From assembly GCA_937928575.1 (NCBI GenBank), contig CALFWW010000067.1, forward strand, positions 1-64,000: DNA of 64,000 nt, given 5' to 3'. Of this stretch, positions 1 to 64,000 are shown one piece after another. The notes below the pieces were generated by a model. The model had not been told where the DNA came from. It ran no database searches and saw nothing but the letters and a program-made list of their open reading frames with translations. The position numbers were made by a program, and so were the translations under genes. Each line of letters starts with the position of its first letter. Position 1 is the stretch's first letter. The DNA is from an uncultured Saprospiraceae bacterium (GTDB lineage: Bacteria > Bacteroidota > Bacteroidia > Chitinophagales > Saprospiraceae).

Positions 1-134
1 TATCTGCGTTGAAAAGCCCTGTCTGCTTGGCGCAGTCAGGCAGGCTCACCGTAACTAAGGCTATGTCTACGTTTTCTGCCTTGATCTCGAAAAATTTTCC
101 TTCCAAATATATCCGCACTTTTAGACTACAATTT
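1..134. repeat. Dispersed repeat, truncated by window edge
   Basis: This stretch matches 21561-21694 in the same orientation with only a few substitutions over 134 bases. The match stops just after a shared 'actacaattt'. Read on the minus strand it would encode the same peptide core (LEGKFFEIKAENVDIALVT) as the ORF at 21367-21705, but here the frame has a stop and no ATG upstream. It may be a fragment of a repeated small gene or a non-coding dispersed repeat. The copy starts at or before base 1, so its left end is unknown. Confidence 0.8.
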
Positions 135-190
135 GTATTAAAGGCTTTTTACGGTATTTGGAAATTATCTCTAATTCCCTTATCTTCACA

Positions 191-207
191 AACGAACGTT
201 CATTCGT
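191..207. promoter_or_regulatory. Candidate TetR-family (PaaR-like) operator before paaE
   Basis: The leader of paaE holds AACGAACGTT (191-200) overlapping ACGAA-N6-TTCGT (192-207), ending about 10 bases before the ATG. The AACG-N2-CGTT core resembles the pseudopalindrome that I recall being reported for PaaR of Thermus. A TetR-family gene lies directly downstream of paaE, so autoregulation of the cluster is plausible. I saw no second copy in the other paa spacers. The symmetry is seen; the function is inferred. Confidence 0.45.
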
Positions 208-217
208 ATAGCTCATT

Positions 218-1294
218 ATGCCAAAATTTAAACAACTTAAGATTGCTGATATCCGAAAAGAAACGGAAGAAACTGTTTCAATCGCATTCGAAGTCCCTGC
301 CGATTTGAAAGAAGAATATCAGTTTATTGCAGGTCAATATCTTACATTAAAAGCGATGATTAATGGGGAAGATGTAAGAAGATCCTATTCGATTTGTTCT
401 GCACCACATGAAAATGAATTAAGGGTTGCGATTAAAAAAGTACAAGATGGACGATTTTCGACTTTTGCAAACGAAGTCCTCACAGAAAATGATACACTAG
501 AGGTCATGCCACCCATGGGTAAGTTTCAAGCTATTCCAAATCCATCCAATAAAAGGAATTATTTAGGTTTTGTCGGCGGTAGTGGAATAACTCCGGTAAT
601 CTCCATAATTAAAACGGTGTTGACCAACGAGCCACAAAGTACCTTCACTTTATTTTATGGAAATAGAACTGTCAATTCTATTATTTTCAAAGAAGAAATT
701 GAAGGTTTGAAAAATACTTACCTCAATCGATTTGTGTTACATCATTTATTGAGTAATGAAAAATTGGAAGCGCCATTATTTAATGGTCGGATGGATCAAG
801 AGAAATGTAGACTACTTTACAAATTAATTGTCGACCCTAAGAAAATGGATGACATATATATATGTGGTCCCAAACCAATGATGGATGAAATCATTGCTAG
901 TCTGGAAGAGGAAAAGGTAGATATGAAGAAAGTTCATTTTGAATTATTTACCTCACCGCTTGGAAATTTAGCTAAAGAAAAAAAGCCAACCATTAGTCCT
1001 TTTGATGCCAAAAAGGAAAGTATGATTACAATAAAATTGGATGGTGATGAATTTGATTTTCGTTTAAAATATGGTGGTAATAATATTTTGGATGCAGCAA
1101 TGAATACAGGTGCAGATTTACCATTTGCTTGTAAAGGTGGTGTCTGTGCAACCTGCAAAGCAAAAGTTATTGAAGGAGAAGTAGCGATGGATGTAAATTA
1201 TGGTTTAGACCCTGAAGAAGTGGAAGCAGGCTATATCTTAACTTGTCAAGCACACCCACGTACGGCAAAAATTGTCGTAGATTTTGATGTGTAA
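218..1294 (+). CDS. paaE: 1,2-phenylacetyl-CoA epoxidase reductase subunit PaaE
   Basis: This is the electron-transfer subunit that passes NAD(P)H electrons through FAD and a 2Fe-2S centre to the PaaABC di-iron oxygenase. The 358 residues match the usual PaaE size. An N-terminal ferredoxin-reductase-type FAD domain carries RRSYSIC (about residues 54-60). A nucleotide-binding domain follows with GGSGITPV (about 120-127) and YICGPKPMM (about 214-222). The C-terminal plant-type ferredoxin domain has the cysteine pattern CKGGVCATC plus a later CQAHP. The ATG at 218 is preferred because it follows a palindromic leader and starts directly into the reductase fold. It is separated from paaABCD by the regulator gene, with all genes on one strand. 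Family assignment is very secure. Confidence 0.96.
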   Translation: MPKFKQLKIADIRKETEETVSIAFEVPADLKEEYQFIAGQYLTLKAMINGEDVRRSYSICSAPHENELRVAIKKVQDGRFSTFANEVLTENDTLEVMPPMGKFQAIPNPSNKRNYLGFVGGSGITPVISIIKTVLTNEPQSTFTLFYGNRTVNSIIFKEEIEGLKNTYLNRFVLHHLLSNEKLEAPLFNGRMDQEKCRLLYKLIVDPKKMDDIYICGPKPMMDEIIASLEEEKVDMKKVHFELFTSPLGNLAKEKKPTISPFDAKKESMITIKLDGDEFDFRLKYGGNNILDAAMNTGADLPFACKGGVCATCKAKVIEGEVAMDVNYGLDPEEVEAGYILTCQAHPRTAKIVVDFDV

Positions 1295-1372
1295 ACTTAC
1301 TGTTGTTGTACTGTTTCGTAGTTTATTAGGAGCGGACTTGAATTCTTATTTTTGAAAATATATTGTTGAAAA

Positions 1373-1948
1373 ATGGAAGTTAAAACCAGTAAAGAAAGAA
1401 TTTTCGAAGAAGCAGCCATCCTTTTTAGGGAAAAGGGATATCGAGCAGCTTCCATGAGAGACTTGAGTGACCGGGTTGGTTTGAAGCCATCTAGTTTTTA
1501 CAATCACATCAAATCTAAAGAAGAAATTTTGCAAAAAATCTGTCTCGAAAATGCAAAGAAGTTTGTAGACGGAATGAAAGCAATCAAAAAAGAATCGGAT
1601 GACCCGTTAAAACAATTGCAGGCAGTCATCAGATTACATGTCGATATTGCAATCAAAGATCGTAGTTCAGTTACCGTATTCAATGATGAATGGAAACATT
1701 TAAGCGAACCATTTTTGTCCGATTTCTTAAAAATGAGAAAACGTTACGAGAAAGAATTTAGCAAAATAATTGAAGCAGGTGTCAAAAAGAAGATATTTAG
1801 AAAACTAAATCCATCTATTGCGCTATTTACAATTTTGACTTCTTTGCGATGGATTCACTATTGGTATAAACCAAAACGCAAAATTGACGTTAAAACATTA
1901 GAGAATGATGTCATCAACCTATTGGTGCATGGTATTTCCAAAGTATAA
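1373..1948 (+). CDS. TetR/AcrR-family regulator, probable PaaR
   Basis: This 191-residue protein has a TetR-type N-terminal helix-turn-helix: RIFEEAAILFREKGY, then MRDLSDRVGLKPSSFYNH, at about residues 9-45. The all-helical C-terminal ligand domain shows no motif I can assign. It lies between paaE (78-base gap) and paaA (12-base gap), so it is almost certainly co-transcribed with them. In other bacteria TetR-type PaaR repressors respond to phenylacetyl-CoA; that role here is inferred from position. The palindrome at 191-207 is its best candidate operator. Confidence 0.88.
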   Translation: MEVKTSKERIFEEAAILFREKGYRAASMRDLSDRVGLKPSSFYNHIKSKEEILQKICLENAKKFVDGMKAIKKESDDPLKQLQAVIRLHVDIAIKDRSSVTVFNDEWKHLSEPFLSDFLKMRKRYEKEFSKIIEAGVKKKIFRKLNPSIALFTILTSLRWIHYWYKPKRKIDVKTLENDVINLLVHGISKV

Positions 1949-1960
1949 ATTTTAGTAATT

Positions 1961-2911
1961 ATGAAAGAAGCAGATTTAGAACAAAAATTTCAAGATAAAA
2001 TCGATGCTGAAATCCGTATTGAACCACGAGATTGGATGCCTGAGAAATATCGAAAAACTTTGATTCGTCAAATTTCTCAACATGCCCATTCTGAAATCGT
2101 AGGGATGCTTCCAGAAGGTAATTGGATAAGCAGAGCACCTAGCCTAAAGCGTAAAGTAGGACTCATTGCTAAAGTGCAAGATGAAGCAGGACATGGATTG
2201 TATCTATATAGTGCTGCCGAAACTTTAGGAATCGACAGAGACACTATGTTCCAACAGTTAAATTCCGGAAAAGCAAAGTACTCAAGTATTTTCAATTATC
2301 CAACCATTACATGGGCTGATATCGGTGCCATCGGTTGGTTGGTAGATGGTGCTGCCATTATGAATCAAGTACCCTTATGTAGGTGTTCTTATGGTCCTTA
2401 TGCACGTGCAATGGTTCGCGTATGCAAGGAAGAAAGTTTTCACCAAAGACAAGGGTTTGAAATTTTAATGACTTTAATGAATGGGTCACAAGAACAAAAA
2501 GATATGGCTCAAAATGCGATCGACCGATGGTGGTGGCCTTCGATGATGATGTTTGGACCAACAGATGATGACTCACCTAACACGGTGCAGTCGATGAAGT
2601 GGAAAATCAAGCGATATACCAATGATGAATTGCGACAGAAGTTTGTAGATGTTTGTGTGGATCAAGCAAAAGTGTTGGGAATTACATTACCAGATCCAGA
2701 TCTAAAATGGAATGAAGAGAGAGGACACTATGATTTCGGTAAGATCAATTGGGATGAATTTTGGAATGTCGTAAAAGGAAATGGTCCTTGCAACAAACAA
2801 AGATTAAAAACTAGAAACGAAGCCTACGATAACGGGAAATGGGTACGAGAAGCAGCAATGGCATATTCAGAGAAAAGAGCAGCAAGAAAAGCAGCCGGAA
2901 AAGTCGCATAA
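1961..2911 (+). CDS. paaA: 1,2-phenylacetyl-CoA epoxidase catalytic subunit PaaA
   Basis: PaaA is the di-iron subunit that inserts oxygen into the aromatic ring of phenylacetyl-CoA, working in a complex with PaaB, PaaC and PaaE. The 316 residues agree with the family length. Conservation is very high, with segments such as [16 protein letters not shown] (about 40-55), the ferritin-like metal ligand pairs QDEAGHGLY and [12 protein letters not shown], and [21 protein letters not shown]. It starts 12 bases after the regulator gene and begins the paaABCD block. The Lys/Arg/Ala-rich C-terminus ([10 protein letters not shown]) is typical of the family. Confidence 0.98.
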
Positions 2912-2918
2912 CCTTAAA

Positions 2919-2962
2919 GTCCCGAAGGGACGATATAACGAAAACAAATGGTGTAACCGTTT
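2919..2962. repeat. Pair of triloop mini-palindromes in paaA-paaB spacer
   Basis: Two short perfect or near-perfect hairpins with 3-nt loops fill the spacer. GTCCC-GAA-GGGAC lies at 2919-2931. AAATGGT-GTA-ACCGTTT lies at 2946-2962 (one G-T pair). Neither is followed by a long T run, so they are not obvious terminators. They share their architecture with elements at 9620-9694, 12140-12154 and 15282-15343. Confidence 0.65.
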
Positions 2963-2979
2963 GAAAAAAAAATAAAACT

Positions 2980-3264
2980 ATGTCCAACACTTGGCCACTT
3001 TGGGAAGTCTTCATACGAAGCAAACAAGGAATTCACCACAAACATGTCGGAAGTCTTCACGCACCAGACGAAGAGGTAGCGATTGAAAATGCACGTGATG
3101 TATACACTCGTCGTCAAGAAGGTGTCTCTATTTGGGTAGTTGAGTCCAAAAACATAACCGCTTCCAATCCAGAAGACAGCGATGCATTTTATGAGCCAGC
3201 CAAAGATAAAATCTATCGTCATCCGACCTTTTATGATTTGCCTGACGAATTAAAACACATTTAA
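2980..3264 (+). CDS. paaB: 1,2-phenylacetyl-CoA epoxidase subunit PaaB
   Basis: PaaB is a small non-catalytic subunit that helps organise the PaaAC heterodimers and electron delivery. At 94 residues it matches the family. Recognisable segments are WPLWEVFIRSKQGIHHKHVG, SLHAPDEEVAIENARDVYTR and EGVSIWVV. It lies 68 bases after paaA and 2 bases before paaC, so translational coupling with paaC is likely. Confidence 0.96.
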   Translation: MSNTWPLWEVFIRSKQGIHHKHVGSLHAPDEEVAIENARDVYTRRQEGVSIWVVESKNITASNPEDSDAFYEPAKDKIYRHPTFYDLPDELKHI

Positions 3265-3266
3265 TC

Positions 3267-4022
3267 ATGAAAGAAAATCTATTGTTAGATTATTTGTTGC
3301 AATTAGGAGACAATGCATTGGTGCTTGGCCAAAGACTGGCAGAGTGGTGTGGACACGGACCTATTTTGGAACAAGACATGGCGATCACTAATATCTCTTT
3401 GGATCTATTTGGACAAACCAGGAATTTGTTCCAATATGCAGCAAAAGTAGAAGGAAAAGGACGAACAGAAGATAATCTAGCTTTTCTACGAGATGCGATT
3501 CAGTTCAAAAATGTATTATTAGTAGAGTTGCCTAATGGTGATTTTGGAAGAACAATCGTGAAGCAATTTTTATACGATGCCTATAATTTTTTGAATTACA
3601 CGGCTCTACTGAATAGTACTGATAAACAACTAGCTGCAATTGCGGAAAAATCGCTGAAAGAGGTTACTTACCATCTAAGATTTAGCTCAGAATGGATGAT
3701 CCGATTAGGAGATGGAACAGCAGAAAGTCACCAACGTATGCAAACAGCTTTGGATGACTTGTGGATGTATACCGGTGAATTATTCGAAATGTCTGAAGTC
3801 GAAAAGGAATTAGTAAAGACAGGAGTGGCTGTTGATCTTGAAAAATTGAAATCAGATTGGTCAAAAAAAGTACGAGAAATATGCGATGAAGCCACATTGA
3901 AAGTCCCAGAAAATGGATGGATGCAGAAAGGAGGAAAGACTGGAGTGCACACTGAAAATCTCGGTTTCCTTTTAGCAGATATGCAATACCTCCAAAGAGC
4001 CTACCCAGGCCAACAATGGTAA
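3267..4022 (+). CDS. paaC: 1,2-phenylacetyl-CoA epoxidase structural subunit PaaC
   Basis: PaaC is the ferritin-like partner of PaaA in the epoxidase; in studied enzymes it has largely lost metal binding and supports PaaA. The 251 residues fit the family. Diagnostic segments are LGDNALVLGQRLAEWCGHGP (about 13-32), LFGQTRNLFQYAA, LPNGDFGRTIVKQFLYDA, TYHLRFSSEWMIRLGDGT and the C-terminal LGFLLADMQYLQRAYPG. Its ATG lies 2 bases after the paaB stop codon. Confidence 0.96.
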   Translation: MKENLLLDYLLQLGDNALVLGQRLAEWCGHGPILEQDMAITNISLDLFGQTRNLFQYAAKVEGKGRTEDNLAFLRDAIQFKNVLLVELPNGDFGRTIVKQFLYDAYNFLNYTALLNSTDKQLAAIAEKSLKEVTYHLRFSSEWMIRLGDGTAESHQRMQTALDDLWMYTGELFEMSEVEKELVKTGVAVDLEKLKSDWSKKVREICDEATLKVPENGWMQKGGKTGVHTENLGFLLADMQYLQRAYPGQQW

Positions 4023-4099
4023 AACCTAAAACCGCAAAGAGGTGATATAATTTGTAGCGATGTGAGTATCGTATCGCATGCCACAAGAAGAGTAAAAAA

Positions 4100-4585
4100 A
4101 TGACAAACACAGATCATATCTACAACATTCTACAAGAAGTTCCAGACCCAGAGATTCCCGTAATCAATGTGTTGGATTTGGGTATTATCAGGAAAGTAGA
4201 ATTTGTAAATGAAAAGTTAGAGGTGACTATCACACCAACTTATTCTGGTTGTCCTGCTATGAATGTGATCGAACAAACCATTCGGGAGAAATTAATTTCT
4301 GAAGGATATCAAAATGTAGAAATAAAAACCATTCTTAGTCCAGCTTGGACCACCGATTGGTTGACAGAGGAAGGGAAACAAAAATTATTAAAATACGGTA
4401 TCGCTCCTCCGGTAGGATCCTCTTCCAATAAGTCCACACTTTTCGCAGAAGAAAAAGTAGTAGGTTGCCCTCAATGTAATTCTAATAACACTACACTTGT
4501 AAGTGAGTTTGGATCTACACCTTGTAAATCACTCTATAAATGTAAAGACTGTTTAGAACCATTTGACTATTTTAAATGCCACTAA
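4100..4585 (+). CDS. paaD: Phenylacetate epoxidase maturation protein PaaD (MIP18 family)
   Basis: PaaD belongs to the MIP18/DUF59 family and is thought to assist metal-cluster assembly for the epoxidase. The N-terminal MIP18 domain shows VPDPEIPVINVLDLGIIR (about 14-31) and the motif YSGCPAMN. The C-terminus adds a four-cysteine ribbon, CPQC with a later CKDC, typical of PaaD rather than of generic MIP18 proteins. The 161 residues match the family. The 77-base spacer after paaC carries a GATATAA-containing sequence and a GCGAT/ATCGC stem. No convincing terminator separates paaD from the convergent gene after it. Confidence 0.94.
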   Translation: MTNTDHIYNILQEVPDPEIPVINVLDLGIIRKVEFVNEKLEVTITPTYSGCPAMNVIEQTIREKLISEGYQNVEIKTILSPAWTTDWLTEEGKQKLLKYGIAPPVGSSSNKSTLFAEEKVVGCPQCNSNNTTLVSEFGSTPCKSLYKCKDCLEPFDYFKCH

Positions 4586-4723
4586 TAATCGGATAAGTTA
4601 GTTCTAGTCAACTACTTTCTTCTGATGCTACAATTTATTTTTGTTATAGTTAGTTACAGGTAGCACATTGTCTGATACGAATGGGTTGCATATTTGAGAT
4701 TCTAATATAATTCAACTTGTTTT
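4586..4723. other. Convergent spacer after paaD, no clear terminator
   Basis: Spacer between the paaD stop codon and the stop codon of the convergent protease gene. It contains only a weak TGCTAC/GTAGCA inverted repeat and no T-tract hairpin that I would call a terminator. Confidence 0.4.
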
Positions 4724-5413
4724 TCAGGCATATGTTTTCGCTTGTTCAACAAAACTTTTAATTTCATTTAAAGAAATTCCAATCCCATTTTCTACTTGCG
4801 TGACAATATCTTTTGTTCTAGGGACCTTCCGAGTATAATTTGCCAAATCCACACCAACCACATCTCCATCCATATTAAAAACAGGACCTCCACTCATACC
4901 AGGTAAAGAAGAATGCTGCGTTAAAAAACTTCTGAATTTTTTCCTAAACAACATTCCTGGATTTACATAATCCATTAAAATAGTTGGTTGCCAATATTGT
5001 CGCACTGCCGAAACATCAAACAATCCAGTTACGCCATTTACATTCTTTTGAATATTTGGAAATGGATAACCACATAGTCCAATGGATGCACCGATATTAG
5101 GCGATTGAGTAGCAAAAGAAAGCGGCGGAAGGATATCCGTATCAACTTTTCCCATCGCCAAGTCTAAACTCGGATCATTATATACAATCGTTATTGGTGC
5201 TGGCTGTTTATTTTTAAATTTTATAAAAGGTATGTTTCCAAGATGACCTAATTGATGTCCATGCGGATTTGCTTGAATCACATGATTTGCTGTCAGAAAA
5301 TTACCCTCCTCATCAATAAAAAATCCAGTACCCAAAACACGCATCGATTGCGGTCCAGAACTAAAGATCGGAAAAATGGAACCTTTTACTTTTTGTATCG
5401 CTTTTTCGTACAT
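4724..5413 (-). CDS. Trypsin-like (S1/HtrA-type) serine protease
   Basis: A probable serine endopeptidase of the trypsin/HtrA fold. The three catalytic positions are visible: His in FLTANHVIQ, Asp in DPSLDLAMGKV and Ser in PGMSGGPVFN. There is no PDZ domain, signal peptide or transmembrane segment in the 229-residue form, so it is probably a cytoplasmic single-domain protease. I prefer the ATG at 5413 (MYEKAIQK), because the fold starts directly there. The frame stays open to an ATG at 5476, which would add 21 hydrophobic residues (MCPIKMDGTIFSILIIEITI...). The gene is inverted within the paa cluster, between paaD and paaG, and no role in phenylacetate degradation is evident. Confidence 0.82.
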   Translation of the reverse strand: MYEKAIQKVKGSIFPIFSSGPQSMRVLGTGFFIDEEGNFLTANHVIQANPHGHQLGHLGNIPFIKFKNKQPAPITIVYNDPSLDLAMGKVDTDILPPLSFATQSPNIGASIGLCGYPFPNIQKNVNGVTGLFDVSAVRQYWQPTILMDYVNPGMLFRKKFRSFLTQHSSLPGMSGGPVFNMDGDVVGVDLANYTRKVPRTKDIVTQVENGIGISLNEIKSFVEQAKTYA

Positions 5414-5599
5414 AGCTATTGTTATTTCTATAATTAGTATAGAAAAGATTGTTCCATCCATTTTTATTGGACACAATGGCTACAAATTCAAAATCGCACT
5501 GACATTTCTGGTTGAATAAATTTCAATCGTTTACAATATGGCAGACATCCGTGTTCTTTCACCCTTTCCATCAGCTTTCCGTTGGTCAGTCATATGTTG

Positions 5600-5607
5600 T
5601 ACCTTTG
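5600..5607 (+). promoter_or_regulatory. Candidate Bacteroidota -7 box (TACCTTTG)
   Basis: TACCTTTG fits the Bacteroidota TAnnTTTG -7 element. A weak TTG lies upstream at 5582-5584, closer than the usual spacing. It would be the distal of two candidate promoters for paaG. Confidence 0.3.
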
Positions 5608-5697
5608 TCGCAGCTAAAAGGAAACTTGTATTTTCCATAGAAAAGTTTAATAAAGCACGAGTCAATTACGCTTAAATAAGGAGTGCAAAAACCCAAA

Positions 5698-5729
5698 ATT
5701 GCCATTGCCATCCCAATTGACTAAATTTG
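5698..5729 (+). promoter_or_regulatory. Candidate paaG promoter (ATTG-N20-TAAATTTG)
   Basis: A TTG (5699-5701) and TAAATTTG (5722-5729) are spaced about 20 bases apart, matching the sigma-ABfr-type -33/-7 architecture. The predicted start would give a leader of only about 10-15 bases before the paaG ATG at 5749. Confidence 0.5.
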
Positions 5730-5748
5730 TAAAAAATAAATAAGCAAT

Positions 5749-6528
5749 ATGGAGCCAATATTATATAGCGTACAAGATGCCATTGCAACAATTACCATCA
5801 ATAGAGCCGACTCATTCAATAGCTTTAATAAGGAGACTGCGCTAATGATGCAAGATCTATTAAAGCAATTTGAAAATGAGCCCAAAGTAAGATGTATCAT
5901 CATCACAGGAAATGGAAAAGCGTTTTGTGCTGGACAAGATATCAAAGAATTAACCGATCCAGAAACAACCGTCGATCTTTCAGCAATTGTTGCCGATCAT
6001 TTCAATCCAATCATTGAATTAATTCGAGAAATTGAAAAACCAATCGTCGCAGCCGTAAACGGAGTAGCAGCAGGAGCTGGTGCTAACATTGCACTTGCAT
6101 GTGATGTGGTGATTGCTCATGAGAGCGCTTCTTTCATTCAGGCGTTTAGTAAAATCGGATTAATTCCAGATAGTGGTGGTACATTCTTCTTGCCAAGATT
6201 AATTGGTTTTCAAAAAGCATCCGCATTAATGATGTTAGGTGATAAGGTGATGGCCAAAGAGGCAGAACAAATGGGAATGATTTATAAAGCGGTGTCGGCT
6301 GAAGCATACCAAGGAGAGGTGAAAAGAATCGCAACTAAATTAGCCGCACTTCCAACAAAAGGATTGGGTTACACCAAACGTGCTCTTAATAAATCTTTGT
6401 TTAATGAGTTGTCTAAACAACTAGCTATCGAAGAACAATTACAAACAACAGCATCCATGACAACCGATTATCAAGAGGGCATTCAAGCATTCATCGAAAA
6501 ACGTAAACCAGAATTTACAGGCGAATAA
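5749..6528 (+). CDS. paaG: Ring-1,2-epoxyphenylacetyl-CoA isomerase PaaG
   Basis: A crotonase-fold isomerase that converts the ring epoxide to oxepin-CoA and also shifts double bonds later in the pathway. The 259 residues fit PaaG. The oxyanion-hole segments are AFCAGQDIKEL (about 63-73) and NGVAAGAGANIALACD (about 103-118). IGLIPDSGGTFFLPRL carries the Asp typical of PaaG, where hydratases have Glu. It begins a transcription unit with a good -7 box just upstream, after the inverted protease gene. The next gene, paaH, completes a beta-oxidation pair. Confidence 0.92.
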   Translation: MEPILYSVQDAIATITINRADSFNSFNKETALMMQDLLKQFENEPKVRCIIITGNGKAFCAGQDIKELTDPETTVDLSAIVADHFNPIIELIREIEKPIVAAVNGVAAGAGANIALACDVVIAHESASFIQAFSKIGLIPDSGGTFFLPRLIGFQKASALMMLGDKVMAKEAEQMGMIYKAVSAEAYQGEVKRIATKLAALPTKGLGYTKRALNKSLFNELSKQLAIEEQLQTTASMTTDYQEGIQAFIEKRKPEFTGE

Positions 6529-6551
6529 ATTTTTACAGTCAATCATTATGT

Positions 6552-6579
6552 TAAAAGTTGCTACTATATTCAACTTTTA
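6552..6579. promoter_or_regulatory. Stem-loop between paaG and paaH
   Basis: TAAAAGTTG (6552-6560) pairs perfectly with CAACTTTTA (6571-6579) around a 10-nt loop. No T run follows. It is succeeded by a threefold ATAACTC direct repeat (about 6594-6616). It may stabilise the mRNA or attenuate transcription between paaG and paaH. Confidence 0.4.
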
Positions 6580-6627
6580 GCACAATCCACTTAATAACTC
6601 ATAACTCGATAACTCAACACGGTAAAC

Positions 6628-7803
6628 ATGACAATTGGAGTACTAGGATCTGGATCAATGGGAGCAGGAATAGCACAAGTGGCGGCAACTGCCGGACATG
6701 ATGTAATTCTTTTCGACAAAAACCCGGATGCATTAAAAAGAGCAAGTGATGGGTTGCTAAAAATATTAAATCGACTAGTAGAAAAAGGACGAATCGATGA
6801 TCCAACTGCCAAAGCAATTTTTGGAAGAATTTATTTCGTCGACAACACTTCCGCATACAAAGACTGCGGCCTAATCATCGAAGCCATCATCGAGGATATC
6901 AATGTCAAAAAAGCAGTTTTCGAACAATTAGAAGACGTAGTGCCGGAAGAATGTATTTTGGCAACCAATACTTCTTCATTAGCAGTCGCAGCGATTGCCT
7001 CAGCATGCGATGATCCCTCCAGAGTAATCGGTATTCACTTTTTCAACCCTGCTCCTTTAATGAAGTTGGTAGAAATTATTCCTGCCATTCAAACCAGTAA
7101 TGAGGTCACAGAAAAGTGTAGAAAGCTCATCGAAAAATGGGGTAAGTTAACCGTCATCGCAAAAGATACTCCAGGATTTATTGTCAACAGAGTAGCACGA
7201 CCTTTTTATGGCGAAGCATGCAGAATAATGGAAGAAGGATTTGCAGATGCAGCGACCATCGATTGGGCCATGAAAGAAATTGGTGGTTTCAGAATGGGCC
7301 CCTTCACTTTAATGGACTACATAGGAAACGACATCAATTATAAAGTAACCCAAACCGTTTTCGAAGCATTTTATTATGACCAAAGATACAAGCCTTCATT
7401 CGTTCAAAAACAAGTGGTAGATGCAGGATACTTAGGTAGAAAATCAGGAAGAGGTTTTTATGATTACAGTGAAGGAGCCGTAAACCCTGAGCCCAACAAA
7501 GATATGGAATTGGGGAATCACATTGTTTGGAGAATTTTGGTGATGTTGATTAATGAAGCTGCAGATGCATTATACTTGCGAATTGCAACCAGAGATGATA
7601 TCGATACTGCTATGGAGAAAGGTGTCAATTATCCAAAAGGATTGTTGAAATGGGCAGATGAAAAGGGAATCCAACATTGTGTTGACACGATGGATCGATT
7701 ATTTGATGAGTACAAAGAATCTAGATATCGTTGTTCTCCATTGTTGAGAAAAATGGCGAAAGAAGGAAGGACTTTTTATCAAACTCAAAAAGAAACAGCT
7801 TAG
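6628..7803 (+). CDS. paaH: 3-hydroxyacyl-CoA dehydrogenase, probable PaaH
   Basis: Predicted NAD-dependent oxidation of 3-hydroxyadipyl-CoA to 3-oxoadipyl-CoA. A Rossmann motif starts the protein (GVLGSGSMGAGIAQVAA, about residues 4-20). The family signature HFFNPAPLMKLVEI includes the catalytic His; ATNTSSLAV and DTPGFIVNRV are also present. Two C-terminal 3HCDH helical domains follow. At 391 residues it is shorter than the roughly 475-residue enterobacterial PaaH but typical of stand-alone dehydrogenases. A general 3-hydroxybutyryl-CoA dehydrogenase is the alternative; the operon context favours PaaH. Confidence 0.88.
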   Translation: MTIGVLGSGSMGAGIAQVAATAGHDVILFDKNPDALKRASDGLLKILNRLVEKGRIDDPTAKAIFGRIYFVDNTSAYKDCGLIIEAIIEDINVKKAVFEQLEDVVPEECILATNTSSLAVAAIASACDDPSRVIGIHFFNPAPLMKLVEIIPAIQTSNEVTEKCRKLIEKWGKLTVIAKDTPGFIVNRVARPFYGEACRIMEEGFADAATIDWAMKEIGGFRMGPFTLMDYIGNDINYKVTQTVFEAFYYDQRYKPSFVQKQVVDAGYLGRKSGRGFYDYSEGAVNPEPNKDMELGNHIVWRILVMLINEAADALYLRIATRDDIDTAMEKGVNYPKGLLKWADEKGIQHCVDTMDRLFDEYKESRYRCSPLLRKMAKEGRTFYQTQKETA

Positions 7804-7804
7804 T

Positions 7805-9106
7805 ATGAAGTTATTACTTCAATTGCTTTTTTTAATTGTCACGGTTCAATTATCGGCACAGTCTTTTTCTGCACTTCCCAATCTACCTGAACCAGTAAGT
7901 AACAATGCAGTTACACATGGAACCATCAACAATAAAAATCACATTTTTTCTTTTTGTGGAATAGATGCGACTAAAGAACCTTCAGGAATTCATCTAAAAT
8001 CATTTTTCTACAATGCAGATTCAGAACAGTGGACAACACTCCCACCTATTATAGATCCCAATGGAGGAAAAGTTGCCGCCTCAGCAAGTACGGTAAAAAA
8101 CAAAATCTATATTATTGGTGGCTATCACGTAGCACCTGATTTCAGTGAAGTATCGTCAAGTAAAGTACATGTTTTTAATCCGGAAACATTAAGTTATGAA
8201 AATGATGGCGCGGATATTCCCGTAGCGATTGATGATCAAGTACAAGTGGTTTGGAGAGATAGTTTGATATATGTTATTACAGGTTGGAGCAATTCAACGA
8301 ATGTCACCAATGTTCAAATTTATAATCCTACAACTGATGTTTGGAGTGTCGGAACTCCTGTGCCCGATGAAGGAAATTTCAAAGTCTTTGGTGCCAATGG
8401 AACGATAATCGGAGATACCATTTATTATTTAGGTGGTGCAAAAATTACCAGTGCATTCGCAGCAGCAAGACACTTAACAAAAGGAGTCATTAATCCTGAT
8501 AATCCATTAGAAATTACTTGGTCAGGAGAAACCAATCTAGATGCCATCGCATATCGCCCTGCTGCGCTTACCTATGAAGACGAGGCATATTGGATTGGTG
8601 GATCTGAAAAAACTTACAACTTTGATGGACTTGCTTATAACAATGGAAATCCGGTCGAACCGACAGATAAAATTATCAAGTACAACCCATCATGGCCACT
8701 CACTGAAGTGCAAGAAACATTCACTCAAATTCCTCCAATTATGGATTTAAGAGGAATTGCTGAATACACCGAAACAGAATTTGCAGTAGCAGGTGGAATG
8801 GTCAGTGGTCCTGAAGTGACCAATCAGGCCTGGTTAATCAATATGGCTCAAATTGTGCCAACCGAAAATATCATTTCTCCATTTTTCAAAGCTTACCCAA
8901 ATCCTGTTGGCGAATTACTATATATCAATTACAAAGGATTTTTTGAGATTCAAATTTCGAATATTTTGGGTGAAAATTTGATTGCAAAAAGAGCTTTCGA
9001 GTCGGATGCAATAAATGTCCGAGACTTTCAAAATGGAATCTATATTTTGTCCATTATCAAAAATGGAGTAATCAGTCATTCAGAAAAAATAATGATCCAA
9101 CACTAA
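7805..9106 (+). CDS. Secreted Kelch-repeat protein with T9SS type A tail
   Basis: A 433-residue exported protein. The signal peptide is MKLLLQLLFLIVTVQLSAQ. About five or six Kelch-like blades follow, each with a hydrophobic strand ending in GG or an equivalent: IYIIGGYH, YVITGW, IYYLGGAK, AYWIGGSE and FAVAGGM. The last 75 or so residues form a T9SS sorting domain (AYPNPVGELLYINYKG ... NGIYILSI ... KIMIQH). The ATG lies one base after the paaH stop and the next gene, paaI, starts 11 bases after its stop, so it sits inside the paa transcription unit. No enzymatic function can be assigned. A surface or extracellular binding role is likely. Confidence 0.85.
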   Translation: MKLLLQLLFLIVTVQLSAQSFSALPNLPEPVSNNAVTHGTINNKNHIFSFCGIDATKEPSGIHLKSFFYNADSEQWTTLPPIIDPNGGKVAASASTVKNKIYIIGGYHVAPDFSEVSSSKVHVFNPETLSYENDGADIPVAIDDQVQVVWRDSLIYVITGWSNSTNVTNVQIYNPTTDVWSVGTPVPDEGNFKVFGANGTIIGDTIYYLGGAKITSAFAAARHLTKGVINPDNPLEITWSGETNLDAIAYRPAALTYEDEAYWIGGSEKTYNFDGLAYNNGNPVEPTDKIIKYNPSWPLTEVQETFTQIPPIMDLRGIAEYTETEFAVAGGMVSGPEVTNQAWLINMAQIVPTENIISPFFKAYPNPVGELLYINYKGFFEIQISNILGENLIAKRAFESDAINVRDFQNGIYILSIIKNGVISHSEKIMIQH

Positions 9107-9117
9107 GATTACGTAAC

Positions 9118-9537
9118 ATGGAAAAATCAATCGAAACCAAAATAATCGATGCCATGTACGAAAAGGACGATTTCAGTCAATGGCTTGGAATCGAAAGATT
9201 GGAAGAAGGACCGGGTTATTGCAAGCTAAGAATGACCATCCGCAAAGAAATGACAAACGGATTTGATATCGCACACGGTGGGATTACATTCTCTTTTGCA
9301 GATAGTGCTTTCGCATTCGCTTCCAATTCGAGAGGAATCCATGCAGTATCCATCGAAACATCCATTTCACATACTAAGCCTCTTAAAGCAGGAGACATCA
9401 TCACAGCCGAGGCCATAGAAAAAAACCTAACTAGAAAAACTGGAATCTACCATGTCGAAGTAAAAAATCAAGACCACGATATTGTCGCGCTCTTCAAAGG
9501 CACCGTTTATCGCACTGGCAAAGAATGGGAAGTGTGA
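9118..9537 (+). CDS. paaI: Hotdog-fold acyl-CoA thioesterase PaaI
   Basis: PaaI hydrolyses ring-hydroxylated phenylacetyl-CoAs and so frees CoA trapped in dead-end intermediates. The 139 residues have the hotdog signature GFDIAHGGITFSFADSAFAF (about residues 41-60), in which HGG and the following Asp are the family's active-site region. SIETSISHTKPLKAGDIITA follows as the central strand pair. The gene is 11 bases downstream of the Kelch gene and upstream of paaJ. Confidence 0.93.
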   Translation: MEKSIETKIIDAMYEKDDFSQWLGIERLEEGPGYCKLRMTIRKEMTNGFDIAHGGITFSFADSAFAFASNSRGIHAVSIETSISHTKPLKAGDIITAEAIEKNLTRKTGIYHVEVKNQDHDIVALFKGTVYRTGKEWEV

Positions 9538-9619
9538 ATTTTAAAAGTACTAGGAAAGAAATCCTGAAAGCATTCAGAAATAATTATCTACCATTAATCT
9601 ATTCTGTTAAATTTGTGTA

Positions 9620-9694
9620 ACCTCTCTAAGAGGTATCACTAAATAACGATCGAGCCCAACGGGCTCAAGCATCCTAACTTGGGGCATCGCCCCA
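9620..9694. repeat. Three consecutive triloop mini-palindromes upstream of paaJ
   Basis: Three perfect hairpins lie head to tail: ACCTCT-CTA-AGAGGT (9620-9634), GAGCCC-AAC-GGGCTC (9652-9666) and TGGGGC-ATC-GCCCCA (9680-9694). The stretch from GGGCTC to GCCCCA (9661-9694) recurs almost unchanged at 15290-15323. The last hairpin ends 14 bases before the paaJ ATG, so it would lie in the leader. Confidence 0.7.
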
Positions 9695-9708
9695 CGAATT
9701 TAAAATAA

Positions 9709-10923
9709 ATGAAAGACTCATTCATTATAGACGCCATCCGAACCCCAATAGGAAACTTCGGAGGTACCTTATCCAAAGTCCGCTGCGATGATCTCGGAGC
9801 AATCCCAATCCGAGAATTACTAAATCGGAATACCCAATTCGACCCCAAAATAATTGACGAAGTCATTATGGGATGTGCCAACCAAGCAGGCGAAGACAAT
9901 CGCAATGTGGCAAGAATGTCAGCGTTATTGGCAGGAGTCCCATTTGATGTGCCAGGTGAAACAGTCAATAGATTGTGCTCCTCTGGAATGTCATCCGTCA
10001 TTCATGCACATCGAGCGATCAAAACAGGCGACGGCGATTTATTTATCTCAGGAGGAATGGAGCATATGACAAGAGGACCTTGGGTAATCTCCAAAGTATC
10101 CAAACCTTTTGGAAGAGATGCAAAAATGCATGATTCTAGTTTCGGCTGGCGTTTCATCAATCCCAAAATGGAAGAATTGTATGGAACTGAAGGAATGGGA
10201 AGTACGGCAGAGAACTTAGCAGAAATGTATTCCATCAATCGGGAAGATCAAGATAAGTTTGCAGCATGGTCTCAACAAAAAGCAGCCGCAGCACAAAATT
10301 CAGGTCGATTAGCCAAAGAAATAATAAGTGTCTCTATTCCTCAAAGAAAAAAAGATCCTATTATTTTTGAAAAAGATGAATTCTTAAGACCAACAACAAC
10401 GGTTGAGATATTAGCAAAATTAAGACCTGCATTTAAGAAAGCAGAAAATGGTGGAACGGTGACTGCTGGAAATGCATCTGGATTAAATGATGGAGCAGCA
10501 GCAATGTTGGTCGCATCAAGTGATGCCGTAAAACAACATGGTTTAAAACCAATGGCAAGAATCGTATCATCAGCAATCGCTGGAGTCGAACCACGTATTA
10601 TGGGGATTGGTCCAGTCAAAGCTTCTAACAAAGCACTTTCAAAAGCTGGATTGGAAATGTCTGACATGGATATTATTGAACTCAATGAAGCATTTGCAGC
10701 TCAAGCATTGGCATGTACTCGTCAATGGGACATTGCAGATGATGATCCTCGCATCAATCCTAATGGTGGAGGGATCGCAATCGGTCATCCACTTGGAATG
10801 TCCGGAACAAGAATTTTGCAAACGGCAGCGATCGAGTTGCACGAACAAAATAAAAAGTATGCTTTAGTAACCATGTGTGTAGGAGTAGGGCAAGGCTATG
10901 CAACGATAATTGAAAAGGTTTAA
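9709..10923 (+). CDS. paaJ: 3-oxoadipyl-CoA / 3-oxo-5,6-dehydrosuberyl-CoA thiolase PaaJ
   Basis: A thiolase that cleaves the beta-oxidation intermediates of the pathway to acetyl-CoA plus succinyl-CoA or the shortened acyl-CoA. It has 404 residues. The acyl-accepting Cys is in NRLCSSGMSSV (Cys at about residue 90). The C-terminal catalytic His and Cys are in GGGIAIGHPLGMSGTR and MCVGVGQGYA. NEAFAAQALAC is also typical. Thiolases for general fatty acids look similar; the position among paa genes supports PaaJ. Confidence 0.92.
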   Translation: MKDSFIIDAIRTPIGNFGGTLSKVRCDDLGAIPIRELLNRNTQFDPKIIDEVIMGCANQAGEDNRNVARMSALLAGVPFDVPGETVNRLCSSGMSSVIHAHRAIKTGDGDLFISGGMEHMTRGPWVISKVSKPFGRDAKMHDSSFGWRFINPKMEELYGTEGMGSTAENLAEMYSINREDQDKFAAWSQQKAAAAQNSGRLAKEIISVSIPQRKKDPIIFEKDEFLRPTTTVEILAKLRPAFKKAENGGTVTAGNASGLNDGAAAMLVASSDAVKQHGLKPMARIVSSAIAGVEPRIMGIGPVKASNKALSKAGLEMSDMDIIELNEAFAAQALACTRQWDIADDDPRINPNGGGIAIGHPLGMSGTRILQTAAIELHEQNKKYALVTMCVGVGQGYATIIEKV

Positions 10924-11102
10924 ATATCTGTTAATATCTGCTGCTGAATCAATCTCGATTAAAATATTTTTATTGATAATCAGTTAGTTACGAATTTTTA
11001 GAAGCAAATTTTTATTTTTAGCAAACCATCTTTGCATGAAATTATGTTACTTGTATGTATCAAATTTAGTCTAAAAAGTATAATCTTAAATCAAATAGAA
11101 TT

Positions 11103-11882
11103 ATGAGTAAATTTAATAAATTGACAAAGTCCTCAAATCCGATGATGAAGGACGAAAAATATAGAGACAATGCAGTCACTACTGTATTGGATGGCGAATT
11201 GGTCGGAACGCGTGGTGAGGTGATGACGGTTCAAGGAGCAGCAACAAAAACATTGATATTGACCGCGCTTTTGGCAGTAACTTCTGTTTTTGCATACGGT
11301 CTAGGAAATGGGATGTTGATGTATGTAGGAATGTTTGGTGGAATCGGCGTAGCAATGTTTGCAGGATTCAAACCACATTTATCTCCGTACTTAGCTCCAA
11401 TTTATGCAGTATTAGAAGGTTTATTTATAGGAACCTTTTCAGTATTCATGGCATCAAGAGTAGGTATCTTAGGGAGCGGTTTGATATTCCAAGCGATTTC
11501 TCTAACAATAGGCGTACTATTCTCCATGTTGTTCATTTATAAAACAGGAATCATAAAAGTAACGGACAAATTCCGTAGCATGATTGGAATGGCAACAGGA
11601 GCAATTATGTTGGTGTACTTGTTGAATTTTGTACTTAGCTTTTTTGGAATGAATGTTCCTTACCTACACCAAGGTGGTGCAATGGGTATTGGAATTAGTG
11701 CAGTAATTCTTGCGGTTGCTTCCATGAGATTGTTGGTTGATTTTGACAACTTCGATAGAGGTGAAAAAATGCAAGCTGCAAAATACATGGAATGGTATTC
11801 AGCAATGGGATTATTAGCGACACTAGTATGGATCTACTACGAGATGGTTTGGTTACTAGTTCAGATTGCTGGTAATGACTAA
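11103..11882 (+). CDS. Bax inhibitor-1/YccA family membrane protein
   Basis: An integral inner-membrane protein with about seven hydrophobic segments after a polar N-terminus (residues 1-50, including the family-like SNPMMKDEKYRD). Members of this family include YccA, an inhibitor of the FtsH protease, and BsYetJ-type calcium leak channels. The 259-residue length and the C-terminal WYSAMGLLATLVWIYYEMVW fit the YccA branch. It is on the same strand as the paa genes but has 179 bases upstream and its own strong terminator downstream. It is probably an independent passenger gene, and its function here is unknown. Confidence 0.85.
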   Translation: MSKFNKLTKSSNPMMKDEKYRDNAVTTVLDGELVGTRGEVMTVQGAATKTLILTALLAVTSVFAYGLGNGMLMYVGMFGGIGVAMFAGFKPHLSPYLAPIYAVLEGLFIGTFSVFMASRVGILGSGLIFQAISLTIGVLFSMLFIYKTGIIKVTDKFRSMIGMATGAIMLVYLLNFVLSFFGMNVPYLHQGGAMGIGISAVILAVASMRLLVDFDNFDRGEKMQAAKYMEWYSAMGLLATLVWIYYEMVWLLVQIAGND

Positions 11883-11905
11883 GCTCATCCAATAAAAAAT
11901 ATTTT

Positions 11906-11945
11906 AAAGTCCGTTCTTGGTTTCAAGGGCGGACTTTTCTTTTTA
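11906..11945 (+). terminator. Rho-independent terminator after the YccA-family gene
   Basis: AAAGTCCG (11906-11913) pairs perfectly with CGGACTTT (11930-11937). A CTTG/CAAG inner stem in the loop extends it, and a T-rich tail (TTTTCTTTTTATT) follows. Confidence 0.85.
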
Positions 11946-12268
11946 TTGAAAAGATATCCGGTTAAAAAATACCCAAAGGGGTTTCAGCAATAGTGATGGG
12001 CAACGCCGGCATCGCCCCTCACTATTGTATACACTCGTGAAAGCTTTAACGGAGCGCAAGCATTTATTTGCTTTCGGTCCTATAGACCTTTGATAGGATT
12101 TGGAATTTAGCATCGGACGTTGCCCATTGCTTTTGCTTTAACTCCTGTGGAGTTTTCATTCAGAATAAAAAAATCGTAAATTCATCTGTATTATTTCTTC
12201 TACTAAAATGCAGGACAGTAAGCGAATCTTTGAATTTGAACTGTTCTCAAAAACAAAATCATTAAATC
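11946..12268. other. Structured non-coding spacer before paaY
   Basis: This 320-base spacer has no credible ORF but is highly structured. CAATAGTGA (11988-11996) plus GGGC pairs with GCCC plus TCACTATTG (12019-12027), a hairpin of 13 pairs with one mismatch. ATGGGCAACG (11996-12005) is also the exact reverse complement of CGTTGCCCAT (12118-12127), enclosing about 110 bases. A triloop palindrome AACTCC-TGT-GGAGTT sits at 12140-12154. It could be a dispersed REP-like element or a structured RNA. Confidence 0.5.
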
Positions 12269-12865
12269 TTGATCTACGAATACAAAGGTTTCAAACCAGT
12301 AATACACGAATCCTCCTTCATCCACCCACAAGCCAATGTTACAGGTAATGTAATCATCGGCAAAGATGTATATGTCGGACCATTCGCAGCAATTCGTGGA
12401 GACATTGGAGGCGTTGTCATAGAAGACGGTTGCAATGTCCAAGAAAATTGTACCATCCATATGTTTCCTGGTGTAAAAGTATTGTTAAAAAAATCAGCTC
12501 ATATCGGACACGGAGCAATTATCCACGGTGCTACCATCGGAGAAAATTCCTTGATTGGGATGAATGCAGTCGTCATGGATAATGCCATTATTGGTGATGA
12601 ATGTATTGTCGGTGCTTTAACCCTTATCAAAGCAGATGCGCATATTCCTCGTCGAAGTTTAATAGTAGGAAATCCAGGAAAAATCATCAAACAAGTAACA
12701 GATGATATGATTAAATGGAAAACAAAAGGAACTGAATTATACCAAACTTTTCCTGCAGCATATTACGGCACTTTACGACCTGTTGAACCGCTCCGCGAAA
12801 TTCCAAAAGATCAACCTGAACAAGATGTACTTTTCAAAACCTGGAATGAGATTAAGGAAAATTAG
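12269..12865 (+). CDS. paaY: PaaY hexapeptide-repeat thioesterase / gamma-carbonic-anhydrase-like protein
   Basis: A left-handed beta-helix protein close to PaaY, which in studied bacteria hydrolyses CoA esters that accumulate when phenylacetate catabolism stalls. Hexapeptide repeats run over about residues 18-140 (VTGNVIIGKDVYVGPFAAIR, ENSLIGMNAVVMDNAIIG). The three metal-binding His positions are in NCTIHMF and HIGHGAIIHGA. The C-terminal VEPLREIP is shared with PaaY rather than with generic carbonic anhydrases. The start is TTG at 12269: an in-frame TAA lies at 12263-12265 and no ATG occurs before the middle of the beta-helix. Confidence 0.9.
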   Translation: MIYEYKGFKPVIHESSFIHPQANVTGNVIIGKDVYVGPFAAIRGDIGGVVIEDGCNVQENCTIHMFPGVKVLLKKSAHIGHGAIIHGATIGENSLIGMNAVVMDNAIIGDECIVGALTLIKADAHIPRRSLIVGNPGKIIKQVTDDMIKWKTKGTELYQTFPAAYYGTLRPVEPLREIPKDQPEQDVLFKTWNEIKEN

Positions 12866-12869
12866 AAGT

Positions 12870-13060
12870 TAAAAATGTAAAATTAAAAATATGACCGTCC
12901 ATACGTCAGACTGTGCGAAAACTAAAATTTTTGGTCAAGGTTCTTTGACGGGACGCCAAAACCAACCTACTTTTTGGGTATTTTCGCACAACCTGACGTT
13001 TGCATGCGTAAGCACGTATTTAGGTCATATTATTTTTAATTCCTTCCGTTTACATTTTTA
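12870..13060. mobile_element. MITE-like 190-bp imperfect palindrome between paaY and paaZ
   Basis: Nested arms pair from outside to inside: TAAAAATGTAA (12870-12880) with its complement at 13050-13060; AATATGACC (12888-12896) with GGTCATATT (13023-13031); ACGTCAG-AC-TGTGCGAAAA (12903-12921) with TTTTCGCACA-AC-CTGACGT (12981-12999). The centre holds a further GTCAA/TTGAC stem. There is no ORF of note. The layout fits a miniature inverted-repeat element or a long structured RNA. No target-site duplication is obvious in the AT-rich flanks. Confidence 0.6.
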
Positions 13061-13181
13061 ATTTATATACATCCTTTTCCGTATATTAGCACAGCTATTC
13101 GGCAAACTTGCTAAGTATATTTCCTTTCAACAGCAATTGCCTATACTATTAGATTACAAACTAGAATTACAAATAATTTTA

Positions 13182-15230
13182 ATGAAAATAAAGAATTATG
13201 CCCTCGGCAAATGGGTAGCTGGTAAAGGCAAAGGAGCTCCATTATATAATGCCATCACCGGAGAAGAAATTGGTGAAGCAACAAGTGCAGGATTAGACTT
13301 CAATGACATGATGACCTATGCTCGTGAAGTCGGTGGACCCGCACTCCGAAAAATGACCTTTCACGAACGAGGTAGAATGATCAAGAAATTAGCACTCTAC
13401 TTGTTTGAAAGAAAAGACAAATTCTATCCAATCAGTTACCAAACCGGTGCAACCAAAGCAGATAGTTGGATCGATATAGAAGGTGGAATCGGAAATCTAT
13501 TCGCCAATGCAAGTCTCCGTAGAAATTTTCCAAATGAAACTTTTTATGTGGATGGCGAACAAGCAAATATTTCAAAAAATGGAACTTTCATTGGACATCA
13601 TATTATGGTTCCGAAACCAGGAGTCGCCATTCATATCAATGCCTTCAATTTTCCAATTTGGGGAATGCTGGAAAAAATTGCAGTTAACTTGTTAGCAGGA
13701 GTACCAGCAATTGTGAAACCTGCAACCTTGACTTGCTATTTGACAGAAGCGATGGTAAGACAAATTACTAAATCCAAAATTTTACCAAAAGGTGCTTTGC
13801 AATTAATCAGTGGTTCAGCAAGAGGAATTCTAGATCATGTGGTATCTCAAGATGTGGTGACTTTTACGGGTTCTGCCGACACCGGAAGAATGCTGAAATC
13901 ACACCCTAGAATTATCAATGAAGCGGTGCCTTTCAATATGGAAGCAGACTCATTGAATTGTGCCATCCTAGGAAAAGATGCAAAACCAGGTACGCCAGAA
14001 TTCGATTTATTCATCAAAGAAGTGCGTAGAGAAATGACCGCAAAATGCGGGCAAAAATGTACCGCAATCAGAAGAGTAATTGTGCCTAAAAATTTGGTAG
14101 AAGCCGTTCAGGAAGAATTGAGCAAACAACTAAAACAAACGGTTATCGGTGACCCTTCCGTTAAAGGAGTAAGAATGGGTGCATTGGCTGGAAAAGTACA
14201 AGTCGAAGAAGTGAAAGAAAGAATTCAGCAATTGATGCAAACTTCTGATTTGGTGTATGGAAATTTAAGTCGATTCAAAGTTGTCGGTGCCGATAAAAAG
14301 AAGGGTGCATTCATGTCCCCAATTGTATTGTTAAATTCAAAGCCGCATAAAAATTTAGATACCCATAATATCGAAGCATTCGGACCCGTAAGTACCATCA
14401 TGCCATACAAAGATACGGCAGATGCAATCAAATTGGCGAATCTTGGAAAGGGTTCACTCGTTTGTTCCATAGCAACCAATGACAGAGACATCGCTAAAGA
14501 ATTTGTAATGGGTGCAGCGAGTTATCATGGTCGTATTCTCATCCTCAACGAAGAAGGATCAAAAGAAAGTACTGGTCATGGATCACCGCTCCCTTTATTG
14601 GTGCATGGTGGGCCAGGTCGTGCTGGAGGTGGAGAAGAGATGGGCGGAATGCGTGGTGTGAAACATTATCTACAACGTACCGCAATTCAAGGACATCCAT
14701 CAATGATTACGGCAGTCACCAATCAATATCAATATGGTGCAGAACAAACTGAAAAACCAGTTCATGTTTTTAGAAAACATTTTGAAGAACTAGAAGTTGG
14801 AGAAACGGTCATCACTGCAAAGCACACCGTAACAGAAGCAGATATCGCCAATTTCGCAAATGTCAGTGGAGATAATTTCTATGCACACGTCGATGCAACT
14901 TCATTAGAAGGAACCATCTTCGAAGGAAAAGTAGCACACGGGTATTATGTGTTATCAAAAGCTGCTGGTTTGTTTGTCGATCCTAAGAAAGGACCCGTTT
15001 TATTGAACTACGGAATCGAAGAATGCCGATTTGTAAAACCAGTTTATCCAGGAACGACTATTGGTGTCAAATTTACAGTAAAGCAAAAGGTGGATCAAGA
15101 AAAAAGAGATGAAGATGATATCGCAAAAGGTATCGTGAAATTCCTAGTAGATGTCTACGACGAAACAGGAGAGACAGTCGCAATCGCTACGATTTTGACC
15201 ATGGTTAAGAAATTAGATCAAAGCAGCTAA
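13182..15230 (+). CDS. paaZ: Bifunctional PaaZ: oxepin-CoA hydrolase and semialdehyde dehydrogenase
   Basis: PaaZ opens oxepin-CoA with its C-terminal MaoC-like hydratase domain and oxidises the resulting aldehyde with its N-terminal aldehyde dehydrogenase domain. The ALDH domain has NAFNFPIWGMLEKIA, Glu at about 254 in NMEADSLN and the nucleophile Cys at about 293 in GQKCTAIRR. The MaoC domain (from about residue 530) has the catalytic Asp/His segment SGDNFYAHVD at about 561-570. From the ATG at 13182 the protein is 682 residues, the same size as E. coli PaaZ. An upstream TTG at 13137 would add 15 unlikely residues. Confidence 0.96.
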   Translation: MKIKNYALGKWVAGKGKGAPLYNAITGEEIGEATSAGLDFNDMMTYAREVGGPALRKMTFHERGRMIKKLALYLFERKDKFYPISYQTGATKADSWIDIEGGIGNLFANASLRRNFPNETFYVDGEQANISKNGTFIGHHIMVPKPGVAIHINAFNFPIWGMLEKIAVNLLAGVPAIVKPATLTCYLTEAMVRQITKSKILPKGALQLISGSARGILDHVVSQDVVTFTGSADTGRMLKSHPRIINEAVPFNMEADSLNCAILGKDAKPGTPEFDLFIKEVRREMTAKCGQKCTAIRRVIVPKNLVEAVQEELSKQLKQTVIGDPSVKGVRMGALAGKVQVEEVKERIQQLMQTSDLVYGNLSRFKVVGADKKKGAFMSPIVLLNSKPHKNLDTHNIEAFGPVSTIMPYKDTADAIKLANLGKGSLVCSIATNDRDIAKEFVMGAASYHGRILILNEEGSKESTGHGSPLPLLVHGGPGRAGGGEEMGGMRGVKHYLQRTAIQGHPSMITAVTNQYQYGAEQTEKPVHVFRKHFEELEVGETVITAKHTVTEADIANFANVSGDNFYAHVDATSLEGTIFEGKVAHGYYVLSKAAGLFVDPKKGPVLLNYGIEECRFVKPVYPGTTIGVKFTVKQKVDQEKRDEDDIAKGIVKFLVDVYDETGETVAIATILTMVKKLDQSS

Positions 15231-15255
15231 GCAAATATTGGCTAAATTAATTGAT

Positions 15256-15343
15256 CACGAAACCCACGAAACCCACGAAAAAGCCCAAAGGGCTCAAGCA
15301 TATTAACTTGGGGCATCGCCCCAAGATTTAGCTCCAGAGGAGC
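15256..15343. repeat. Direct repeats and triloop palindromes upstream of the paaF-like gene
   Basis: CACGAAACC-type units occur three times (15256-15280). Three mini-palindromes follow: AGCCC-AAA-GGGCT (15282-15294), CTTGGGGC-ATC-GCCCCAAG (15307-15325) and GCTCC-AGA-GGAGC (15331-15343). Positions 15290-15323 nearly duplicate 9661-9694 (two differences in 34 bases). The last hairpin ends 9 bases before the ATG, so it would lie close to the ribosome-binding region. Confidence 0.7.
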
Positions 15344-15352
15344 AAAATAAAA

Positions 15353-16138
15353 ATGTCAGAAGTGCAAGATAAAACAAAATTAGGCTACGTAGAAACCGCA
15401 ATCTCCAACAATGGAATTGCAACCATCACTTTCTACCATCCAGCCCACAATTCATTACCAGGAAATTTATTAGCAGAATTGGCTAATTCAATCACAACAG
15501 CAGGTCAAAATGGAAACATCAAAGTGATTATTCTAAAAAGTGCAGGAGACCGAACCTTTTGTGCAGGTGCTAGTTTCGATGAATTAATGTCAATCGATAA
15601 TCTGGAGACGGGAAAAAAATTCTTCATGGGATTCGCCAATGTCATCAATGCATGTCGTAAATGCCCAAAATTTATTCTCGGACGGGTACAAGGAAAAGCA
15701 GTCGGAGGTGGAGTAGGAGTGGCAGCATCTACGGATTATTGTTTGGCGACAAAATTTGCATCAGTCAAACTAAGCGAGTTGGCAATTGGTATCGGACCTT
15801 TCGTCGTCGGACCAGTTTGTGAACGAAAGCTTGGGAAGGCAGGTATGACTCAGTTAGCGATCAATGCCACAGATTGGAAAGATGCAGTTTGGGCGCGAGA
15901 TAATGGACTTTATGCAGCAGTCTATGAAAATGCGGAAGAAATGGATGAAGCAATCGATATCCTAGCCAACAAATTGGTAAATTCAAATCCGGAAGCAATG
16001 CGATTATTGAAAAAAGTATTTTGGGAAGGAACTGAAAACTGGGATACCCTCTTGGAAGAAAGAGCTGCAATGAGTGGAGAATTGGTGTTATCAGATTTTA
16101 CCAGAAATGCGATTAATAAATTCAAGACAGGAGCCTAA
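15353..16138 (+). CDS. paaF: Enoyl-CoA hydratase/isomerase family protein, probable PaaF
   Basis: A crotonase-fold enzyme expected to hydrate 2,3-dehydroadipyl-CoA. Of its 261 residues, FCAGASFDEL (about 64-73) and GKAVGGGVGVAASTDYC (about 110-126) form the oxyanion hole. The second catalytic region reads LSELAIGIGPFVVGPVCERK, with Glu in SELAIG but a less typical continuation than classical hydratases. The gene begins 122 bases after paaZ. It is assigned as PaaF mainly because the pathway needs a second hydratase and this is the only other crotonase here. Another acyl-CoA specificity is possible. Confidence 0.72.
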   Translation: MSEVQDKTKLGYVETAISNNGIATITFYHPAHNSLPGNLLAELANSITTAGQNGNIKVIILKSAGDRTFCAGASFDELMSIDNLETGKKFFMGFANVINACRKCPKFILGRVQGKAVGGGVGVAASTDYCLATKFASVKLSELAIGIGPFVVGPVCERKLGKAGMTQLAINATDWKDAVWARDNGLYAAVYENAEEMDEAIDILANKLVNSNPEAMRLLKKVFWEGTENWDTLLEERAAMSGELVLSDFTRNAINKFKTGA

Positions 16139-16144
16139 AAGCAA

Positions 16145-16798
16145 ATGGAAGTATTTCTGAAAAAGACGGAGTTGTTAGATTTTGATGAAAAGGAGTTGTC
16201 AAAATATGCATTAGCAATTACTGAAGGAATTGACAATCCTAAGGAAAAAGCCATTAAGATTTTTACAGCTGTTCGGGATGGATGGAGATATAACGCTTAT
16301 CAATCGAGTTTGCTAAGAGAAGATTTTAAAGCGTCTAATATTTTGAAAAGAACAGAAGGACATTGTGTAGAAAAAGCCATTTTATTGACTGCCTGTTTAA
16401 GAAAAAATAATATCCCAGCAAGAATTTGTTTTTCAAAAGTGAAGAATCATATTGCGTCTGAAAAATTCGAAGCATTTATGGGGACCAATGTAATGGTGCC
16501 TCATGGAGTTGTAGAATTATTGTTGGATGATAAATGGATTCGAGTGGTTCCCGCATTTAATAAAACGCTCTGTGAAAAATTAAATGTTGGCGTGTTGGAA
16601 TTTGATGGCGAAAATGATGCAGTCTTTCAACCCTATGATAAAGAGGAAAATTTATTTATGGAATACATCGAGGACTATGGTCATTTTGAAGATGTTCCTC
16701 ACGCATTTTTTATTGAATTACTAAAAGAAAATTACCCCAAATTATTTGAAGAAGGAATAGACTTAGAAAAGTTGGGATTGAAATTGAAGAAAAACTAA
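16145..16798 (+). CDS. Transglutaminase-like (papain-fold) domain protein
   Basis: This 217-residue cytoplasmic protein has a transglutaminase-like core. The probable nucleophile Cys is in EGHCVEKAILLTACLRKNNI (about residues 76-95), a partner His is in VPHGVVELLLDDKW, and a downstream acidic residue is likely in the RVVPAF region. There is no signal peptide. It starts 6 bases after the paaF-like stop codon and ends 6 bases before the E1 gene, so the three genes form a tight unit. Such proteins may act as peptidases or amide-processing enzymes. No link to phenylacetate is known to me. Confidence 0.72.
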   Translation: MEVFLKKTELLDFDEKELSKYALAITEGIDNPKEKAIKIFTAVRDGWRYNAYQSSLLREDFKASNILKRTEGHCVEKAILLTACLRKNNIPARICFSKVKNHIASEKFEAFMGTNVMVPHGVVELLLDDKWIRVVPAFNKTLCEKLNVGVLEFDGENDAVFQPYDKEENLFMEYIEDYGHFEDVPHAFFIELLKENYPKLFEEGIDLEKLGLKLKKN

Positions 16799-16804
16799 AG
16801 CTAA

Positions 16805-18877
16805 ATGTTAGACACGAAATCTAAAATATCTAAAGCGATTTTACTCAAAGCCTATGAGCTGATGCATACCGCTAAATGCATGACAGAATTGTACGAGGAA
16901 AATATGAAAGTGGTCGGGAAGTATGTACACGCGACGTCACGAGGACATGAAGCAATTCAAATTGCGATGGGGATGCTATTAAAGCCTCAGGATTTTGCGG
17001 CTCCTTATTACAGAGACGATAGTATGTTGTTAGGAATTGGGATGGAGCCTTACGATTTGATGTTGCAATTGTTAGCCAAAAAAGAGGATCCATTTTCTGG
17101 AGGGCGGACTTATTATTCCCATCCAAGTTTGAAAGATGATGACAAACCGACGATTCCACATCAATCTTCCGCAACGGGTATGCAGGCAATTCCTACTACT
17201 GGAGTAGCAATGGGGATTCAATACAAAGAAACACAAGGCCTGGCGGATAAAAAATTGAAGGAAAAACCAGTGGTTGTTTGCTCGCTCGGTGATGCATCTG
17301 TGACAGAAGGTGAAGTAGCAGAAGCCTTTCAAATGGCAGGTTTAAAACAATTTCCAATTCTATATTTAGTGCAAGACAATGAATGGGATATCTCAGCAAG
17401 TGCAGATGAAATTCGTGCCATGAATGCGTATGAATATGCGCAAGGATTTGGTGGCTTGGAAGCAGTGACAATAGATGGTAGTGATTTTACAACTTGCTAT
17501 TTGACGTTGGAAAAAGTGGTCAAGAAAATTAGAAAAGAGCGTCGTCCATTTTTAGTGCATGCGACCGTTCCATTGTTGAATCACCATACATCAGGTGTTC
17601 GGATGGAGTGGTATCGTGATGATTTAGAAGAAGACAAAAAACAAGACCCACATCCAATCTTGAGAAATCAATTGCTGGATGCAGGAGTTAAAGAGAAAGA
17701 AATTCTAACAATAGAAAAACGAGCAAAGAAAAAAGTTGAATCGGATTATCAAAAAGCACTCAAAGCAGAAGATCCTAAACCGGAAGATTTGTTTACGCAT
17801 GATTTTGCACCAACACCAATTACTGAAGAATTAGGAGAGCGCGAACCCGCTGACAAGGAACCCACCGTGATGGTCGATTGCGCTTTATTTGCAATTAAAG
17901 AATTGATGGCCAAATATCCAGAGTGTCTGCTATACGGGCAGGATGTTGGTATTCGATTGGGTGGTGTTTTTAGAGAAGCAGCGACTTTAGCTGAGCAATT
18001 TGGTACAGACCGTGTGTTTAATACCCCAATTCAAGAAGCATTTATCATTGGAAGTACGGTGGGTATGTCTGCAGTTGGATTGAAGCCAATAGTGGAAGTA
18101 CAATTTGCAGATTATATTTGGCCGGGATTGAATCAACTCTTCACTGAAGTAAGTCGCTCGTGCTATTTATCTAATGGAAAATTTCCCGTCAGCTCCATCC
18201 TACGGGTACCCATCGGTGCCTATGGAAGTGGAGGACCTTATCACTCATCAAGTGTAGAGTCTGTTGTCACCAATATCCGTGGAATCAAAATCGCCTATCC
18301 AAGTAACGGCGCCGACCTAAAAGGCTTAATGAAATCCGCGTATCATGATCCCAATCCAGTTGTCATTTTCGAACACAAAGGATTGTACTGGTCAAAAGTA
18401 AAAGGAACTGCAGCAGCAAGTACCATTGAACCTTCCGAAGATTATGTCATCCCTTTTGGAAAAGCAAGAATCGCATTGCAAGCCGATGAAGACAAAGTAA
18501 AATCAGGAGAATCCATCTTCGTCATCTGTTACGGAATGGGTGTGCATTGGGCTTTAAATGCAGCGAAGAAATATAAAGGTCAAGTTGAAATCCTCGATTT
18601 AAGAACACTCTATCCACTGGATGAGGAGGCGATAATGGAAGGTGCGAAAAAACATAGCAAAGTTTTGGTGATTACGGAAGAACCAGTTAACAATAGTTTT
18701 GCGCAAAGTATTGCTGCGCGTGTTCAAGAAAATTGCTTTGAGCATTTGGATGCACCAGTTGCAACTATCGGTTCTGAAAATATGCCAGCCATTCCTTTAA
18801 ATTCGACATTAGAGCAAACGATGATTCCTTCCATCGAGAAGGTCACTGAGAAAATCGGAAAGGTTTTGGATTATTAG
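16805..18877 (+). CDS. Fused alpha/beta 2-oxoacid (branched-chain) dehydrogenase E1
   Basis: A thiamine-diphosphate-dependent E1 that decarboxylates branched-chain or similar 2-oxoacids and passes the acyl group to an E2 lipoyl protein. The alpha half (about residues 1-330) has AAPYYRDDSMLLGIG and the TPP motif GDASVTEGEVAEAFQMAG ending in QDN. The beta half (about 355-690) has LLYGQDVGIRLGGVF, VEVQFADYIWPGLNQL, GAYGSGGPYHSS and EILDLRTLYPLD. Alpha/beta fusion into one 690-residue chain is common in Bacteroidota. No E2 or E3 is nearby. The aromatic-acid context leaves open an arylpyruvate-type substrate, but that is speculation. Confidence 0.88.
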   Translation: MLDTKSKISKAILLKAYELMHTAKCMTELYEENMKVVGKYVHATSRGHEAIQIAMGMLLKPQDFAAPYYRDDSMLLGIGMEPYDLMLQLLAKKEDPFSGGRTYYSHPSLKDDDKPTIPHQSSATGMQAIPTTGVAMGIQYKETQGLADKKLKEKPVVVCSLGDASVTEGEVAEAFQMAGLKQFPILYLVQDNEWDISASADEIRAMNAYEYAQGFGGLEAVTIDGSDFTTCYLTLEKVVKKIRKERRPFLVHATVPLLNHHTSGVRMEWYRDDLEEDKKQDPHPILRNQLLDAGVKEKEILTIEKRAKKKVESDYQKALKAEDPKPEDLFTHDFAPTPITEELGEREPADKEPTVMVDCALFAIKELMAKYPECLLYGQDVGIRLGGVFREAATLAEQFGTDRVFNTPIQEAFIIGSTVGMSAVGLKPIVEVQFADYIWPGLNQLFTEVSRSCYLSNGKFPVSSILRVPIGAYGSGGPYHSSSVESVVTNIRGIKIAYPSNGADLKGLMKSAYHDPNPVVIFEHKGLYWSKVKGTAAASTIEPSEDYVIPFGKARIALQADEDKVKSGESIFVICYGMGVHWALNAAKKYKGQVEILDLRTLYPLDEEAIMEGAKKHSKVLVITEEPVNNSFAQSIAARVQENCFEHLDAPVATIGSENMPAIPLNSTLEQTMIPSIEKVTEKIGKVLDY

Positions 18878-18943
18878 TTGGATGGGTATTCTTGTTGGTT
18901 CTGTTTCCAAATTTTCAAACAGACACGAATATCTACCCAACTA
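18875..18943. terminator. Bidirectional hairpin between convergent stop codons
   Basis: The 66-base convergent spacer is almost entirely palindromic. The arm starting at the E1 stop codon (18875-18891) pairs imperfectly with 18927-18943, and TCTGTTT (18900-18906) pairs perfectly with AAACAGA (18917-18923) inside. It lacks a clear T tract, so termination is inferred from position between two stop codons. Confidence 0.5.
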
Positions 18944-20323
18944 TTAAGGTACACAAGGAACCATATCAGCCAAGAAATCAGCATTCAATTCCACCTCAAA
19001 TCCTGGTAGCAAATCAATATAATTTCCAGCATAATAAGTAATGTCAGCTCCATTCAACACAACACCAGTTGAAGTGATTACATTACTTACTTGAAAAACT
19101 TCTGTGATTACAGGATGTGAAGAGAATGTTTGATTGATTAGGCAATTGCTTGGTGTAGAAAAAATCCCCAAAGGACTTGTATAAGATCCACCCTGAGTAC
19201 AATTTACGGTGATAGAAAATTCATAGTTTGTTCCGCTAGTTAAATTAGTCAATGAAAGTATATTGTTGAGAATTGTCATTGACATCCATGAAGTAGAACC
19301 GACTGGACGATATTGAACAGTATAACTTGTCGCATAATTGGATGCTTCCCAACTGATAGTTGCTGAGTTTCCAGTAATGTTGGACGCAGTAGCTACCATG
19401 ACCATTGGTGCTGTGGGGATACCACTTTGCAATTTAGTGTGAAGGCCTCCATTATTAGTATCTGTATAATTTTGGAATTCTGTCATTGCACATGGATCCA
19501 TTTTTAAATAATAATCCATCCAAGGATTCACTATTGCAAACATTTGTTGATGATGACTGGCTTGAGATATGGTATTTCCACAACTTCCAGCAAGTGTTTG
19601 ACCCGTAACACAAAATGAAAAAGCAGATGCAATTCCAAAATTACAATGATTGGCTCCATTGATTTCCAAGTATGCTTTGTAAGAAGAAGCCAATGCATTA
19701 TACATTGGTAGCTGGTGATCGATCGGTGGTACGACACAATCCGCTCCACCCGCAACGACTAATGATGGGATGGTGATTGAACTTGCTGCTGCAATCGCAG
19801 ATGGATTCGTTTCCGCAGCAGCTAAACTTATATGAGTCGTCACATTTGTATTCGTTGCAGTACCCAGAAAAGAAGCACCGCCACCCATGGAGTGACCCAT
19901 GATAGAAGATTTTTCATTGAGCTTATTGAAAAACGGAGAATTAATGTTAGAATTTTCCGCCAAATAAGTGTTGACAAGAAAAGATAGATCTTCTCCAAAT
20001 TCAGCATGATCAGGAGCATTGAAAATACTACCTCCTTCTGTTTCAGGAAAGATCATAATATATCCCTGTGGAACAAATTCATTCCACCAAACACTATATT
20101 CCGAAATCGCTACTCCAAACCCATGACCAAAAACAATTATTGGGAATTCTCCATTCGCAATATTTCCTGTAGCATCAGTCGGGAAATAAACCTCGCCGAA
20201 AACATCTCTATTGTTACGAGCAGGATCTAAATAGGAGAAAGATGTATTTCCAATTGAAAATTGCGCAGATATATCGGTTACGAAAAATGATAGCGCTACT
20301 AAAAGAAGGGTCAGTTTTTGCAT
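18944..20323 (-). CDS. Secreted alpha/beta hydrolase with fibronectin III domain
   Basis: An exported 459-residue protein with signal peptide MQKLTLLLVALSFFVTDISA. The alpha/beta-hydrolase domain (about residues 25-300) resembles chlorophyllase/polyester-hydrolase-like enzymes: an oxyanion segment FPIIVFGHGFG, nucleophile elbow GHSMGGGAS, Asp in VVAGGADCVVPP and His in INGANHCNFG. A fibronectin III domain follows (about 305-390, SATISWEASNYATSYTVQYR). The last 60 residues (ITYYAGNYIDLLPGFEVELN) resemble the C-terminal beta-stack tails seen on Bacteroidota secreted proteins rather than a PNP-type tail. Substrate unknown. Confidence 0.82.
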   Translation of the reverse strand: MQKLTLLLVALSFFVTDISAQFSIGNTSFSYLDPARNNRDVFGEVYFPTDATGNIANGEFPIIVFGHGFGVAISEYSVWWNEFVPQGYIMIFPETEGGSIFNAPDHAEFGEDLSFLVNTYLAENSNINSPFFNKLNEKSSIMGHSMGGGASFLGTATNTNVTTHISLAAAETNPSAIAAASSITIPSLVVAGGADCVVPPIDHQLPMYNALASSYKAYLEINGANHCNFGIASAFSFCVTGQTLAGSCGNTISQASHHQQMFAIVNPWMDYYLKMDPCAMTEFQNYTDTNNGGLHTKLQSGIPTAPMVMVATASNITGNSATISWEASNYATSYTVQYRPVGSTSWMSMTILNNILSLTNLTSGTNYEFSITVNCTQGGSYTSPLGIFSTPSNCLINQTFSSHPVITEVFQVSNVITSTGVVLNGADITYYAGNYIDLLPGFEVELNADFLADMVPCVP

Positions 20324-20378
20324 GGTGTTTTTTGTTTGAAGTTGGATTAAGTGATTAAATATAATAAAAAAAATTATA

Positions 20379-21158
20379 CTATATGCTCTTTATTTTCCCA
20401 CCATCCACTTGCAAATTAACACCAGTAATATAGGAGGCATCCGGAGAGGCTAAAAATGCAATTGCTTTTGCGATTTCTTCAACCTCTGCAAATCGACCCA
20501 TCGGAATTTCATCTAGCATTATTTGAGTTGCTGCTTCTTTTGAAATGGAAAGTTTTTCTTGTTTTGCAGCTATTATGTTATCAACTCTTGTTGTTTTTGT
20601 GGTTCCTGGAAGTAAGTTGTTGACGGTAATTCCAGTAGTCGCCAATTCCGTTGAAAGTGTTTTGGCCCAACTACCCATCGCTCCTCTGATTGTATTGGAC
20701 ACACCCAATCCAACAATAGGTTGTCGGATAGATGTAGAGACGATATTAATAATCCTTCCATATTCTGCTTTTTCCATAGATGGGATTACTTTCTGAGAAA
20801 TTAAATGACTGGTCAAAATATGTAGTTTAAAGGCAGTCGCTAATTCTGTTATATCCGCATCCAAGAGTCTCCCAGGTGCAGGTCCACCACAATTATTGAT
20901 CAAAATATGAATAGTGGTGGAAGCAGTAAGTGCATCAATCTTATTCACCAAATCAGTCGTGTCATTAAAGTCAGCAATTAATATTTGATGATCCAGATTA
21001 TTGATTGCATTGATTCTGGCAAGTTTATCTAACAATTTACTTTCAGATCTTCCGGTAAGAATGATTCGACATCCCATCTTTGCTAACGCTACAGCAGTAC
21101 CAAATCCCAGTCCATCAGAACCTCCACAAACCAATGCGGTCTTATCTTTTAATTTCAT
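20379..21158 (-). CDS. Short-chain dehydrogenase/reductase with atypical active site
   Basis: A 259-residue Rossmann-fold oxidoreductase. The cofactor loop is ALVCGGSDGLGFGTAVALA, with a GGSDGLG variant of TGxxxGxG, and NNCGGP stands where NNAG is usual. After the Ser of NIVSTS, the position of the classical Tyr-x3-Lys is occupied by SNTIRGAM; a later Lys is in SWAKTLSTEL. The catalytic Tyr therefore appears to be missing. A subgroup of SDRs with SNxxR at this site is common in databases, as I recall, and its chemistry is poorly defined. The C-terminus YITGVNLQVDGG is standard. It lies 55 bases from the hydrolase gene on the same strand. Confidence 0.85.
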   Translation of the reverse strand: MKLKDKTALVCGGSDGLGFGTAVALAKMGCRIILTGRSESKLLDKLARINAINNLDHQILIADFNDTTDLVNKIDALTASTTIHILINNCGGPAPGRLLDADITELATAFKLHILTSHLISQKVIPSMEKAEYGRIINIVSTSIRQPIVGLGVSNTIRGAMGSWAKTLSTELATTGITVNNLLPGTTKTTRVDNIIAAKQEKLSISKEAATQIMLDEIPMGRFAEVEEIAKAIAFLASPDASYITGVNLQVDGGKIKSI

Positions 21159-21360
21159 ATTGTAAAATTTTACGAGTTTGATTCGAAATAAATATAGGGA
21201 ATTTTGATTTTATCTAATATTTCAGATCCGCTAGGATACTTCTGGTTTTCACGAGCTCACGCGCTCGCCTCCTTCTTCCAACTTCTTCCAAGTAGGGCCG
21301 CCCAATTTATTGGTCGGGTGGATCAAATACGCTATAATACAGATTGAACCCCAAAATAGC
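21159..21360. other. Spacer with AT-rich leader and fragmentary repeats
   Basis: No ORF of note. It includes CGAGC/GCTCG and GGCCGCCC/GGTCGGGTGG-like inverted segments (about 21254-21320) that look like remnants of dispersed repeats next to the tandem repeat beginning at 21361. Confidence 0.35.
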
Positions 21361-21694
21361 GGTTATCTATGAGAAAAATTTATCGATATCTGCGTTGAAA
21401 AGCTTCACCGTAACTAAGGCTATGTTTACGTTTTTCGCCTTAATCTCAATAAATTTTTCCTCCATATAATTTGCAAGCCCTTTTGTAGTACAAGCCAGCG
21501 CGATTATATAGTACAAATAATACTCTATAATTGCGGTTATCTTTGAGAAAAATTTCCCGATATCTTCGTTAGAAAGCCCTGTCTGCTTGGCGCAGTCAGG
21601 CAGGCTCGCCGTAACTAAGGCTATGTCTACGTTTTCTGCCTTGATCTCGAAAAATTTTCCTTCCAAATATATCCGCACTTTTAGACTACAATTT
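21361..21694. repeat. 174-bp imperfect tandem repeat, second copy also at 1-134
   Basis: The block starting GGTTATCTATGAGAAAAATT at 21361 is repeated from 21535 (period 174). The first unit has diverged and lacks a 'CCTGTCTGCTTGGCGCAG' insert carried by the second. The second unit (21561-21694) is nearly identical to window bases 1-134. The repeat therefore occurs on both sides of the 21-kb paa region in direct orientation. Confidence 0.8.
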
Positions 21695-21705
21695 TTATAA
21701 AACAT
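21367..21705 (-). CDS. Uncertain ORF made of two tandem repeat units
   Basis: A 112-residue reading frame consisting of two related halves: YLEGKFFEIKAENVDIALVT with a DIGKFFSKI ending, and YMEEKFIEIKAKNVNIALVT with a DIDKFFS ending. The amino-acid pattern is better conserved between the halves than the DNA, which hints at coding. The frame ends where the DNA repeat ends, and a related copy at 1-134 has no start codon. I do not recognise the family. It may be a small repeat protein or a chance frame through a dispersed repeat. Confidence 0.35.
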   Translation of the reverse strand: MFYKNCSLKVRIYLEGKFFEIKAENVDIALVTASLPDCAKQTGLSNEDIGKFFSKITAIIEYYLYYIIALACTTKGLANYMEEKFIEIKAKNVNIALVTVKLFNADIDKFFS

Positions 21706-21722
21706 TACTTTTTAAATTTTCG

Positions 21723-21962
21723 TTAGGATGGACTTTTAATTTTCCTAAAATAAAGTAGTGTGCCTTCCGTAAATGAATAGCTATGTTGAGAGGAGGTGTA
21801 ATTTTCTGAATTGATAAATTCATACCCATCAATTTCCATTTCATCAATGGCAGCTTGTATGTTGTTTGCCGTTTGTACACCATCCACCACAAATCTTTTT
21901 CCAGAAAGGAAAGACTTGCTATGGAAAGTGCTATTAATAAATAATGTCCTAATGGTTTTCAT
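21723..21962 (-). CDS. Small hypothetical protein (79 residues)
   Basis: A short protein with a plausible globular pattern: a hydrophobic N-terminal strand (MKTIRTLFINSTF), a helix NIQAAIDEMEIDGYEFINSE and a final strand TLLYFRKI. It resembles the layout of very small alpha/beta proteins of unknown function, but I cannot name a family. It lies 33 bases downstream of the SDR gene at 21996-22697, in the same direction. A signal peptide is absent. Confidence 0.5.
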   Translation of the reverse strand: MKTIRTLFINSTFHSKSFLSGKRFVVDGVQTANNIQAAIDEMEIDGYEFINSENYTSSQHSYSFTEGTLLYFRKIKSPS

Positions 21963-21995
21963 AACAACAAGATTGTGTAACTACTAATTATTTTG

Positions 21996-22697
21996 TTATA
22001 AATCTCCTAATTGAGGTCTCAGCACAATTTCTTCCACCACAGCGGATGGACTTAATGAATAAGCATTCCAAACGGATAACGCAATATCATTTGCTTCCAT
22101 CAATCTTTCTTTTGGAAGATCAACACCTGCCCATGAATTAGACCAAGTGGCACCCGGTAAAATAGCAGTTACTTTAATTCCTTTTTCCTTCAGTTCTTCT
22201 CGCAATACTTTGGAAAAACCTAACAATGCAAATTTGGAAATAGAGTAGGAGCCTCCGTTGGGATAAGCAATTTGACTGGCAATGGAGCACATATTAAAAA
22301 TGTGACCTTTCCCTTTTTTGACCAACGTGGGAAGTAAGGCACGTGTAAAATGATATGCGCTATACAAGTTGGTTTCGATCATCATTTCAAGATTGCCTGC
22401 TTCTTCTTCAGCAATGGCACCGGGGAGGAAAACACCAGCATTATTAATCAGCACATCAAAATCTCCCCATTTTTCTTTGATCAAATCTGCAAATGCCAAC
22501 ACCTCTTTTTTGTTTTGCATATTGCAAACTTGCGTAAGCACATTGATAGCTGGATTAATTTTGTTTAGGGCTTTTTCCATCTCATCAAGATCTGATTGCG
22601 TCCTTGAACAAACAGCTATATCGAAATTTTTCGCAGCAAATACATCTGCAATGGCACGACCGATTCCTTTTGTTCCTCCTGTAATAATAATTTTCAT
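21996..22697 (-). CDS. Short-chain dehydrogenase/reductase
   Basis: A classical 233-residue SDR. The NAD(P) loop is IIITGGTKGIGRAIA (about residues 3-17); NNAGVFLPG is present; the catalytic set is Ser in NMCSIAS and Tyr-x3-Lys in GGSYSISKFALLGF. VTAILPGATWS follows the active site. Unlike the SDR at 20379-21158 it has the complete active site. Typical relatives reduce 3-oxoacyl or carbonyl substrates; the substrate here is unknown. Confidence 0.88.
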   Translation of the reverse strand: MKIIITGGTKGIGRAIADVFAAKNFDIAVCSRTQSDLDEMEKALNKINPAINVLTQVCNMQNKKEVLAFADLIKEKWGDFDVLINNAGVFLPGAIAEEEAGNLEMMIETNLYSAYHFTRALLPTLVKKGKGHIFNMCSIASQIAYPNGGSYSISKFALLGFSKVLREELKEKGIKVTAILPGATWSNSWAGVDLPKERLMEANDIALSVWNAYSLSPSAVVEEIVLRPQLGDL

Positions 22698-23063
22698 GAA
22701 TGCGTTTGAGTGTTAAAATTAAGTCCTACTCCATTAAAAGATGAATGATCAACCTGTCAACTTTTGGACTAAAATGGTTTTTTAAAGTAGATAAGCAACA
22801 AAAATAAATATTAAGGCTTCAGAATACCAATAATACATGCTGTAATCTAAATTAGTGAAATAGACATAGAGGAAAATTTCCAAAGGTCAGGGCGGAAAAA
22901 CCTCCCAGAACGTGCCACTTGAGCAGGCAGGCAATGAGATTTGGAAATTTTACTTATAGATCAGCGCTATTTTAGGTTTCAATTTGTATAAACTTAAATT
23001 TAACCTATTTTTGACACCTATCTCAGATACTTACGTAGAATAGTTACACCTAATATTATAGAA
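22698..23063. promoter_or_regulatory. Divergent spacer with long inverted repeat and MlaE promoter
   Basis: No ORF. AAAATTTCCAAA (22873-22884) is the exact reverse complement of TTTGGAAATTTT (22940-22951), enclosing a GC-richer 55-base core (GGTCAGGGCGG...). Downstream, TTTG (22983-22986) and TATTTTTG (23006-23013) are 19 bases apart, an excellent match to the Bacteroidota -33/-7 promoter, ahead of the transporter genes at 23064. Confidence 0.6.
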
Positions 23064-23810
23064 ATGGGGTTAAATATTTTTTATCATTTTGGACGTTACC
23101 TGTTGCTGATTAAATCTGCTTTCGGAAGGCCGGAGAAGTTTTCGATGTACTGGAAGGAGACCATTCGCCAGATGTATGATATCGGTGTCGGGTCATTGGT
23201 AATTGTATTTATTATTTCCATTTTTATTGGAGCGGTTTCCGCAGTTCAGTATTCTTATCAATTGAGTGATAGCTTTATTCCTAAATATTACATTGGATAT
23301 ATAGTTAGAGATAGTACGATCATAGAATTGGCACCAACAATCACCTGTCTGGTATTGGCAGGAAAAGTGGGGTCTAACATTGCAGCGGAGATTGGAGGAA
23401 TGCGGCAGAAAGAACATATTGATGCCATGGAAATTATGGGCGTCAATACGGCAGGTTATCTCATTATGCCAAAAATAATCGCAGCTATCACCATGATTCC
23501 TGTTTTGGTTTGTATTGCAGCATTTGTAAGTATTACGGGTGGTTACTTAGCAGTTGTTATTCCTAGGTTGATGACTGGAGAGGAATTTATTTATGGATTA
23601 CATTCTTTCTATGTTCCTTACAACGTGTTTATGATGTTTGTAAAGGCATTTGTTTTTGCATTTATTTTAACAACGGTATCTTGTTATCAAGGTTATTATG
23701 TAAAAGGAGGAAGTGTTGAATTGGGAGTAGCAAGCACTCAGGCTGTAGTATATAGTGATATCCTCATACTGTTGGCAGATTATTTCATTGCCATGATTCT
23801 TACCTTCTAA
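23064..23810 (+). CDS. mlaE: MlaE-family lipid ABC transporter permease
   Basis: Inner-membrane permease of the Mla/Mce-type phospholipid transport system. It has 248 residues with about five or six membrane segments. Family hallmarks are the interface helix FIISIFIGAVSAVQYSYQL, LAPTITCLVLAGKVGSNIAA with EIGGMRQKEHIDAMEIMGVN (coupling region), and a C-terminal GYYVKGGSVELGVASTQAVV. It is followed after 14 bases by the ATPase gene, the usual order. No MlaD/MCE substrate-binding gene is next to the pair. Confidence 0.9.
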   Translation: MGLNIFYHFGRYLLLIKSAFGRPEKFSMYWKETIRQMYDIGVGSLVIVFIISIFIGAVSAVQYSYQLSDSFIPKYYIGYIVRDSTIIELAPTITCLVLAGKVGSNIAAEIGGMRQKEHIDAMEIMGVNTAGYLIMPKIIAAITMIPVLVCIAAFVSITGGYLAVVIPRLMTGEEFIYGLHSFYVPYNVFMMFVKAFVFAFILTTVSCYQGYYVKGGSVELGVASTQAVVYSDILILLADYFIAMILTF

Positions 23811-23824
23811 CTGGAAATAAACTT

Positions 23825-24592
23825 ATGATTCGTACAGAAGATATTTATAAGTCATTTGGAGAGACAGAAGTGCTCAAGGGGATTTCAATCACTTTTGAGA
23901 CCGGTAAAACCAACCTGATCATCGGATCTAGTGGAGCCGGAAAGACGGTGTTATTAAAATTGTTAGTTGGATTATTTAAGCCAACTGCTGGGACAGTCTG
24001 GTACGATGATATTGACTTTTGCAACATCGGTAAAAAGGAAGCTAGAGAAATCAGAATGGAAGTAGGAATGCTTTTTCAAGGAAATGCATTATTCGATTCC
24101 ATGACAGTAGAAGAGAACATCGCGTTTCCATTAGATATGTTTACCAGCAAAACAAAGGCTGAAAAATTAGCAAGAGTTAATTATTGTCTGGAACGAGTAA
24201 ATTTGGAAGGTCAAAATAAAAAGTTTCCATCTGAAATTAGTGGAGGTATGCAAAAACGCGTAGGTATTGCACGAGCTATTGTATTGGAACCCAAATATCT
24301 TTTTTGTGATGAACCCAACTCGGGATTAGATCCCAAAACTTCAATCGTTATTGATGAATTAATTCAAGATATCACTTACGAAAACAACATCACAACCGTA
24401 ATTAATACCCACGATATGAATTCCGTTATGGAAATAGGGGACAATATCGCATTGTTGCATTTTGGAAAACTTGCTTGGCAGGGAAATAAGACGGAAGTAT
24501 TAACTAGTGAAAATGAAACCTTAAAGGGCTTTATCTTTGCATCCCCATTCCTACAGAAATTGCGTCAGACTGCAATCGAAAATCCACAATAA
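23825..24592 (+). CDS. mlaF: MlaF-type ABC transporter ATP-binding protein
   Basis: ATPase partner of the upstream permease. Of its 255 residues, Walker A is GSSGAGKTVLLK (about 36-47), the Q-loop is MLFQGNALFDSMTVEEN (the LFQ-x-ALFDS motif typical of Mla/Mce ATPases), the ABC signature is EISGGMQKRVGIARA, Walker B is YLFCDEPNSGLDP and the switch His is in INTHDM. It drives retrograde or anterograde lipid movement between membranes, the direction being unresolved. The gene ends in a shared terminator. Confidence 0.92.
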   Translation: MIRTEDIYKSFGETEVLKGISITFETGKTNLIIGSSGAGKTVLLKLLVGLFKPTAGTVWYDDIDFCNIGKKEAREIRMEVGMLFQGNALFDSMTVEENIAFPLDMFTSKTKAEKLARVNYCLERVNLEGQNKKFPSEISGGMQKRVGIARAIVLEPKYLFCDEPNSGLDPKTSIVIDELIQDITYENNITTVINTHDMNSVMEIGDNIALLHFGKLAWQGNKTEVLTSENETLKGFIFASPFLQKLRQTAIENPQ

Positions 24593-24632
24593 AAAAGCCT
24601 ACTCTATGCTAATAGAATAGGCAGTCTTTTTT
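24591..24632. terminator. Bidirectional terminator after mlaF
   Basis: GCCTACTCTAT (24597-24607) pairs with ATAGAATAGGC (24612-24622), with one mismatch and a tetraloop. It is flanked by A6 on the left and T6 on the right. It can serve mlaF and the convergent small secreted-protein gene. Confidence 0.85.
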
Positions 24633-24636
24633 GAAA

Positions 24637-25086
24637 CTACTTTAAAACTTTTCTTTTTCCAGTTCTATAAAAAATCAATCTTGCATCAGGGGCATTAGGT
24701 TTGACCACATTGTTAAGAAACTTTCTCATTTCTTTTCGTGTAGCAAACTTTACTTCTACCGTATAAGAATATTCTCCATTCCTCATTTTTGAGTAATAAA
24801 TATTACCGAAGTGATTGAATAATGGATAACTTCTACTTAACGGAACTTCTGATTGAATTAATTCGATCATGTGACCAGAAAAAGAGGCAGACAATTTTTT
24901 GTGATGACCAAAACGTTGGGGGACGGCCTCTTTTTTATAGCTAAGTACTTGAGATTTTTTTCCTTTAACAGTGAGTATGTCTTCCTGTCCATAACTGGAT
25001 GGAGCTAAACATAACAAACCAATCCAAATGATAGCAATCATTCTTATAGATTTGCAGGTAATCACTTTCATAAAGTCAATTTTCAT
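24637..25086 (-). CDS. Small secreted protein of unknown function
   Basis: 149 residues with a hydrophobic export signal (about residues 17-33, IAIIWIGLLCLAPSSYG) preceded by a basic n-region; an internal Met at residue 6 is an alternative start. The mature part is basic and has aromatic residues in YYSKMRNGEYSYTVEVKFAT followed by KEMRKFLNNVVKPNAP. I do not recognise a family. The gene converges on mlaF through the shared terminator. Confidence 0.65.
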   Translation of the reverse strand: MKIDFMKVITCKSIRMIAIIWIGLLCLAPSSYGQEDILTVKGKKSQVLSYKKEAVPQRFGHHKKLSASFSGHMIELIQSEVPLSRSYPLFNHFGNIYYSKMRNGEYSYTVEVKFATRKEMRKFLNNVVKPNAPDARLIFYRTGKRKVLK

Positions 25087-25671
25087 AGTGTGGACAGATA
25101 ATGCCTCTATATAAAATATCCCGAGGAGATTATAACTATTTGATAGTCAACAAATAAATCGCTTCCAGAAAATCACATTAGATTTTCTAAGTTGGTAAAA
25201 GACGTTTTCAAAAAAGCTATTTTAAGGATAAAAAAGGTATAAGAACTAGTTAGTTTTCTCAGTAACTGCGATTGAAATGATAGACATTAATGTTAAATAT
25301 AAAAAGCAGAGTAAAACCGGTTGCATAGCGTTAATTTTAAAGATTATAATAATTTCATTGGGCAACTCAAATATACACATATGTTTAATATATATATGAT
25401 ATTGCTCAAAAATCCTGTGACAGATATTGAATAGGTCACCAAAGATCCTTTCAATTGTTTAAAAATAAGAATTAAACCATCTCAAATATATTAAGGAATT
25501 ATTTTATGTGTATTAATGTCCTTTTTTTCAGGGTCGATCAACATTTGAGTGCTTTATCCCTTCGCAACTTGTGACAAATAATTTTTGACTTTTTTTTGGA
25601 AACTTATTTTCTCTCTCGATGGTTTGAAATCTTATATATTTGTGGCACCAACTAAAGCCTAAATACTTTTA
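25087..25671. other. Intergenic AT-rich region before tRNA-Leu
   Basis: Nearly 600 bases with no ORF above background. It is AT-rich with many poly-A/T runs. The only candidate signal is TATATTTG (25635-25642), a TAnnTTTG-type -7 box about 30 bases before the tRNA; I do not see a well-spaced -33 element. Confidence 0.45.
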
Positions 25672-25755
25672 GCCCAGGTGGTGGAATTGGTAGACATGCC
25701 AGCTTGAGGGGCTGGTGCTCGCAAGGGCGTGCAGGTTCGAGTCCTGTTCTGGGCA
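25672..25755 (+). tRNA. tRNA-Leu (anticodon GAG)
   Basis: A complete 84-base class II tRNA. The acceptor GCCCAGG pairs with TCTGGGC (one G-T). The anticodon arm CCAGC-TTGAGGG-GCTGG gives anticodon GAG. A long variable arm (TGCTCGCAAGGGCG) and the T arm GCAGG-TTCGAGT-CCTGT follow. CCA is not encoded. It reads CUC/CUU leucine codons. Confidence 0.97.
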
Positions 25756-25756
25756 C

Positions 25757-25793
25757 AAAAAAAAGCCACACACTATATAGTATGTGGCTTTTT
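25757..25793. terminator. Bidirectional terminator between tRNA-Leu and the SprB-like gene
   Basis: GCCACACACTA (25765-25775) pairs with TAGTATGTGGC (25778-25788) with one mismatch. It is preceded by A8 and followed by T5. It serves the tRNA and the convergent gene ending at 25836. Confidence 0.88.
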
Positions 25794-25835
25794 CCTCTTT
25801 ATTCGACGATGAAGTGGTGCAGTTGGTAAATCGAT

Positions 25836-28800
25836 TTAATCAATAACTAGTTTTTCTGTCATTTCCCCATCAATAGTTTGTAGCGTAACTAGATAAATAC
25901 CACTTGGATATTTTTGTGTGTTAAATTCTTGGTTGAATGAGTCGCTAAAAAATGAATAGTTATCAAGAATTTGACCCAGTAAATTTGTAATGACAATTTC
26001 TCCATTAACTTTAGTGCTAAAGTTAGCAGTTACATTAAAGGATACATCGGCAGGATTTGGAAACAAAGTAAAATTGGTCACTAAATCTATATTTTCAATA
26101 TCAACGGGTCCCATCAAAGTAAAAGACGCTGTTGCTGCACACTCATTGGCATCCGTAAGCGTTACGGTATAGGTGCCAGCCGAGAGATTAGATGGATTGA
26201 ATGAATTATCTCCATTACTCCAACTCACCGTATAAGGGGTAACACCACCATTGGGAAACAATTGGATTTCACCATCATTAGAAGCATCGGCAGAAGGGTG
26301 GGTCATATTCCCGTTTAAAGAAATCAACTCTGGCTCTATGACCTCAAAAGAGGTAGATTCAGTGCAATTGTTGCTGTCCGTAATTTCGATGTTATAAATA
26401 CCACCACTCAAATTATTTAAATCTTCTGTTGTATTTCCATTACTCCAATTATATTGAAAACCGACATTGCTTCCACCAGAAACCGATAGGTTGATTGCAC
26501 CGTTTGCATCACCATTGCATACTAAATCCTCAACTGTTGCGGATATATCAATTGCTAGCGGCTCTGTGACGATATACGCTTCAACGATTTCACAGCCATT
26601 TCCATAACTCACCGTGACTTCATAGGTTCCTGCTGATAAATTTTGAATATCTTCTGAACTAGGACCATTATTCCAAATATAAGTGTATTGATTGTTATTT
26701 GGTGTGACCGATATATCTATTAGTCCATCAATTAAACCAAAGCAAGAAGCATTAAAAACGGCAGATGAAATTTCGGGAGCAGGATTGGTCATGATTTGGA
26801 AACTCTCGATGGCCGTACATTGATTCCCGTCTGTTACTGTTACAAAATAATTTCCAGCGGATATATTATTTAAGTTTGGATTGCTGGATTGATTACTCCA
26901 TTGGTAAGTGTAATTGCCACTTCCTCCAGTGATGCTTAGTTCGATATTTGCGTCATTACTATTCAGGCAACTTTCCGCAAAAGTGTTGTGTTGAATCACA
27001 ATTGGATCAGGTTCCGAAATTACAAATGATCCACTACCTTCACAATTTGAAATGTCAACCACCACTACATCATAAGTCCCAGGTGCTAAGTTGGATAAAT
27101 CTTCGGATGTCAATCCATTGCTCCATTGATAAGTGTAATTTCCATTTCCTCCAGTGACATTGATGTCAATACTGCCATCAGCGTCTCCATTACATGAAAC
27201 AGAATTGGTAATATCGTTTATGACTAATTCGTTGGTCATTTCTATTGTGACCTGTTCGGAGGTCGTACAATTGGTATTATCGGTAATGACCACAGAATAA
27301 GTTCCAGCCATTAAATCCAAAATATCTTCAGTCGTTGCTCCGTTACTCCACAAATAAGTGTATGGACTAGTTCCGCCTGTTACCATCAAATCAATTGCAC
27401 CATTTGCACTTGAGAAACAGGGGATTTGACTTGCATTTATAGAGCCAATTAGCTCTGAAGGCGCTACAATTGAAAAAGATTCAATGATTTCGCAATCAAC
27501 ATTATCGGTTATTGTAACAATATAATCACCAGTACTTAAGCTTGATAGATTGTTACCTGTTTGCCCAGTGCTCCACGTGTAACTGTAAGGTGCTTTTCCA
27601 CCGCTCACATTCAAATTGATACTACCATTATTATTTCCAAAACAATCAATGTTGGTAATGGTTGGATTATTTTGTAATGCAGTTGGTTCTGTTACATTGA
27701 AACTTTGTATTTCTTGACACATATTAGCATCCACTATTGTTACAGAATAACTACCTGGTGCCAAATTGGCAATATCTTCAGTGGTTGCACCATTGCTCCA
27801 TAGGTATTCAAAAGGACCAGTACCACCTGATATTTGAAGATCAATTAATCCGTCATTACCTCCATTGCAATCAATTTGATTTGTGGTGGAATTAACGATA
27901 AAAGAACTTGGATTGCTTAAGATAAATGATAATTCATCCCAACAATTGTTGTTATCTGTAAATGTAACATTATAATTACCAGCAGCGATGTTGGTCAAAT
28001 CCTCGGTCGTTTCACCAGTGCTCCAAGTGTAAGTAAATGGCGTGTTGGGACTCGTTGGCGTCAAATTAATAGATCCTATAGCTGCATTATTGCAAGGTGG
28101 ATTATCAGTGAAGCTAGATACAGTTGGGAGGGGATTTACACTAATATTAATTACATCAATTGCAGTTTGTCCAAAATTATTGGTTGCAGTTACCGTATAA
28201 TTGCCAGATGCCGTAGGGGTCAAAAATCGACTTTCAGAAGTATTTCCGTCATTCCAAAGAAAGGTACAACCCACACAATTCGTAGTATTTGCTATAATAC
28301 TTATTTCATCTCCTAAACAAACGCTCTGATCAATACCTAAGTCTACGGTTGGTGGGAGTCCAGCTCCTTCCAATTTTATGACCCAGCCGTCATCGATTCC
28401 GCCTTGAGTAGTAACATCATTATCATTGGACCAAGTATGACCTGCAAAAGCCAGACCTCCATCTTGCATTTCAATCACTGCAGTTGAGAAATCATTTTGT
28501 GTACCTCCATAGTTTTTGGACCAATTCATCGCCCCATTATTATTTAAAGACAATATCCAGAAATCTTTGAACCCATAATTATTGGCAACGTTACCATCAT
28601 TACTATTACTGTATCCAGATATTATATATTCACCATTTGAGGATTCAATCCCTCCGTATGCTTTTTCCATTTCATTACCTCCATACACATTTGACCATGC
28701 AAGCGTACCTGTTGCATCCACTTTGGCAACCGCAAAATCCACATGATGAATTGAATTACTAGTCCCATTTTGTGCAAGATATGCAGACCATCCAGAAAGT

Positions 28801-29648
28801 AAATATCCTCCGTCACTTGTCAAATCCAGTGCATTAGCGTGTTCTTCTGCAATTCCACCGAAGGTTTTGCTCCATTGAAGATTTCCATTGGCTTGTAATT
28901 TTACCAACCACATATCACTGAAACCCCCGTTATTTTGAATGTCAATATCATCAGACCAAGTTGTACCAGAAAAGATATATCCTCCGTCAGCAGTTTGTTG
29001 TATAGCAGATGCGATATCATTTTGAGAACCACCAAAGGTTTTGCTCCAACTTAAATTACCGTTACTATCCAACTTTAAAACTAAGGCATCTTTCTTTCCT
29101 GCGCTTTCTGTAATTATATTGTTGGTGGGTGATATAGTAGTTCCTGCAACAATAAATCCACCATCAGAAGTATTCGATATGGAAGCAAGGTCATCGAATC
29201 CGCCACCACCATAAACATGGTTCCATTGTATTGCTCCAGCACTGTTTACTTTTAAAATCCAAGCATCACAATCACCATTATTTTCTCCAGGAATTCCATC
29301 AGCAGAATCAGAATTTCCAGCCATCACGAAACCTCCATCAGGTGTTTGGATAACACTATTCCCAACATCATTTTTGGAGCCACCAAAAGTTTTACTCCAT
29401 TCGATAATTCCATTCTCATCGAGCTTGCTAAATAGTACATCTGATTGATGGTTGGTATACTCGTACCCAGTCAGAATAACACCACCATCAGAAGTGCTCA
29501 TAATGGCATTAAATCCTTGATTGCAAGTATCTCCAACAGATTGCACCCATTCTACCGGAGCTTGACCAGTAGCAGCAATATAAAAACTCATCAAAAGCGA
29601 TAAAAACAAAAATCGATACTCGATTTTGGATTTCAAAAAAGTGCTCAT
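25836..29648 (-). CDS. T9SS-secreted protein with propeller-like and SprB-like repeats
   Basis: An exported 1270-residue surface protein. The signal peptide ends near AATGQA (about residue 30). Seven repeats of about 60 residues follow (pattern TxDGGFIVAGT ... DxWxLKLDxNGNLxWSKTFGG), consistent with a seven-bladed propeller. An Ig/PKD-like domain comes next (about 435-505). Then nine SprB-like repeats have the pattern C-x-G-x3-G-x-I-x-L ... YTYxWSNG ... ED-x-x-NLxxGxYxVTVTDxxxC. The last 75 residues are a T9SS type A sorting domain (LFPNPADVSFNV ... PSGIYLVTLQT ... KLVID). SprB-type repeats occur in gliding adhesins, so an adhesive role is plausible. Confidence 0.88.
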   Translation of the reverse strand: MSTFLKSKIEYRFLFLSLLMSFYIAATGQAPVEWVQSVGDTCNQGFNAIMSTSDGGVILTGYEYTNHQSDVLFSKLDENGIIEWSKTFGGSKNDVGNSVIQTPDGGFVMAGNSDSADGIPGENNGDCDAWILKVNSAGAIQWNHVYGGGGFDDLASISNTSDGGFIVAGTTISPTNNIITESAGKKDALVLKLDSNGNLSWSKTFGGSQNDIASAIQQTADGGYIFSGTTWSDDIDIQNNGGFSDMWLVKLQANGNLQWSKTFGGIAEEHANALDLTSDGGYLLSGWSAYLAQNGTSNSIHHVDFAVAKVDATGTLAWSNVYGGNEMEKAYGGIESSNGEYIISGYSNSNDGNVANNYGFKDFWILSLNNNGAMNWSKNYGGTQNDFSTAVIEMQDGGLAFAGHTWSNDNDVTTQGGIDDGWVIKLEGAGLPPTVDLGIDQSVCLGDEISIIANTTNCVGCTFLWNDGNTSESRFLTPTASGNYTVTATNNFGQTAIDVINISVNPLPTVSSFTDNPPCNNAAIGSINLTPTSPNTPFTYTWSTGETTEDLTNIAAGNYNVTFTDNNNCWDELSFILSNPSSFIVNSTTNQIDCNGGNDGLIDLQISGGTGPFEYLWSNGATTEDIANLAPGSYSVTIVDANMCQEIQSFNVTEPTALQNNPTITNIDCFGNNNGSINLNVSGGKAPYSYTWSTGQTGNNLSSLSTGDYIVTITDNVDCEIIESFSIVAPSELIGSINASQIPCFSSANGAIDLMVTGGTSPYTYLWSNGATTEDILDLMAGTYSVVITDNTNCTTSEQVTIEMTNELVINDITNSVSCNGDADGSIDINVTGGNGNYTYQWSNGLTSEDLSNLAPGTYDVVVVDISNCEGSGSFVISEPDPIVIQHNTFAESCLNSNDANIELSITGGSGNYTYQWSNQSSNPNLNNISAGNYFVTVTDGNQCTAIESFQIMTNPAPEISSAVFNASCFGLIDGLIDISVTPNNNQYTYIWNNGPSSEDIQNLSAGTYEVTVSYGNGCEIVEAYIVTEPLAIDISATVEDLVCNGDANGAINLSVSGGSNVGFQYNWSNGNTTEDLNNLSGGIYNIEITDSNNCTESTSFEVIEPELISLNGNMTHPSADASNDGEIQLFPNGGVTPYTVSWSNGDNSFNPSNLSAGTYTVTLTDANECAATASFTLMGPVDIENIDLVTNFTLFPNPADVSFNVTANFSTKVNGEIVITNLLGQILDNYSFFSDSFNQEFNTQKYPSGIYLVTLQTIDGEMTEKLVID

Positions 29649-29894
29649 TTCCTATTGGATTTTGGCTAATATTTTAACAATAAAATCGGTGAACGAGGGA
29701 AAGAAAAAGGGACTATAAATAAACGATGGGAAATACGTGCCAAAATTACTCACTTTTTTGATTAATTCACGTTAATCAATCAACTTAGTTTTAACATGCT
29801 TCGTTTCGGGTATAAAAGTTGTATTTATTTGTATTTTTAAGCCGAACATTTCTCCCACATCCGATTTTCATTAACACAAGGAAGCAATTTAATT
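29649..29894. promoter_or_regulatory. Divergent spacer with perfect palindrome
   Basis: TTGATTAA (29758-29765) and TTAATCAA (29772-29779) form a perfect inverted repeat with a 6-base spacer, midway between two divergently transcribed genes for secreted proteins. It is a candidate operator. No clear TAnnTTTG box is visible for either gene. Confidence 0.4.
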
Positions 29895-31466
29895 ATGAGT
29901 TTCAAAAGGAACTACGTCCATATATTTTTTTCAATTTTCTTTATTTTTTCTGCGAATTTGTCAGCACAAATAACAATTGTGCCTGACAGAGAAAATGCCA
30001 CGTATACTGCTGGTGAGCAAATGAATTTCATATGCAATACACACATTACGGGTACCTATCGTTATACTATGTATTTGTCTGTTCATACAAAGCCTATTGC
30101 TGAGGGTGAAATATATTTGGAGGCAGGAAATGAAAAAAAGATCCCTTTCAAAATGGAGGAACCAGGACATGTTTATTGTAAAATAAAAATATGGACACAC
30201 GAAGCAATTACTGGAGCTGTTTTTTCTCCATGGGAAATTAAAGGAAGTGTTGATACTCCAAGTGATTTCAATTCTTTTTGGGCAAACCAAAGAGCATTGT
30301 TAGATAATGTCCCAATAAATGCGGTGGTGACTCCATATAGTACAACTGAGTATTCCACTTCTTACAAAATGCGGTTGGATAATATCGAAGGTAAAAAAGT
30401 TTGGGGTTACATATCCGTTCCGCATGGTGCAGGTCCTTTTGCTGGAATTATAACAATGCCTCCATTTGGAATCATTGGTGATATCGTAGTGCCGGAAACA
30501 ACAGTTGCAGAACGAGGAGGCGCTATTTCTATAACATTATCTATCCATGATAATGATCCAGAAGTTGATTCGCCCGATGGATATATGCCAGATAACTATT
30601 GGATCAAAGAAGAAAATTATTACAGATACGGGTTGTTGGGTGCGGTACGTGCGATTGATTATCTTTTTACCAGACCAGATTTCGATGGTGAAAATGTTGG
30701 GATTACAGGAGTAAGTCAGGGTGGGGGATTAGCGATTGTGATGACGGGAGTCGATCCTAGGATCAAAGCGATGGCATTTACAGTAGGTACAATGTGTGGT
30801 CATAGTGAATTTAATTACGAAAAAGCAAGCGGGCTACCATACTACCTTAGAGACTCAAAAGGAGTACATGGTACTATTACCCATGAAAACGCAACTATTG
30901 AAGCTACTCAATATTATGATGGTATACATTGTTTGAAACAATTCCAAGGTCCTGTCTATGGATCGATTAGCTATTTAGATACCATCAGTCCTCCAGGAAC
31001 AGTCTTTGCAGCACTCAATAGTCTTGAACAAGAGCGGATTATACTTCATGCCAAGCACTTATCACATTGGACAGCTCCACAGTATGAAACTGAAAGATTG
31101 GCCTTTTTTAAAAAGCAGTTTCCTTCCATGATTTCAAATGCATCTTGGCCTTGGGCAGATCCTAATACTGGAAGATATATAAATGCTGGTGCTGATCAAA
31201 TAGTAAGTTTGTCAAGTATGGTTTCATTGTCCGGTGAATTAGGAAATAATGGAATACCAAATACTACAATGCCAATAAAATGGGCAAAAGCAAAAGGACC
31301 TGGGAAAGTTACCTTTTCAAATGCTGAAAGTAGAAATACAACAGTTACATTTTCAGTCCCAGGTACCTACACAATTAAGTTATTTGCGAATGACGAGAGT
31401 ATCCTTGCGACAGATCAAGTCTTTTATAGTTTGCACGATTTTGTGACGATACAAGTAGGTCCTTAA
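29895..31466 (+). CDS. Secreted CE7-type acetylxylan esterase-like hydrolase
   Basis: A 523-residue exported esterase. The signal peptide ends near SANLSAQ. An N-terminal beta domain (about 25-125, PDRENATYTAGEQMNF) precedes an acetylxylan-esterase (AXE1, alpha/beta) domain (about 130-430): KVWGYISVPHGAGPFAGII, nucleophile elbow GVSQGGG, Asp in SYLDTISPPGTVFAALN and His in HAKHLSHW, in the order expected for the family. A PKD-like domain ends the protein (about 440-523, GADQIVSLSSMVSLSG). There is no T9SS tail, so export by the general pathway to the periplasm or as a lipoprotein-free secreted protein is likely. Polysaccharide deacetylation is the inferred role. Confidence 0.85.
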   Translation: MSFKRNYVHIFFSIFFIFSANLSAQITIVPDRENATYTAGEQMNFICNTHITGTYRYTMYLSVHTKPIAEGEIYLEAGNEKKIPFKMEEPGHVYCKIKIWTHEAITGAVFSPWEIKGSVDTPSDFNSFWANQRALLDNVPINAVVTPYSTTEYSTSYKMRLDNIEGKKVWGYISVPHGAGPFAGIITMPPFGIIGDIVVPETTVAERGGAISITLSIHDNDPEVDSPDGYMPDNYWIKEENYYRYGLLGAVRAIDYLFTRPDFDGENVGITGVSQGGGLAIVMTGVDPRIKAMAFTVGTMCGHSEFNYEKASGLPYYLRDSKGVHGTITHENATIEATQYYDGIHCLKQFQGPVYGSISYLDTISPPGTVFAALNSLEQERIILHAKHLSHWTAPQYETERLAFFKKQFPSMISNASWPWADPNTGRYINAGADQIVSLSSMVSLSGELGNNGIPNTTMPIKWAKAKGPGKVTFSNAESRNTTVTFSVPGTYTIKLFANDESILATDQVFYSLHDFVTIQVGP

Positions 31467-31827
31467 TACTACTATTAAATTTTTTAGATAATAAATTTTA
31501 ATTTTTTTTCCGAATGTGACATAAAAAAGACCTGAAAACACCAGTATATATTAGTTTACAACGAACAACTAACCCATCTTAAATTAAATTTCTATTTATT
31601 GGCAATAATATTGCAACACCTCATTGGAGCCCTTTATGTTGGGCTTAGAACAAAAACACAGAGATTAATAAAGTGCTGATAATCACACTTTAATTAAAAA
31701 CAACCACTCCTAATAAGATTGAACACGACTCCCCTGTTACAAACTAACAGCTAGATTTCTATGCAAATTAATCAAGGCATAATAAAAAAATCGGCTACAT
31801 AAAAAAAATGTTGAAAAACAGGCGCAA
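31467..31827. other. Intergenic region upstream of giant gene
   Basis: AT-rich spacer of about 360 bases with no convincing ORF. It contains a small AGCCC/GGGCT inverted repeat (about 31628-31645) and poly-A/T runs. No clear Bacteroidota -33/-7 pair was found, although the promoter for the giant gene should lie here or within 31828-32136. Confidence 0.4.
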
Positions 31828-32133
31828 ATGAATTTATTAATAATTGCAAACATTTTGATTGGGATGACCATTGTCGTGGTTCATCTCGATTCTATTTTGA
31901 ATAAATGCAATAACAAATCTATTCTGCTCAATTTTTTATCAACTACTAAGAGTTTTCAAAAAAGCACGTATAAGATCAAGATCGTCTCAGGTTCTCCCCA
32001 CTGCGATGCAATTGAGAATGGTTCTTTTCATAAAGAATTTATTCAGAGTTCACGAAACAATTTAAACAACATTAATAGAACACAATCTACTCCGATTGAT
32101 ATTCCTATTAATCGATTAAACAAAATTTTTTAA
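31828..32133 (+). CDS. Doubtful small ORF just upstream of giant gene
   Basis: A 101-residue frame with a hydrophobic N-terminal stretch (MNLLIIANILIGMTIVVVHL) and a polar, Asn-rich remainder with no motif I know. It ends 3 bases before the ATG of the giant gene. It could be a small membrane-anchored leader protein or simply transcribed 5' leader. The composition of its second half resembles AT-rich spacer DNA, so coding is uncertain. Confidence 0.3.
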   Translation: MNLLIIANILIGMTIVVVHLDSILNKCNNKSILLNFLSTTKSFQKSTYKIKIVSGSPHCDAIENGSFHKEFIQSSRNNLNNINRTQSTPIDIPINRLNKIF

Positions 32134-32136
32134 AAG

Positions 32137-35100
32137 ATGAAGATCCTAAATCTTTACATTCAAAAGTTGTTATCAACCATTAATAAAGTCTGGGAAAGTG
32201 ATCCAAATTCACTTACCAGAATAGCTGTTTATAGCAGTTATAAAAATTGTGATGGTTCTTCCAAGCCAAGTAGGCTTTGGTATAAGCTTTTGATCATGAC
32301 AGTTTTATCTGCATTTTCCCAAAATGCTTCTGCACAATGCGCAACATCGGGAGAATCTTGCATTACGGGTTTAATACCACCATCTATAAATGGATGTTGT
32401 TTGAATGCGAATCTGCCAACAAATTCTTGTATTGAGGAGTTGGAATGGATGTGGGCAACATTTGATCCTAACATTGGACTTACTCAAGCGCCAGGAACTA
32501 ATGGGTTTAATAATGATCCTGCAAGTTTGTCGTATTGCCCAACATCTTCAACCAACTATAGATTGTGCTTTAGAAATGCAGGTTGTATGAATATTGTTGA
32601 GACAACGGATGTTTATTTTGACATAAATACTTGTTCAGGAAATCCGCCGCCTCCTCCACCACCAACTCCGCAAAACTTTAGCTTTAGCGGATTAACCCCT
32701 TGCTGTGGTAGAAATCCTAGTAGTGTTACAGACTGCACCGACGGTAGAGTATTTGAAATACTTTTAGGAACTCGTAAATTTACATCTACAAATTCCGAAT
32801 GGCTAGAATGTACTGATGGGACTGCAAGGTACGGTGGAGTCTTGACAGATGGAATTGATAATATTGCAGTAAATCTTACCTTTTCTGGCTACACCACAAC
32901 ACCACCATTAGATAGTCCTAAGATGAGTATATGCTCAGGTGCAAATAGCGCAGGCTATGGATATTATACTACATTGACTGGTACAATTCAGTCAGCTATT
33001 CATGGTACCTTTGATGTAACCAGAATGGGAGAAGCAATTCAGATTGGAAATGACGCTCCACAGATAGACCTTGGATTTGGCGCAAGTGCATGGCTTACCA
33101 TAACTGGAGGAGATGGTCATTATTACACTGGTGAACTTAATTTATTGCTTCCTGAAACTTGTAATAATAGCATTCAAACTATGCAGTTTTTTACTGTTGA
33201 TCCTGCTTGCGATGCATCTGCATTCACTCCAGGAGATATTACGAGTAATCAAACCAATTGTGGTGGTTATGATCCTGGTGTATTTGGTAGTTCACCAGAT
33301 GCATCTGGATGTAATGGAGGAAATATAATATATCAATGGCAAGAAAAAGTAGATCCAAGTGGGTCGTGGATAGACATTGCTGGTGCAACCAGTAGTACAT
33401 ACAATCCTCCTTTTATTTCTTCTTCTGTTTGGTATAGAAGAGGGGCAATGTGTGATCCTTGTGGTACTTGGGAATACTCATCGACAAGAGATGTTCATAT
33501 TCAAGAAAATTACACAAGTGGTGGGACAATAGGAGCAGACGAATGTATTTGTAGCGGCGATGATCCTGCACCTATTAATAATATATCACTGCCAAGTGGT
33601 GAAACAATCACATGGCCAGGATTCGAAAATGAGAAATGGCAAAGCAGACCACAAGGAGGGACTTGGTCCGATATTCCAGGCTGGGTAAATGATGATGCTA
33701 CAGAAGGAGGTACTATCCCAATGTCTTATGATCCTGGACCCATTTCGCAATCCACAGAATATAGAAGATGTGTCAGATCATATGATTGTTCGACATGGAT
33801 TTGTTCAAATATAGTCTTGAAAGAAGTAGATAATCAAAATCCTACTTTCAATAATTTACCTCCGGCAACAATAACAGTAGAGTGTGATAATATTCCTACA
33901 CCTCCAAATGTGACAGCTTCTGACAATTGTGATAACACAGTAGTTCCACAATTTAGTCAGTTCTTTCCTACTGGAAGCGCACCGACTGGCGGTGGTGGAC
34001 AAGATCCATGTTTTTGTATCGGGGACGTAGTTTCTCCAACACTTTCCGGATGCTGTCTCAATGGGACGATCCCACAGCTAATGTGTGGTACAGGCGAAAT
34101 AGAATATATTTGGGCACGAAATGAAACAGCAACAGGAGGAGGACTACAATTTATAGGAAGTTATTCAACAAGCCCCGCAGGTCTCTCCTATTGTCCAACT
34201 TCTTCAGGATTGTATAGATTATGTTACAGAACAGTTGGATGTTTCGAAGTTGTTGAAACATATGATGTCAATTTTGATTTGCCAACTTGTAGTGCAACAG
34301 GGCAAGGAGTTACTAGAGTTGGTAATTTTGTAGATGGGGGAGGTGCACCTTCAACTGGCGCATTCCAAAACTACACATTTACCAATACCTGGACAGCAAC
34401 AGATGATTGTGGAAACACAGCTACTTTTACCCAAGATGTAAACGTAATTGATTCTACGGATCCTACATTATCATGCTCACCAGATGATGTGACGCTGGAT
34501 TGCGAATCAGATTCATACAATCAAACAACATTGAATGCTTGGAATGCCGCAAATATTTCGAAATTGGAAGGTTGTTCAAATGACAATTGTGGACAAGTAT
34601 CTGTAACTAGTAACTATAATTTCTCCAACGTTAATTTTGCATGCAGTAATGGAGTAACAACTGTCACTTATACAATTACTGATGATGTTAACAATTCAAT
34701 TACTAGAACTGCAACCATTACAACAAGAGATATTACAGCTCCAATAATCAGCACACAAGCAAGTCCATTAACGGTCGAATGTGATGGGAATGGAAACACA
34801 ACTCAAATTCAAGATTGGTTAAATTCAAATGGTGGTGCGGCAGCAAATGATCTTTGCGGAAACGTGAGTTGGAGTAATAACTATAGTAGCCTTTCAGATC
34901 TATGCTGTGCTACTGGAACGTCCAATGTGACTTTCACTGCAGTAGATGATTGCGGAAATACTTCAACTTCTCAAGCTGTACTAACAATAGAGGATACCAC
35001 TTCTCCAACGTCTGCTTGTCAAGGATTAAGAGTTCAGCTAGATGCTGATGGAGTAGTTGACATTACAGGTGATATGTTTGATAATGGTACTACTGATATA

Positions 35101-38100
35101 TGTTGTGCTCAAAATGAACTTAACTTCGTCTCTACTCAAACTACCTTTACAGAAGCGGATCTCGGAACTACTGCTGTCACGACTACTATTAGTGATGATT
35201 GCGGAAATAGTTCACTTTGTATTGCAAACGTTGTAGTTGAAAAATTCGATTTAGCCTTGCAAAAGCAAATGGCAACCGGTGAAGACACGAGAGTCTATCC
35301 TGGTGAAAACGTTACTTTTACAATTACTGTGTATAACCAAGGAACGCTCCGAGCTTCTAATGTTACTATCGTCGATTACATTCCTTCAGGTCTTCAATTG
35401 GCAGATACTGATTGGACTTTAGCAGGTTCACAAGCAACTTATCAATTTCCAGCTTCAATTGAACCTGGTGCAAGTACTCAAGTAGATATCACCTTCTTGG
35501 TAACACAAAATACCCAAGGTCCAATCACCAATGAAGCAGAAATTTTAAGCGCAACTGCACCCACAGGCTGGACTGCAGATGATATCGATTCAACTGCTGA
35601 TTCCAATCAAACCAATGATGCAGGTGGAGTAGTCAATTCAGGAACAGATGATACTATCGGAAATGAAAATGGAGATGAAGATGATGCCGATCCTGAAGAT
35701 ATCGTCGTTGAAATCTATGACCTTGCAATCCGTAAAACGTTAAACAATACTTTAACCCAACAACCAATCGTACAAGGACGTACTGTTGTTTTTGACATTG
35801 AAGTATTTAATCAAGGTACAGTCGATGCACAAAATATTCAGGTGACGGATTATTTACCAGCTGGATTGACTTTAAGTGATCCTAACTGGACCATCGCTGG
35901 AGGATTAGCGACATACAATACCTTCATAAATTTAGCGTCAGGAACTTCTCAGACAATTCCGATTTCATTTACAGTAGATGCTGGTTATTCTGGAGGTTCT
36001 CAGAATGCCGCAGAAATTAGCAATTATCAAGATGACTTAGGTGCTACACCTACAGATATTGATTCTAATGCAGATCAAAATAATGGTAACGATACCGTTA
36101 CTAATGATGAGATTAATAACGGAAGTGGAGATGAAGATGATCAGGATATTGAAGACATCGTCGTAGAGCGTTTCGATATCGCTTTAATTAAAACAATCAA
36201 TAACTCTTTAACTGCAAATCCAATCGTTCAAGGTAGAACTGTAGTATTTGATATCACTGTTGTCAATCAAGGTTCCATTGATGCAACTGGAATCACATTA
36301 GTAGATTATGTTCCTGCTGGATTGACATTAAGTGATCCTAACTGGACAATGTCAGGCGGAAACGCCACTTATAACAATCCAATATCGTTAGCTGTTGGTG
36401 CAAATACTATTATTCAGATTGCATTTACTGTTGACGCCGGAATTGGTGGTGCAACAATTGTAAATCGTGCAGAGGTAAGTGATGCACGAGACGAATTTGG
36501 AGCATCTGTTCTGGATATTGATTCAACACCAGATGGAAATGCAGGCAACGACCCAGGTGGTGTTGTTAATACTGCTGATGATGACAATGCTAGTGAAGAT
36601 GGAAAGAATGGAGGGGATGAAGATGATGCCGATCCAGAAGATATTTTTGTTGAAACATTTGATTTAGCTTTAAGAAAAACACTAAATACTTCAGCTACGC
36701 AACAACCAATTTTATCTGGTCGTGCAGTTGTATTTGATATCGAAGTATTTAATCAAGGTACATTGGATGCTTCTGATGTTCAAATAACAGACTATTTACC
36801 AGCTGGACTAACATTGAATGATTCGAACTGGACACAATCGGGTTCAACAGCTACCTACAACACAGGTGTCAACATTCCTGCTGGTGGAAGTCAGATAATT
36901 TCCATTGAATTTATTGTCGATGCGAGTTACTCTGGTGGTTCTCAGAATGCCGCTGAAATTAGTGCCGCTTCTGATGAATTCGGAGTTCCAGCAATAGATA
37001 TTGATTCTTCTCAAGATAGTAATAATGGAAATGATACTTTAGTAGATGATGAAATCGCTGGAGCTGGAGGAGATGAAGATGATCAAGATATTGCAGATAT
37101 TATCGTAGAACGTTTCGATATCGCTTTGATCAAAACTATCAACAATAGTTTAACATATAGTCCATTGTTTGCAGGTAGAGATATCACTTTCGATCTCACT
37201 GTTGTAAATCAAGGTTCAGTAGATGCAACTCAAATTGTCCTGAGCGACTATATTCCAGCTGGATTGATATTAAATGACAGCGACTGGACTCAGTCTGGAA
37301 ACATTGCTACTTTAAATACTCCATTTAACTTAGCAACTGGAACTAATCAAATCGTTCAAATCACATTTACAGTAGATGTCGGTTATGGTGGTCAAACTTT
37401 AATAAACCGTGCGGAAGTAAGTGATGCAAGAGATGAATTTGGTGTGGTTGCAGATGATGTAGATTCAACTCCAGATAGTGATCCATCAAACGATCCAGGT
37501 GGTGTGGTAAATACAGCAGATGATGACAATGCAAGTGAAGATGGGAAAAATGGAGGAGATGAAGATGATGCTGATCCAGAAGATGTATTTATCGAGACAT
37601 TTGACTTGGCATTAAGAAAAACGTTAAGTTCAACAACTCAACAACCGATCTTAACCGGTCGTACTGTAACTTTCGATATTGAAATATTTAATCAAGGTAC
37701 AGTTGATGCCACTCAAATTCAGATAACAGACTATTTACCAACTGGATTGACGCTTGCAGATGCAGCATGGTCACTAAGTGGCACAACTGCAACATACAAT
37801 ACACCATTAAGTATCGCATCTGGTAATAGTCAAACTATTCAAATCTCATTTGTTGTAGACGATGGATATGAAGGTGGTTCTCAAAACGCTGCTGAAATAA
37901 CTAGCGCAGCAGATGAAAACGGAAATCCAGCAGGTGATGAAGATTCAACTCCTGATGGTTTAATAGGAAATGATACTTTAGTTGATGATGTAATCGATGG
38001 AGCTGGTGGTGATGAAGATGATCAAGATATCGCAGATATTTTGGTAGAACGTTTCGATATTGCATTAATCAAAACAATCAATCCAAGTACCGTAACACCA

Positions 38101-41100
38101 ATTTTACAAAATAGAGATGTAATATTTGACATCACCGTTGTCAACCAAGGTTCGGTAGATGCAACTGGAATTGTAATCAGTGATTACATCCCAACCGGAT
38201 TTACATTGAATGATCCAAACTGGTCAGTAACTGGTGGCGTTGCAACCTATAATACACCTATCAATTTGGCAGTAGGTGGGCAAGAAATCATCATGATCAC
38301 TTTGACTGTTGATGCAGGAATTGGAAGCCAAACGTTAATTAACGTAGCGGAGGTAAGTGATGCAAGAGATGAATTTGGAGCACCTGCTACAGATATAGAT
38401 TCAACACCAGATACAAATCCATCAAACGATCCAGGTGGTGTTGTAAATACAGCAGATGATGACAATGCAAGTGAAGATGGAAAGAATGGTGGAGATGAAG
38501 ATGATGCCGATCCAGAAGACGTATTTGTCGAATCATTCGATTTAGCACTCAGAAAAACTTTGAATACTTCTTTGACACAACAACCAATTTTGTCAGGAAG
38601 AACTGTAGTATTTGATATCGAAGTATTCAATCAAGGTACTGTAAATGCTACAGGAATTGAATTAACAGAATACTTGCCAGCAGGCTTGACTTTGACAGAT
38701 GCCAACTGGACACAATCTGGTGCGACTGCTACTTACAACTCACTATTGAGTTTAGGAGCAGGCACAAGTCAAACAATACAAGTAGAATTTACAGTAGATG
38801 CAAGTTACTCAGGTTGTTCTCAAAACGCAGTTGAAATATCAAATGCCGCAGATGAAAATGGAGTGCCAGCCGATGATATTGATTCTACAAATGATAACAA
38901 CAACGGAAATGATACAGTTGTAAATGATGAAATCGAAGGAGTAGGAGGAGACGAAGATGATCAAGATATTGAAGACATTATTGTCGAAAGATTCGATATC
39001 GCTTTAATCAAAACCATTAATCCATCAACAGATAATATTCTGTTGACGGGACGTAGTGTGATTTTCGATATCACCGTGGTGAATCAAGGATCAATAGATG
39101 CAACAGGAATCGTTCTTAGCGATTATGTTCCTGCTGGTTTGATTCTAAATGATGCCAACTGGACGCAAACAGGTGGAACAGCAACTTATAACACACCAAT
39201 CAATTTAGCAGTTGGTGCACAACAAATAGTACAAATTGCATTCACAGTAGATGCAGGATTCGGAGGTCAAACCTTAATCAACGTTGCTGAGGTAAGCGAT
39301 GCAAGAGATGAATTCGGAGCACCAGCAGATGATGTAGATTCAACACCAGATACCGATCCATCAAACGATCCAGGTGGTGTTGTAAATACGGCAGATGATG
39401 ACAATGCAAGTGAAGATGGAAAGAATGGCGGAGATGAAGATGATGCCGATCCAGAAGATGTTGTAATTGACATATTTGATTTAGCAATTAGAAAGACCTT
39501 AAGTCCAACAACTCAACAACCAATTTTGACAGGTCGTACGGTAACTTTTGATATTGAAGTATTTAATCAAGGAACAGTTGATGCAACTCAAATCGAATTA
39601 ACAGATTACCTACCAACTGGTTTGACATTGTCTGATCCAGCTTGGACTCAAAATGGAGCAACCGCAACTTACAATTCGCCATTAAGTGTGGCAGTAGGTG
39701 CTAGCACGACCGTTCAAATCGATTTTGTAGTCGATGATGGTTATTCAGGTGGTTCTCAGAATGCAGTAGAAATCAGCGGAGCTTCTGATAGTGACGGTGT
39801 TCCTGCAATTGATGATGATTCTACACTAGATGATTTATTAGGAAATGATACTTTGGTTGATGATATAATAGATAACACAGGAGGAGATGAAGATGATCAA
39901 GACATTGCCGATATCATAGTAGAGCGTTTCGATATCGCATTGATCAAAACAATTAACCCAAGTACCGTAACACCAATTTTACAAAATAGAGATGTAATAT
40001 TTGACATCACTGTTGTCAACCAAGGTTCGGTAGATGCAACTGGAATTGTAATCAGTGATTACATCCCAGCTGGATTTACATTGAATGATCCAAACTGGTC
40101 AGTAACTGGTGGCGTTGCAACCTATAATACACCAATCAATTTGGCAGTAGGTGGGCAAGAAATCATCATGATTACCTTGACTGTCGATGCAGGAATTGGA
40201 AATCAAACTTTAATAAACGTTGCCGAGGTAAGCGAAGCAGATGATGAATTTGGAGCACCAGCAACAGATATAGATTCAACACCAGATACCGATCCATCAA
40301 ACGATCCAGGTGGTGTTGTAAATACAGCGGATGACGACAATGCAAGTGAAGATGGAAAGAATGGTGGAGATGAAGATGATGCCGATCCAGAAGATGTATT
40401 CGTAGAATCATTCGATTTAGCACTTAGAAAGACTTTAAATACTTCTTTGACACAACAACCAATTTTGTCAGGAAGAACCGTAGTATTTGATATCGAAGTA
40501 TTCAATCAAGGTACTGTAAATGCTACAGGAATTGAGCTAACAGAATACTTACCAGCAGGTTTGACATTGACAGATGCCAATTGGACTCAGACCGGTGCAA
40601 CTGCGACTTACAACTCATTGTTAAGTTTAGGTGTTGGTCAAAGTCAAACAATACAAGTAGAATTTACAGTCGACGCAAGTTACTCAGGTGGTTCTCAAAA
40701 TGCAGTTGAAATTTCAGATGCTGCTGATGAAAACGGAGTTCCTGCAGATGACATCGATTCTACAAATGATAACAATAATGGAAACGATACCGTTGTAAAC
40801 GACGAAATTGATGGAGTAGGAGGAGACGAAGATGATCAAGATATTGAAGACATTATTGTTGAGCGTTTCGATATTGCATTGATCAAAACAGTCAACCCAT
40901 CTACACCAAGTATATTGTTGACAGGAAGAGATGTGATTTTTGATATCACAGTTGTGAATCAGGGATCCGTAGATGCAACAGGAGTTGTGATCAGTGATTA
41001 CATTCCTGCAGGATTATTATTGAATGATGCAAACTGGTCTCAGACTGGTAGTACGGCAACATACAATACACCAATTAACTTACCAGTAGGTGCGCAACAA

Positions 41101-44100
41101 ATTGTTCAGATTTCATTTACAGTAGATGCAGGATTCGGAGGTCAAACTTTGATCAACGTCGCTGAGGTAAGTGATGCAAGAGACGAATTTGGTGCTCCTG
41201 CAGATGATGTAGATTCAACACCAGATACCGATCCATCAAACGATCCGGGGGGGGTTGTAAATACTACAGATGATGATAATGCTGGAGAAGATGGAAAGAA
41301 TGGCGGAGATGAAGATGATGCCGATCCAGAAGATGTAACAATAGATATTTTCGATTTAGCATTAAGAAAAACATTGAGTGCAACAACTCAACAGCCAATC
41401 CTTACTGGACGTACAGTTATTTTTGACATCGAAATTTTCAACCAAGGAACAGTAGATGCAACACAGGTTGAAATTACTGATTATTTACCAACAGGATTGA
41501 CACTTGCTGATCCAAATTGGACACTAAATGGAGCAACAGCAACTTACAATACACCAGTAAGTGTTGCAGTTGGCGGAAGCCAAACTATACAAATTGAATT
41601 CACAGTAGATGATGGATACTCAGGTGGTTCTCAGAATGCAGCGGAAATAACTGCAGCAGCTGACCCAGATGGTGTTCCTGCTATTGATGATGATTCTACA
41701 TTGGATGACTTATTAGGAAATGATACTTTAGTAGATGATGAAATCGATGGAGCAGGAGGAGATGAAGATGATCAGGATATTGCGGATATCATTGTGGAGC
41801 GTTTCGATATCGCATTAATTAAAACGGTTAACAATAGCTTGACGGTAACTCCAATTTTACAAGGTAGAGATGTAGTATTTGACATCACAGTTGTAAATCA
41901 AGGTTCAGTAGATGCAACAGGTATTGTCATTAGTGATTACATCCCAGCCGGATTTACTTTAAATGATCCTAATTGGACAGTAGCAGGTGGTGTTGCAACA
42001 TATAATACACCATTGAACTTGGCTGTTGGGGAGAATCAAATTATCATGATCACATTGACAGTGGATGCTGGAATCGGTAGTCAAACATTAGTGAACGTTG
42101 CAGAGGTAAGTGATGCAAATGATGAGTTTGGTGCACCAGCAACAGATATTGATTCAACACCAGATAGTGATCCTTCAAACGATCCAGGTGGTGTGGTCAA
42201 TACATCAGATGATGACAACGCAGGAGAAGATGGAAAGAATGGAGGAGATGAAGATGATGCCGATCCAGAAGATGTATTTGTAGAAACATTTGATTTAGCG
42301 ATCAGAAAAACTTTAAACACTTCATTGACACAAATGCCGATCTTGAACGGTCGTACCGTAGTCTTTGATGTAGAAGTATTCAACCAAGGAACGGTAAATG
42401 CAACGCAGATTGACATCACTGATTTCTTGCCTTCAGGATTGACACTAGCAGATGCAGGTTGGACTCAAAGTGGTGCAACTGCAACATACAACACACCATT
42501 AAGTATTGGTGTAGGACAAAGTCAAATAATTCAAATTGCTTTTACAGTAGATGATGGTTACTCAGGTGGTTCTCAAAACGCAGTTGAAATTTCAGATGCT
42601 GCCGATGAAAACGGAGTGCCAGCAGATGACATCGATTCTACTGATGACAGCTTAAATGGAAATGATACAATCGTTGATGATGTAATTGATGGCTCTGGAG
42701 GAGACGAAGACGATCAAGATATTGCTGACATTATTGTAGAGCGTTTCGATATCGCTTTGGTTAAAACTGTAAATCCTAGTTTAACTGCAAACCCAATCTT
42801 GGTTGGAAGAACAGTAACTTTCGATTTGACAGTTGTGAATCAAGGTTCAGTAGATGCAACAGGAATTCAAGTTACAGACTACGTTCCTACAGGATTGACA
42901 TTAAGTGACCCTAATTGGACAATGGTTGGTGGATTAGCTACTTATAACTCACCATTAAATTTAGCTGTTGGTGAAAATCAAATTATTCAAATAGCATTCA
43001 CAGTAGACCAAGGTCAAGGTGGTAATACCATTATCAACGAAGCGGAGGTAAGTGATGCTTTGGATGAATTCGGTGCTTCAGCAGATGATATCGATTCAAC
43101 ACCAGATCAAGATCAAAATAACGATCCAGGTGGTGTAGTAAACACAACAGATGATGACAACGCAAGTGAAGATGGAACAGCAGGAGGAGATGAAGATGAT
43201 GCCGATCCAGAAGATATTGTTGTTGAAGAATTTGACCTTGCTCTATCTAAAAAATTAGCAGCAGGTGAAGATAACAGAGTTTACACAGGTGAAGATATTA
43301 CATTCACAATTGAAGTAACAAACCAAGGTACAGTTGATGCAACTAACATTAATATCAGTGACTACATCCCAAATGGATTGTCATTGAATGATGCCAATTG
43401 GTCACAAGCTGGCTCAATTGCTTCAACGACTTTGAATACAACCTTAGCTCCTGGAGCAAGCACTTCTGTCGATATCACATTTACAGTGACGCAAGCAACT
43501 GCCGGAGATATCGTAAACCGTGCAGAGATTTCTGAAGCTTCAGATATTTCTGGGATACCAACATTGGATGATGATTCAACTCCTGATAATGTATTAGGAA
43601 ACGATACCGGTGGTACCGTAAATGATCCGAATCAGGATGACGTAATCACTGATGATGGAACAATTGATGAAGATGACGAAGATCCAGAAGATATTACAGT
43701 TGAAGTATTTGACTTAGCAATTAGAAAAACATTACCAGCAACTCAATACGATCCAGTATTCGCAGGTGAAACCGTAACTTTCAATATTGAAGTATTTAAC
43801 CAAGGAACGGTTCCTGCTTCAAACGTAGTCATTACGGATTATATCCCAACAGGATTGCAGTTACAAGATGCTCAATGGACGGCAAGTGGTGCAAATGCAA
43901 CCAGAACAATTGCAGGACCAATTGCTCCAGGAGCATCCGTAAACTTAACAATAGAATTCCTAGTTACTCAAGAAACTGCTACTACTTTAGTAAACAGTGT
44001 TGAGATCGCATCAGGAAATGATGATTTAGGGGATTCACCTCAAGACATCGATTCGACTCCAGATACTATTGATGGAAACGATACCGGTGGCACAGTGAAT

Positions 44101-47100
44101 GACCCAACACAAGATGACATAATTACTGATGATGGAACCATTGATGAAGATGATCAAGATCCAGAAGATATTGAAGTTCAAGAATATGTTGAAATCGGAA
44201 ACTTCGCCTTCAAAGATTGCGATAAAGATGGAATACAATCACCAGGTGAAGATGGACTAGAAGGAGTGCCAGTGGTATTGAATGGTACAGATATCAGAGG
44301 GAATAGTGTCAACAAAACAGCGACCACTGATGCAAATGGAGAATACTTATTTGACTTGTTAATCCCTGGTGATTATACTTTGACATTTGGATTCCCTACA
44401 ACGCCTCAAGGGTTAGCTTATTCACCGCAAGATGCAGGTGGAGATGATACAACGGATAGTGATGTAAACGCATCGGGTGTCACAACAACTTACACACTTG
44501 TAAGCGGTGACTCGAATATGACAGTTGATGTTGGATATATGGATATCGAACCTCCAGTTTTAGCAGGTGTCCCTGCTAACACAACTGTAGAGTGTGATGC
44601 AATACCAACACCTCCAGTTATTTACACAGACATAGTAGCAAGTGATAATTGTGATACAAACGTAGAAATAGTGTTGGAAGAAACTTCAACGCAAGGAATA
44701 GGAGATGCTTGTACACAACATACTTATACAATTACTAGAGTTTGGACTGCTTCAGATGATTGTGGAAATTCAGTTTCACAAACTCAGGTAATTGAGGTGG
44801 AGGATACAACAGCCCCAGTCTTAGCAGGTGTTCCTGCTGACTTAACTGTAGAATGTGATGCAGTGCCTACACCAGCGAATCCAACAGCTTCTGATAATTG
44901 TGATCCAGCACCAGTCGTTTCTTATCAAGAAAATCAAATACCTGGAACTTGTGCGGATAGCTACTCAATTGAAAGAACATGGACAGCTACAGATGCATGT
45001 GGCAACACTTCATCGCAAATGCAAGTAATCACTGTTCAAGATGTGACAGCTCCTGTATTGGCAGGAGTACCAACAGATGTTACCGTAGAATGTGATGCCG
45101 TTCCAGCTCCAGCGAATCCAACTGCCACTGATAATTGTGATACAGATGTTGATGTTTCTTTGGAGGAGTCTAGAATTGACGGACCATGTCCTGAAAATTA
45201 TACTTTGGTAAGAAGATGGACAGCAACCGATAATTGTGGAAACACCAGCGTTGCAACCCAATCAGTAATTGTTCAGGATACACAAGTGCCAGTTATTGCA
45301 GGAGTACCAGCAGACGTTACCGCAGAATGTGATAACGTACCTACTGCTGCTGTAGCAGGTGTCGACGTGACCGCGACTGATAATTGCGATACAGATGTAG
45401 AACTAACTTTGACAGAGGAAAGAATTGAAGGTGCGTGTATTGATAGTTATACTTTAAATAGAATTTACATCGCAACCGATAATTGTGGTAACCAGTCAAG
45501 TCAGACACAAACAATAGTTGTCCAAGATACAACTGATCCAGTTTTTGCAGGAGTACCAACAGATGTTACCGTAGAATGTGATGCCGTTCCAGCTCCAGCT
45601 AATCCAACTGCTACCGACAATTGTGATACTAATGTTGACATCGCTTACGAAGAATCAAGAATAGATGGACCATGTCCTGAAAACTATACTTTAGTTCGTA
45701 GATGGACCGCGACCGATAATTGTGGCAACGCAACTGTCGCAACCCAATCAGTAATCGTGCAAGATACGCAAGTTCCTGTCATTGCAGGATTGCCAGCAGA
45801 TACAACAGTAGAATGTGATGCAGTACCAACTGCTGCAGTTCCTGGTGTAGAGGTTACAGCTACGGATAATTGTGATACAGCAGTAGAGGTCACTTTGACA
45901 GAGGAAAGAATTGATGGATCTTGCCCAGACAGTTATACTTTGAATAGAATTTATATCGCTACTGATAATTGCGGTAATCAATCTAGTCAGACTCAGACCA
46001 TCGTGGTTCAAGATACAACTGATCCGATATTTGCCGGAGTGCCTACAGATGTTACTGTTGAGTGTGATGCAGTACCAGAAGCGGCGAATCCTACTGCAAC
46101 CGATAATTGTGATACTAATGTTGACATCGCTTTCAATGAAGCAAGAATAGATGGACCATGTCCTGAAAATTATACTTTGGTCAGAACATGGACTGCGACG
46201 GATAATTGTGGAAACGCAGCAATTGCAACACAATCAGTAATTGTTCAAGACACACAAGTTCCAGTAATTGCTGGAATGCCTGCGGATGTTACTGTAGAAT
46301 GTGATGTAGTACCAACTGCAGCAGTTCCAGGTGTAGATGTCACCGCAACCGATAATTGTGATACAGATGTAGAAGTCACTCTAACGGAAGAAAGAATTGA
46401 TGGTCCGTGTGTTGATAGTTATACTTTAAACAGAATTTATTTCGCAACCGATAATTGCGGTAATCAAACGAGTTCTACTCAAGTAGTAACGGTTCAAGAT
46501 ACAACCGAACCTATTTTGGCAGGAGTTCCTACAGATGTAACAGTAGAGTGTGATGCAATACCTGCTCCTGCGAATCCAACAGCGACTGATAATTGTGATA
46601 CCAATGTAGATATTACTTTTGTAGAGACTCAGCTACCAGGAGTATGTGCAGATAGCTACACAATCCAACGTACTTGGACTGCAACGGATAATTGTGGAAA
46701 TGATGGAATCGAAACTCAAATTATAACAGTTCAGGATACTACAAATCCAGTCTTGGCAGGAGTTCCTACCGATGTTACTGTTGAATGTGATAACATTCCT
46801 GCTCCGGATTCGCCTACAGCAACCGATAATTGTGATACCAACGTGGATATTGCATACAACGAAAATCAAATCCCGGGCTCATGTGCAGATAGTTATACAA
46901 TCGAAAGAACATGGACAGCAACGGATAATTGTGGAAATGAAGATGTACAGACGCAAGTTATCACGGTACAGGATACTACGAATCCGGTATTAGCGGGTGT
47001 ACCTTCGGATGTTACAGTAGAGTGTGATGCAATTCCAACAGCATCTTCTCCAACTGCAACAGATAACTGTGATACCAATGTCGATATCACTTTCGCAGAA

Positions 47101-50100
47101 AATCAAATCCCGGGCTCATGTGCAGATAGTTATACAATCGAAAGAACATGGACAGCAACGGATAATTGTGGAAATGAAGATGTACAGACTCAGGTTATCA
47201 CGGTACAGGATACTACGAATCCAATATTAGCGGGTGTACCGTCGGATATAACAGTAGAGTGTGACGCAATTCCAGCAGCAAGTTCACCAACAGCGACTGA
47301 CAATTGTGATACAGATGTTGATATTGCATTTAATGAGACGCAGATTCCAGGATCGTGTGCAGATAGTTATGTGATCGAAAGAACATGGACAGCGACGGAT
47401 AATTGCGGAAATGAAGATGTACAGACGCAAGTAATCACAGTACAAGATACTACGAATCCAATATTAGCGGGTGTACCGTCGGATGTAACAGTAGAGTGTG
47501 ACGCAATTCCAGCAGCAAGTTCACCAACAGCGACTGACAATTGTGATACAGATGTTGATATTGCATTTAATGAGACGCAGATTCCAGGATCGTGTGCAGA
47601 TAGTTATACAATAGAAAGAACTTGGACAGCAACAGATAATTGTGGAAATGAAGATGTACAGACGCAAGTAATCACTGTTCAAGATACTACCGATCCTGAA
47701 TTAGTAGGAATACCTGCAGATGTAACGGTAGAGTGTGATGCAATCCCAGCTGCAGCTGTACCAACAGCAACGGATAATTGTGATACAGATGTGGACATTA
47801 CATTCGCAGAAATACAATTACCTGGAAGTTGCCCAGACAGCTACATCATTGAGCGTACATGGACAGCAACAGATAATTGCGGAAATGATGGAATTGCAAC
47901 GCAAAGAATTACAGTTGAAGATACTACTAACCCTATATTGGCAGGCGTACCTGCGGATGTAACAGCAGAATGCGATGCAATCCCAGCAGCTGCTAATCCT
48001 ACAGCTACTGACAATTGTGATACAGATGTAGATATTTCTTTCAACGAAACACAGATCCCAGGATCATGTGAAGATAATTATACGATCCAACGTACTTGGA
48101 CCGCAACAGATAATTGTGGAAATCAAGACGTCCAAACTCAGAATATTACAATTCAGGATACGACGAATCCGGTATTAGCAGGAGTACCTGCAGATGTAAC
48201 GGTAGAGTGTGATGCAATACCTTCAGTAGTTAATCCAACAGCTACAGATAATTGTGATACCAATGTGGATGTTACAATTGCAGAAACTCAGATTCCAGGA
48301 TCGTGTGCAGATAGTTATACAATAGAAAGAACATGGACAGCAACGGATAATTGCGGGAATCAAGATATTCAAACGCAGACTATTACTGTGATTGATACAA
48401 TGGCTCCTACTTTTGCAGGTGTACCTGCAGATGTAACAGTAGAGTGTGATAATATCCCACCAGTTACATCTCCGACTGCAACCGATAATTGCGATACAAA
48501 TGTAGATATTGCTTTCAATGAAACTCAATTGCCAGGATCATGTGCAGATAATTATACGATCCAAAGAACTTGGACCGCAACCGATAATTGTGGTAACGAA
48601 ACAGTGGCAACTCAGTTGGTAAGTGTTGAAGATACAACTGCACCAACATTAGTAGGAGTACCTGCTGATTCAAATGTAGAGTGTGATAATATACCTGCAG
48701 CAGCTTCACCAACAGCAACGGATAATTGTGATACAGATGTAGATATTACATTTGCAGAAACACAATTGCCAGGAAGTTGTGCAGATAGTTATACAATTGT
48801 TCGTACTTGGACTGCAACCGATAATTGTGGAAACACTTCACAAGAAGTTCAAAACTTAACAGTTAACGACACTACTTCACCGACTTTAGTGGGTGTACCT
48901 GCAAACGAGACTGTTGAATGTGATGCAATCCCGGCACCTGCGACACCAACCGGAACAGATAACTGTGATACGGATGTTGAAGTGTCATTGAATGAAGAGC
49001 AAGTACCAGGATCATGTGCAGATAGCTACTCAATCCGTCGTACTTGGACTGCAACCGATAATTGTGGAAATACTTCACAGCAAACACAAGTTATCTCAGT
49101 TGAGGATACCACAGCTCCTACAATTGCAGGAGTTCCTGCTGATGTCAATGCAGAATGTGATAATATCCCTGCAGCAGCTTCACCAACAGCAACTGATAAT
49201 TGCGATACAAATGTCGATCTTACATTTAATGAAACACAGACTCCAGGATCATGTGCCAATGAATATACGATCCAGCGTACATGGACAGCGACTGATAATT
49301 GTGGAAACTCAACTCAGGAAACACAAACAATTACAGTAAGTGATTCAACGGCACCAGTGCTTGCAGGAGTACCTGCTGATGTCAATGCAGAATGTAACAA
49401 CATTCCTACACCAGCTTCTCCAACAGCGACCGACAATTGTGATACAAACGTGCAAGTAACATTCAACGAAACACAGATTCCAGGATCATGTGCCAATGAA
49501 TATACAATCCAACGTACTTGGACTGCAACCGATGCTTGTGGAAACGTAAGTCAGGAAACACAAACAATTTCCGTGAGTGATACTACAGCACCTGTGATTG
49601 TAGGAGTACCAGCTGACACCAACGCAGATTGTAGCGCGGTACCAGCACCTGCTTCACCTACAGCGACGGATAATTGCGATCTGCAAGTACAAGTAGTATT
49701 TGCAGAAGATCAAGTTCCTGGGGCTTGTGAAGATAGTTATACTTTACAACGTACATGGACCGCAACGGATGCATGTGGAAATGTAACACAAGAAACACAA
49801 GTGATAAATGTTGATGATACAACTGCTCCTACTTTAATTGGAGTAGCACCAGATGTGACAGTAGATTGTAACAGTATTCCTCCGGTAACGGACCCTACTG
49901 CATCAGACAATTGTGATCAAAATGTTGAAATTACATTTACTGAAACAGATATGAACGACAATGGATGTGCTGGAAATAGCATCCAACGTACTTGGACTGC
50001 TATAGACAATTGTGGCAATACATCAGCATTATCTCAAATCATTACGATTGCAGATAATGACAACCCTGTATTTGTAAATGCACCAGCAGATGTAACTACG

Positions 50101-53100
50101 GAGTGTGGTGAAGTTCCAGATGTAGCAACACCAACAGCAACTGATAACTGTGATCAAGATGTTCAAATAACTTTTGCAGAACAAATGATTTCAGGTGCAT
50201 GTGCTGAGGATTATGTCCTTACTCGTACTTGGACTGCAACGGATGATTGTGGAAACACTACCGAGCATGTTCAAAGAATTACAGTTCAAGATACTACATC
50301 GCCAGTGATCATTGTTACTCCTACTGATTTGACGGTAGAGTGTGATAATATACCAGAACCAGGTCAACCAACAGTAACAGATAATTGTGATACTCAAGTA
50401 GATATCAATTATGCTGAAGTCGTTGTTCCAGGAAATTGCGAGTATGCTTTCACATTGCAACGTACTTGGACCGCAGTTGATAATTGTGGAAACACAGGAG
50501 TCGCAACTCAGACAATTGTGGTTACAGATACAGGGATTCCTGTAATTAGTGATGTACCTGCCGATACTACGATTGACTTGGATGCTGGTCAAACAGTGCC
50601 AGTTGCGTCCAATCCAACCGTTATTGATAATTGCGACAATGAGGTAGCAATTGTGTTAGACGAGAATCAAGTTCCTGCAGGATGTGGATATATATTAACA
50701 CGTACTTGGACAGCAACAGATGATTGTGGAAATTCAGCAGAAGCTTCACAAGTCATTACAGTAATCGATGAATTATCTGTAGTCATTAATGGAAATGAAG
50801 ATATCTGTCCTGATCAAGGATTGACATTATCAGCAGTTGCTGACGCATTAGGAGATATGACTTATACCTGGACAGCTGCATCAGGAACTTTTGATAATCC
50901 TACTGGTTCAACAGTGGTTTACTCAAATTCAACTCCTGGAACTTATCAGGTGACAGTCAACGCTTCTAATGGAGCAGATTGCAATGGCGACGCAACAATT
51001 TCTGTTACCGTACTTCCAAGACCAGCGATTACCGCAAATATTTCATCTCCTGTATGTGTTGGTGAAACGATCACGATTACATCAGATGGTGGAGTTGGAT
51101 ATGCTTGGACTGGACCTAATGGCTATGTTTCAAATCTTCAAAATCCAGTAATTACTGATGCAACTATGTTGATGGAAGGAACCTATACTTTAGTGATTAC
51201 AGATGTTAATGGTTGTACCAATACAATGGATGTTGAGCTAGATATCGTCCCAGGAATATCAGTAGATTACACTTCTGACAATGAAACTTGTGATGAATTA
51301 GGATTTGCCAATATCGGAACAAGTGGAGGTACAGGAAATTATGTCTTTGACTGGGCTGATTTACCAGGTACAGATGATCCTGAAGATAGATTAAGTATAC
51401 CAGAAGGTATTTACTACGTAACAGTTACAGATGTAGTCGGTGGATGTCAAGGAGAATTGACAGTTACTATTGGAAAAGAATGTGAAGAATGTTTAGCACA
51501 ATCTGGATCAATGACAGTATCTAATGACGTCCTTTGTTTAGAAAATGGTGATGCAACACTTTCTGCAAATCTGAATGGTGATATGATTTTACCTGATGGA
51601 TTTTCAACAATCTACTTATTGACAGACTTAGCTACAGGAACGGTTATACAGACAAGCAATTCTCCTTCATTTACAGTTTCGACTGTAGGAGAATACGCAA
51701 TCAATGTGTTAGTATTCGATCCTGAAGTTTATAATGCAAGTCAAATAGTAACAGGTTCATCATCTATCAACAGTGTATATGCACTACTAATTGAAGGTGG
51801 AGGAAATATTTGTGGAGATATTGACTTAATTGGAGCGCCAATTCGAGTGTCAGATATCGATGCAGAAATAGTCTCTACATCTAATGAAAATTGTAACGAT
51901 GGTGACGGTGTGGCAAGTTTAGCTCCTGTGACACTAAGCTTCAATTGGAGTGATGGTGGAACCGGATCAACAAGATCAGATCTTAGTGATGGAACGTACA
52001 CAGTTATTGTAGAGAATGAAGATGGTTGTAGCATGGAATTGACGGTTGTCATAGAAGAAGATCCATGTGTTGAAGAATGTGTTACACCAGAACTAACAAA
52101 TATTGCTATTGAAGATACAGGTTGTAATAGTTCTACGGGTTCTGCAACAATTTCATTTGTTCAAAATCCAGAAACATTTACTTATCAGTGGGATCCTAAT
52201 GTTGGAACCTCTACACCTAATGGAAATGGAAGATCAAACTTACCTGCTGGAAGTTATTCAGTAACGGCAACGTATCCTGGTGTAGCAGACTGTAGTGAGA
52301 CATACAATTTTGTAATCGGTACTATTGGAGGTCCATCTATCGATCCAAATGATATCGTAATCACTCCAGCAACCTGTGATGGGGAAGATGGATCGGTTAC
52401 TTTACCTAACACTGGATATACATATGCATGGTCTGTCGATAATACTATGAGTGCTTCAAGAACTGATTTAGCAGCAGGTACTTATCAGATTGCTATCATT
52501 GATATGACAAATCCTACTTGTCCTGCAATGATCGATGTGACGATCCCAGCTACTGATTGTGAATGTGCAAATCCAGAAGTATTAAATATCGTGAAGATAG
52601 AAGGTACTTGTGGAAATGATGATGGTAGCGCTACAATCGAAATGGTTGGTGGTGCTGGAAACTTCACTTACATGTGGACTCCTGCCGTCGGATCGCCAAA
52701 CTTTAGCGGAAACGCAAGAACTGGATTACCTACAGGTACTTATACAGTTGTAATTTCAGACAACGCAGATCCTTCATGTTCTACTACAGAAACATTTGTA
52801 ATAGGAACAACGGATGGCCCTACAGCAGAAGTTGTATCAACAACGGGTTCAGATTGTGGTGTGAATAATGGAGCAGCAACATTGAGTCCTGCTAGTTTGA
52901 CATACTCATGGAGTGATGGTGGTAATGGTGCTTCTAGAAGCAACTTACCTGGAGGAGCTTACCAAGTTACAGTATCAGATGGATCCGCTTGTACGGATAT
53001 CCTTGATTTAGTAATCGAAGAAATAAATACATTAGTGGCAAATGCTACTATAAATACACAGCCTACTTGTGGTTCAGCTAATGGTGCAGCTACCATTGCA

Positions 53101-56100
53101 GTTTCAGGAGGTTCAGGAAATTATTCTTACAATTGGTCAAACAATGCAAATTTAGCATCACTTGCAAATTTAGCATCAGGTACTTACACCGTTACCGTAA
53201 TTGACAATGGCGTTGGAAATTGTAGCACAGAGGTTACTTTCTCTTTAATAGACGATGTAGCACCTGCAACAGTTGAATTTGCTAACAACCCAGTTACAGT
53301 AAGCTGTGTGGGATCAGTAGATGGTGAAGTTGAATTTACAGTTGTAACAACAGCGTTATTTGCAATACCTTTCACATCAACTATTGTAGATGGAAATGGA
53401 AATGCATACAACAACGGAAGCCTACCAGTAGGTATGTATTGTGTAGTTATATTTGACAATAATGGTTGTGCAGCAGGAGAAGGTTGCTTCGAGGTAGTTG
53501 AACCTACTTTAATCGACCTAGATGTTTCAGTCTTAAATACTACCTGTAATGAAGGAGGAAGTATCGAATTAGGAGCAACTGGTGGAACACCTGGTTATAC
53601 TTATGATTGGGCAGACCTTCCGGGTACGAATGACCCTTCTAGTAGAGCTTTCTTAGAGACAGGCTCATATAGTTTAACGGTAACAGATGCAAACGGATGT
53701 GTCGCAGTTGCCAACAACTTAATGATCCAAGACGGATGTACAGGGTGTACCGAACCTGAAGTGTTGAACATTGTGAAAATTGAAGGTTCTTGTGGAGCAA
53801 ATAATGGAAGTGCAACAATCGAAATGGTTGGAAACAATTCTGACTATACTTACACATGGTCACCAGTTGCAGGAACAGCTGTTTCAGGAAATAGCAGAGT
53901 GAATTTGCCAGCTGGTACTTACAATGTTACAATTACTAATGCAACGGATCCAAGTTGTACAACGACAACTAATTTTGTCTTAGGTACAACAGATGGCCCT
54001 GAAGCAACAATCAGTTCTTCTTCAGGCTCAGAATGTGGAATGAGTAATGGTAAGGCGGTCTTAATGCCTGATAATTATTCTTACACATGGAGCAACGGAG
54101 CATCAGGAAACGCTGTTGATGGATTAGCTCCAGGCAACTATACAGTTACTGTATCTGATGGATCGGTTTGCTCAGATATTATTGAAGTGATCATCGAAGA
54201 AATCAATAACCTGGAAGCAACTGCTTCAATTGATATTCAGCCAAATTGCGGACAAAGTGATGGTGCTGCCTCTATCATTACAACAGGTGGTTCTGGAAAC
54301 TTCTCTTACGCTTGGAATGATGGCGGAACAGGTAGCTCAAGAAGTAATTTAGCTTCTGGAACTTATACAGTAACAGTATCAGATAATAATTCTGGTTCAT
54401 GTTCAACAATGATGACATTTACATTGGCTGATAATGTACCTGCAGCAACTGTGAATATCACAAACGCAAACAGTCAAGTAAGTGTAAGCTGTGTTGGATC
54501 TACAGATGGTAATGTTGAATACAATGTTACAACAAGTGCTGGATTTGCAACACCTTATTCAGAAACAATTGTAGACGCAAATGGAAATACGTTTGCAAAC
54601 GGCAATTTATCAATGGGTGCTTACTGTATCGTAATTACAGATGCCAACGGTTGTGTTGCAGGTGAAGGTTGTTTCGAAGTAATCGAGCCTACTTTAATTG
54701 ACTTAGATGTATCTGTTTTTAATACTACTTGTAATGAAGGTGGAACTATCGAGTTAGTAGCCTCAGGAGGAAACGGTGGTTATACCTACGATTGGAGTGA
54801 CTTACCTGGAACGAATGATCCAGAAGATAGAACTGGGTTGCAACCAGCTACTTACAACATCACTGTTACAGATGTGAACGGATGTATTGCAGTAGCTAAT
54901 AACTTGGTAATCGCAGACGGTTGTACGGAATGTGCAGAACCAGAAGTGGTGAATATTGTGAAAATTGAAGGAGCTTGTGGACAAGCTGATGGAAGTGTCA
55001 CGATCGAAATGGCAGGCAACAATAGTGATTACAGCTACAACTGGTCACCTGCAGTTGGAAACTTGAATTCAGTAGGAAATGCCAGAACAAATTTACCAGC
55101 TGGTTCATATACAGTTACCATTTCTCAAGGTGCTTGTTCTGTTGTTGAAACATTTGTTTTAGGTACAACAGACGGACCTGAAGGAGAAATTACTTCAACA
55201 AATGGAGCAAATTGTGGATCTGCAAATGGTGCAGCTACTTTATCTCCTGCTACTTATACCTACACTTGGAATGATGGACAATCAGGAGCTTCAAGATCAG
55301 ACTTAGCTTCTGGAACTTACCAAGTAACAGTATCGGATGGATCAGATTGTATAGATGTTTTAGAAGTGATTGTTGAGCAGATAAATACATTAGAAACTAC
55401 CGCTACTGTAAATACAGCGCCTACTTGCGGACAAAGTGATGGTGCAGTATCCATCAACACAACTGGTGGGTCTGGAAATTACAACATTGCTTGGAGTGAT
55501 GGAGGAACAGGTGCTTCAAGGTCAAGTTTATCAGCTGGTACTTATACCGTAACTGTTGCAGATAACAATGCTCTTGGATGTGAAGCAACGACAACTTTTA
55601 CACTGATTGATTATGTTGACGGAGCTACAATAGTGATAGCAAATGCAAATAATGAAGTAAACGTAAGTTGTGTCGGATCATCTGATGGAACTGTAAATTA
55701 CACCATAGACACGGCAGCTGGATTTGCAATGCCATATTCCGAATCAATCAGAGATGCAAACGGAACCATTTATACAAATGGTAACTTGGCAATCGGTAGC
55801 TACTGTATCGTTGTGATGGATGCCAATGGATGTTATGCAGGTGAAAATTGCTTCGAAGTAATTGAGCCTACATTAATAGACTTAGATGTTGCATTATTCA
55901 ACAAGACCTGCGATGCAGCTGGTAGTATTGAGCTAGTAACTTCAGGAGGAAACGGTGGTTACACTTACGACTGGAGCGACTTGCCAGGTGCGAATGATCC
56001 AGAAGATAGATCTGGTTTAGACGCCGGAACTTACAACATCACAGTTACAGATGCTAATGGATGCATCGCAGTAGCAAATGGATTGACAATCAATGATGAT

Positions 56101-59100
56101 TGTTCAACTCCTCCTACTGAATGTGATGAGCCAGAAGTATTGAATGTCGTGAAGATTGAAGGAACTTGTGGAAACAATGATGGAAGTATAACAATCGAAA
56201 TGGTTGGTGGTACTGGAAATTATTCTTACACTTGGACACCTGCAGCAGGATCACCAAACTTAGGGGGCAATGCAAGAACAGGATTACCTTCAGATACCTA
56301 TACAGTTGTAATTACTGACAATAGCGATGCAACTTGTTCAATCACAACAACAATTGTGTTAGGAACAACAGATGGACCTGAAGCGACAATCGTATCAACA
56401 GGTGCCGCAAATTGTGGAGCATCTAACGGTGTTGCTGATTTATCTCCTGCATCTTATACTTATACGTGGAGCGACGGACAGTCTGGAGCATCTAGAACAA
56501 ATCTAGCTGCTGCAATATACCAAGTGACCGTTTCTGACGGCTCAGCATGTACAGATTTACTTGAAGTAGTGATTGATCAAAATAATACTTTAGAAGCAGC
56601 ACCAACAATCAACACAATGCCTAATTGTGGTCAGAACGATGGTGCAGTAACAATTTCTGCAATTGGTGGAACTGGTAACTACAATATCACATGGAGTGAT
56701 GGTGGTTCTGGAGTATCTAGATCAAGCTTAGGAGCTGGAACTTATATGGTAACAGTTACCGACAATGGTGCTGCTGGATGTGAAGCAACAACAACATTCA
56801 CATTAATCGATAATGTACCTGGTGCAACAATTGCAATCGCGAATGCACCAAATAACGAAGTAAGTGTAAGTTGTGTTGGATCTTCTGATGGAAACGTCAA
56901 TTACACAATCACTACAGATGCTGGATTTGCAACACCATATTCTGAGACTATCAGAGATGCGAGTGGAACTATTTATACAAATGGTAACCTTCCAATGGGC
57001 AGCTACTGCATCGTAGTCTTAGACGCCAATGGATGTTACGCAGGTGAAAATTGCTTCGAAGTAATTGAACCTACATTGATCGACCTAGATGTTGCATTAT
57101 TCAACAAAGATTGCAACGTAATGGGTAGTATCGAAATCGTAACGACTGGTGGAAATGGTGGATACACTTATGACTGGAGTGACTTGTCAGGTACAAATGA
57201 CCCAGAAGATAGAAGCGGATTGCAAGCAGGTACCTACAACTTGACCGTAACCGATGTGAATGGATGTGTGGCAGTAGCTAATGACTTAACAATCATTGAT
57301 ACTTGTACAGAACCTGTAGACTGCGTAGAGCCAGAAGTATTGAACATCGTCAAGATTGAAGGAGCATGTGGTGAAAACAATGGAAGCGCGACCATCGAAA
57401 TGGTAATGGGTGCAGGAAACTACATCTATTCTTGGTCACCAGCTGCTGGAAATGCAAATGCAGTTGGAAACTCAAGAACACAATTACCAGCAGGTACGTA
57501 CTCCGTTTCAATTACCAGTATGATAGACGCTTCTTGTTCAACTACAACTACGGTTGTCTTAGGAACAACAAATGGTCCTGATGTAACAATCTTCTCTAAT
57601 ACACCAGCAAGTTGTGCAACCGCAAATGGAACTACAATTTTGCAACCAGCAACATTGACTTACGCATGGAGCGATGGTGGTGCAGGTGACACTAGAACTG
57701 ATTTAGCTGTTGGAACTTATGGAGTAACAGCAACAGATGCAAGTGGCTGTATTGATGTAGTCGAAGTAGTTATTGAAGAATCAAATACTTTAATAGCAGA
57801 AGCAGTAATTAATACATTACCAGAATGCGGACAATCAAATGGTGTTGTAACCATGAACGTTGCCGGTGGTTCTACGAATTACAGCTATGCTTGGAGCGAT
57901 GGAGGTACTGGACAACAAAGAGATAACTTAGGTGCTGGATCTTACATGGTGACTGTAACGGATGTGGATGGAAATATGTGTAACACTACTGTTACATTCG
58001 TGCTGATCGACAACGTGGCAGGTGCTACTGTTACTATCAATGAATTTAGCAACCAATTCGAAGTAAGTTGTATAGGTGCAGCGGATGCTACAGCTGATTT
58101 CACAGTCACAGAAGAAACTGGATTTGCTGGACCTGCAAGTGTATCAATTGTGGATGCTTCAGGTATTACTTACACCAATGGAAACTTAGGAATGGGTAAC
58201 TATTGTGTAGTTGTCATGGACGCGAATGGATGTTATGCAGGTGAAGCTTGCTTCGAAGTAATCGAACCAGCATTGATCGACTTAGATGTCTCACTGTTTG
58301 ATCAAACTTGCAACGATCTAGGTGCAATCGAATTAATTACTACAGGTGGAAATCCACCATATACTTATGATTGGTCTGACTTAACAGGAGCAAATGATCC
58401 TGAAGATAGAACAGGATTGAGTGCTGGATTATACAGCTTAATTGTGACTGATGCCAACGGGTGTACTGCAGAAGCAAATAATTTACCAATCAATGATGAT
58501 TGTGAAGTAGTTGTTACCTGCGACAATGTTGAAATCTTGAATGTTGTGAAGATTGAAGGAACTTGTGGAAATAATGACGGAAGCGCAACCGTTGAAATGG
58601 TTGGTGACAATGCACAATACACTTATACATGGACGCCTGCAATTGGAAATTCAAACGGTCTCGGAAATGGTCGTACCGGATTATCAGCAGGAACCTACAC
58701 AGTAGATGTTGCATTGGCAAGCGACCAGTCTTGTACTGCTTCGACAACATTTGTATTAGGAACTACCGACGGACCAGAAGTGACAATCGCTTCAATGACT
58801 CCTTCTTCATGCAGCACACCAAACGGTTCAGCTCAATTAGAACCAGCAACGTTGACCTACACATGGAGTGATGGTGGTTCAGGTGCTACTCGTGCAGACT
58901 TAGTTGGAAACTACCAAGTAACTGCAACGGATGCAACTGGTTGTATTGATGTACTCGAAGTGATGATAGAAGCTCAAAACGATTTAGTTGCTGATGCTGT
59001 TATTCAAACACAACCAGATTGTGGAAGTGCAAATGGAATTGTAAATATCACAGCGAATGGTGGTAGTTCAAACTACTCATACGCATGGAGTGATGGCGGA

Positions 59101-62100
59101 ACTGGTGTTACTCGTAACAACTTGGCTTCAGGAACTTACATGGTGACCGTAACGGATGTAGATGGCAACATGTGCAACACTGAGTTGACATTTACATTAG
59201 TCGATAATGTACCAGGTGCTACTGTTAACATTGCAAACACAATTGGAACCGGACCTGCAGGAAATCCTGCAATCATGGTAAGCTGTGTGGGCTCAACTGA
59301 TGGTACGGTACAATTTACAATAGATACAGATCCTAACTTTGTGTTACCTCAGTCAGTAGAGATTGTAGATGCAACTGGTGCTATTTATACCAACGGAACA
59401 CTAGGAACAGGTAGTTACTGCATCATCGTTAAAGATGGTAACGGATGCTTAGCTGGGGAAGGTTGTTTCGATGTAATTGAACCAGAATTAATCGACTTAG
59501 ATGTGGCATTATTCAACCAGACTTGCAATGATCTTGGTAGTATCATGATTGTTACAAATGGAGGAACAGCGCCATATACATATGACTGGACTGACTTGAC
59601 AGGTGCTAATGATCCTGAAGACAGAACAGGATTACAAGCGGGTACTTACAGCTTGAAAGTTACGGATGCAAATGGATGTATCGCTGAGGCGAACAACTTA
59701 AACATCATCGACGAATGTAACAACCCAATTGATTGTGAAGAACCAGAAGTGTTGAATATCGTGAAGATAGAAGGCGAGTGTGCAGCGAGCAACGGTAGTG
59801 CAACAGTTGAAATGGTAGGTAACAATACCGATTATACTTATACTTGGATGCCTTCAGCGGGAGTGCCAAATGCACTTGGAAATACAAGATCGAATCTTCC
59901 GGAAGGAACTTATACAGTAGTAATTGCTGATAACAACAACAGCACTTGCACGACTACAGAGACATTCGTATTAGGTACGACCAACGGTCCAGATGTGACC
60001 ATCGTTTCTACAACACCTTCTTCATGTGCTTCTGCAAATGGTACGGCTCAATTAGCTCCGGCTGACTTGACTTATAGCTGGAATGATTTTGTATCAGGTG
60101 CGTCAAGAACTGACTTAGTGACTGGTACGTATCAAGTGACTGCAACAGACGCAACTGGTTGTAGCGATGTGATAGAAGTGGTGATCGATGAGCAAAATGA
60201 CTTAGTAGCTGAAGCTGCTATTCAGACACAACCAGATTGTGGAATTGCTAATGGAGTTGTCAACATCTTAACAACAGGTGGTAGTAGCAATTACACCTAC
60301 GAATGGAGTGATAATGGAACAGGTGTTTCAAGAAGTGATTTGGCTTCAGGTGTATACATGATTACGATTACTGACAACGCAGGAAACAACTGTCAAACAG
60401 AAATAACTTTCACATTGACGGACAATGTTCCTGGTGCTAACATAATGATTTCAAACAATCCTATTATGACAAGTTGTGTCGGTGCAACTGATGCGACAGT
60501 ACAATTTACTATTGCAACGGATCCTGGATTTGTTGATCCTCAATCTGTAGAAATTGTAGATGCCAATGGTACCATTTACAACAATGGTACTTTAGGAGCA
60601 GGTAATTACTGTGTTATTGTCAAAGACGGAAACGGCTGCTTAGCGGGTGAATCTTGTTTCGATGTGATAGAGCCAGTATTGATCGACTTAGATGTTGCTT
60701 TGTTCAACCAAACATGTGATAATCTAGGAAGTATCATGATTGTAACCAACGGTGGAACTGCACCATACACTTATGATTGGGCTGACTTACCAGGAACGGA
60801 TGATCCGGAAGACAGAACAGGATTACAGGCAGGTACTTACAGCTTGACCGTAACAGATGCAAACGGTTGTGTCGCTTCCGCAAATGACTTACCAGTTATT
60901 GATGAGTGTAACTTGGATTGCGATTACTACTCAGGACCTGCAACAATCATGGCGCCTGATTGCAACAGCCCTGCACAATTGTGTATGGAATTAGATTACA
61001 CGAATTTCAACAATTACGTTGTTACAGATAACGGTGTACTTTACACAGATCCATTAATTGGATGTGACTTCGATACTTTATTAAGTTATACTTACTTCAC
61101 GATTCCAAATCAAGGAGCAAGTGGACCTTACACAGTTGATAACTGGACCGTTAACGGAACAGATTTCAATGGAGCATTCAATACAGTTGATGAATTAGTT
61201 GCCTTGATGAATCAGTGGGATCCTACCGGAAACTGGACATTGAATACTACAACCTTCCAGATTGAAGGTGGTAATTTCACCAACCAGTATGGAATTATGA
61301 GTGTTACTCAAACAGCTACGAATGCATTCGCAGGATTAGAAATCAACATCCAACCAATCCCACAAGGATTAGGAATTGATCTACCAATTGGAATTCACGA
61401 AGTGATTGTAACTGACCAAACGACTGGATGTATAGATACCATTGATGTTGAAGTAATTTGTCCTCCACCAGGTGGTACTAACATTATAGATACATTGATT
61501 ACAATCTTTGATACGGATACACTTTGCTTTGACTTAGTGGGTGGTGGAGCGATTGTCGACATCAACAACTTGTGTCCTCAAAGCTCAGATGGAAACGCTA
61601 CAATCTCATTGATACCAGGTACTTCATGTATCCAGTACTCAGGTGATTTACTAGGAACGGATACCTTCTGTATTGAAGTCTGTGATGCAATTGGAACCTG
61701 CGATACGACGACGTTGATTGTAAACGTAGTTCCATTCATTAATATCTTCAATCAGGAAATTATTGTGGGTGGTGTTGATACGATGTGTGTGGATACGACC
61801 ATTTTCCAAGGAAACATCATTTCAATCGAAAATGATTGTCCAGATGAATCTGGTGAAAGTGCAATCTTTACACTGATTCCTGGTACAGCTTGTTATGAAG
61901 TGACTGCGATATCAGAGGGAATTGACTCAGCTTGTATAATAGTGTGCGATGATCTCGGATTCTGTGATACGACCATACTGATTGCGAATATCATTATGCC
62001 GACACCAGAAACTGTTTATGACACCATTCCGAATGGAACAGGACCATACACTTTCTGTCCAGATCAGACACAATTGATTGGAACACCCGTTTCGATTGTC

Positions 62101-62823
62101 AATATCTGTCCTGATGAATCGGGTGATGAAATTGAATTTACAATCGATCCGACCACCTTCTGTGTAGACTACGAAGCCTTTACAGTAGGAACCGATTCAG
62201 CGTGTATTGTACTTTGTGATGATGCCGGAATCTGTGATACGACTTACTTAGTTGTTACCTCAGAAATGATGGATGGTATCCCACCAATTGCTACGGACGA
62301 TGATACGATCACAGTAATCAATACACCAGTAACATTGAATCCATTGGCAAATGATACCATTAATGGTAACTTGACAAACATCGAAATTCTATTCGATCCA
62401 ATGCATGGTACAGTGGTGATTAATACATTTGACAATACATTTACATATACACCGTTCAGCGATATTTGTGAAGAAACGGATAGTTTCACTTATGTGATTA
62501 CCAACGAATTCAACTTATCAGATACCGCAACGGTTTACATTGATATTATCTGTGAAACAATTACCATCTTCAGTGGTTTCTCACCAAACGGTGATGGGGT
62601 CAATGATGGATTCCAGATACTAGGAGTAGAAAACTTCCCAGACAATCAGTTGTGCATCTTCAATAGATGGGGTAACCAAGTCCACCTGAAAAAAGGATAC
62701 AGTAATGATGATCCTTGGTACGGAACATGGGATGGAAAAGATCTACCAGACGGAACTTACTTCTACGTATTTGATGATGGTGCCGGTAAACAATATTCCG
62801 GTTACGTCCAGATACAGCGATAG
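32137..62823 (+). CDS. Giant multi-repeat T9SS surface protein (10,228 residues)
   Basis: One uninterrupted frame encodes a roughly 1-MDa exported protein. A long signal peptide ends near residue 67 (LIMTVLSAFSQNASAQ). The N-terminal region (68-1033) has Cys-rich modules, a Pro7 run and HYR-like domains. Residues 1034-4018 are 19 DUF11-type domains. Residues 4019-4139 are an SdrD-B-like domain (IGNFAFKDCDKDGIQSPGED). Residues 4140-6213 are 26 HYR-like domains. Residues 6214-9593 are PKD/SprB-like modules, mostly seven copies of a 400-residue super-repeat. The C-terminus has Ig-like repeats, a cadherin-like domain (PPIATDDDTITVINTPVTL) and, from about 10,143, a CHU_C/type B sorting domain (FSGFSPNGDGVND). 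No catalytic domain is visible. A cell-surface adhesin or filament is the likely role. Confidence 0.95.
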   Translation: MKILNLYIQKLLSTINKVWESDPNSLTRIAVYSSYKNCDGSSKPSRLWYKLLIMTVLSAFSQNASAQCATSGESCITGLIPPSINGCCLNANLPTNSCIEELEWMWATFDPNIGLTQAPGTNGFNNDPASLSYCPTSSTNYRLCFRNAGCMNIVETTDVYFDINTCSGNPPPPPPPTPQNFSFSGLTPCCGRNPSSVTDCTDGRVFEILLGTRKFTSTNSEWLECTDGTARYGGVLTDGIDNIAVNLTFSGYTTTPPLDSPKMSICSGANSAGYGYYTTLTGTIQSAIHGTFDVTRMGEAIQIGNDAPQIDLGFGASAWLTITGGDGHYYTGELNLLLPETCNNSIQTMQFFTVDPACDASAFTPGDITSNQTNCGGYDPGVFGSSPDASGCNGGNIIYQWQEKVDPSGSWIDIAGATSSTYNPPFISSSVWYRRGAMCDPCGTWEYSSTRDVHIQENYTSGGTIGADECICSGDDPAPINNISLPSGETITWPGFENEKWQSRPQGGTWSDIPGWVNDDATEGGTIPMSYDPGPISQSTEYRRCVRSYDCSTWICSNIVLKEVDNQNPTFNNLPPATITVECDNIPTPPNVTASDNCDNTVVPQFSQFFPTGSAPTGGGGQDPCFCIGDVVSPTLSGCCLNGTIPQLMCGTGEIEYIWARNETATGGGLQFIGSYSTSPAGLSYCPTSSGLYRLCYRTVGCFEVVETYDVNFDLPTCSATGQGVTRVGNFVDGGGAPSTGAFQNYTFTNTWTATDDCGNTATFTQDVNVIDSTDPTLSCSPDDVTLDCESDSYNQTTLNAWNAANISKLEGCSNDNCGQVSVTSNYNFSNVNFACSNGVTTVTYTITDDVNNSITRTATITTRDITAPIISTQASPLTVECDGNGNTTQIQDWLNSNGGAAANDLCGNVSWSNNYSSLSDLCCATGTSNVTFTAVDDCGNTSTSQAVLTIEDTTSPTSACQGLRVQLDADGVVDITGDMFDNGTTDICCAQNELNFVSTQTTFTEADLGTTAVTTTISDDCGNSSLCIANVVVEKFDLALQKQMATGEDTRVYPGENVTFTITVYNQGTLRASNVTIVDYIPSGLQLADTDWTLAGSQATYQFPASIEPGASTQVDITFLVTQNTQGPITNEAEILSATAPTGWTADDIDSTADSNQTNDAGGVVNSGTDDTIGNENGDEDDADPEDIVVEIYDLAIRKTLNNTLTQQPIVQGRTVVFDIEVFNQGTVDAQNIQVTDYLPAGLTLSDPNWTIAGGLATYNTFINLASGTSQTIPISFTVDAGYSGGSQNAAEISNYQDDLGATPTDIDSNADQNNGNDTVTNDEINNGSGDEDDQDIEDIVVERFDIALIKTINNSLTANPIVQGRTVVFDITVVNQGSIDATGITLVDYVPAGLTLSDPNWTMSGGNATYNNPISLAVGANTIIQIAFTVDAGIGGATIVNRAEVSDARDEFGASVLDIDSTPDGNAGNDPGGVVNTADDDNASEDGKNGGDEDDADPEDIFVETFDLALRKTLNTSATQQPILSGRAVVFDIEVFNQGTLDASDVQITDYLPAGLTLNDSNWTQSGSTATYNTGVNIPAGGSQIISIEFIVDASYSGGSQNAAEISAASDEFGVPAIDIDSSQDSNNGNDTLVDDEIAGAGGDEDDQDIADIIVERFDIALIKTINNSLTYSPLFAGRDITFDLTVVNQGSVDATQIVLSDYIPAGLILNDSDWTQSGNIATLNTPFNLATGTNQIVQITFTVDVGYGGQTLINRAEVSDARDEFGVVADDVDSTPDSDPSNDPGGVVNTADDDNASEDGKNGGDEDDADPEDVFIETFDLALRKTLSSTTQQPILTGRTVTFDIEIFNQGTVDATQIQITDYLPTGLTLADAAWSLSGTTATYNTPLSIASGNSQTIQISFVVDDGYEGGSQNAAEITSAADENGNPAGDEDSTPDGLIGNDTLVDDVIDGAGGDEDDQDIADILVERFDIALIKTINPSTVTPILQNRDVIFDITVVNQGSVDATGIVISDYIPTGFTLNDPNWSVTGGVATYNTPINLAVGGQEIIMITLTVDAGIGSQTLINVAEVSDARDEFGAPATDIDSTPDTNPSNDPGGVVNTADDDNASEDGKNGGDEDDADPEDVFVESFDLALRKTLNTSLTQQPILSGRTVVFDIEVFNQGTVNATGIELTEYLPAGLTLTDANWTQSGATATYNSLLSLGAGTSQTIQVEFTVDASYSGCSQNAVEISNAADENGVPADDIDSTNDNNNGNDTVVNDEIEGVGGDEDDQDIEDIIVERFDIALIKTINPSTDNILLTGRSVIFDITVVNQGSIDATGIVLSDYVPAGLILNDANWTQTGGTATYNTPINLAVGAQQIVQIAFTVDAGFGGQTLINVAEVSDARDEFGAPADDVDSTPDTDPSNDPGGVVNTADDDNASEDGKNGGDEDDADPEDVVIDIFDLAIRKTLSPTTQQPILTGRTVTFDIEVFNQGTVDATQIELTDYLPTGLTLSDPAWTQNGATATYNSPLSVAVGASTTVQIDFVVDDGYSGGSQNAVEISGASDSDGVPAIDDDSTLDDLLGNDTLVDDIIDNTGGDEDDQDIADIIVERFDIALIKTINPSTVTPILQNRDVIFDITVVNQGSVDATGIVISDYIPAGFTLNDPNWSVTGGVATYNTPINLAVGGQEIIMITLTVDAGIGNQTLINVAEVSEADDEFGAPATDIDSTPDTDPSNDPGGVVNTADDDNASEDGKNGGDEDDADPEDVFVESFDLALRKTLNTSLTQQPILSGRTVVFDIEVFNQGTVNATGIELTEYLPAGLTLTDANWTQTGATATYNSLLSLGVGQSQTIQVEFTVDASYSGGSQNAVEISDAADENGVPADDIDSTNDNNNGNDTVVNDEIDGVGGDEDDQDIEDIIVERFDIALIKTVNPSTPSILLTGRDVIFDITVVNQGSVDATGVVISDYIPAGLLLNDANWSQTGSTATYNTPINLPVGAQQIVQISFTVDAGFGGQTLINVAEVSDARDEFGAPADDVDSTPDTDPSNDPGGVVNTTDDDNAGEDGKNGGDEDDADPEDVTIDIFDLALRKTLSATTQQPILTGRTVIFDIEIFNQGTVDATQVEITDYLPTGLTLADPNWTLNGATATYNTPVSVAVGGSQTIQIEFTVDDGYSGGSQNAAEITAAADPDGVPAIDDDSTLDDLLGNDTLVDDEIDGAGGDEDDQDIADIIVERFDIALIKTVNNSLTVTPILQGRDVVFDITVVNQGSVDATGIVISDYIPAGFTLNDPNWTVAGGVATYNTPLNLAVGENQIIMITLTVDAGIGSQTLVNVAEVSDANDEFGAPATDIDSTPDSDPSNDPGGVVNTSDDDNAGEDGKNGGDEDDADPEDVFVETFDLAIRKTLNTSLTQMPILNGRTVVFDVEVFNQGTVNATQIDITDFLPSGLTLADAGWTQSGATATYNTPLSIGVGQSQIIQIAFTVDDGYSGGSQNAVEISDAADENGVPADDIDSTDDSLNGNDTIVDDVIDGSGGDEDDQDIADIIVERFDIALVKTVNPSLTANPILVGRTVTFDLTVVNQGSVDATGIQVTDYVPTGLTLSDPNWTMVGGLATYNSPLNLAVGENQIIQIAFTVDQGQGGNTIINEAEVSDALDEFGASADDIDSTPDQDQNNDPGGVVNTTDDDNASEDGTAGGDEDDADPEDIVVEEFDLALSKKLAAGEDNRVYTGEDITFTIEVTNQGTVDATNINISDYIPNGLSLNDANWSQAGSIASTTLNTTLAPGASTSVDITFTVTQATAGDIVNRAEISEASDISGIPTLDDDSTPDNVLGNDTGGTVNDPNQDDVITDDGTIDEDDEDPEDITVEVFDLAIRKTLPATQYDPVFAGETVTFNIEVFNQGTVPASNVVITDYIPTGLQLQDAQWTASGANATRTIAGPIAPGASVNLTIEFLVTQETATTLVNSVEIASGNDDLGDSPQDIDSTPDTIDGNDTGGTVNDPTQDDIITDDGTIDEDDQDPEDIEVQEYVEIGNFAFKDCDKDGIQSPGEDGLEGVPVVLNGTDIRGNSVNKTATTDANGEYLFDLLIPGDYTLTFGFPTTPQGLAYSPQDAGGDDTTDSDVNASGVTTTYTLVSGDSNMTVDVGYMDIEPPVLAGVPANTTVECDAIPTPPVIYTDIVASDNCDTNVEIVLEETSTQGIGDACTQHTYTITRVWTASDDCGNSVSQTQVIEVEDTTAPVLAGVPADLTVECDAVPTPANPTASDNCDPAPVVSYQENQIPGTCADSYSIERTWTATDACGNTSSQMQVITVQDVTAPVLAGVPTDVTVECDAVPAPANPTATDNCDTDVDVSLEESRIDGPCPENYTLVRRWTATDNCGNTSVATQSVIVQDTQVPVIAGVPADVTAECDNVPTAAVAGVDVTATDNCDTDVELTLTEERIEGACIDSYTLNRIYIATDNCGNQSSQTQTIVVQDTTDPVFAGVPTDVTVECDAVPAPANPTATDNCDTNVDIAYEESRIDGPCPENYTLVRRWTATDNCGNATVATQSVIVQDTQVPVIAGLPADTTVECDAVPTAAVPGVEVTATDNCDTAVEVTLTEERIDGSCPDSYTLNRIYIATDNCGNQSSQTQTIVVQDTTDPIFAGVPTDVTVECDAVPEAANPTATDNCDTNVDIAFNEARIDGPCPENYTLVRTWTATDNCGNAAIATQSVIVQDTQVPVIAGMPADVTVECDVVPTAAVPGVDVTATDNCDTDVEVTLTEERIDGPCVDSYTLNRIYFATDNCGNQTSSTQVVTVQDTTEPILAGVPTDVTVECDAIPAPANPTATDNCDTNVDITFVETQLPGVCADSYTIQRTWTATDNCGNDGIETQIITVQDTTNPVLAGVPTDVTVECDNIPAPDSPTATDNCDTNVDIAYNENQIPGSCADSYTIERTWTATDNCGNEDVQTQVITVQDTTNPVLAGVPSDVTVECDAIPTASSPTATDNCDTNVDITFAENQIPGSCADSYTIERTWTATDNCGNEDVQTQVITVQDTTNPILAGVPSDITVECDAIPAASSPTATDNCDTDVDIAFNETQIPGSCADSYVIERTWTATDNCGNEDVQTQVITVQDTTNPILAGVPSDVTVECDAIPAASSPTATDNCDTDVDIAFNETQIPGSCADSYTIERTWTATDNCGNEDVQTQVITVQDTTDPELVGIPADVTVECDAIPAAAVPTATDNCDTDVDITFAEIQLPGSCPDSYIIERTWTATDNCGNDGIATQRITVEDTTNPILAGVPADVTAECDAIPAAANPTATDNCDTDVDISFNETQIPGSCEDNYTIQRTWTATDNCGNQDVQTQNITIQDTTNPVLAGVPADVTVECDAIPSVVNPTATDNCDTNVDVTIAETQIPGSCADSYTIERTWTATDNCGNQDIQTQTITVIDTMAPTFAGVPADVTVECDNIPPVTSPTATDNCDTNVDIAFNETQLPGSCADNYTIQRTWTATDNCGNETVATQLVSVEDTTAPTLVGVPADSNVECDNIPAAASPTATDNCDTDVDITFAETQLPGSCADSYTIVRTWTATDNCGNTSQEVQNLTVNDTTSPTLVGVPANETVECDAIPAPATPTGTDNCDTDVEVSLNEEQVPGSCADSYSIRRTWTATDNCGNTSQQTQVISVEDTTAPTIAGVPADVNAECDNIPAAASPTATDNCDTNVDLTFNETQTPGSCANEYTIQRTWTATDNCGNSTQETQTITVSDSTAPVLAGVPADVNAECNNIPTPASPTATDNCDTNVQVTFNETQIPGSCANEYTIQRTWTATDACGNVSQETQTISVSDTTAPVIVGVPADTNADCSAVPAPASPTATDNCDLQVQVVFAEDQVPGACEDSYTLQRTWTATDACGNVTQETQVINVDDTTAPTLIGVAPDVTVDCNSIPPVTDPTASDNCDQNVEITFTETDMNDNGCAGNSIQRTWTAIDNCGNTSALSQIITIADNDNPVFVNAPADVTTECGEVPDVATPTATDNCDQDVQITFAEQMISGACAEDYVLTRTWTATDDCGNTTEHVQRITVQDTTSPVIIVTPTDLTVECDNIPEPGQPTVTDNCDTQVDINYAEVVVPGNCEYAFTLQRTWTAVDNCGNTGVATQTIVVTDTGIPVISDVPADTTIDLDAGQTVPVASNPTVIDNCDNEVAIVLDENQVPAGCGYILTRTWTATDDCGNSAEASQVITVIDELSVVINGNEDICPDQGLTLSAVADALGDMTYTWTAASGTFDNPTGSTVVYSNSTPGTYQVTVNASNGADCNGDATISVTVLPRPAITANISSPVCVGETITITSDGGVGYAWTGPNGYVSNLQNPVITDATMLMEGTYTLVITDVNGCTNTMDVELDIVPGISVDYTSDNETCDELGFANIGTSGGTGNYVFDWADLPGTDDPEDRLSIPEGIYYVTVTDVVGGCQGELTVTIGKECEECLAQSGSMTVSNDVLCLENGDATLSANLNGDMILPDGFSTIYLLTDLATGTVIQTSNSPSFTVSTVGEYAINVLVFDPEVYNASQIVTGSSSINSVYALLIEGGGNICGDIDLIGAPIRVSDIDAEIVSTSNENCNDGDGVASLAPVTLSFNWSDGGTGSTRSDLSDGTYTVIVENEDGCSMELTVVIEEDPCVEECVTPELTNIAIEDTGCNSSTGSATISFVQNPETFTYQWDPNVGTSTPNGNGRSNLPAGSYSVTATYPGVADCSETYNFVIGTIGGPSIDPNDIVITPATCDGEDGSVTLPNTGYTYAWSVDNTMSASRTDLAAGTYQIAIIDMTNPTCPAMIDVTIPATDCECANPEVLNIVKIEGTCGNDDGSATIEMVGGAGNFTYMWTPAVGSPNFSGNARTGLPTGTYTVVISDNADPSCSTTETFVIGTTDGPTAEVVSTTGSDCGVNNGAATLSPASLTYSWSDGGNGASRSNLPGGAYQVTVSDGSACTDILDLVIEEINTLVANATINTQPTCGSANGAATIAVSGGSGNYSYNWSNNANLASLANLASGTYTVTVIDNGVGNCSTEVTFSLIDDVAPATVEFANNPVTVSCVGSVDGEVEFTVVTTALFAIPFTSTIVDGNGNAYNNGSLPVGMYCVVIFDNNGCAAGEGCFEVVEPTLIDLDVSVLNTTCNEGGSIELGATGGTPGYTYDWADLPGTNDPSSRAFLETGSYSLTVTDANGCVAVANNLMIQDGCTGCTEPEVLNIVKIEGSCGANNGSATIEMVGNNSDYTYTWSPVAGTAVSGNSRVNLPAGTYNVTITNATDPSCTTTTNFVLGTTDGPEATISSSSGSECGMSNGKAVLMPDNYSYTWSNGASGNAVDGLAPGNYTVTVSDGSVCSDIIEVIIEEINNLEATASIDIQPNCGQSDGAASIITTGGSGNFSYAWNDGGTGSSRSNLASGTYTVTVSDNNSGSCSTMMTFTLADNVPAATVNITNANSQVSVSCVGSTDGNVEYNVTTSAGFATPYSETIVDANGNTFANGNLSMGAYCIVITDANGCVAGEGCFEVIEPTLIDLDVSVFNTTCNEGGTIELVASGGNGGYTYDWSDLPGTNDPEDRTGLQPATYNITVTDVNGCIAVANNLVIADGCTECAEPEVVNIVKIEGACGQADGSVTIEMAGNNSDYSYNWSPAVGNLNSVGNARTNLPAGSYTVTISQGACSVVETFVLGTTDGPEGEITSTNGANCGSANGAATLSPATYTYTWNDGQSGASRSDLASGTYQVTVSDGSDCIDVLEVIVEQINTLETTATVNTAPTCGQSDGAVSINTTGGSGNYNIAWSDGGTGASRSSLSAGTYTVTVADNNALGCEATTTFTLIDYVDGATIVIANANNEVNVSCVGSSDGTVNYTIDTAAGFAMPYSESIRDANGTIYTNGNLAIGSYCIVVMDANGCYAGENCFEVIEPTLIDLDVALFNKTCDAAGSIELVTSGGNGGYTYDWSDLPGANDPEDRSGLDAGTYNITVTDANGCIAVANGLTINDDCSTPPTECDEPEVLNVVKIEGTCGNNDGSITIEMVGGTGNYSYTWTPAAGSPNLGGNARTGLPSDTYTVVITDNSDATCSITTTIVLGTTDGPEATIVSTGAANCGASNGVADLSPASYTYTWSDGQSGASRTNLAAAIYQVTVSDGSACTDLLEVVIDQNNTLEAAPTINTMPNCGQNDGAVTISAIGGTGNYNITWSDGGSGVSRSSLGAGTYMVTVTDNGAAGCEATTTFTLIDNVPGATIAIANAPNNEVSVSCVGSSDGNVNYTITTDAGFATPYSETIRDASGTIYTNGNLPMGSYCIVVLDANGCYAGENCFEVIEPTLIDLDVALFNKDCNVMGSIEIVTTGGNGGYTYDWSDLSGTNDPEDRSGLQAGTYNLTVTDVNGCVAVANDLTIIDTCTEPVDCVEPEVLNIVKIEGACGENNGSATIEMVMGAGNYIYSWSPAAGNANAVGNSRTQLPAGTYSVSITSMIDASCSTTTTVVLGTTNGPDVTIFSNTPASCATANGTTILQPATLTYAWSDGGAGDTRTDLAVGTYGVTATDASGCIDVVEVVIEESNTLIAEAVINTLPECGQSNGVVTMNVAGGSTNYSYAWSDGGTGQQRDNLGAGSYMVTVTDVDGNMCNTTVTFVLIDNVAGATVTINEFSNQFEVSCIGAADATADFTVTEETGFAGPASVSIVDASGITYTNGNLGMGNYCVVVMDANGCYAGEACFEVIEPALIDLDVSLFDQTCNDLGAIELITTGGNPPYTYDWSDLTGANDPEDRTGLSAGLYSLIVTDANGCTAEANNLPINDDCEVVVTCDNVEILNVVKIEGTCGNNDGSATVEMVGDNAQYTYTWTPAIGNSNGLGNGRTGLSAGTYTVDVALASDQSCTASTTFVLGTTDGPEVTIASMTPSSCSTPNGSAQLEPATLTYTWSDGGSGATRADLVGNYQVTATDATGCIDVLEVMIEAQNDLVADAVIQTQPDCGSANGIVNITANGGSSNYSYAWSDGGTGVTRNNLASGTYMVTVTDVDGNMCNTELTFTLVDNVPGATVNIANTIGTGPAGNPAIMVSCVGSTDGTVQFTIDTDPNFVLPQSVEIVDATGAIYTNGTLGTGSYCIIVKDGNGCLAGEGCFDVIEPELIDLDVALFNQTCNDLGSIMIVTNGGTAPYTYDWTDLTGANDPEDRTGLQAGTYSLKVTDANGCIAEANNLNIIDECNNPIDCEEPEVLNIVKIEGECAASNGSATVEMVGNNTDYTYTWMPSAGVPNALGNTRSNLPEGTYTVVIADNNNSTCTTTETFVLGTTNGPDVTIVSTTPSSCASANGTAQLAPADLTYSWNDFVSGASRTDLVTGTYQVTATDATGCSDVIEVVIDEQNDLVAEAAIQTQPDCGIANGVVNILTTGGSSNYTYEWSDNGTGVSRSDLASGVYMITITDNAGNNCQTEITFTLTDNVPGANIMISNNPIMTSCVGATDATVQFTIATDPGFVDPQSVEIVDANGTIYNNGTLGAGNYCVIVKDGNGCLAGESCFDVIEPVLIDLDVALFNQTCDNLGSIMIVTNGGTAPYTYDWADLPGTDDPEDRTGLQAGTYSLTVTDANGCVASANDLPVIDECNLDCDYYSGPATIMAPDCNSPAQLCMELDYTNFNNYVVTDNGVLYTDPLIGCDFDTLLSYTYFTIPNQGASGPYTVDNWTVNGTDFNGAFNTVDELVALMNQWDPTGNWTLNTTTFQIEGGNFTNQYGIMSVTQTATNAFAGLEINIQPIPQGLGIDLPIGIHEVIVTDQTTGCIDTIDVEVICPPPGGTNIIDTLITIFDTDTLCFDLVGGGAIVDINNLCPQSSDGNATISLIPGTSCIQYSGDLLGTDTFCIEVCDAIGTCDTTTLIVNVVPFINIFNQEIIVGGVDTMCVDTTIFQGNIISIENDCPDESGESAIFTLIPGTACYEVTAISEGIDSACIIVCDDLGFCDTTILIANIIMPTPETVYDTIPNGTGPYTFCPDQTQLIGTPVSIVNICPDESGDEIEFTIDPTTFCVDYEAFTVGTDSACIVLCDDAGICDTTYLVVTSEMMDGIPPIATDDDTITVINTPVTLNPLANDTINGNLTNIEILFDPMHGTVVINTFDNTFTYTPFSDICEETDSFTYVITNEFNLSDTATVYIDIICETITIFSGFSPNGDGVNDGFQILGVENFPDNQLCIFNRWGNQVHLKKGYSNDDPWYGTWDGKDLPDGTYFYVFDDGAGKQYSGYVQIQR
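32338..32640 (+). repeat. Cys-rich N-terminal module, copy 1
   Basis: Protein module with the pattern GCCLN-x4-P ... C ... YCPTSS-x2-YRLC-R-x2-GC-x3-VET-x-DV-x-FD ... C. A second copy lies at about 33998-34310. Copy 1 directly follows the signal peptide and is followed by a seven-proline run. Domain identity unknown. Confidence 0.75.
33998..34310 (+). repeat. Cys-rich module copy 2, nested in an HYR-like domain
   Basis: It has the same cysteine and YCPTSS/YRLC/VVET pattern as copy 1. The flanks are the two halves of one HYR-like domain: TVECDNIPTPPNVTASDNCD before it and NTWTATDDCGNTATFTQDV after it. It thus appears inserted into a loop, bordered by Gly/Ser-rich linkers. Confidence 0.75.
35236..44190 (+). 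repeat. Array of 19 DUF11-type domains in alternating pairs
   Basis: Each unit is about 157 residues: FDLALRKTL or FDIALIKT opening, VVFDIEVFNQGTVDATxI, DYLPAGLTL, then an acidic linker. Units alternate between a type ending GGDEDDQDIADIIVE and a type ending GKNGGDEDDADPEDVFVE. The ERFDIAL units start at 36166, 37108, 38047, 38986, 39922, 40861, 41797 and 42739, a dimer period of 936-942 bases. The first and last units are the most divergent. Confidence 0.92.
38047..41796 (+). repeat. Recent four-domain duplication inside the DUF11 array
   Basis: Units 7-10 (38047-39921) and 11-14 (39922-41796) match in order and in diagnostic segments (STVTPILQNRDV, SLTQQPILSGRTV, ILLTGR, TTQQPILTGRTV). Their DNA is nearly identical over long stretches, for example 38090-38300 against 39965-40175. 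This is a higher-order unit of about 1.87 kb. Confidence 0.8.
44554..50778 (+). repeat. Array of 26 HYR-like Ig-fold domains
   Basis: Units of 79-83 residues follow the pattern VLAGVPADVTVECDAIP, PTATDNCD, PGSCADSYTI, RTWTATDNCGN, TQxITVQDTT. Most units have four cysteines. Units 3-8 alternate as dimers (RIDGPCPENY and TLNRIYIATDNCGN types). Units 10-13 are nearly identical in DNA, with an exact 237-base period from 46984 through 47221 to 47458. The last units (23-26) are diverged. Confidence 0.92.
52573..60914 (+). repeat. Seven copies of a 1.2-kb SprB/PKD-like super-repeat
   Basis: Copies begin at the PEVLNIVKIEG motif at 52573, 53755, 54940, 56131, 57331, 58528 and 59743 (period 1182-1215 bases). 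Each holds five modules marked in order by NIVKIEG, TTDGPEATI, TQPTCG, VSCVGS-DG and PTLIDLDVALFN. A diverged partial copy precedes them (about 52070-52560). Confidence 0.9.
62563..62820 (+). other. CHU_C / T9SS type B C-terminal sorting domain
   Basis: The last 86 or so residues carry FSGFSPNGDGVNDGFQI, IFNRWGNQVH, WYGTWDGKDLPDGTYFYVF and YSGYVQIQR, the signature of gliding-motility-associated C-terminal domains. These direct type IX secretion, usually followed by surface attachment. Confidence 0.93.
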
Positions 62824-62899
62824 GAATACTAATGCAAATTTAGATTACAATTTGCATAATAAGGCCACTAAAACGCCTTACATACTTTGAGAGAAAATT

Positions 62900-62932
62900 G
62901 GAGTAGTACTTAACAGTGCTACTCCTTTTTTT
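62900..62932 (+). terminator. Strong terminator after giant gene
   Basis: GGAGTAGTAC (62900-62909) pairs with GTGCTACTCC (62916-62925; one G-T pair) around a 6-base loop, followed by T7. It lies about 80 bases after the stop codon. Confidence 0.9.
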
Positions 62933-63075
62933 AGGCGCGGTGGTTTAGGTGAAAAAATATTCTCATAGATATAATTTAAAAACCCTATCGTAAAAATGGA
63001 TTTTTTTACTGAATCTTTACATGCCCAAGATAGTTATGGAAGTCAGAGGGATTAGTTGAAAATCCTAATTTATCG

Positions 63076-64000
63076 ATGATTGAGGTTTGCCCTTCGGAGT
63101 CCGGTTCACATGAATATACGCTAACCATATCATATGATAATGGAAATGCTACGATTAAGCACATTAAAGTGATAGTGAAAAAAAATGGATTATCTCTAAA
63201 ATTGAATGCTTCGTCATCTTATTTATGTGCTAGCGGAGATCCGGTAAAAATTAACGCAATAGCTTCAAACGATGGAGAAATTGTAGGCTTTGATTATTTA
63301 TGGTCAAATGGCAGTACAGAAGAAGCTATTTTGGTAAGTGAACCAGGTATTTATAGTGTTACAGTTACAGCAAATAAATGTGAGATAGTAGAATCTATTG
63401 AAATCAAAGAACCAGAAATAAATATTTATCCTACTGATTTGACTAAATGTGGCGATGAACCACTGCCGATTACAGTCATTTCAGACATTGAAATTTCGAA
63501 TGTAGATTGGCCTGAAGGTATAGAGGCCGGTTTTTGGTTTGTCTATAAATGTTGATGAACCTGGAAACTATAAATGTTTAATTGAAACAAATACAGGCTG
63601 CTCTAGCGAAGAAATTATAACAATTGGAGATGCAGAAAATCCTGATGATATTTTGTCCTTTTTTAGAGAAAAAGGATTTTATGAGCTACCCTTGGACGGA
63701 ATTGATGTTGAACTGCGTGAGTCCAGAAGAATCCTTCCTGATGACGATCCAGTGCTTTGTGAATTAGATATGGATGTATCTGCAGAAACTCCTATTATCA
63801 ATGACAGTGGCGTAGAGAATATTCTACTACGAGATGAATCGCCCATAAACCTCGTAGAAATTATCAAATCAAATCTTACTTACTTTGCGGATGAATATGG
63901 TTTTCGAACAGAAACTGGAAAACAAGATGCCTTTGCTTACATAACAGACAATGAGAACGTTTGCTTTTGTGAAGATTATTTAAAAGAAGTTGAGGCTAAG
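63076..64000 (+). pseudogene. Frameshifted SprB/Ig-like repeat gene, runs off window
   Basis: The first frame (63076-63555) encodes Ig/SprB-like sequence (DYLWSNGSTEEAILVSEPGIY). It then stops abruptly after GFWFVYKC. Removing one T from the T5 run at 63531-63535 turns this into AGFGLSINVDEPGNYKC and joins the downstream frame, which stays open to base 64000 with a different domain (DDILSFFREKGFYELPLDGI). The 5' end is also unclear: the frame extends upstream of 63076 without a good start and a short frame ending SLHAQDSYGSQRD precedes it. It may be a sequencing error, a real pseudogene or a slippery site. Confidence 0.6.

Follow-up and report, generated by a model that had tools for sequence, protein, structure and literature searches.

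The paaY-paaZ spacer

What fills the spacer between the paaY-like and paaZ-like genes of an uncultured Saprospiraceae bacterium: a mobile DNA, a structured RNA or the promoter region of paaZ? The question was raised by a sequence-only reading of the 64,000-nucleotide stretch of DNA analysed here (the window), which described a nested palindrome at this place. The spacer, which runs from the TAG stop codon of the upstream open reading frame (12863-12865) to the ATG of the downstream one (13182), does contain a single long imperfect hairpin. Folded as RNA, positions 12850-13080 reach a minimum free energy of -66.6 kcal/mol (z -7.1), and none of 200 dinucleotide shuffles of the same segment was as stable (mean -38.5, sd 3.9). 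The predicted fold comprises 80 pairs in 12 helices. Its main arms are formed by 12866-12896 with 13023-13064, and weaker outermost pairs extend the hairpin to 12850 and 13079. Arm search and fold agree on the several nested arm pairs that had been claimed. The one described as 17 pairs with a symmetrical AC/AC internal loop is exact: seven outer pairs (12903-12909 with 12993-12999), the AC of 12910-12911 facing the AC of 12991-12992, and ten inner pairs (12912-12921 with 12981-12990). The parts of the hairpin and the genes that border it are collected in Table 1. The nearest relatives of the PaaZ protein of this organism are those of Saprospiraceae MAGs (78%).

Table 1. Features of the paaY-paaZ spacer and its borders (window positions; G001, the same-genus genome)
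Feature	Position	Strand	Evidence
paaY-like upstream gene; TTG start as listed	12269-12865	+	earlier sequence-only reading; synteny with G001; alignment with G001
Left AT-rich arm, A1 half-unit, outer layer; adjoins the paaY stop codon	12866-12891	+	A1 pattern match at contig C67:12867-12891; pairs with 13029-13064
Left inner word of A1, TGACCGTCCATACG	12892-12905	+	
C element, 91 bp, with imperfect inverted ends TCAGACTGTGCGAAAA / TTTTCGCACAACCTGA and CG on either side	12906-12996	+	absent from the orthologous G001 spacer
E repeat within the C core	12939-12966	+	E pattern with 2 mismatches
Right inner word of A1, with many ACGT-like words	12997-13030	-	
Right AT-rich arm of A1; about 7 additional bases (13042-13048) relative to the left arm	13031-13064	-	
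Stretch from hairpin to paaZ, alignable with G001; possible promoter and leader	13077-13181	+	alignment with G001
paaZ-like gene	13182-15230	+	list of open reading frames; PaaZ comparison

Other inverted repeats were noticed in the window. Before paaY, at 11973-12150, 33-nt arms enclose a 20-nt pair; this is perhaps another palindromic family, since weak partial matches (76-80%) occur at three other places of the same genome. Nearly the same 22-23-nt inverted pair is found twice, about 1.9 kb apart, at 38637-38796 and 40513-40670, and may belong to a repeated gene domain.

The outer layer

Two genomes of the genus, both drafts, were compared: that of the organism itself (G000; 5.35 Mb in 284 contigs) and one other (G001). 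When the spacer was used as query against G000, 72 matches were obtained at E<=1, most of them to the AT-rich outer arm, and a single longer match (75%, on contig C113) to the inner part. The outer repeat, which we call A1, was searched for in 30 genomes with a pattern of 25 bases and up to 3 mismatches. It matches 58 times in G000, 62 times in G001 and 0-2 times in each of the 28 other relatives; the backward-pattern control gave 0 matches in G000, 1 in G001 and 2 in one other genome of the same 30. A genome-wide search with the arm sequences, which the sequence-only reading had proposed as a check, therefore returns copies, and the spacer is made of repeats and not of a unique sequence.

A1 has several features of REPs. 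It is a short extragenic repeat with many copies, and its half-units occur singly, as inverted pairs and as tandem direct arrays, the latter at L024 (G000 contig C233) and L010 (G000 contig C272). The inner words of A1 match their own partner slightly better than they match others (4.73 versus 4.07, n = 42; 55 of 20000 permutations as high). This pairing is weaker than the impression gained by eye, and we make no claim that A1 interiors are good palindromes throughout.

The inner layer

Within the A1 envelope lies a second palindromic element, C. A 15-base pattern for its end, with up to 2 mismatches allowed, matches 209 times in G001 (control 5) and 11 times in G000 (control 9), where the exact 17-base end is found three times. 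By the end-pairing rule, G000 holds two complete C elements, that of the window and one on contig C101; single or worn ends are present on C150, C113, C26 and C262. In a sample of 396 genomes from the order, drawn apart from G001, the exact 17-base end occurs in two, the organism's own genome and one with a single hit and no palindrome. Viral contigs gave no match. The window and 100 further stretches yielded 51 C intervals. One is a composite; the remaining 50, treated below as single elements, count separately the two halves of a C that is divided between contigs (L072, L084).

Three main types of C core are found in G001 (D1, D2 and D3). The 20 copies with a D1 core are 97.1% identical in the median (minimum 88.2%). 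The D2 hairpin motif matches 157 times in G001 and not once in the other 29 genomes, G000 included; judged by this distribution, it is apparently a very recent, species-limited expansion. The E repeat, which the window carries inside its C core, has eight matches in G001, one in G000 and none in 28 other genomes (controls 0), and the C core copy on C113 carries E as well, with another small palindrome at its tip.

The borders of C are sharp. Of the 50 elements, 45 have a CG dinucleotide directly to their left and 46 directly to their right, which may equally be read as a 2-bp target duplication or as the end of the element itself. C begins CG|TC at both ends and is paired there, whereas the tag of a REP would be GTAG or CGTC, unpaired and at one end. 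The insertion-sequence families IS30 and IS256 were considered for C; no 8-bp direct repeat was seen by eye. Inspection by eye of the C-end matches listed for G001 revealed no pair that spans a gene-sized stretch, as an autonomous copy would.

Envelopes of C and hairpin tips

C elements are enclosed by several families of envelope: A1, A2 (GATGTATGATTTATGATA), A3 (GGTTGACGGTGAACGG), A4 (GGAAGG) and D2-like. Where the two flanks belong to one family, D1 cores are found within A2, A3, A4 and D2-like envelopes, D2 cores within A1, A2, A3 and A4, and D3 cores within A1 and A2. That several cores each occur in several envelope families supports insertion as the origin of the nesting. The layers have separate distributions of their own; A3, for example, matches 28 times in G001, four times in G000, five times in one other genus and not at all in the remaining 27 genomes.

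Among the 50 single elements, 32 have a named family on both flanks and 18 at least one unclassified flank. The two flanks belong to the same family in 26 of the 32, against a permutation mean of 7.6 and a maximum of 18 (10000 permutations). The labels come from crude regular expressions, and the right flank of the window element, which is A1, was labelled A4 through its CCTTCC, so that the corrected count is 27 of 32. The elements with different families on their two sides (6 of 32 before this correction, one being the window element) count against insertion at tips.

Two tests bear on the position of C within the enclosing palindrome. The first used the 47 of 50 elements that have 60-nt flanks, the composite interval being dropped. 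The left flank of an element pairs with its own right flank at a mean score of 14.6, compared with 9.4 crosswise, and none of 20000 re-pairings was as high. Taken singly, 26 of the 47 exceed their best shuffled control and 18 score 10.5 or less. The own flank is the best partner of its row in just 4 of 47, because many C elements share envelope families. In the second test, the flanks of 45 elements were rejoined as if C were absent (L080 and elements lacking 130-nt flanks were dropped). Palindromicity at the junction was 12.1, compared with 6.3 and 6.1 at 60-70 nt to its left and right; the Wilcoxon p values of 7e-7 and 3e-7 are too strong, since the copies are not independent. The centre of the best palindrome falls within 10 nt of the junction in 21 of 45 elements (7.8 expected). 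Location at hairpin tips holds for C as a tendency. What is targeted may be ACGT words instead of the hairpin.

Orthologous spacers in the two genomes

The paaY-paaZ gene pair is also present in G001, where PaaZ is 95% identical. The spacer there consists of an A1 envelope whose interior measures 44 nt and contains no C. The A1 interior of the window, when C is subtracted, measures 48 nt, or 46 nt if one CG is dropped as well. Since both species of the genus have A1 at this place, it is probably older there than their split.

Twelve orthologous spacers, this one and 11 others, were compared, and in five of them the envelope family is common to both genomes and C is found in one only; as both genomes are drafts, chimaeric joins at repeats are possible. 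At paaY-paaZ the envelope is A1 and C is in G000 only. At L095/L073, L101/L084+L072 (a comparison that runs over a contig break) and L025/L253 the envelope is again A1 and C is in G001 only, and at L088/L080 an A3 envelope holds two C copies in G001 only. The other seven are varied. At L082 and L290 envelope and C are present and the corresponding G000 spacer shows neither, while at L307 and L274 the envelope differs between the genomes. In L254, C stands next to A1; the C of L268 has as its G000 counterpart an A1-like arm with a worn C-like end; and L256 has no C.

At orthologous spacers C is thus found or missing as one unit. The proposal that the palindrome is a MITE is broadly borne out by this, and by the repeated families being numerous, among 30 genomes, only in the two of this genus; what it overlooked is that two elements are nested.

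Origin of the nested palindrome

The repeat families and their nesting are directly visible. In the reading that we prefer, to which we give a probability of roughly 70%, the hairpin is put together from several small mobile DNAs of REP or MITE type, none of them autonomous, which became nested by insertion at hairpin tips. Two inverted AT-rich, REP-like A1 half-units right behind the paaY stop codon would form the outer layer, A1 leading a REP-like way of life with tandem units, inverted pairs and loosely matching inner words. The 91-bp palindromic, MITE-like C would have entered this hairpin close to its tip, at ACG|CGT, and the CG on either side would be a 2-bp duplication or the element's own ends. 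The C core carries E as a third repeat. Transposition is the cause that we infer, and exact loss of C from the other species could also account for the difference between them. The elements would be moved in trans, by an enzyme that senses hairpin tips. Any effect on the host is probably slight; the predicted 3' hairpin of paaY may protect the upstream transcript or terminate it. A bolder form of this proposal, recursive transposition in which unrelated palindromic repeats of this Bacteroidota genus enter each other's tips, hairpins thereby growing by one layer within another, and a single-strand Y1 system targets the extruded hairpins, is speculative, and we hold it to be doubtful.

Still less likely is that the layers were built and re-sorted by recombination, gene conversion or template switching among inverted repeats, and not by insertion. 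Such exchange could explain the mosaic inner words of A1 pairs, the C elements with unlike envelopes on their two sides and the tandem half-units at L010 and L024, but it does not agree well with the sharp, CG-bordered ends of C, with the occurrence of several cores in several envelopes, or with the finding that 5 of 12 orthologous spacers differ by a whole C block.

Gene placement, RNA structure and the paaZ promoter

Both families lie mostly behind the 3' ends of genes, between co-directional or convergent genes, as REPs do. In G000, A1 was counted between co-directional genes 17 times, convergent genes 12 times and divergent genes 4 times, with 2 at contig ends and 1 within an open reading frame; the figures for G001 are 1, 4, 2, 1 and 2, respectively. 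Some of the places in these placement counts are not A1: two in the window, apart from the genuine one, and probably L091 and L256. Several arms of a single spacer are also counted. C in G001 lies 20 times between co-directional, 8 times between convergent and once between divergent genes, with 6 at ends, and in G000 twice between co-directional genes. For comparison, the neighbouring open reading frames of the window form 22 co-directional, 4 convergent and 4 divergent pairs. Co-directional C elements are closer to the upstream stop codon than to the downstream start (medians of 32.5 and 85 nt; n = 22, p=3e-4). The same comparison for A1, 33 versus 54 nt, is not significant (n = 17, p=0.15). 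The distances omit four rows.

If an RNA fold were under selection, G.U pairs should be favoured, and the lack of a G.U excess over A.C among the arm mismatches of the sense strand speaks against an RNA role. In co-directional elements the G.U:A.C ratio is 51:49 for A1 (24 rows) and 75:90 for C (22 rows), and for the flank pairs of co-directional C (9 pairs) it is 9:23, with p=0.02 towards A.C; all these counts come from crude alignments that hold many transversions, and they include the four rows omitted from the distances. A scan against Rfam brought no family near its threshold: the best hit scored 18 bits, where the gathering score is 80. No terminator-like site was found in 12700-13300 (shuffle mean 0.5). 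The suggestion of a structured RNA thus found no support from the Rfam scan or the mismatches. A structured regulatory RNA, or a 3'-end or attenuator hairpin of the paaY-paaZ transcript, maintained by selection for base pairing, is therefore very improbable: the strong fold of the spacer and the position of A1 and C behind gene 3' ends, with co-directional C nearer to the upstream stop, would suit it, but these results run against it, the hairpin interior is replaced wholesale between orthologs, and placement at 3' ends is described for REPs generally (PMC3733652).

The palindrome had also been said to sit where the paaZ promoter should be. It does lie in the spacer, but it starts right at the end of paaY, and a stretch of about 105 bp that aligns with G001 (13077-13181) separates it from the paaZ ATG. 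A single promoter-like site, on the minus strand, was found in 12700-13300 (shuffle mean 1.8), and no paaZ promoter was located there, so that this part of the earlier claim stands only weakly.

Relation to known repeats

The composite of mobile DNAs that we favour has its closest relatives among REP dimers, BIMEs and REPINs, which are likewise short multicopy intergenic repeats, single, tandem or inverted, 3' of stop codons. REPs are described as lying a short way downstream of stop codons, where the neighbouring genes converge or point the same way, and REP dimers have been reported inside longer palindromes in three bacteria, Anabaena variabilis, Thermomicrobium roseum and Halothiobacillus neapolitanus (PMC3733652; species names expanded from abbreviations). 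In contrast to REPs, the A1 half-units are AT-rich and the window copy shows by eye no GTAG at its foot; moreover, several unrelated palindromic families are nested here, and their tips are occupied or empty in sister genomes. C resembles MITEs in being short, with terminal inverted repeats, no coding capacity seen and many near-identical copies; it differs in that no parent transposon was found among the C-end matches listed, that a mere CG dinucleotide stands on both sides and that it tends to hairpin tips. Palindromic repeats as insertion targets are known from IS1397, ISKpn1, IS621, ISPpu9 and other insertion sequences that target REPs (PMC1525189), whereas the inserted piece here is a small palindrome without a gene. 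The GC clusters of yeast mitochondria, also short and palindromic, fuse with one another, and an orthologous site can hold either a single or a merged form (PMC4478555); they are organellar and GC-rich, and the likeness is an analogy only.

REP dimers within palindromes are thus already known, and the window hairpin is a multi-layered variant of them. The depth and freedom of nesting and the filled or empty orthologous tips are apparently new within the literature searched; a search at title and abstract level brought up no publication that deals with layered palindromes in this phylum, the Bacteroidota. Should the proposed origin be correct, each spacer would record the order of insertions and genomes would keep a history of the spread of palindromes. 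The filled and empty tips of sister genomes would also make a REP-type choice of tips testable and the enzyme searchable. It would have no particular consequence for the paa genes.

Y1 genes as candidate enzymes

Eight matches to the Y1 transposase domain (PF01797) are found in G000, one of them (L038) under the curated cut-off, and eight in G001. By eye, several of these genes stand among palindromes (the surroundings of L034 and L035 were viewed in part). Among the Y1 genes viewed, L037 alone has A1 repeats close on both sides; its 48% homologue, L330, is not flanked by A1. D2-like hairpins lie near L327 in G001, which may be chance, since the motif is so frequent in that genome. The protein of L034 is a 103-residue piece, and no tyrosine motif was found in that of L332. 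In the TnpA-REP subclass 2.6 of Bacteroidetes, atypical secondary structures flank the genes and have copies elsewhere in the genome (PMC6006769); by comparison, A1 flanks the single gene L037 among the Y1 genes seen here. A Y1 transposase (HUH, RAYT/TIRYT-like) is a tentative candidate for the moving enzyme, and falls short of a probable one. At the orthologous Y1 loci L031/L329 and L032/L328, the surrounding palindromes differ by eye between the two genomes, as if gene and repeats changed together.
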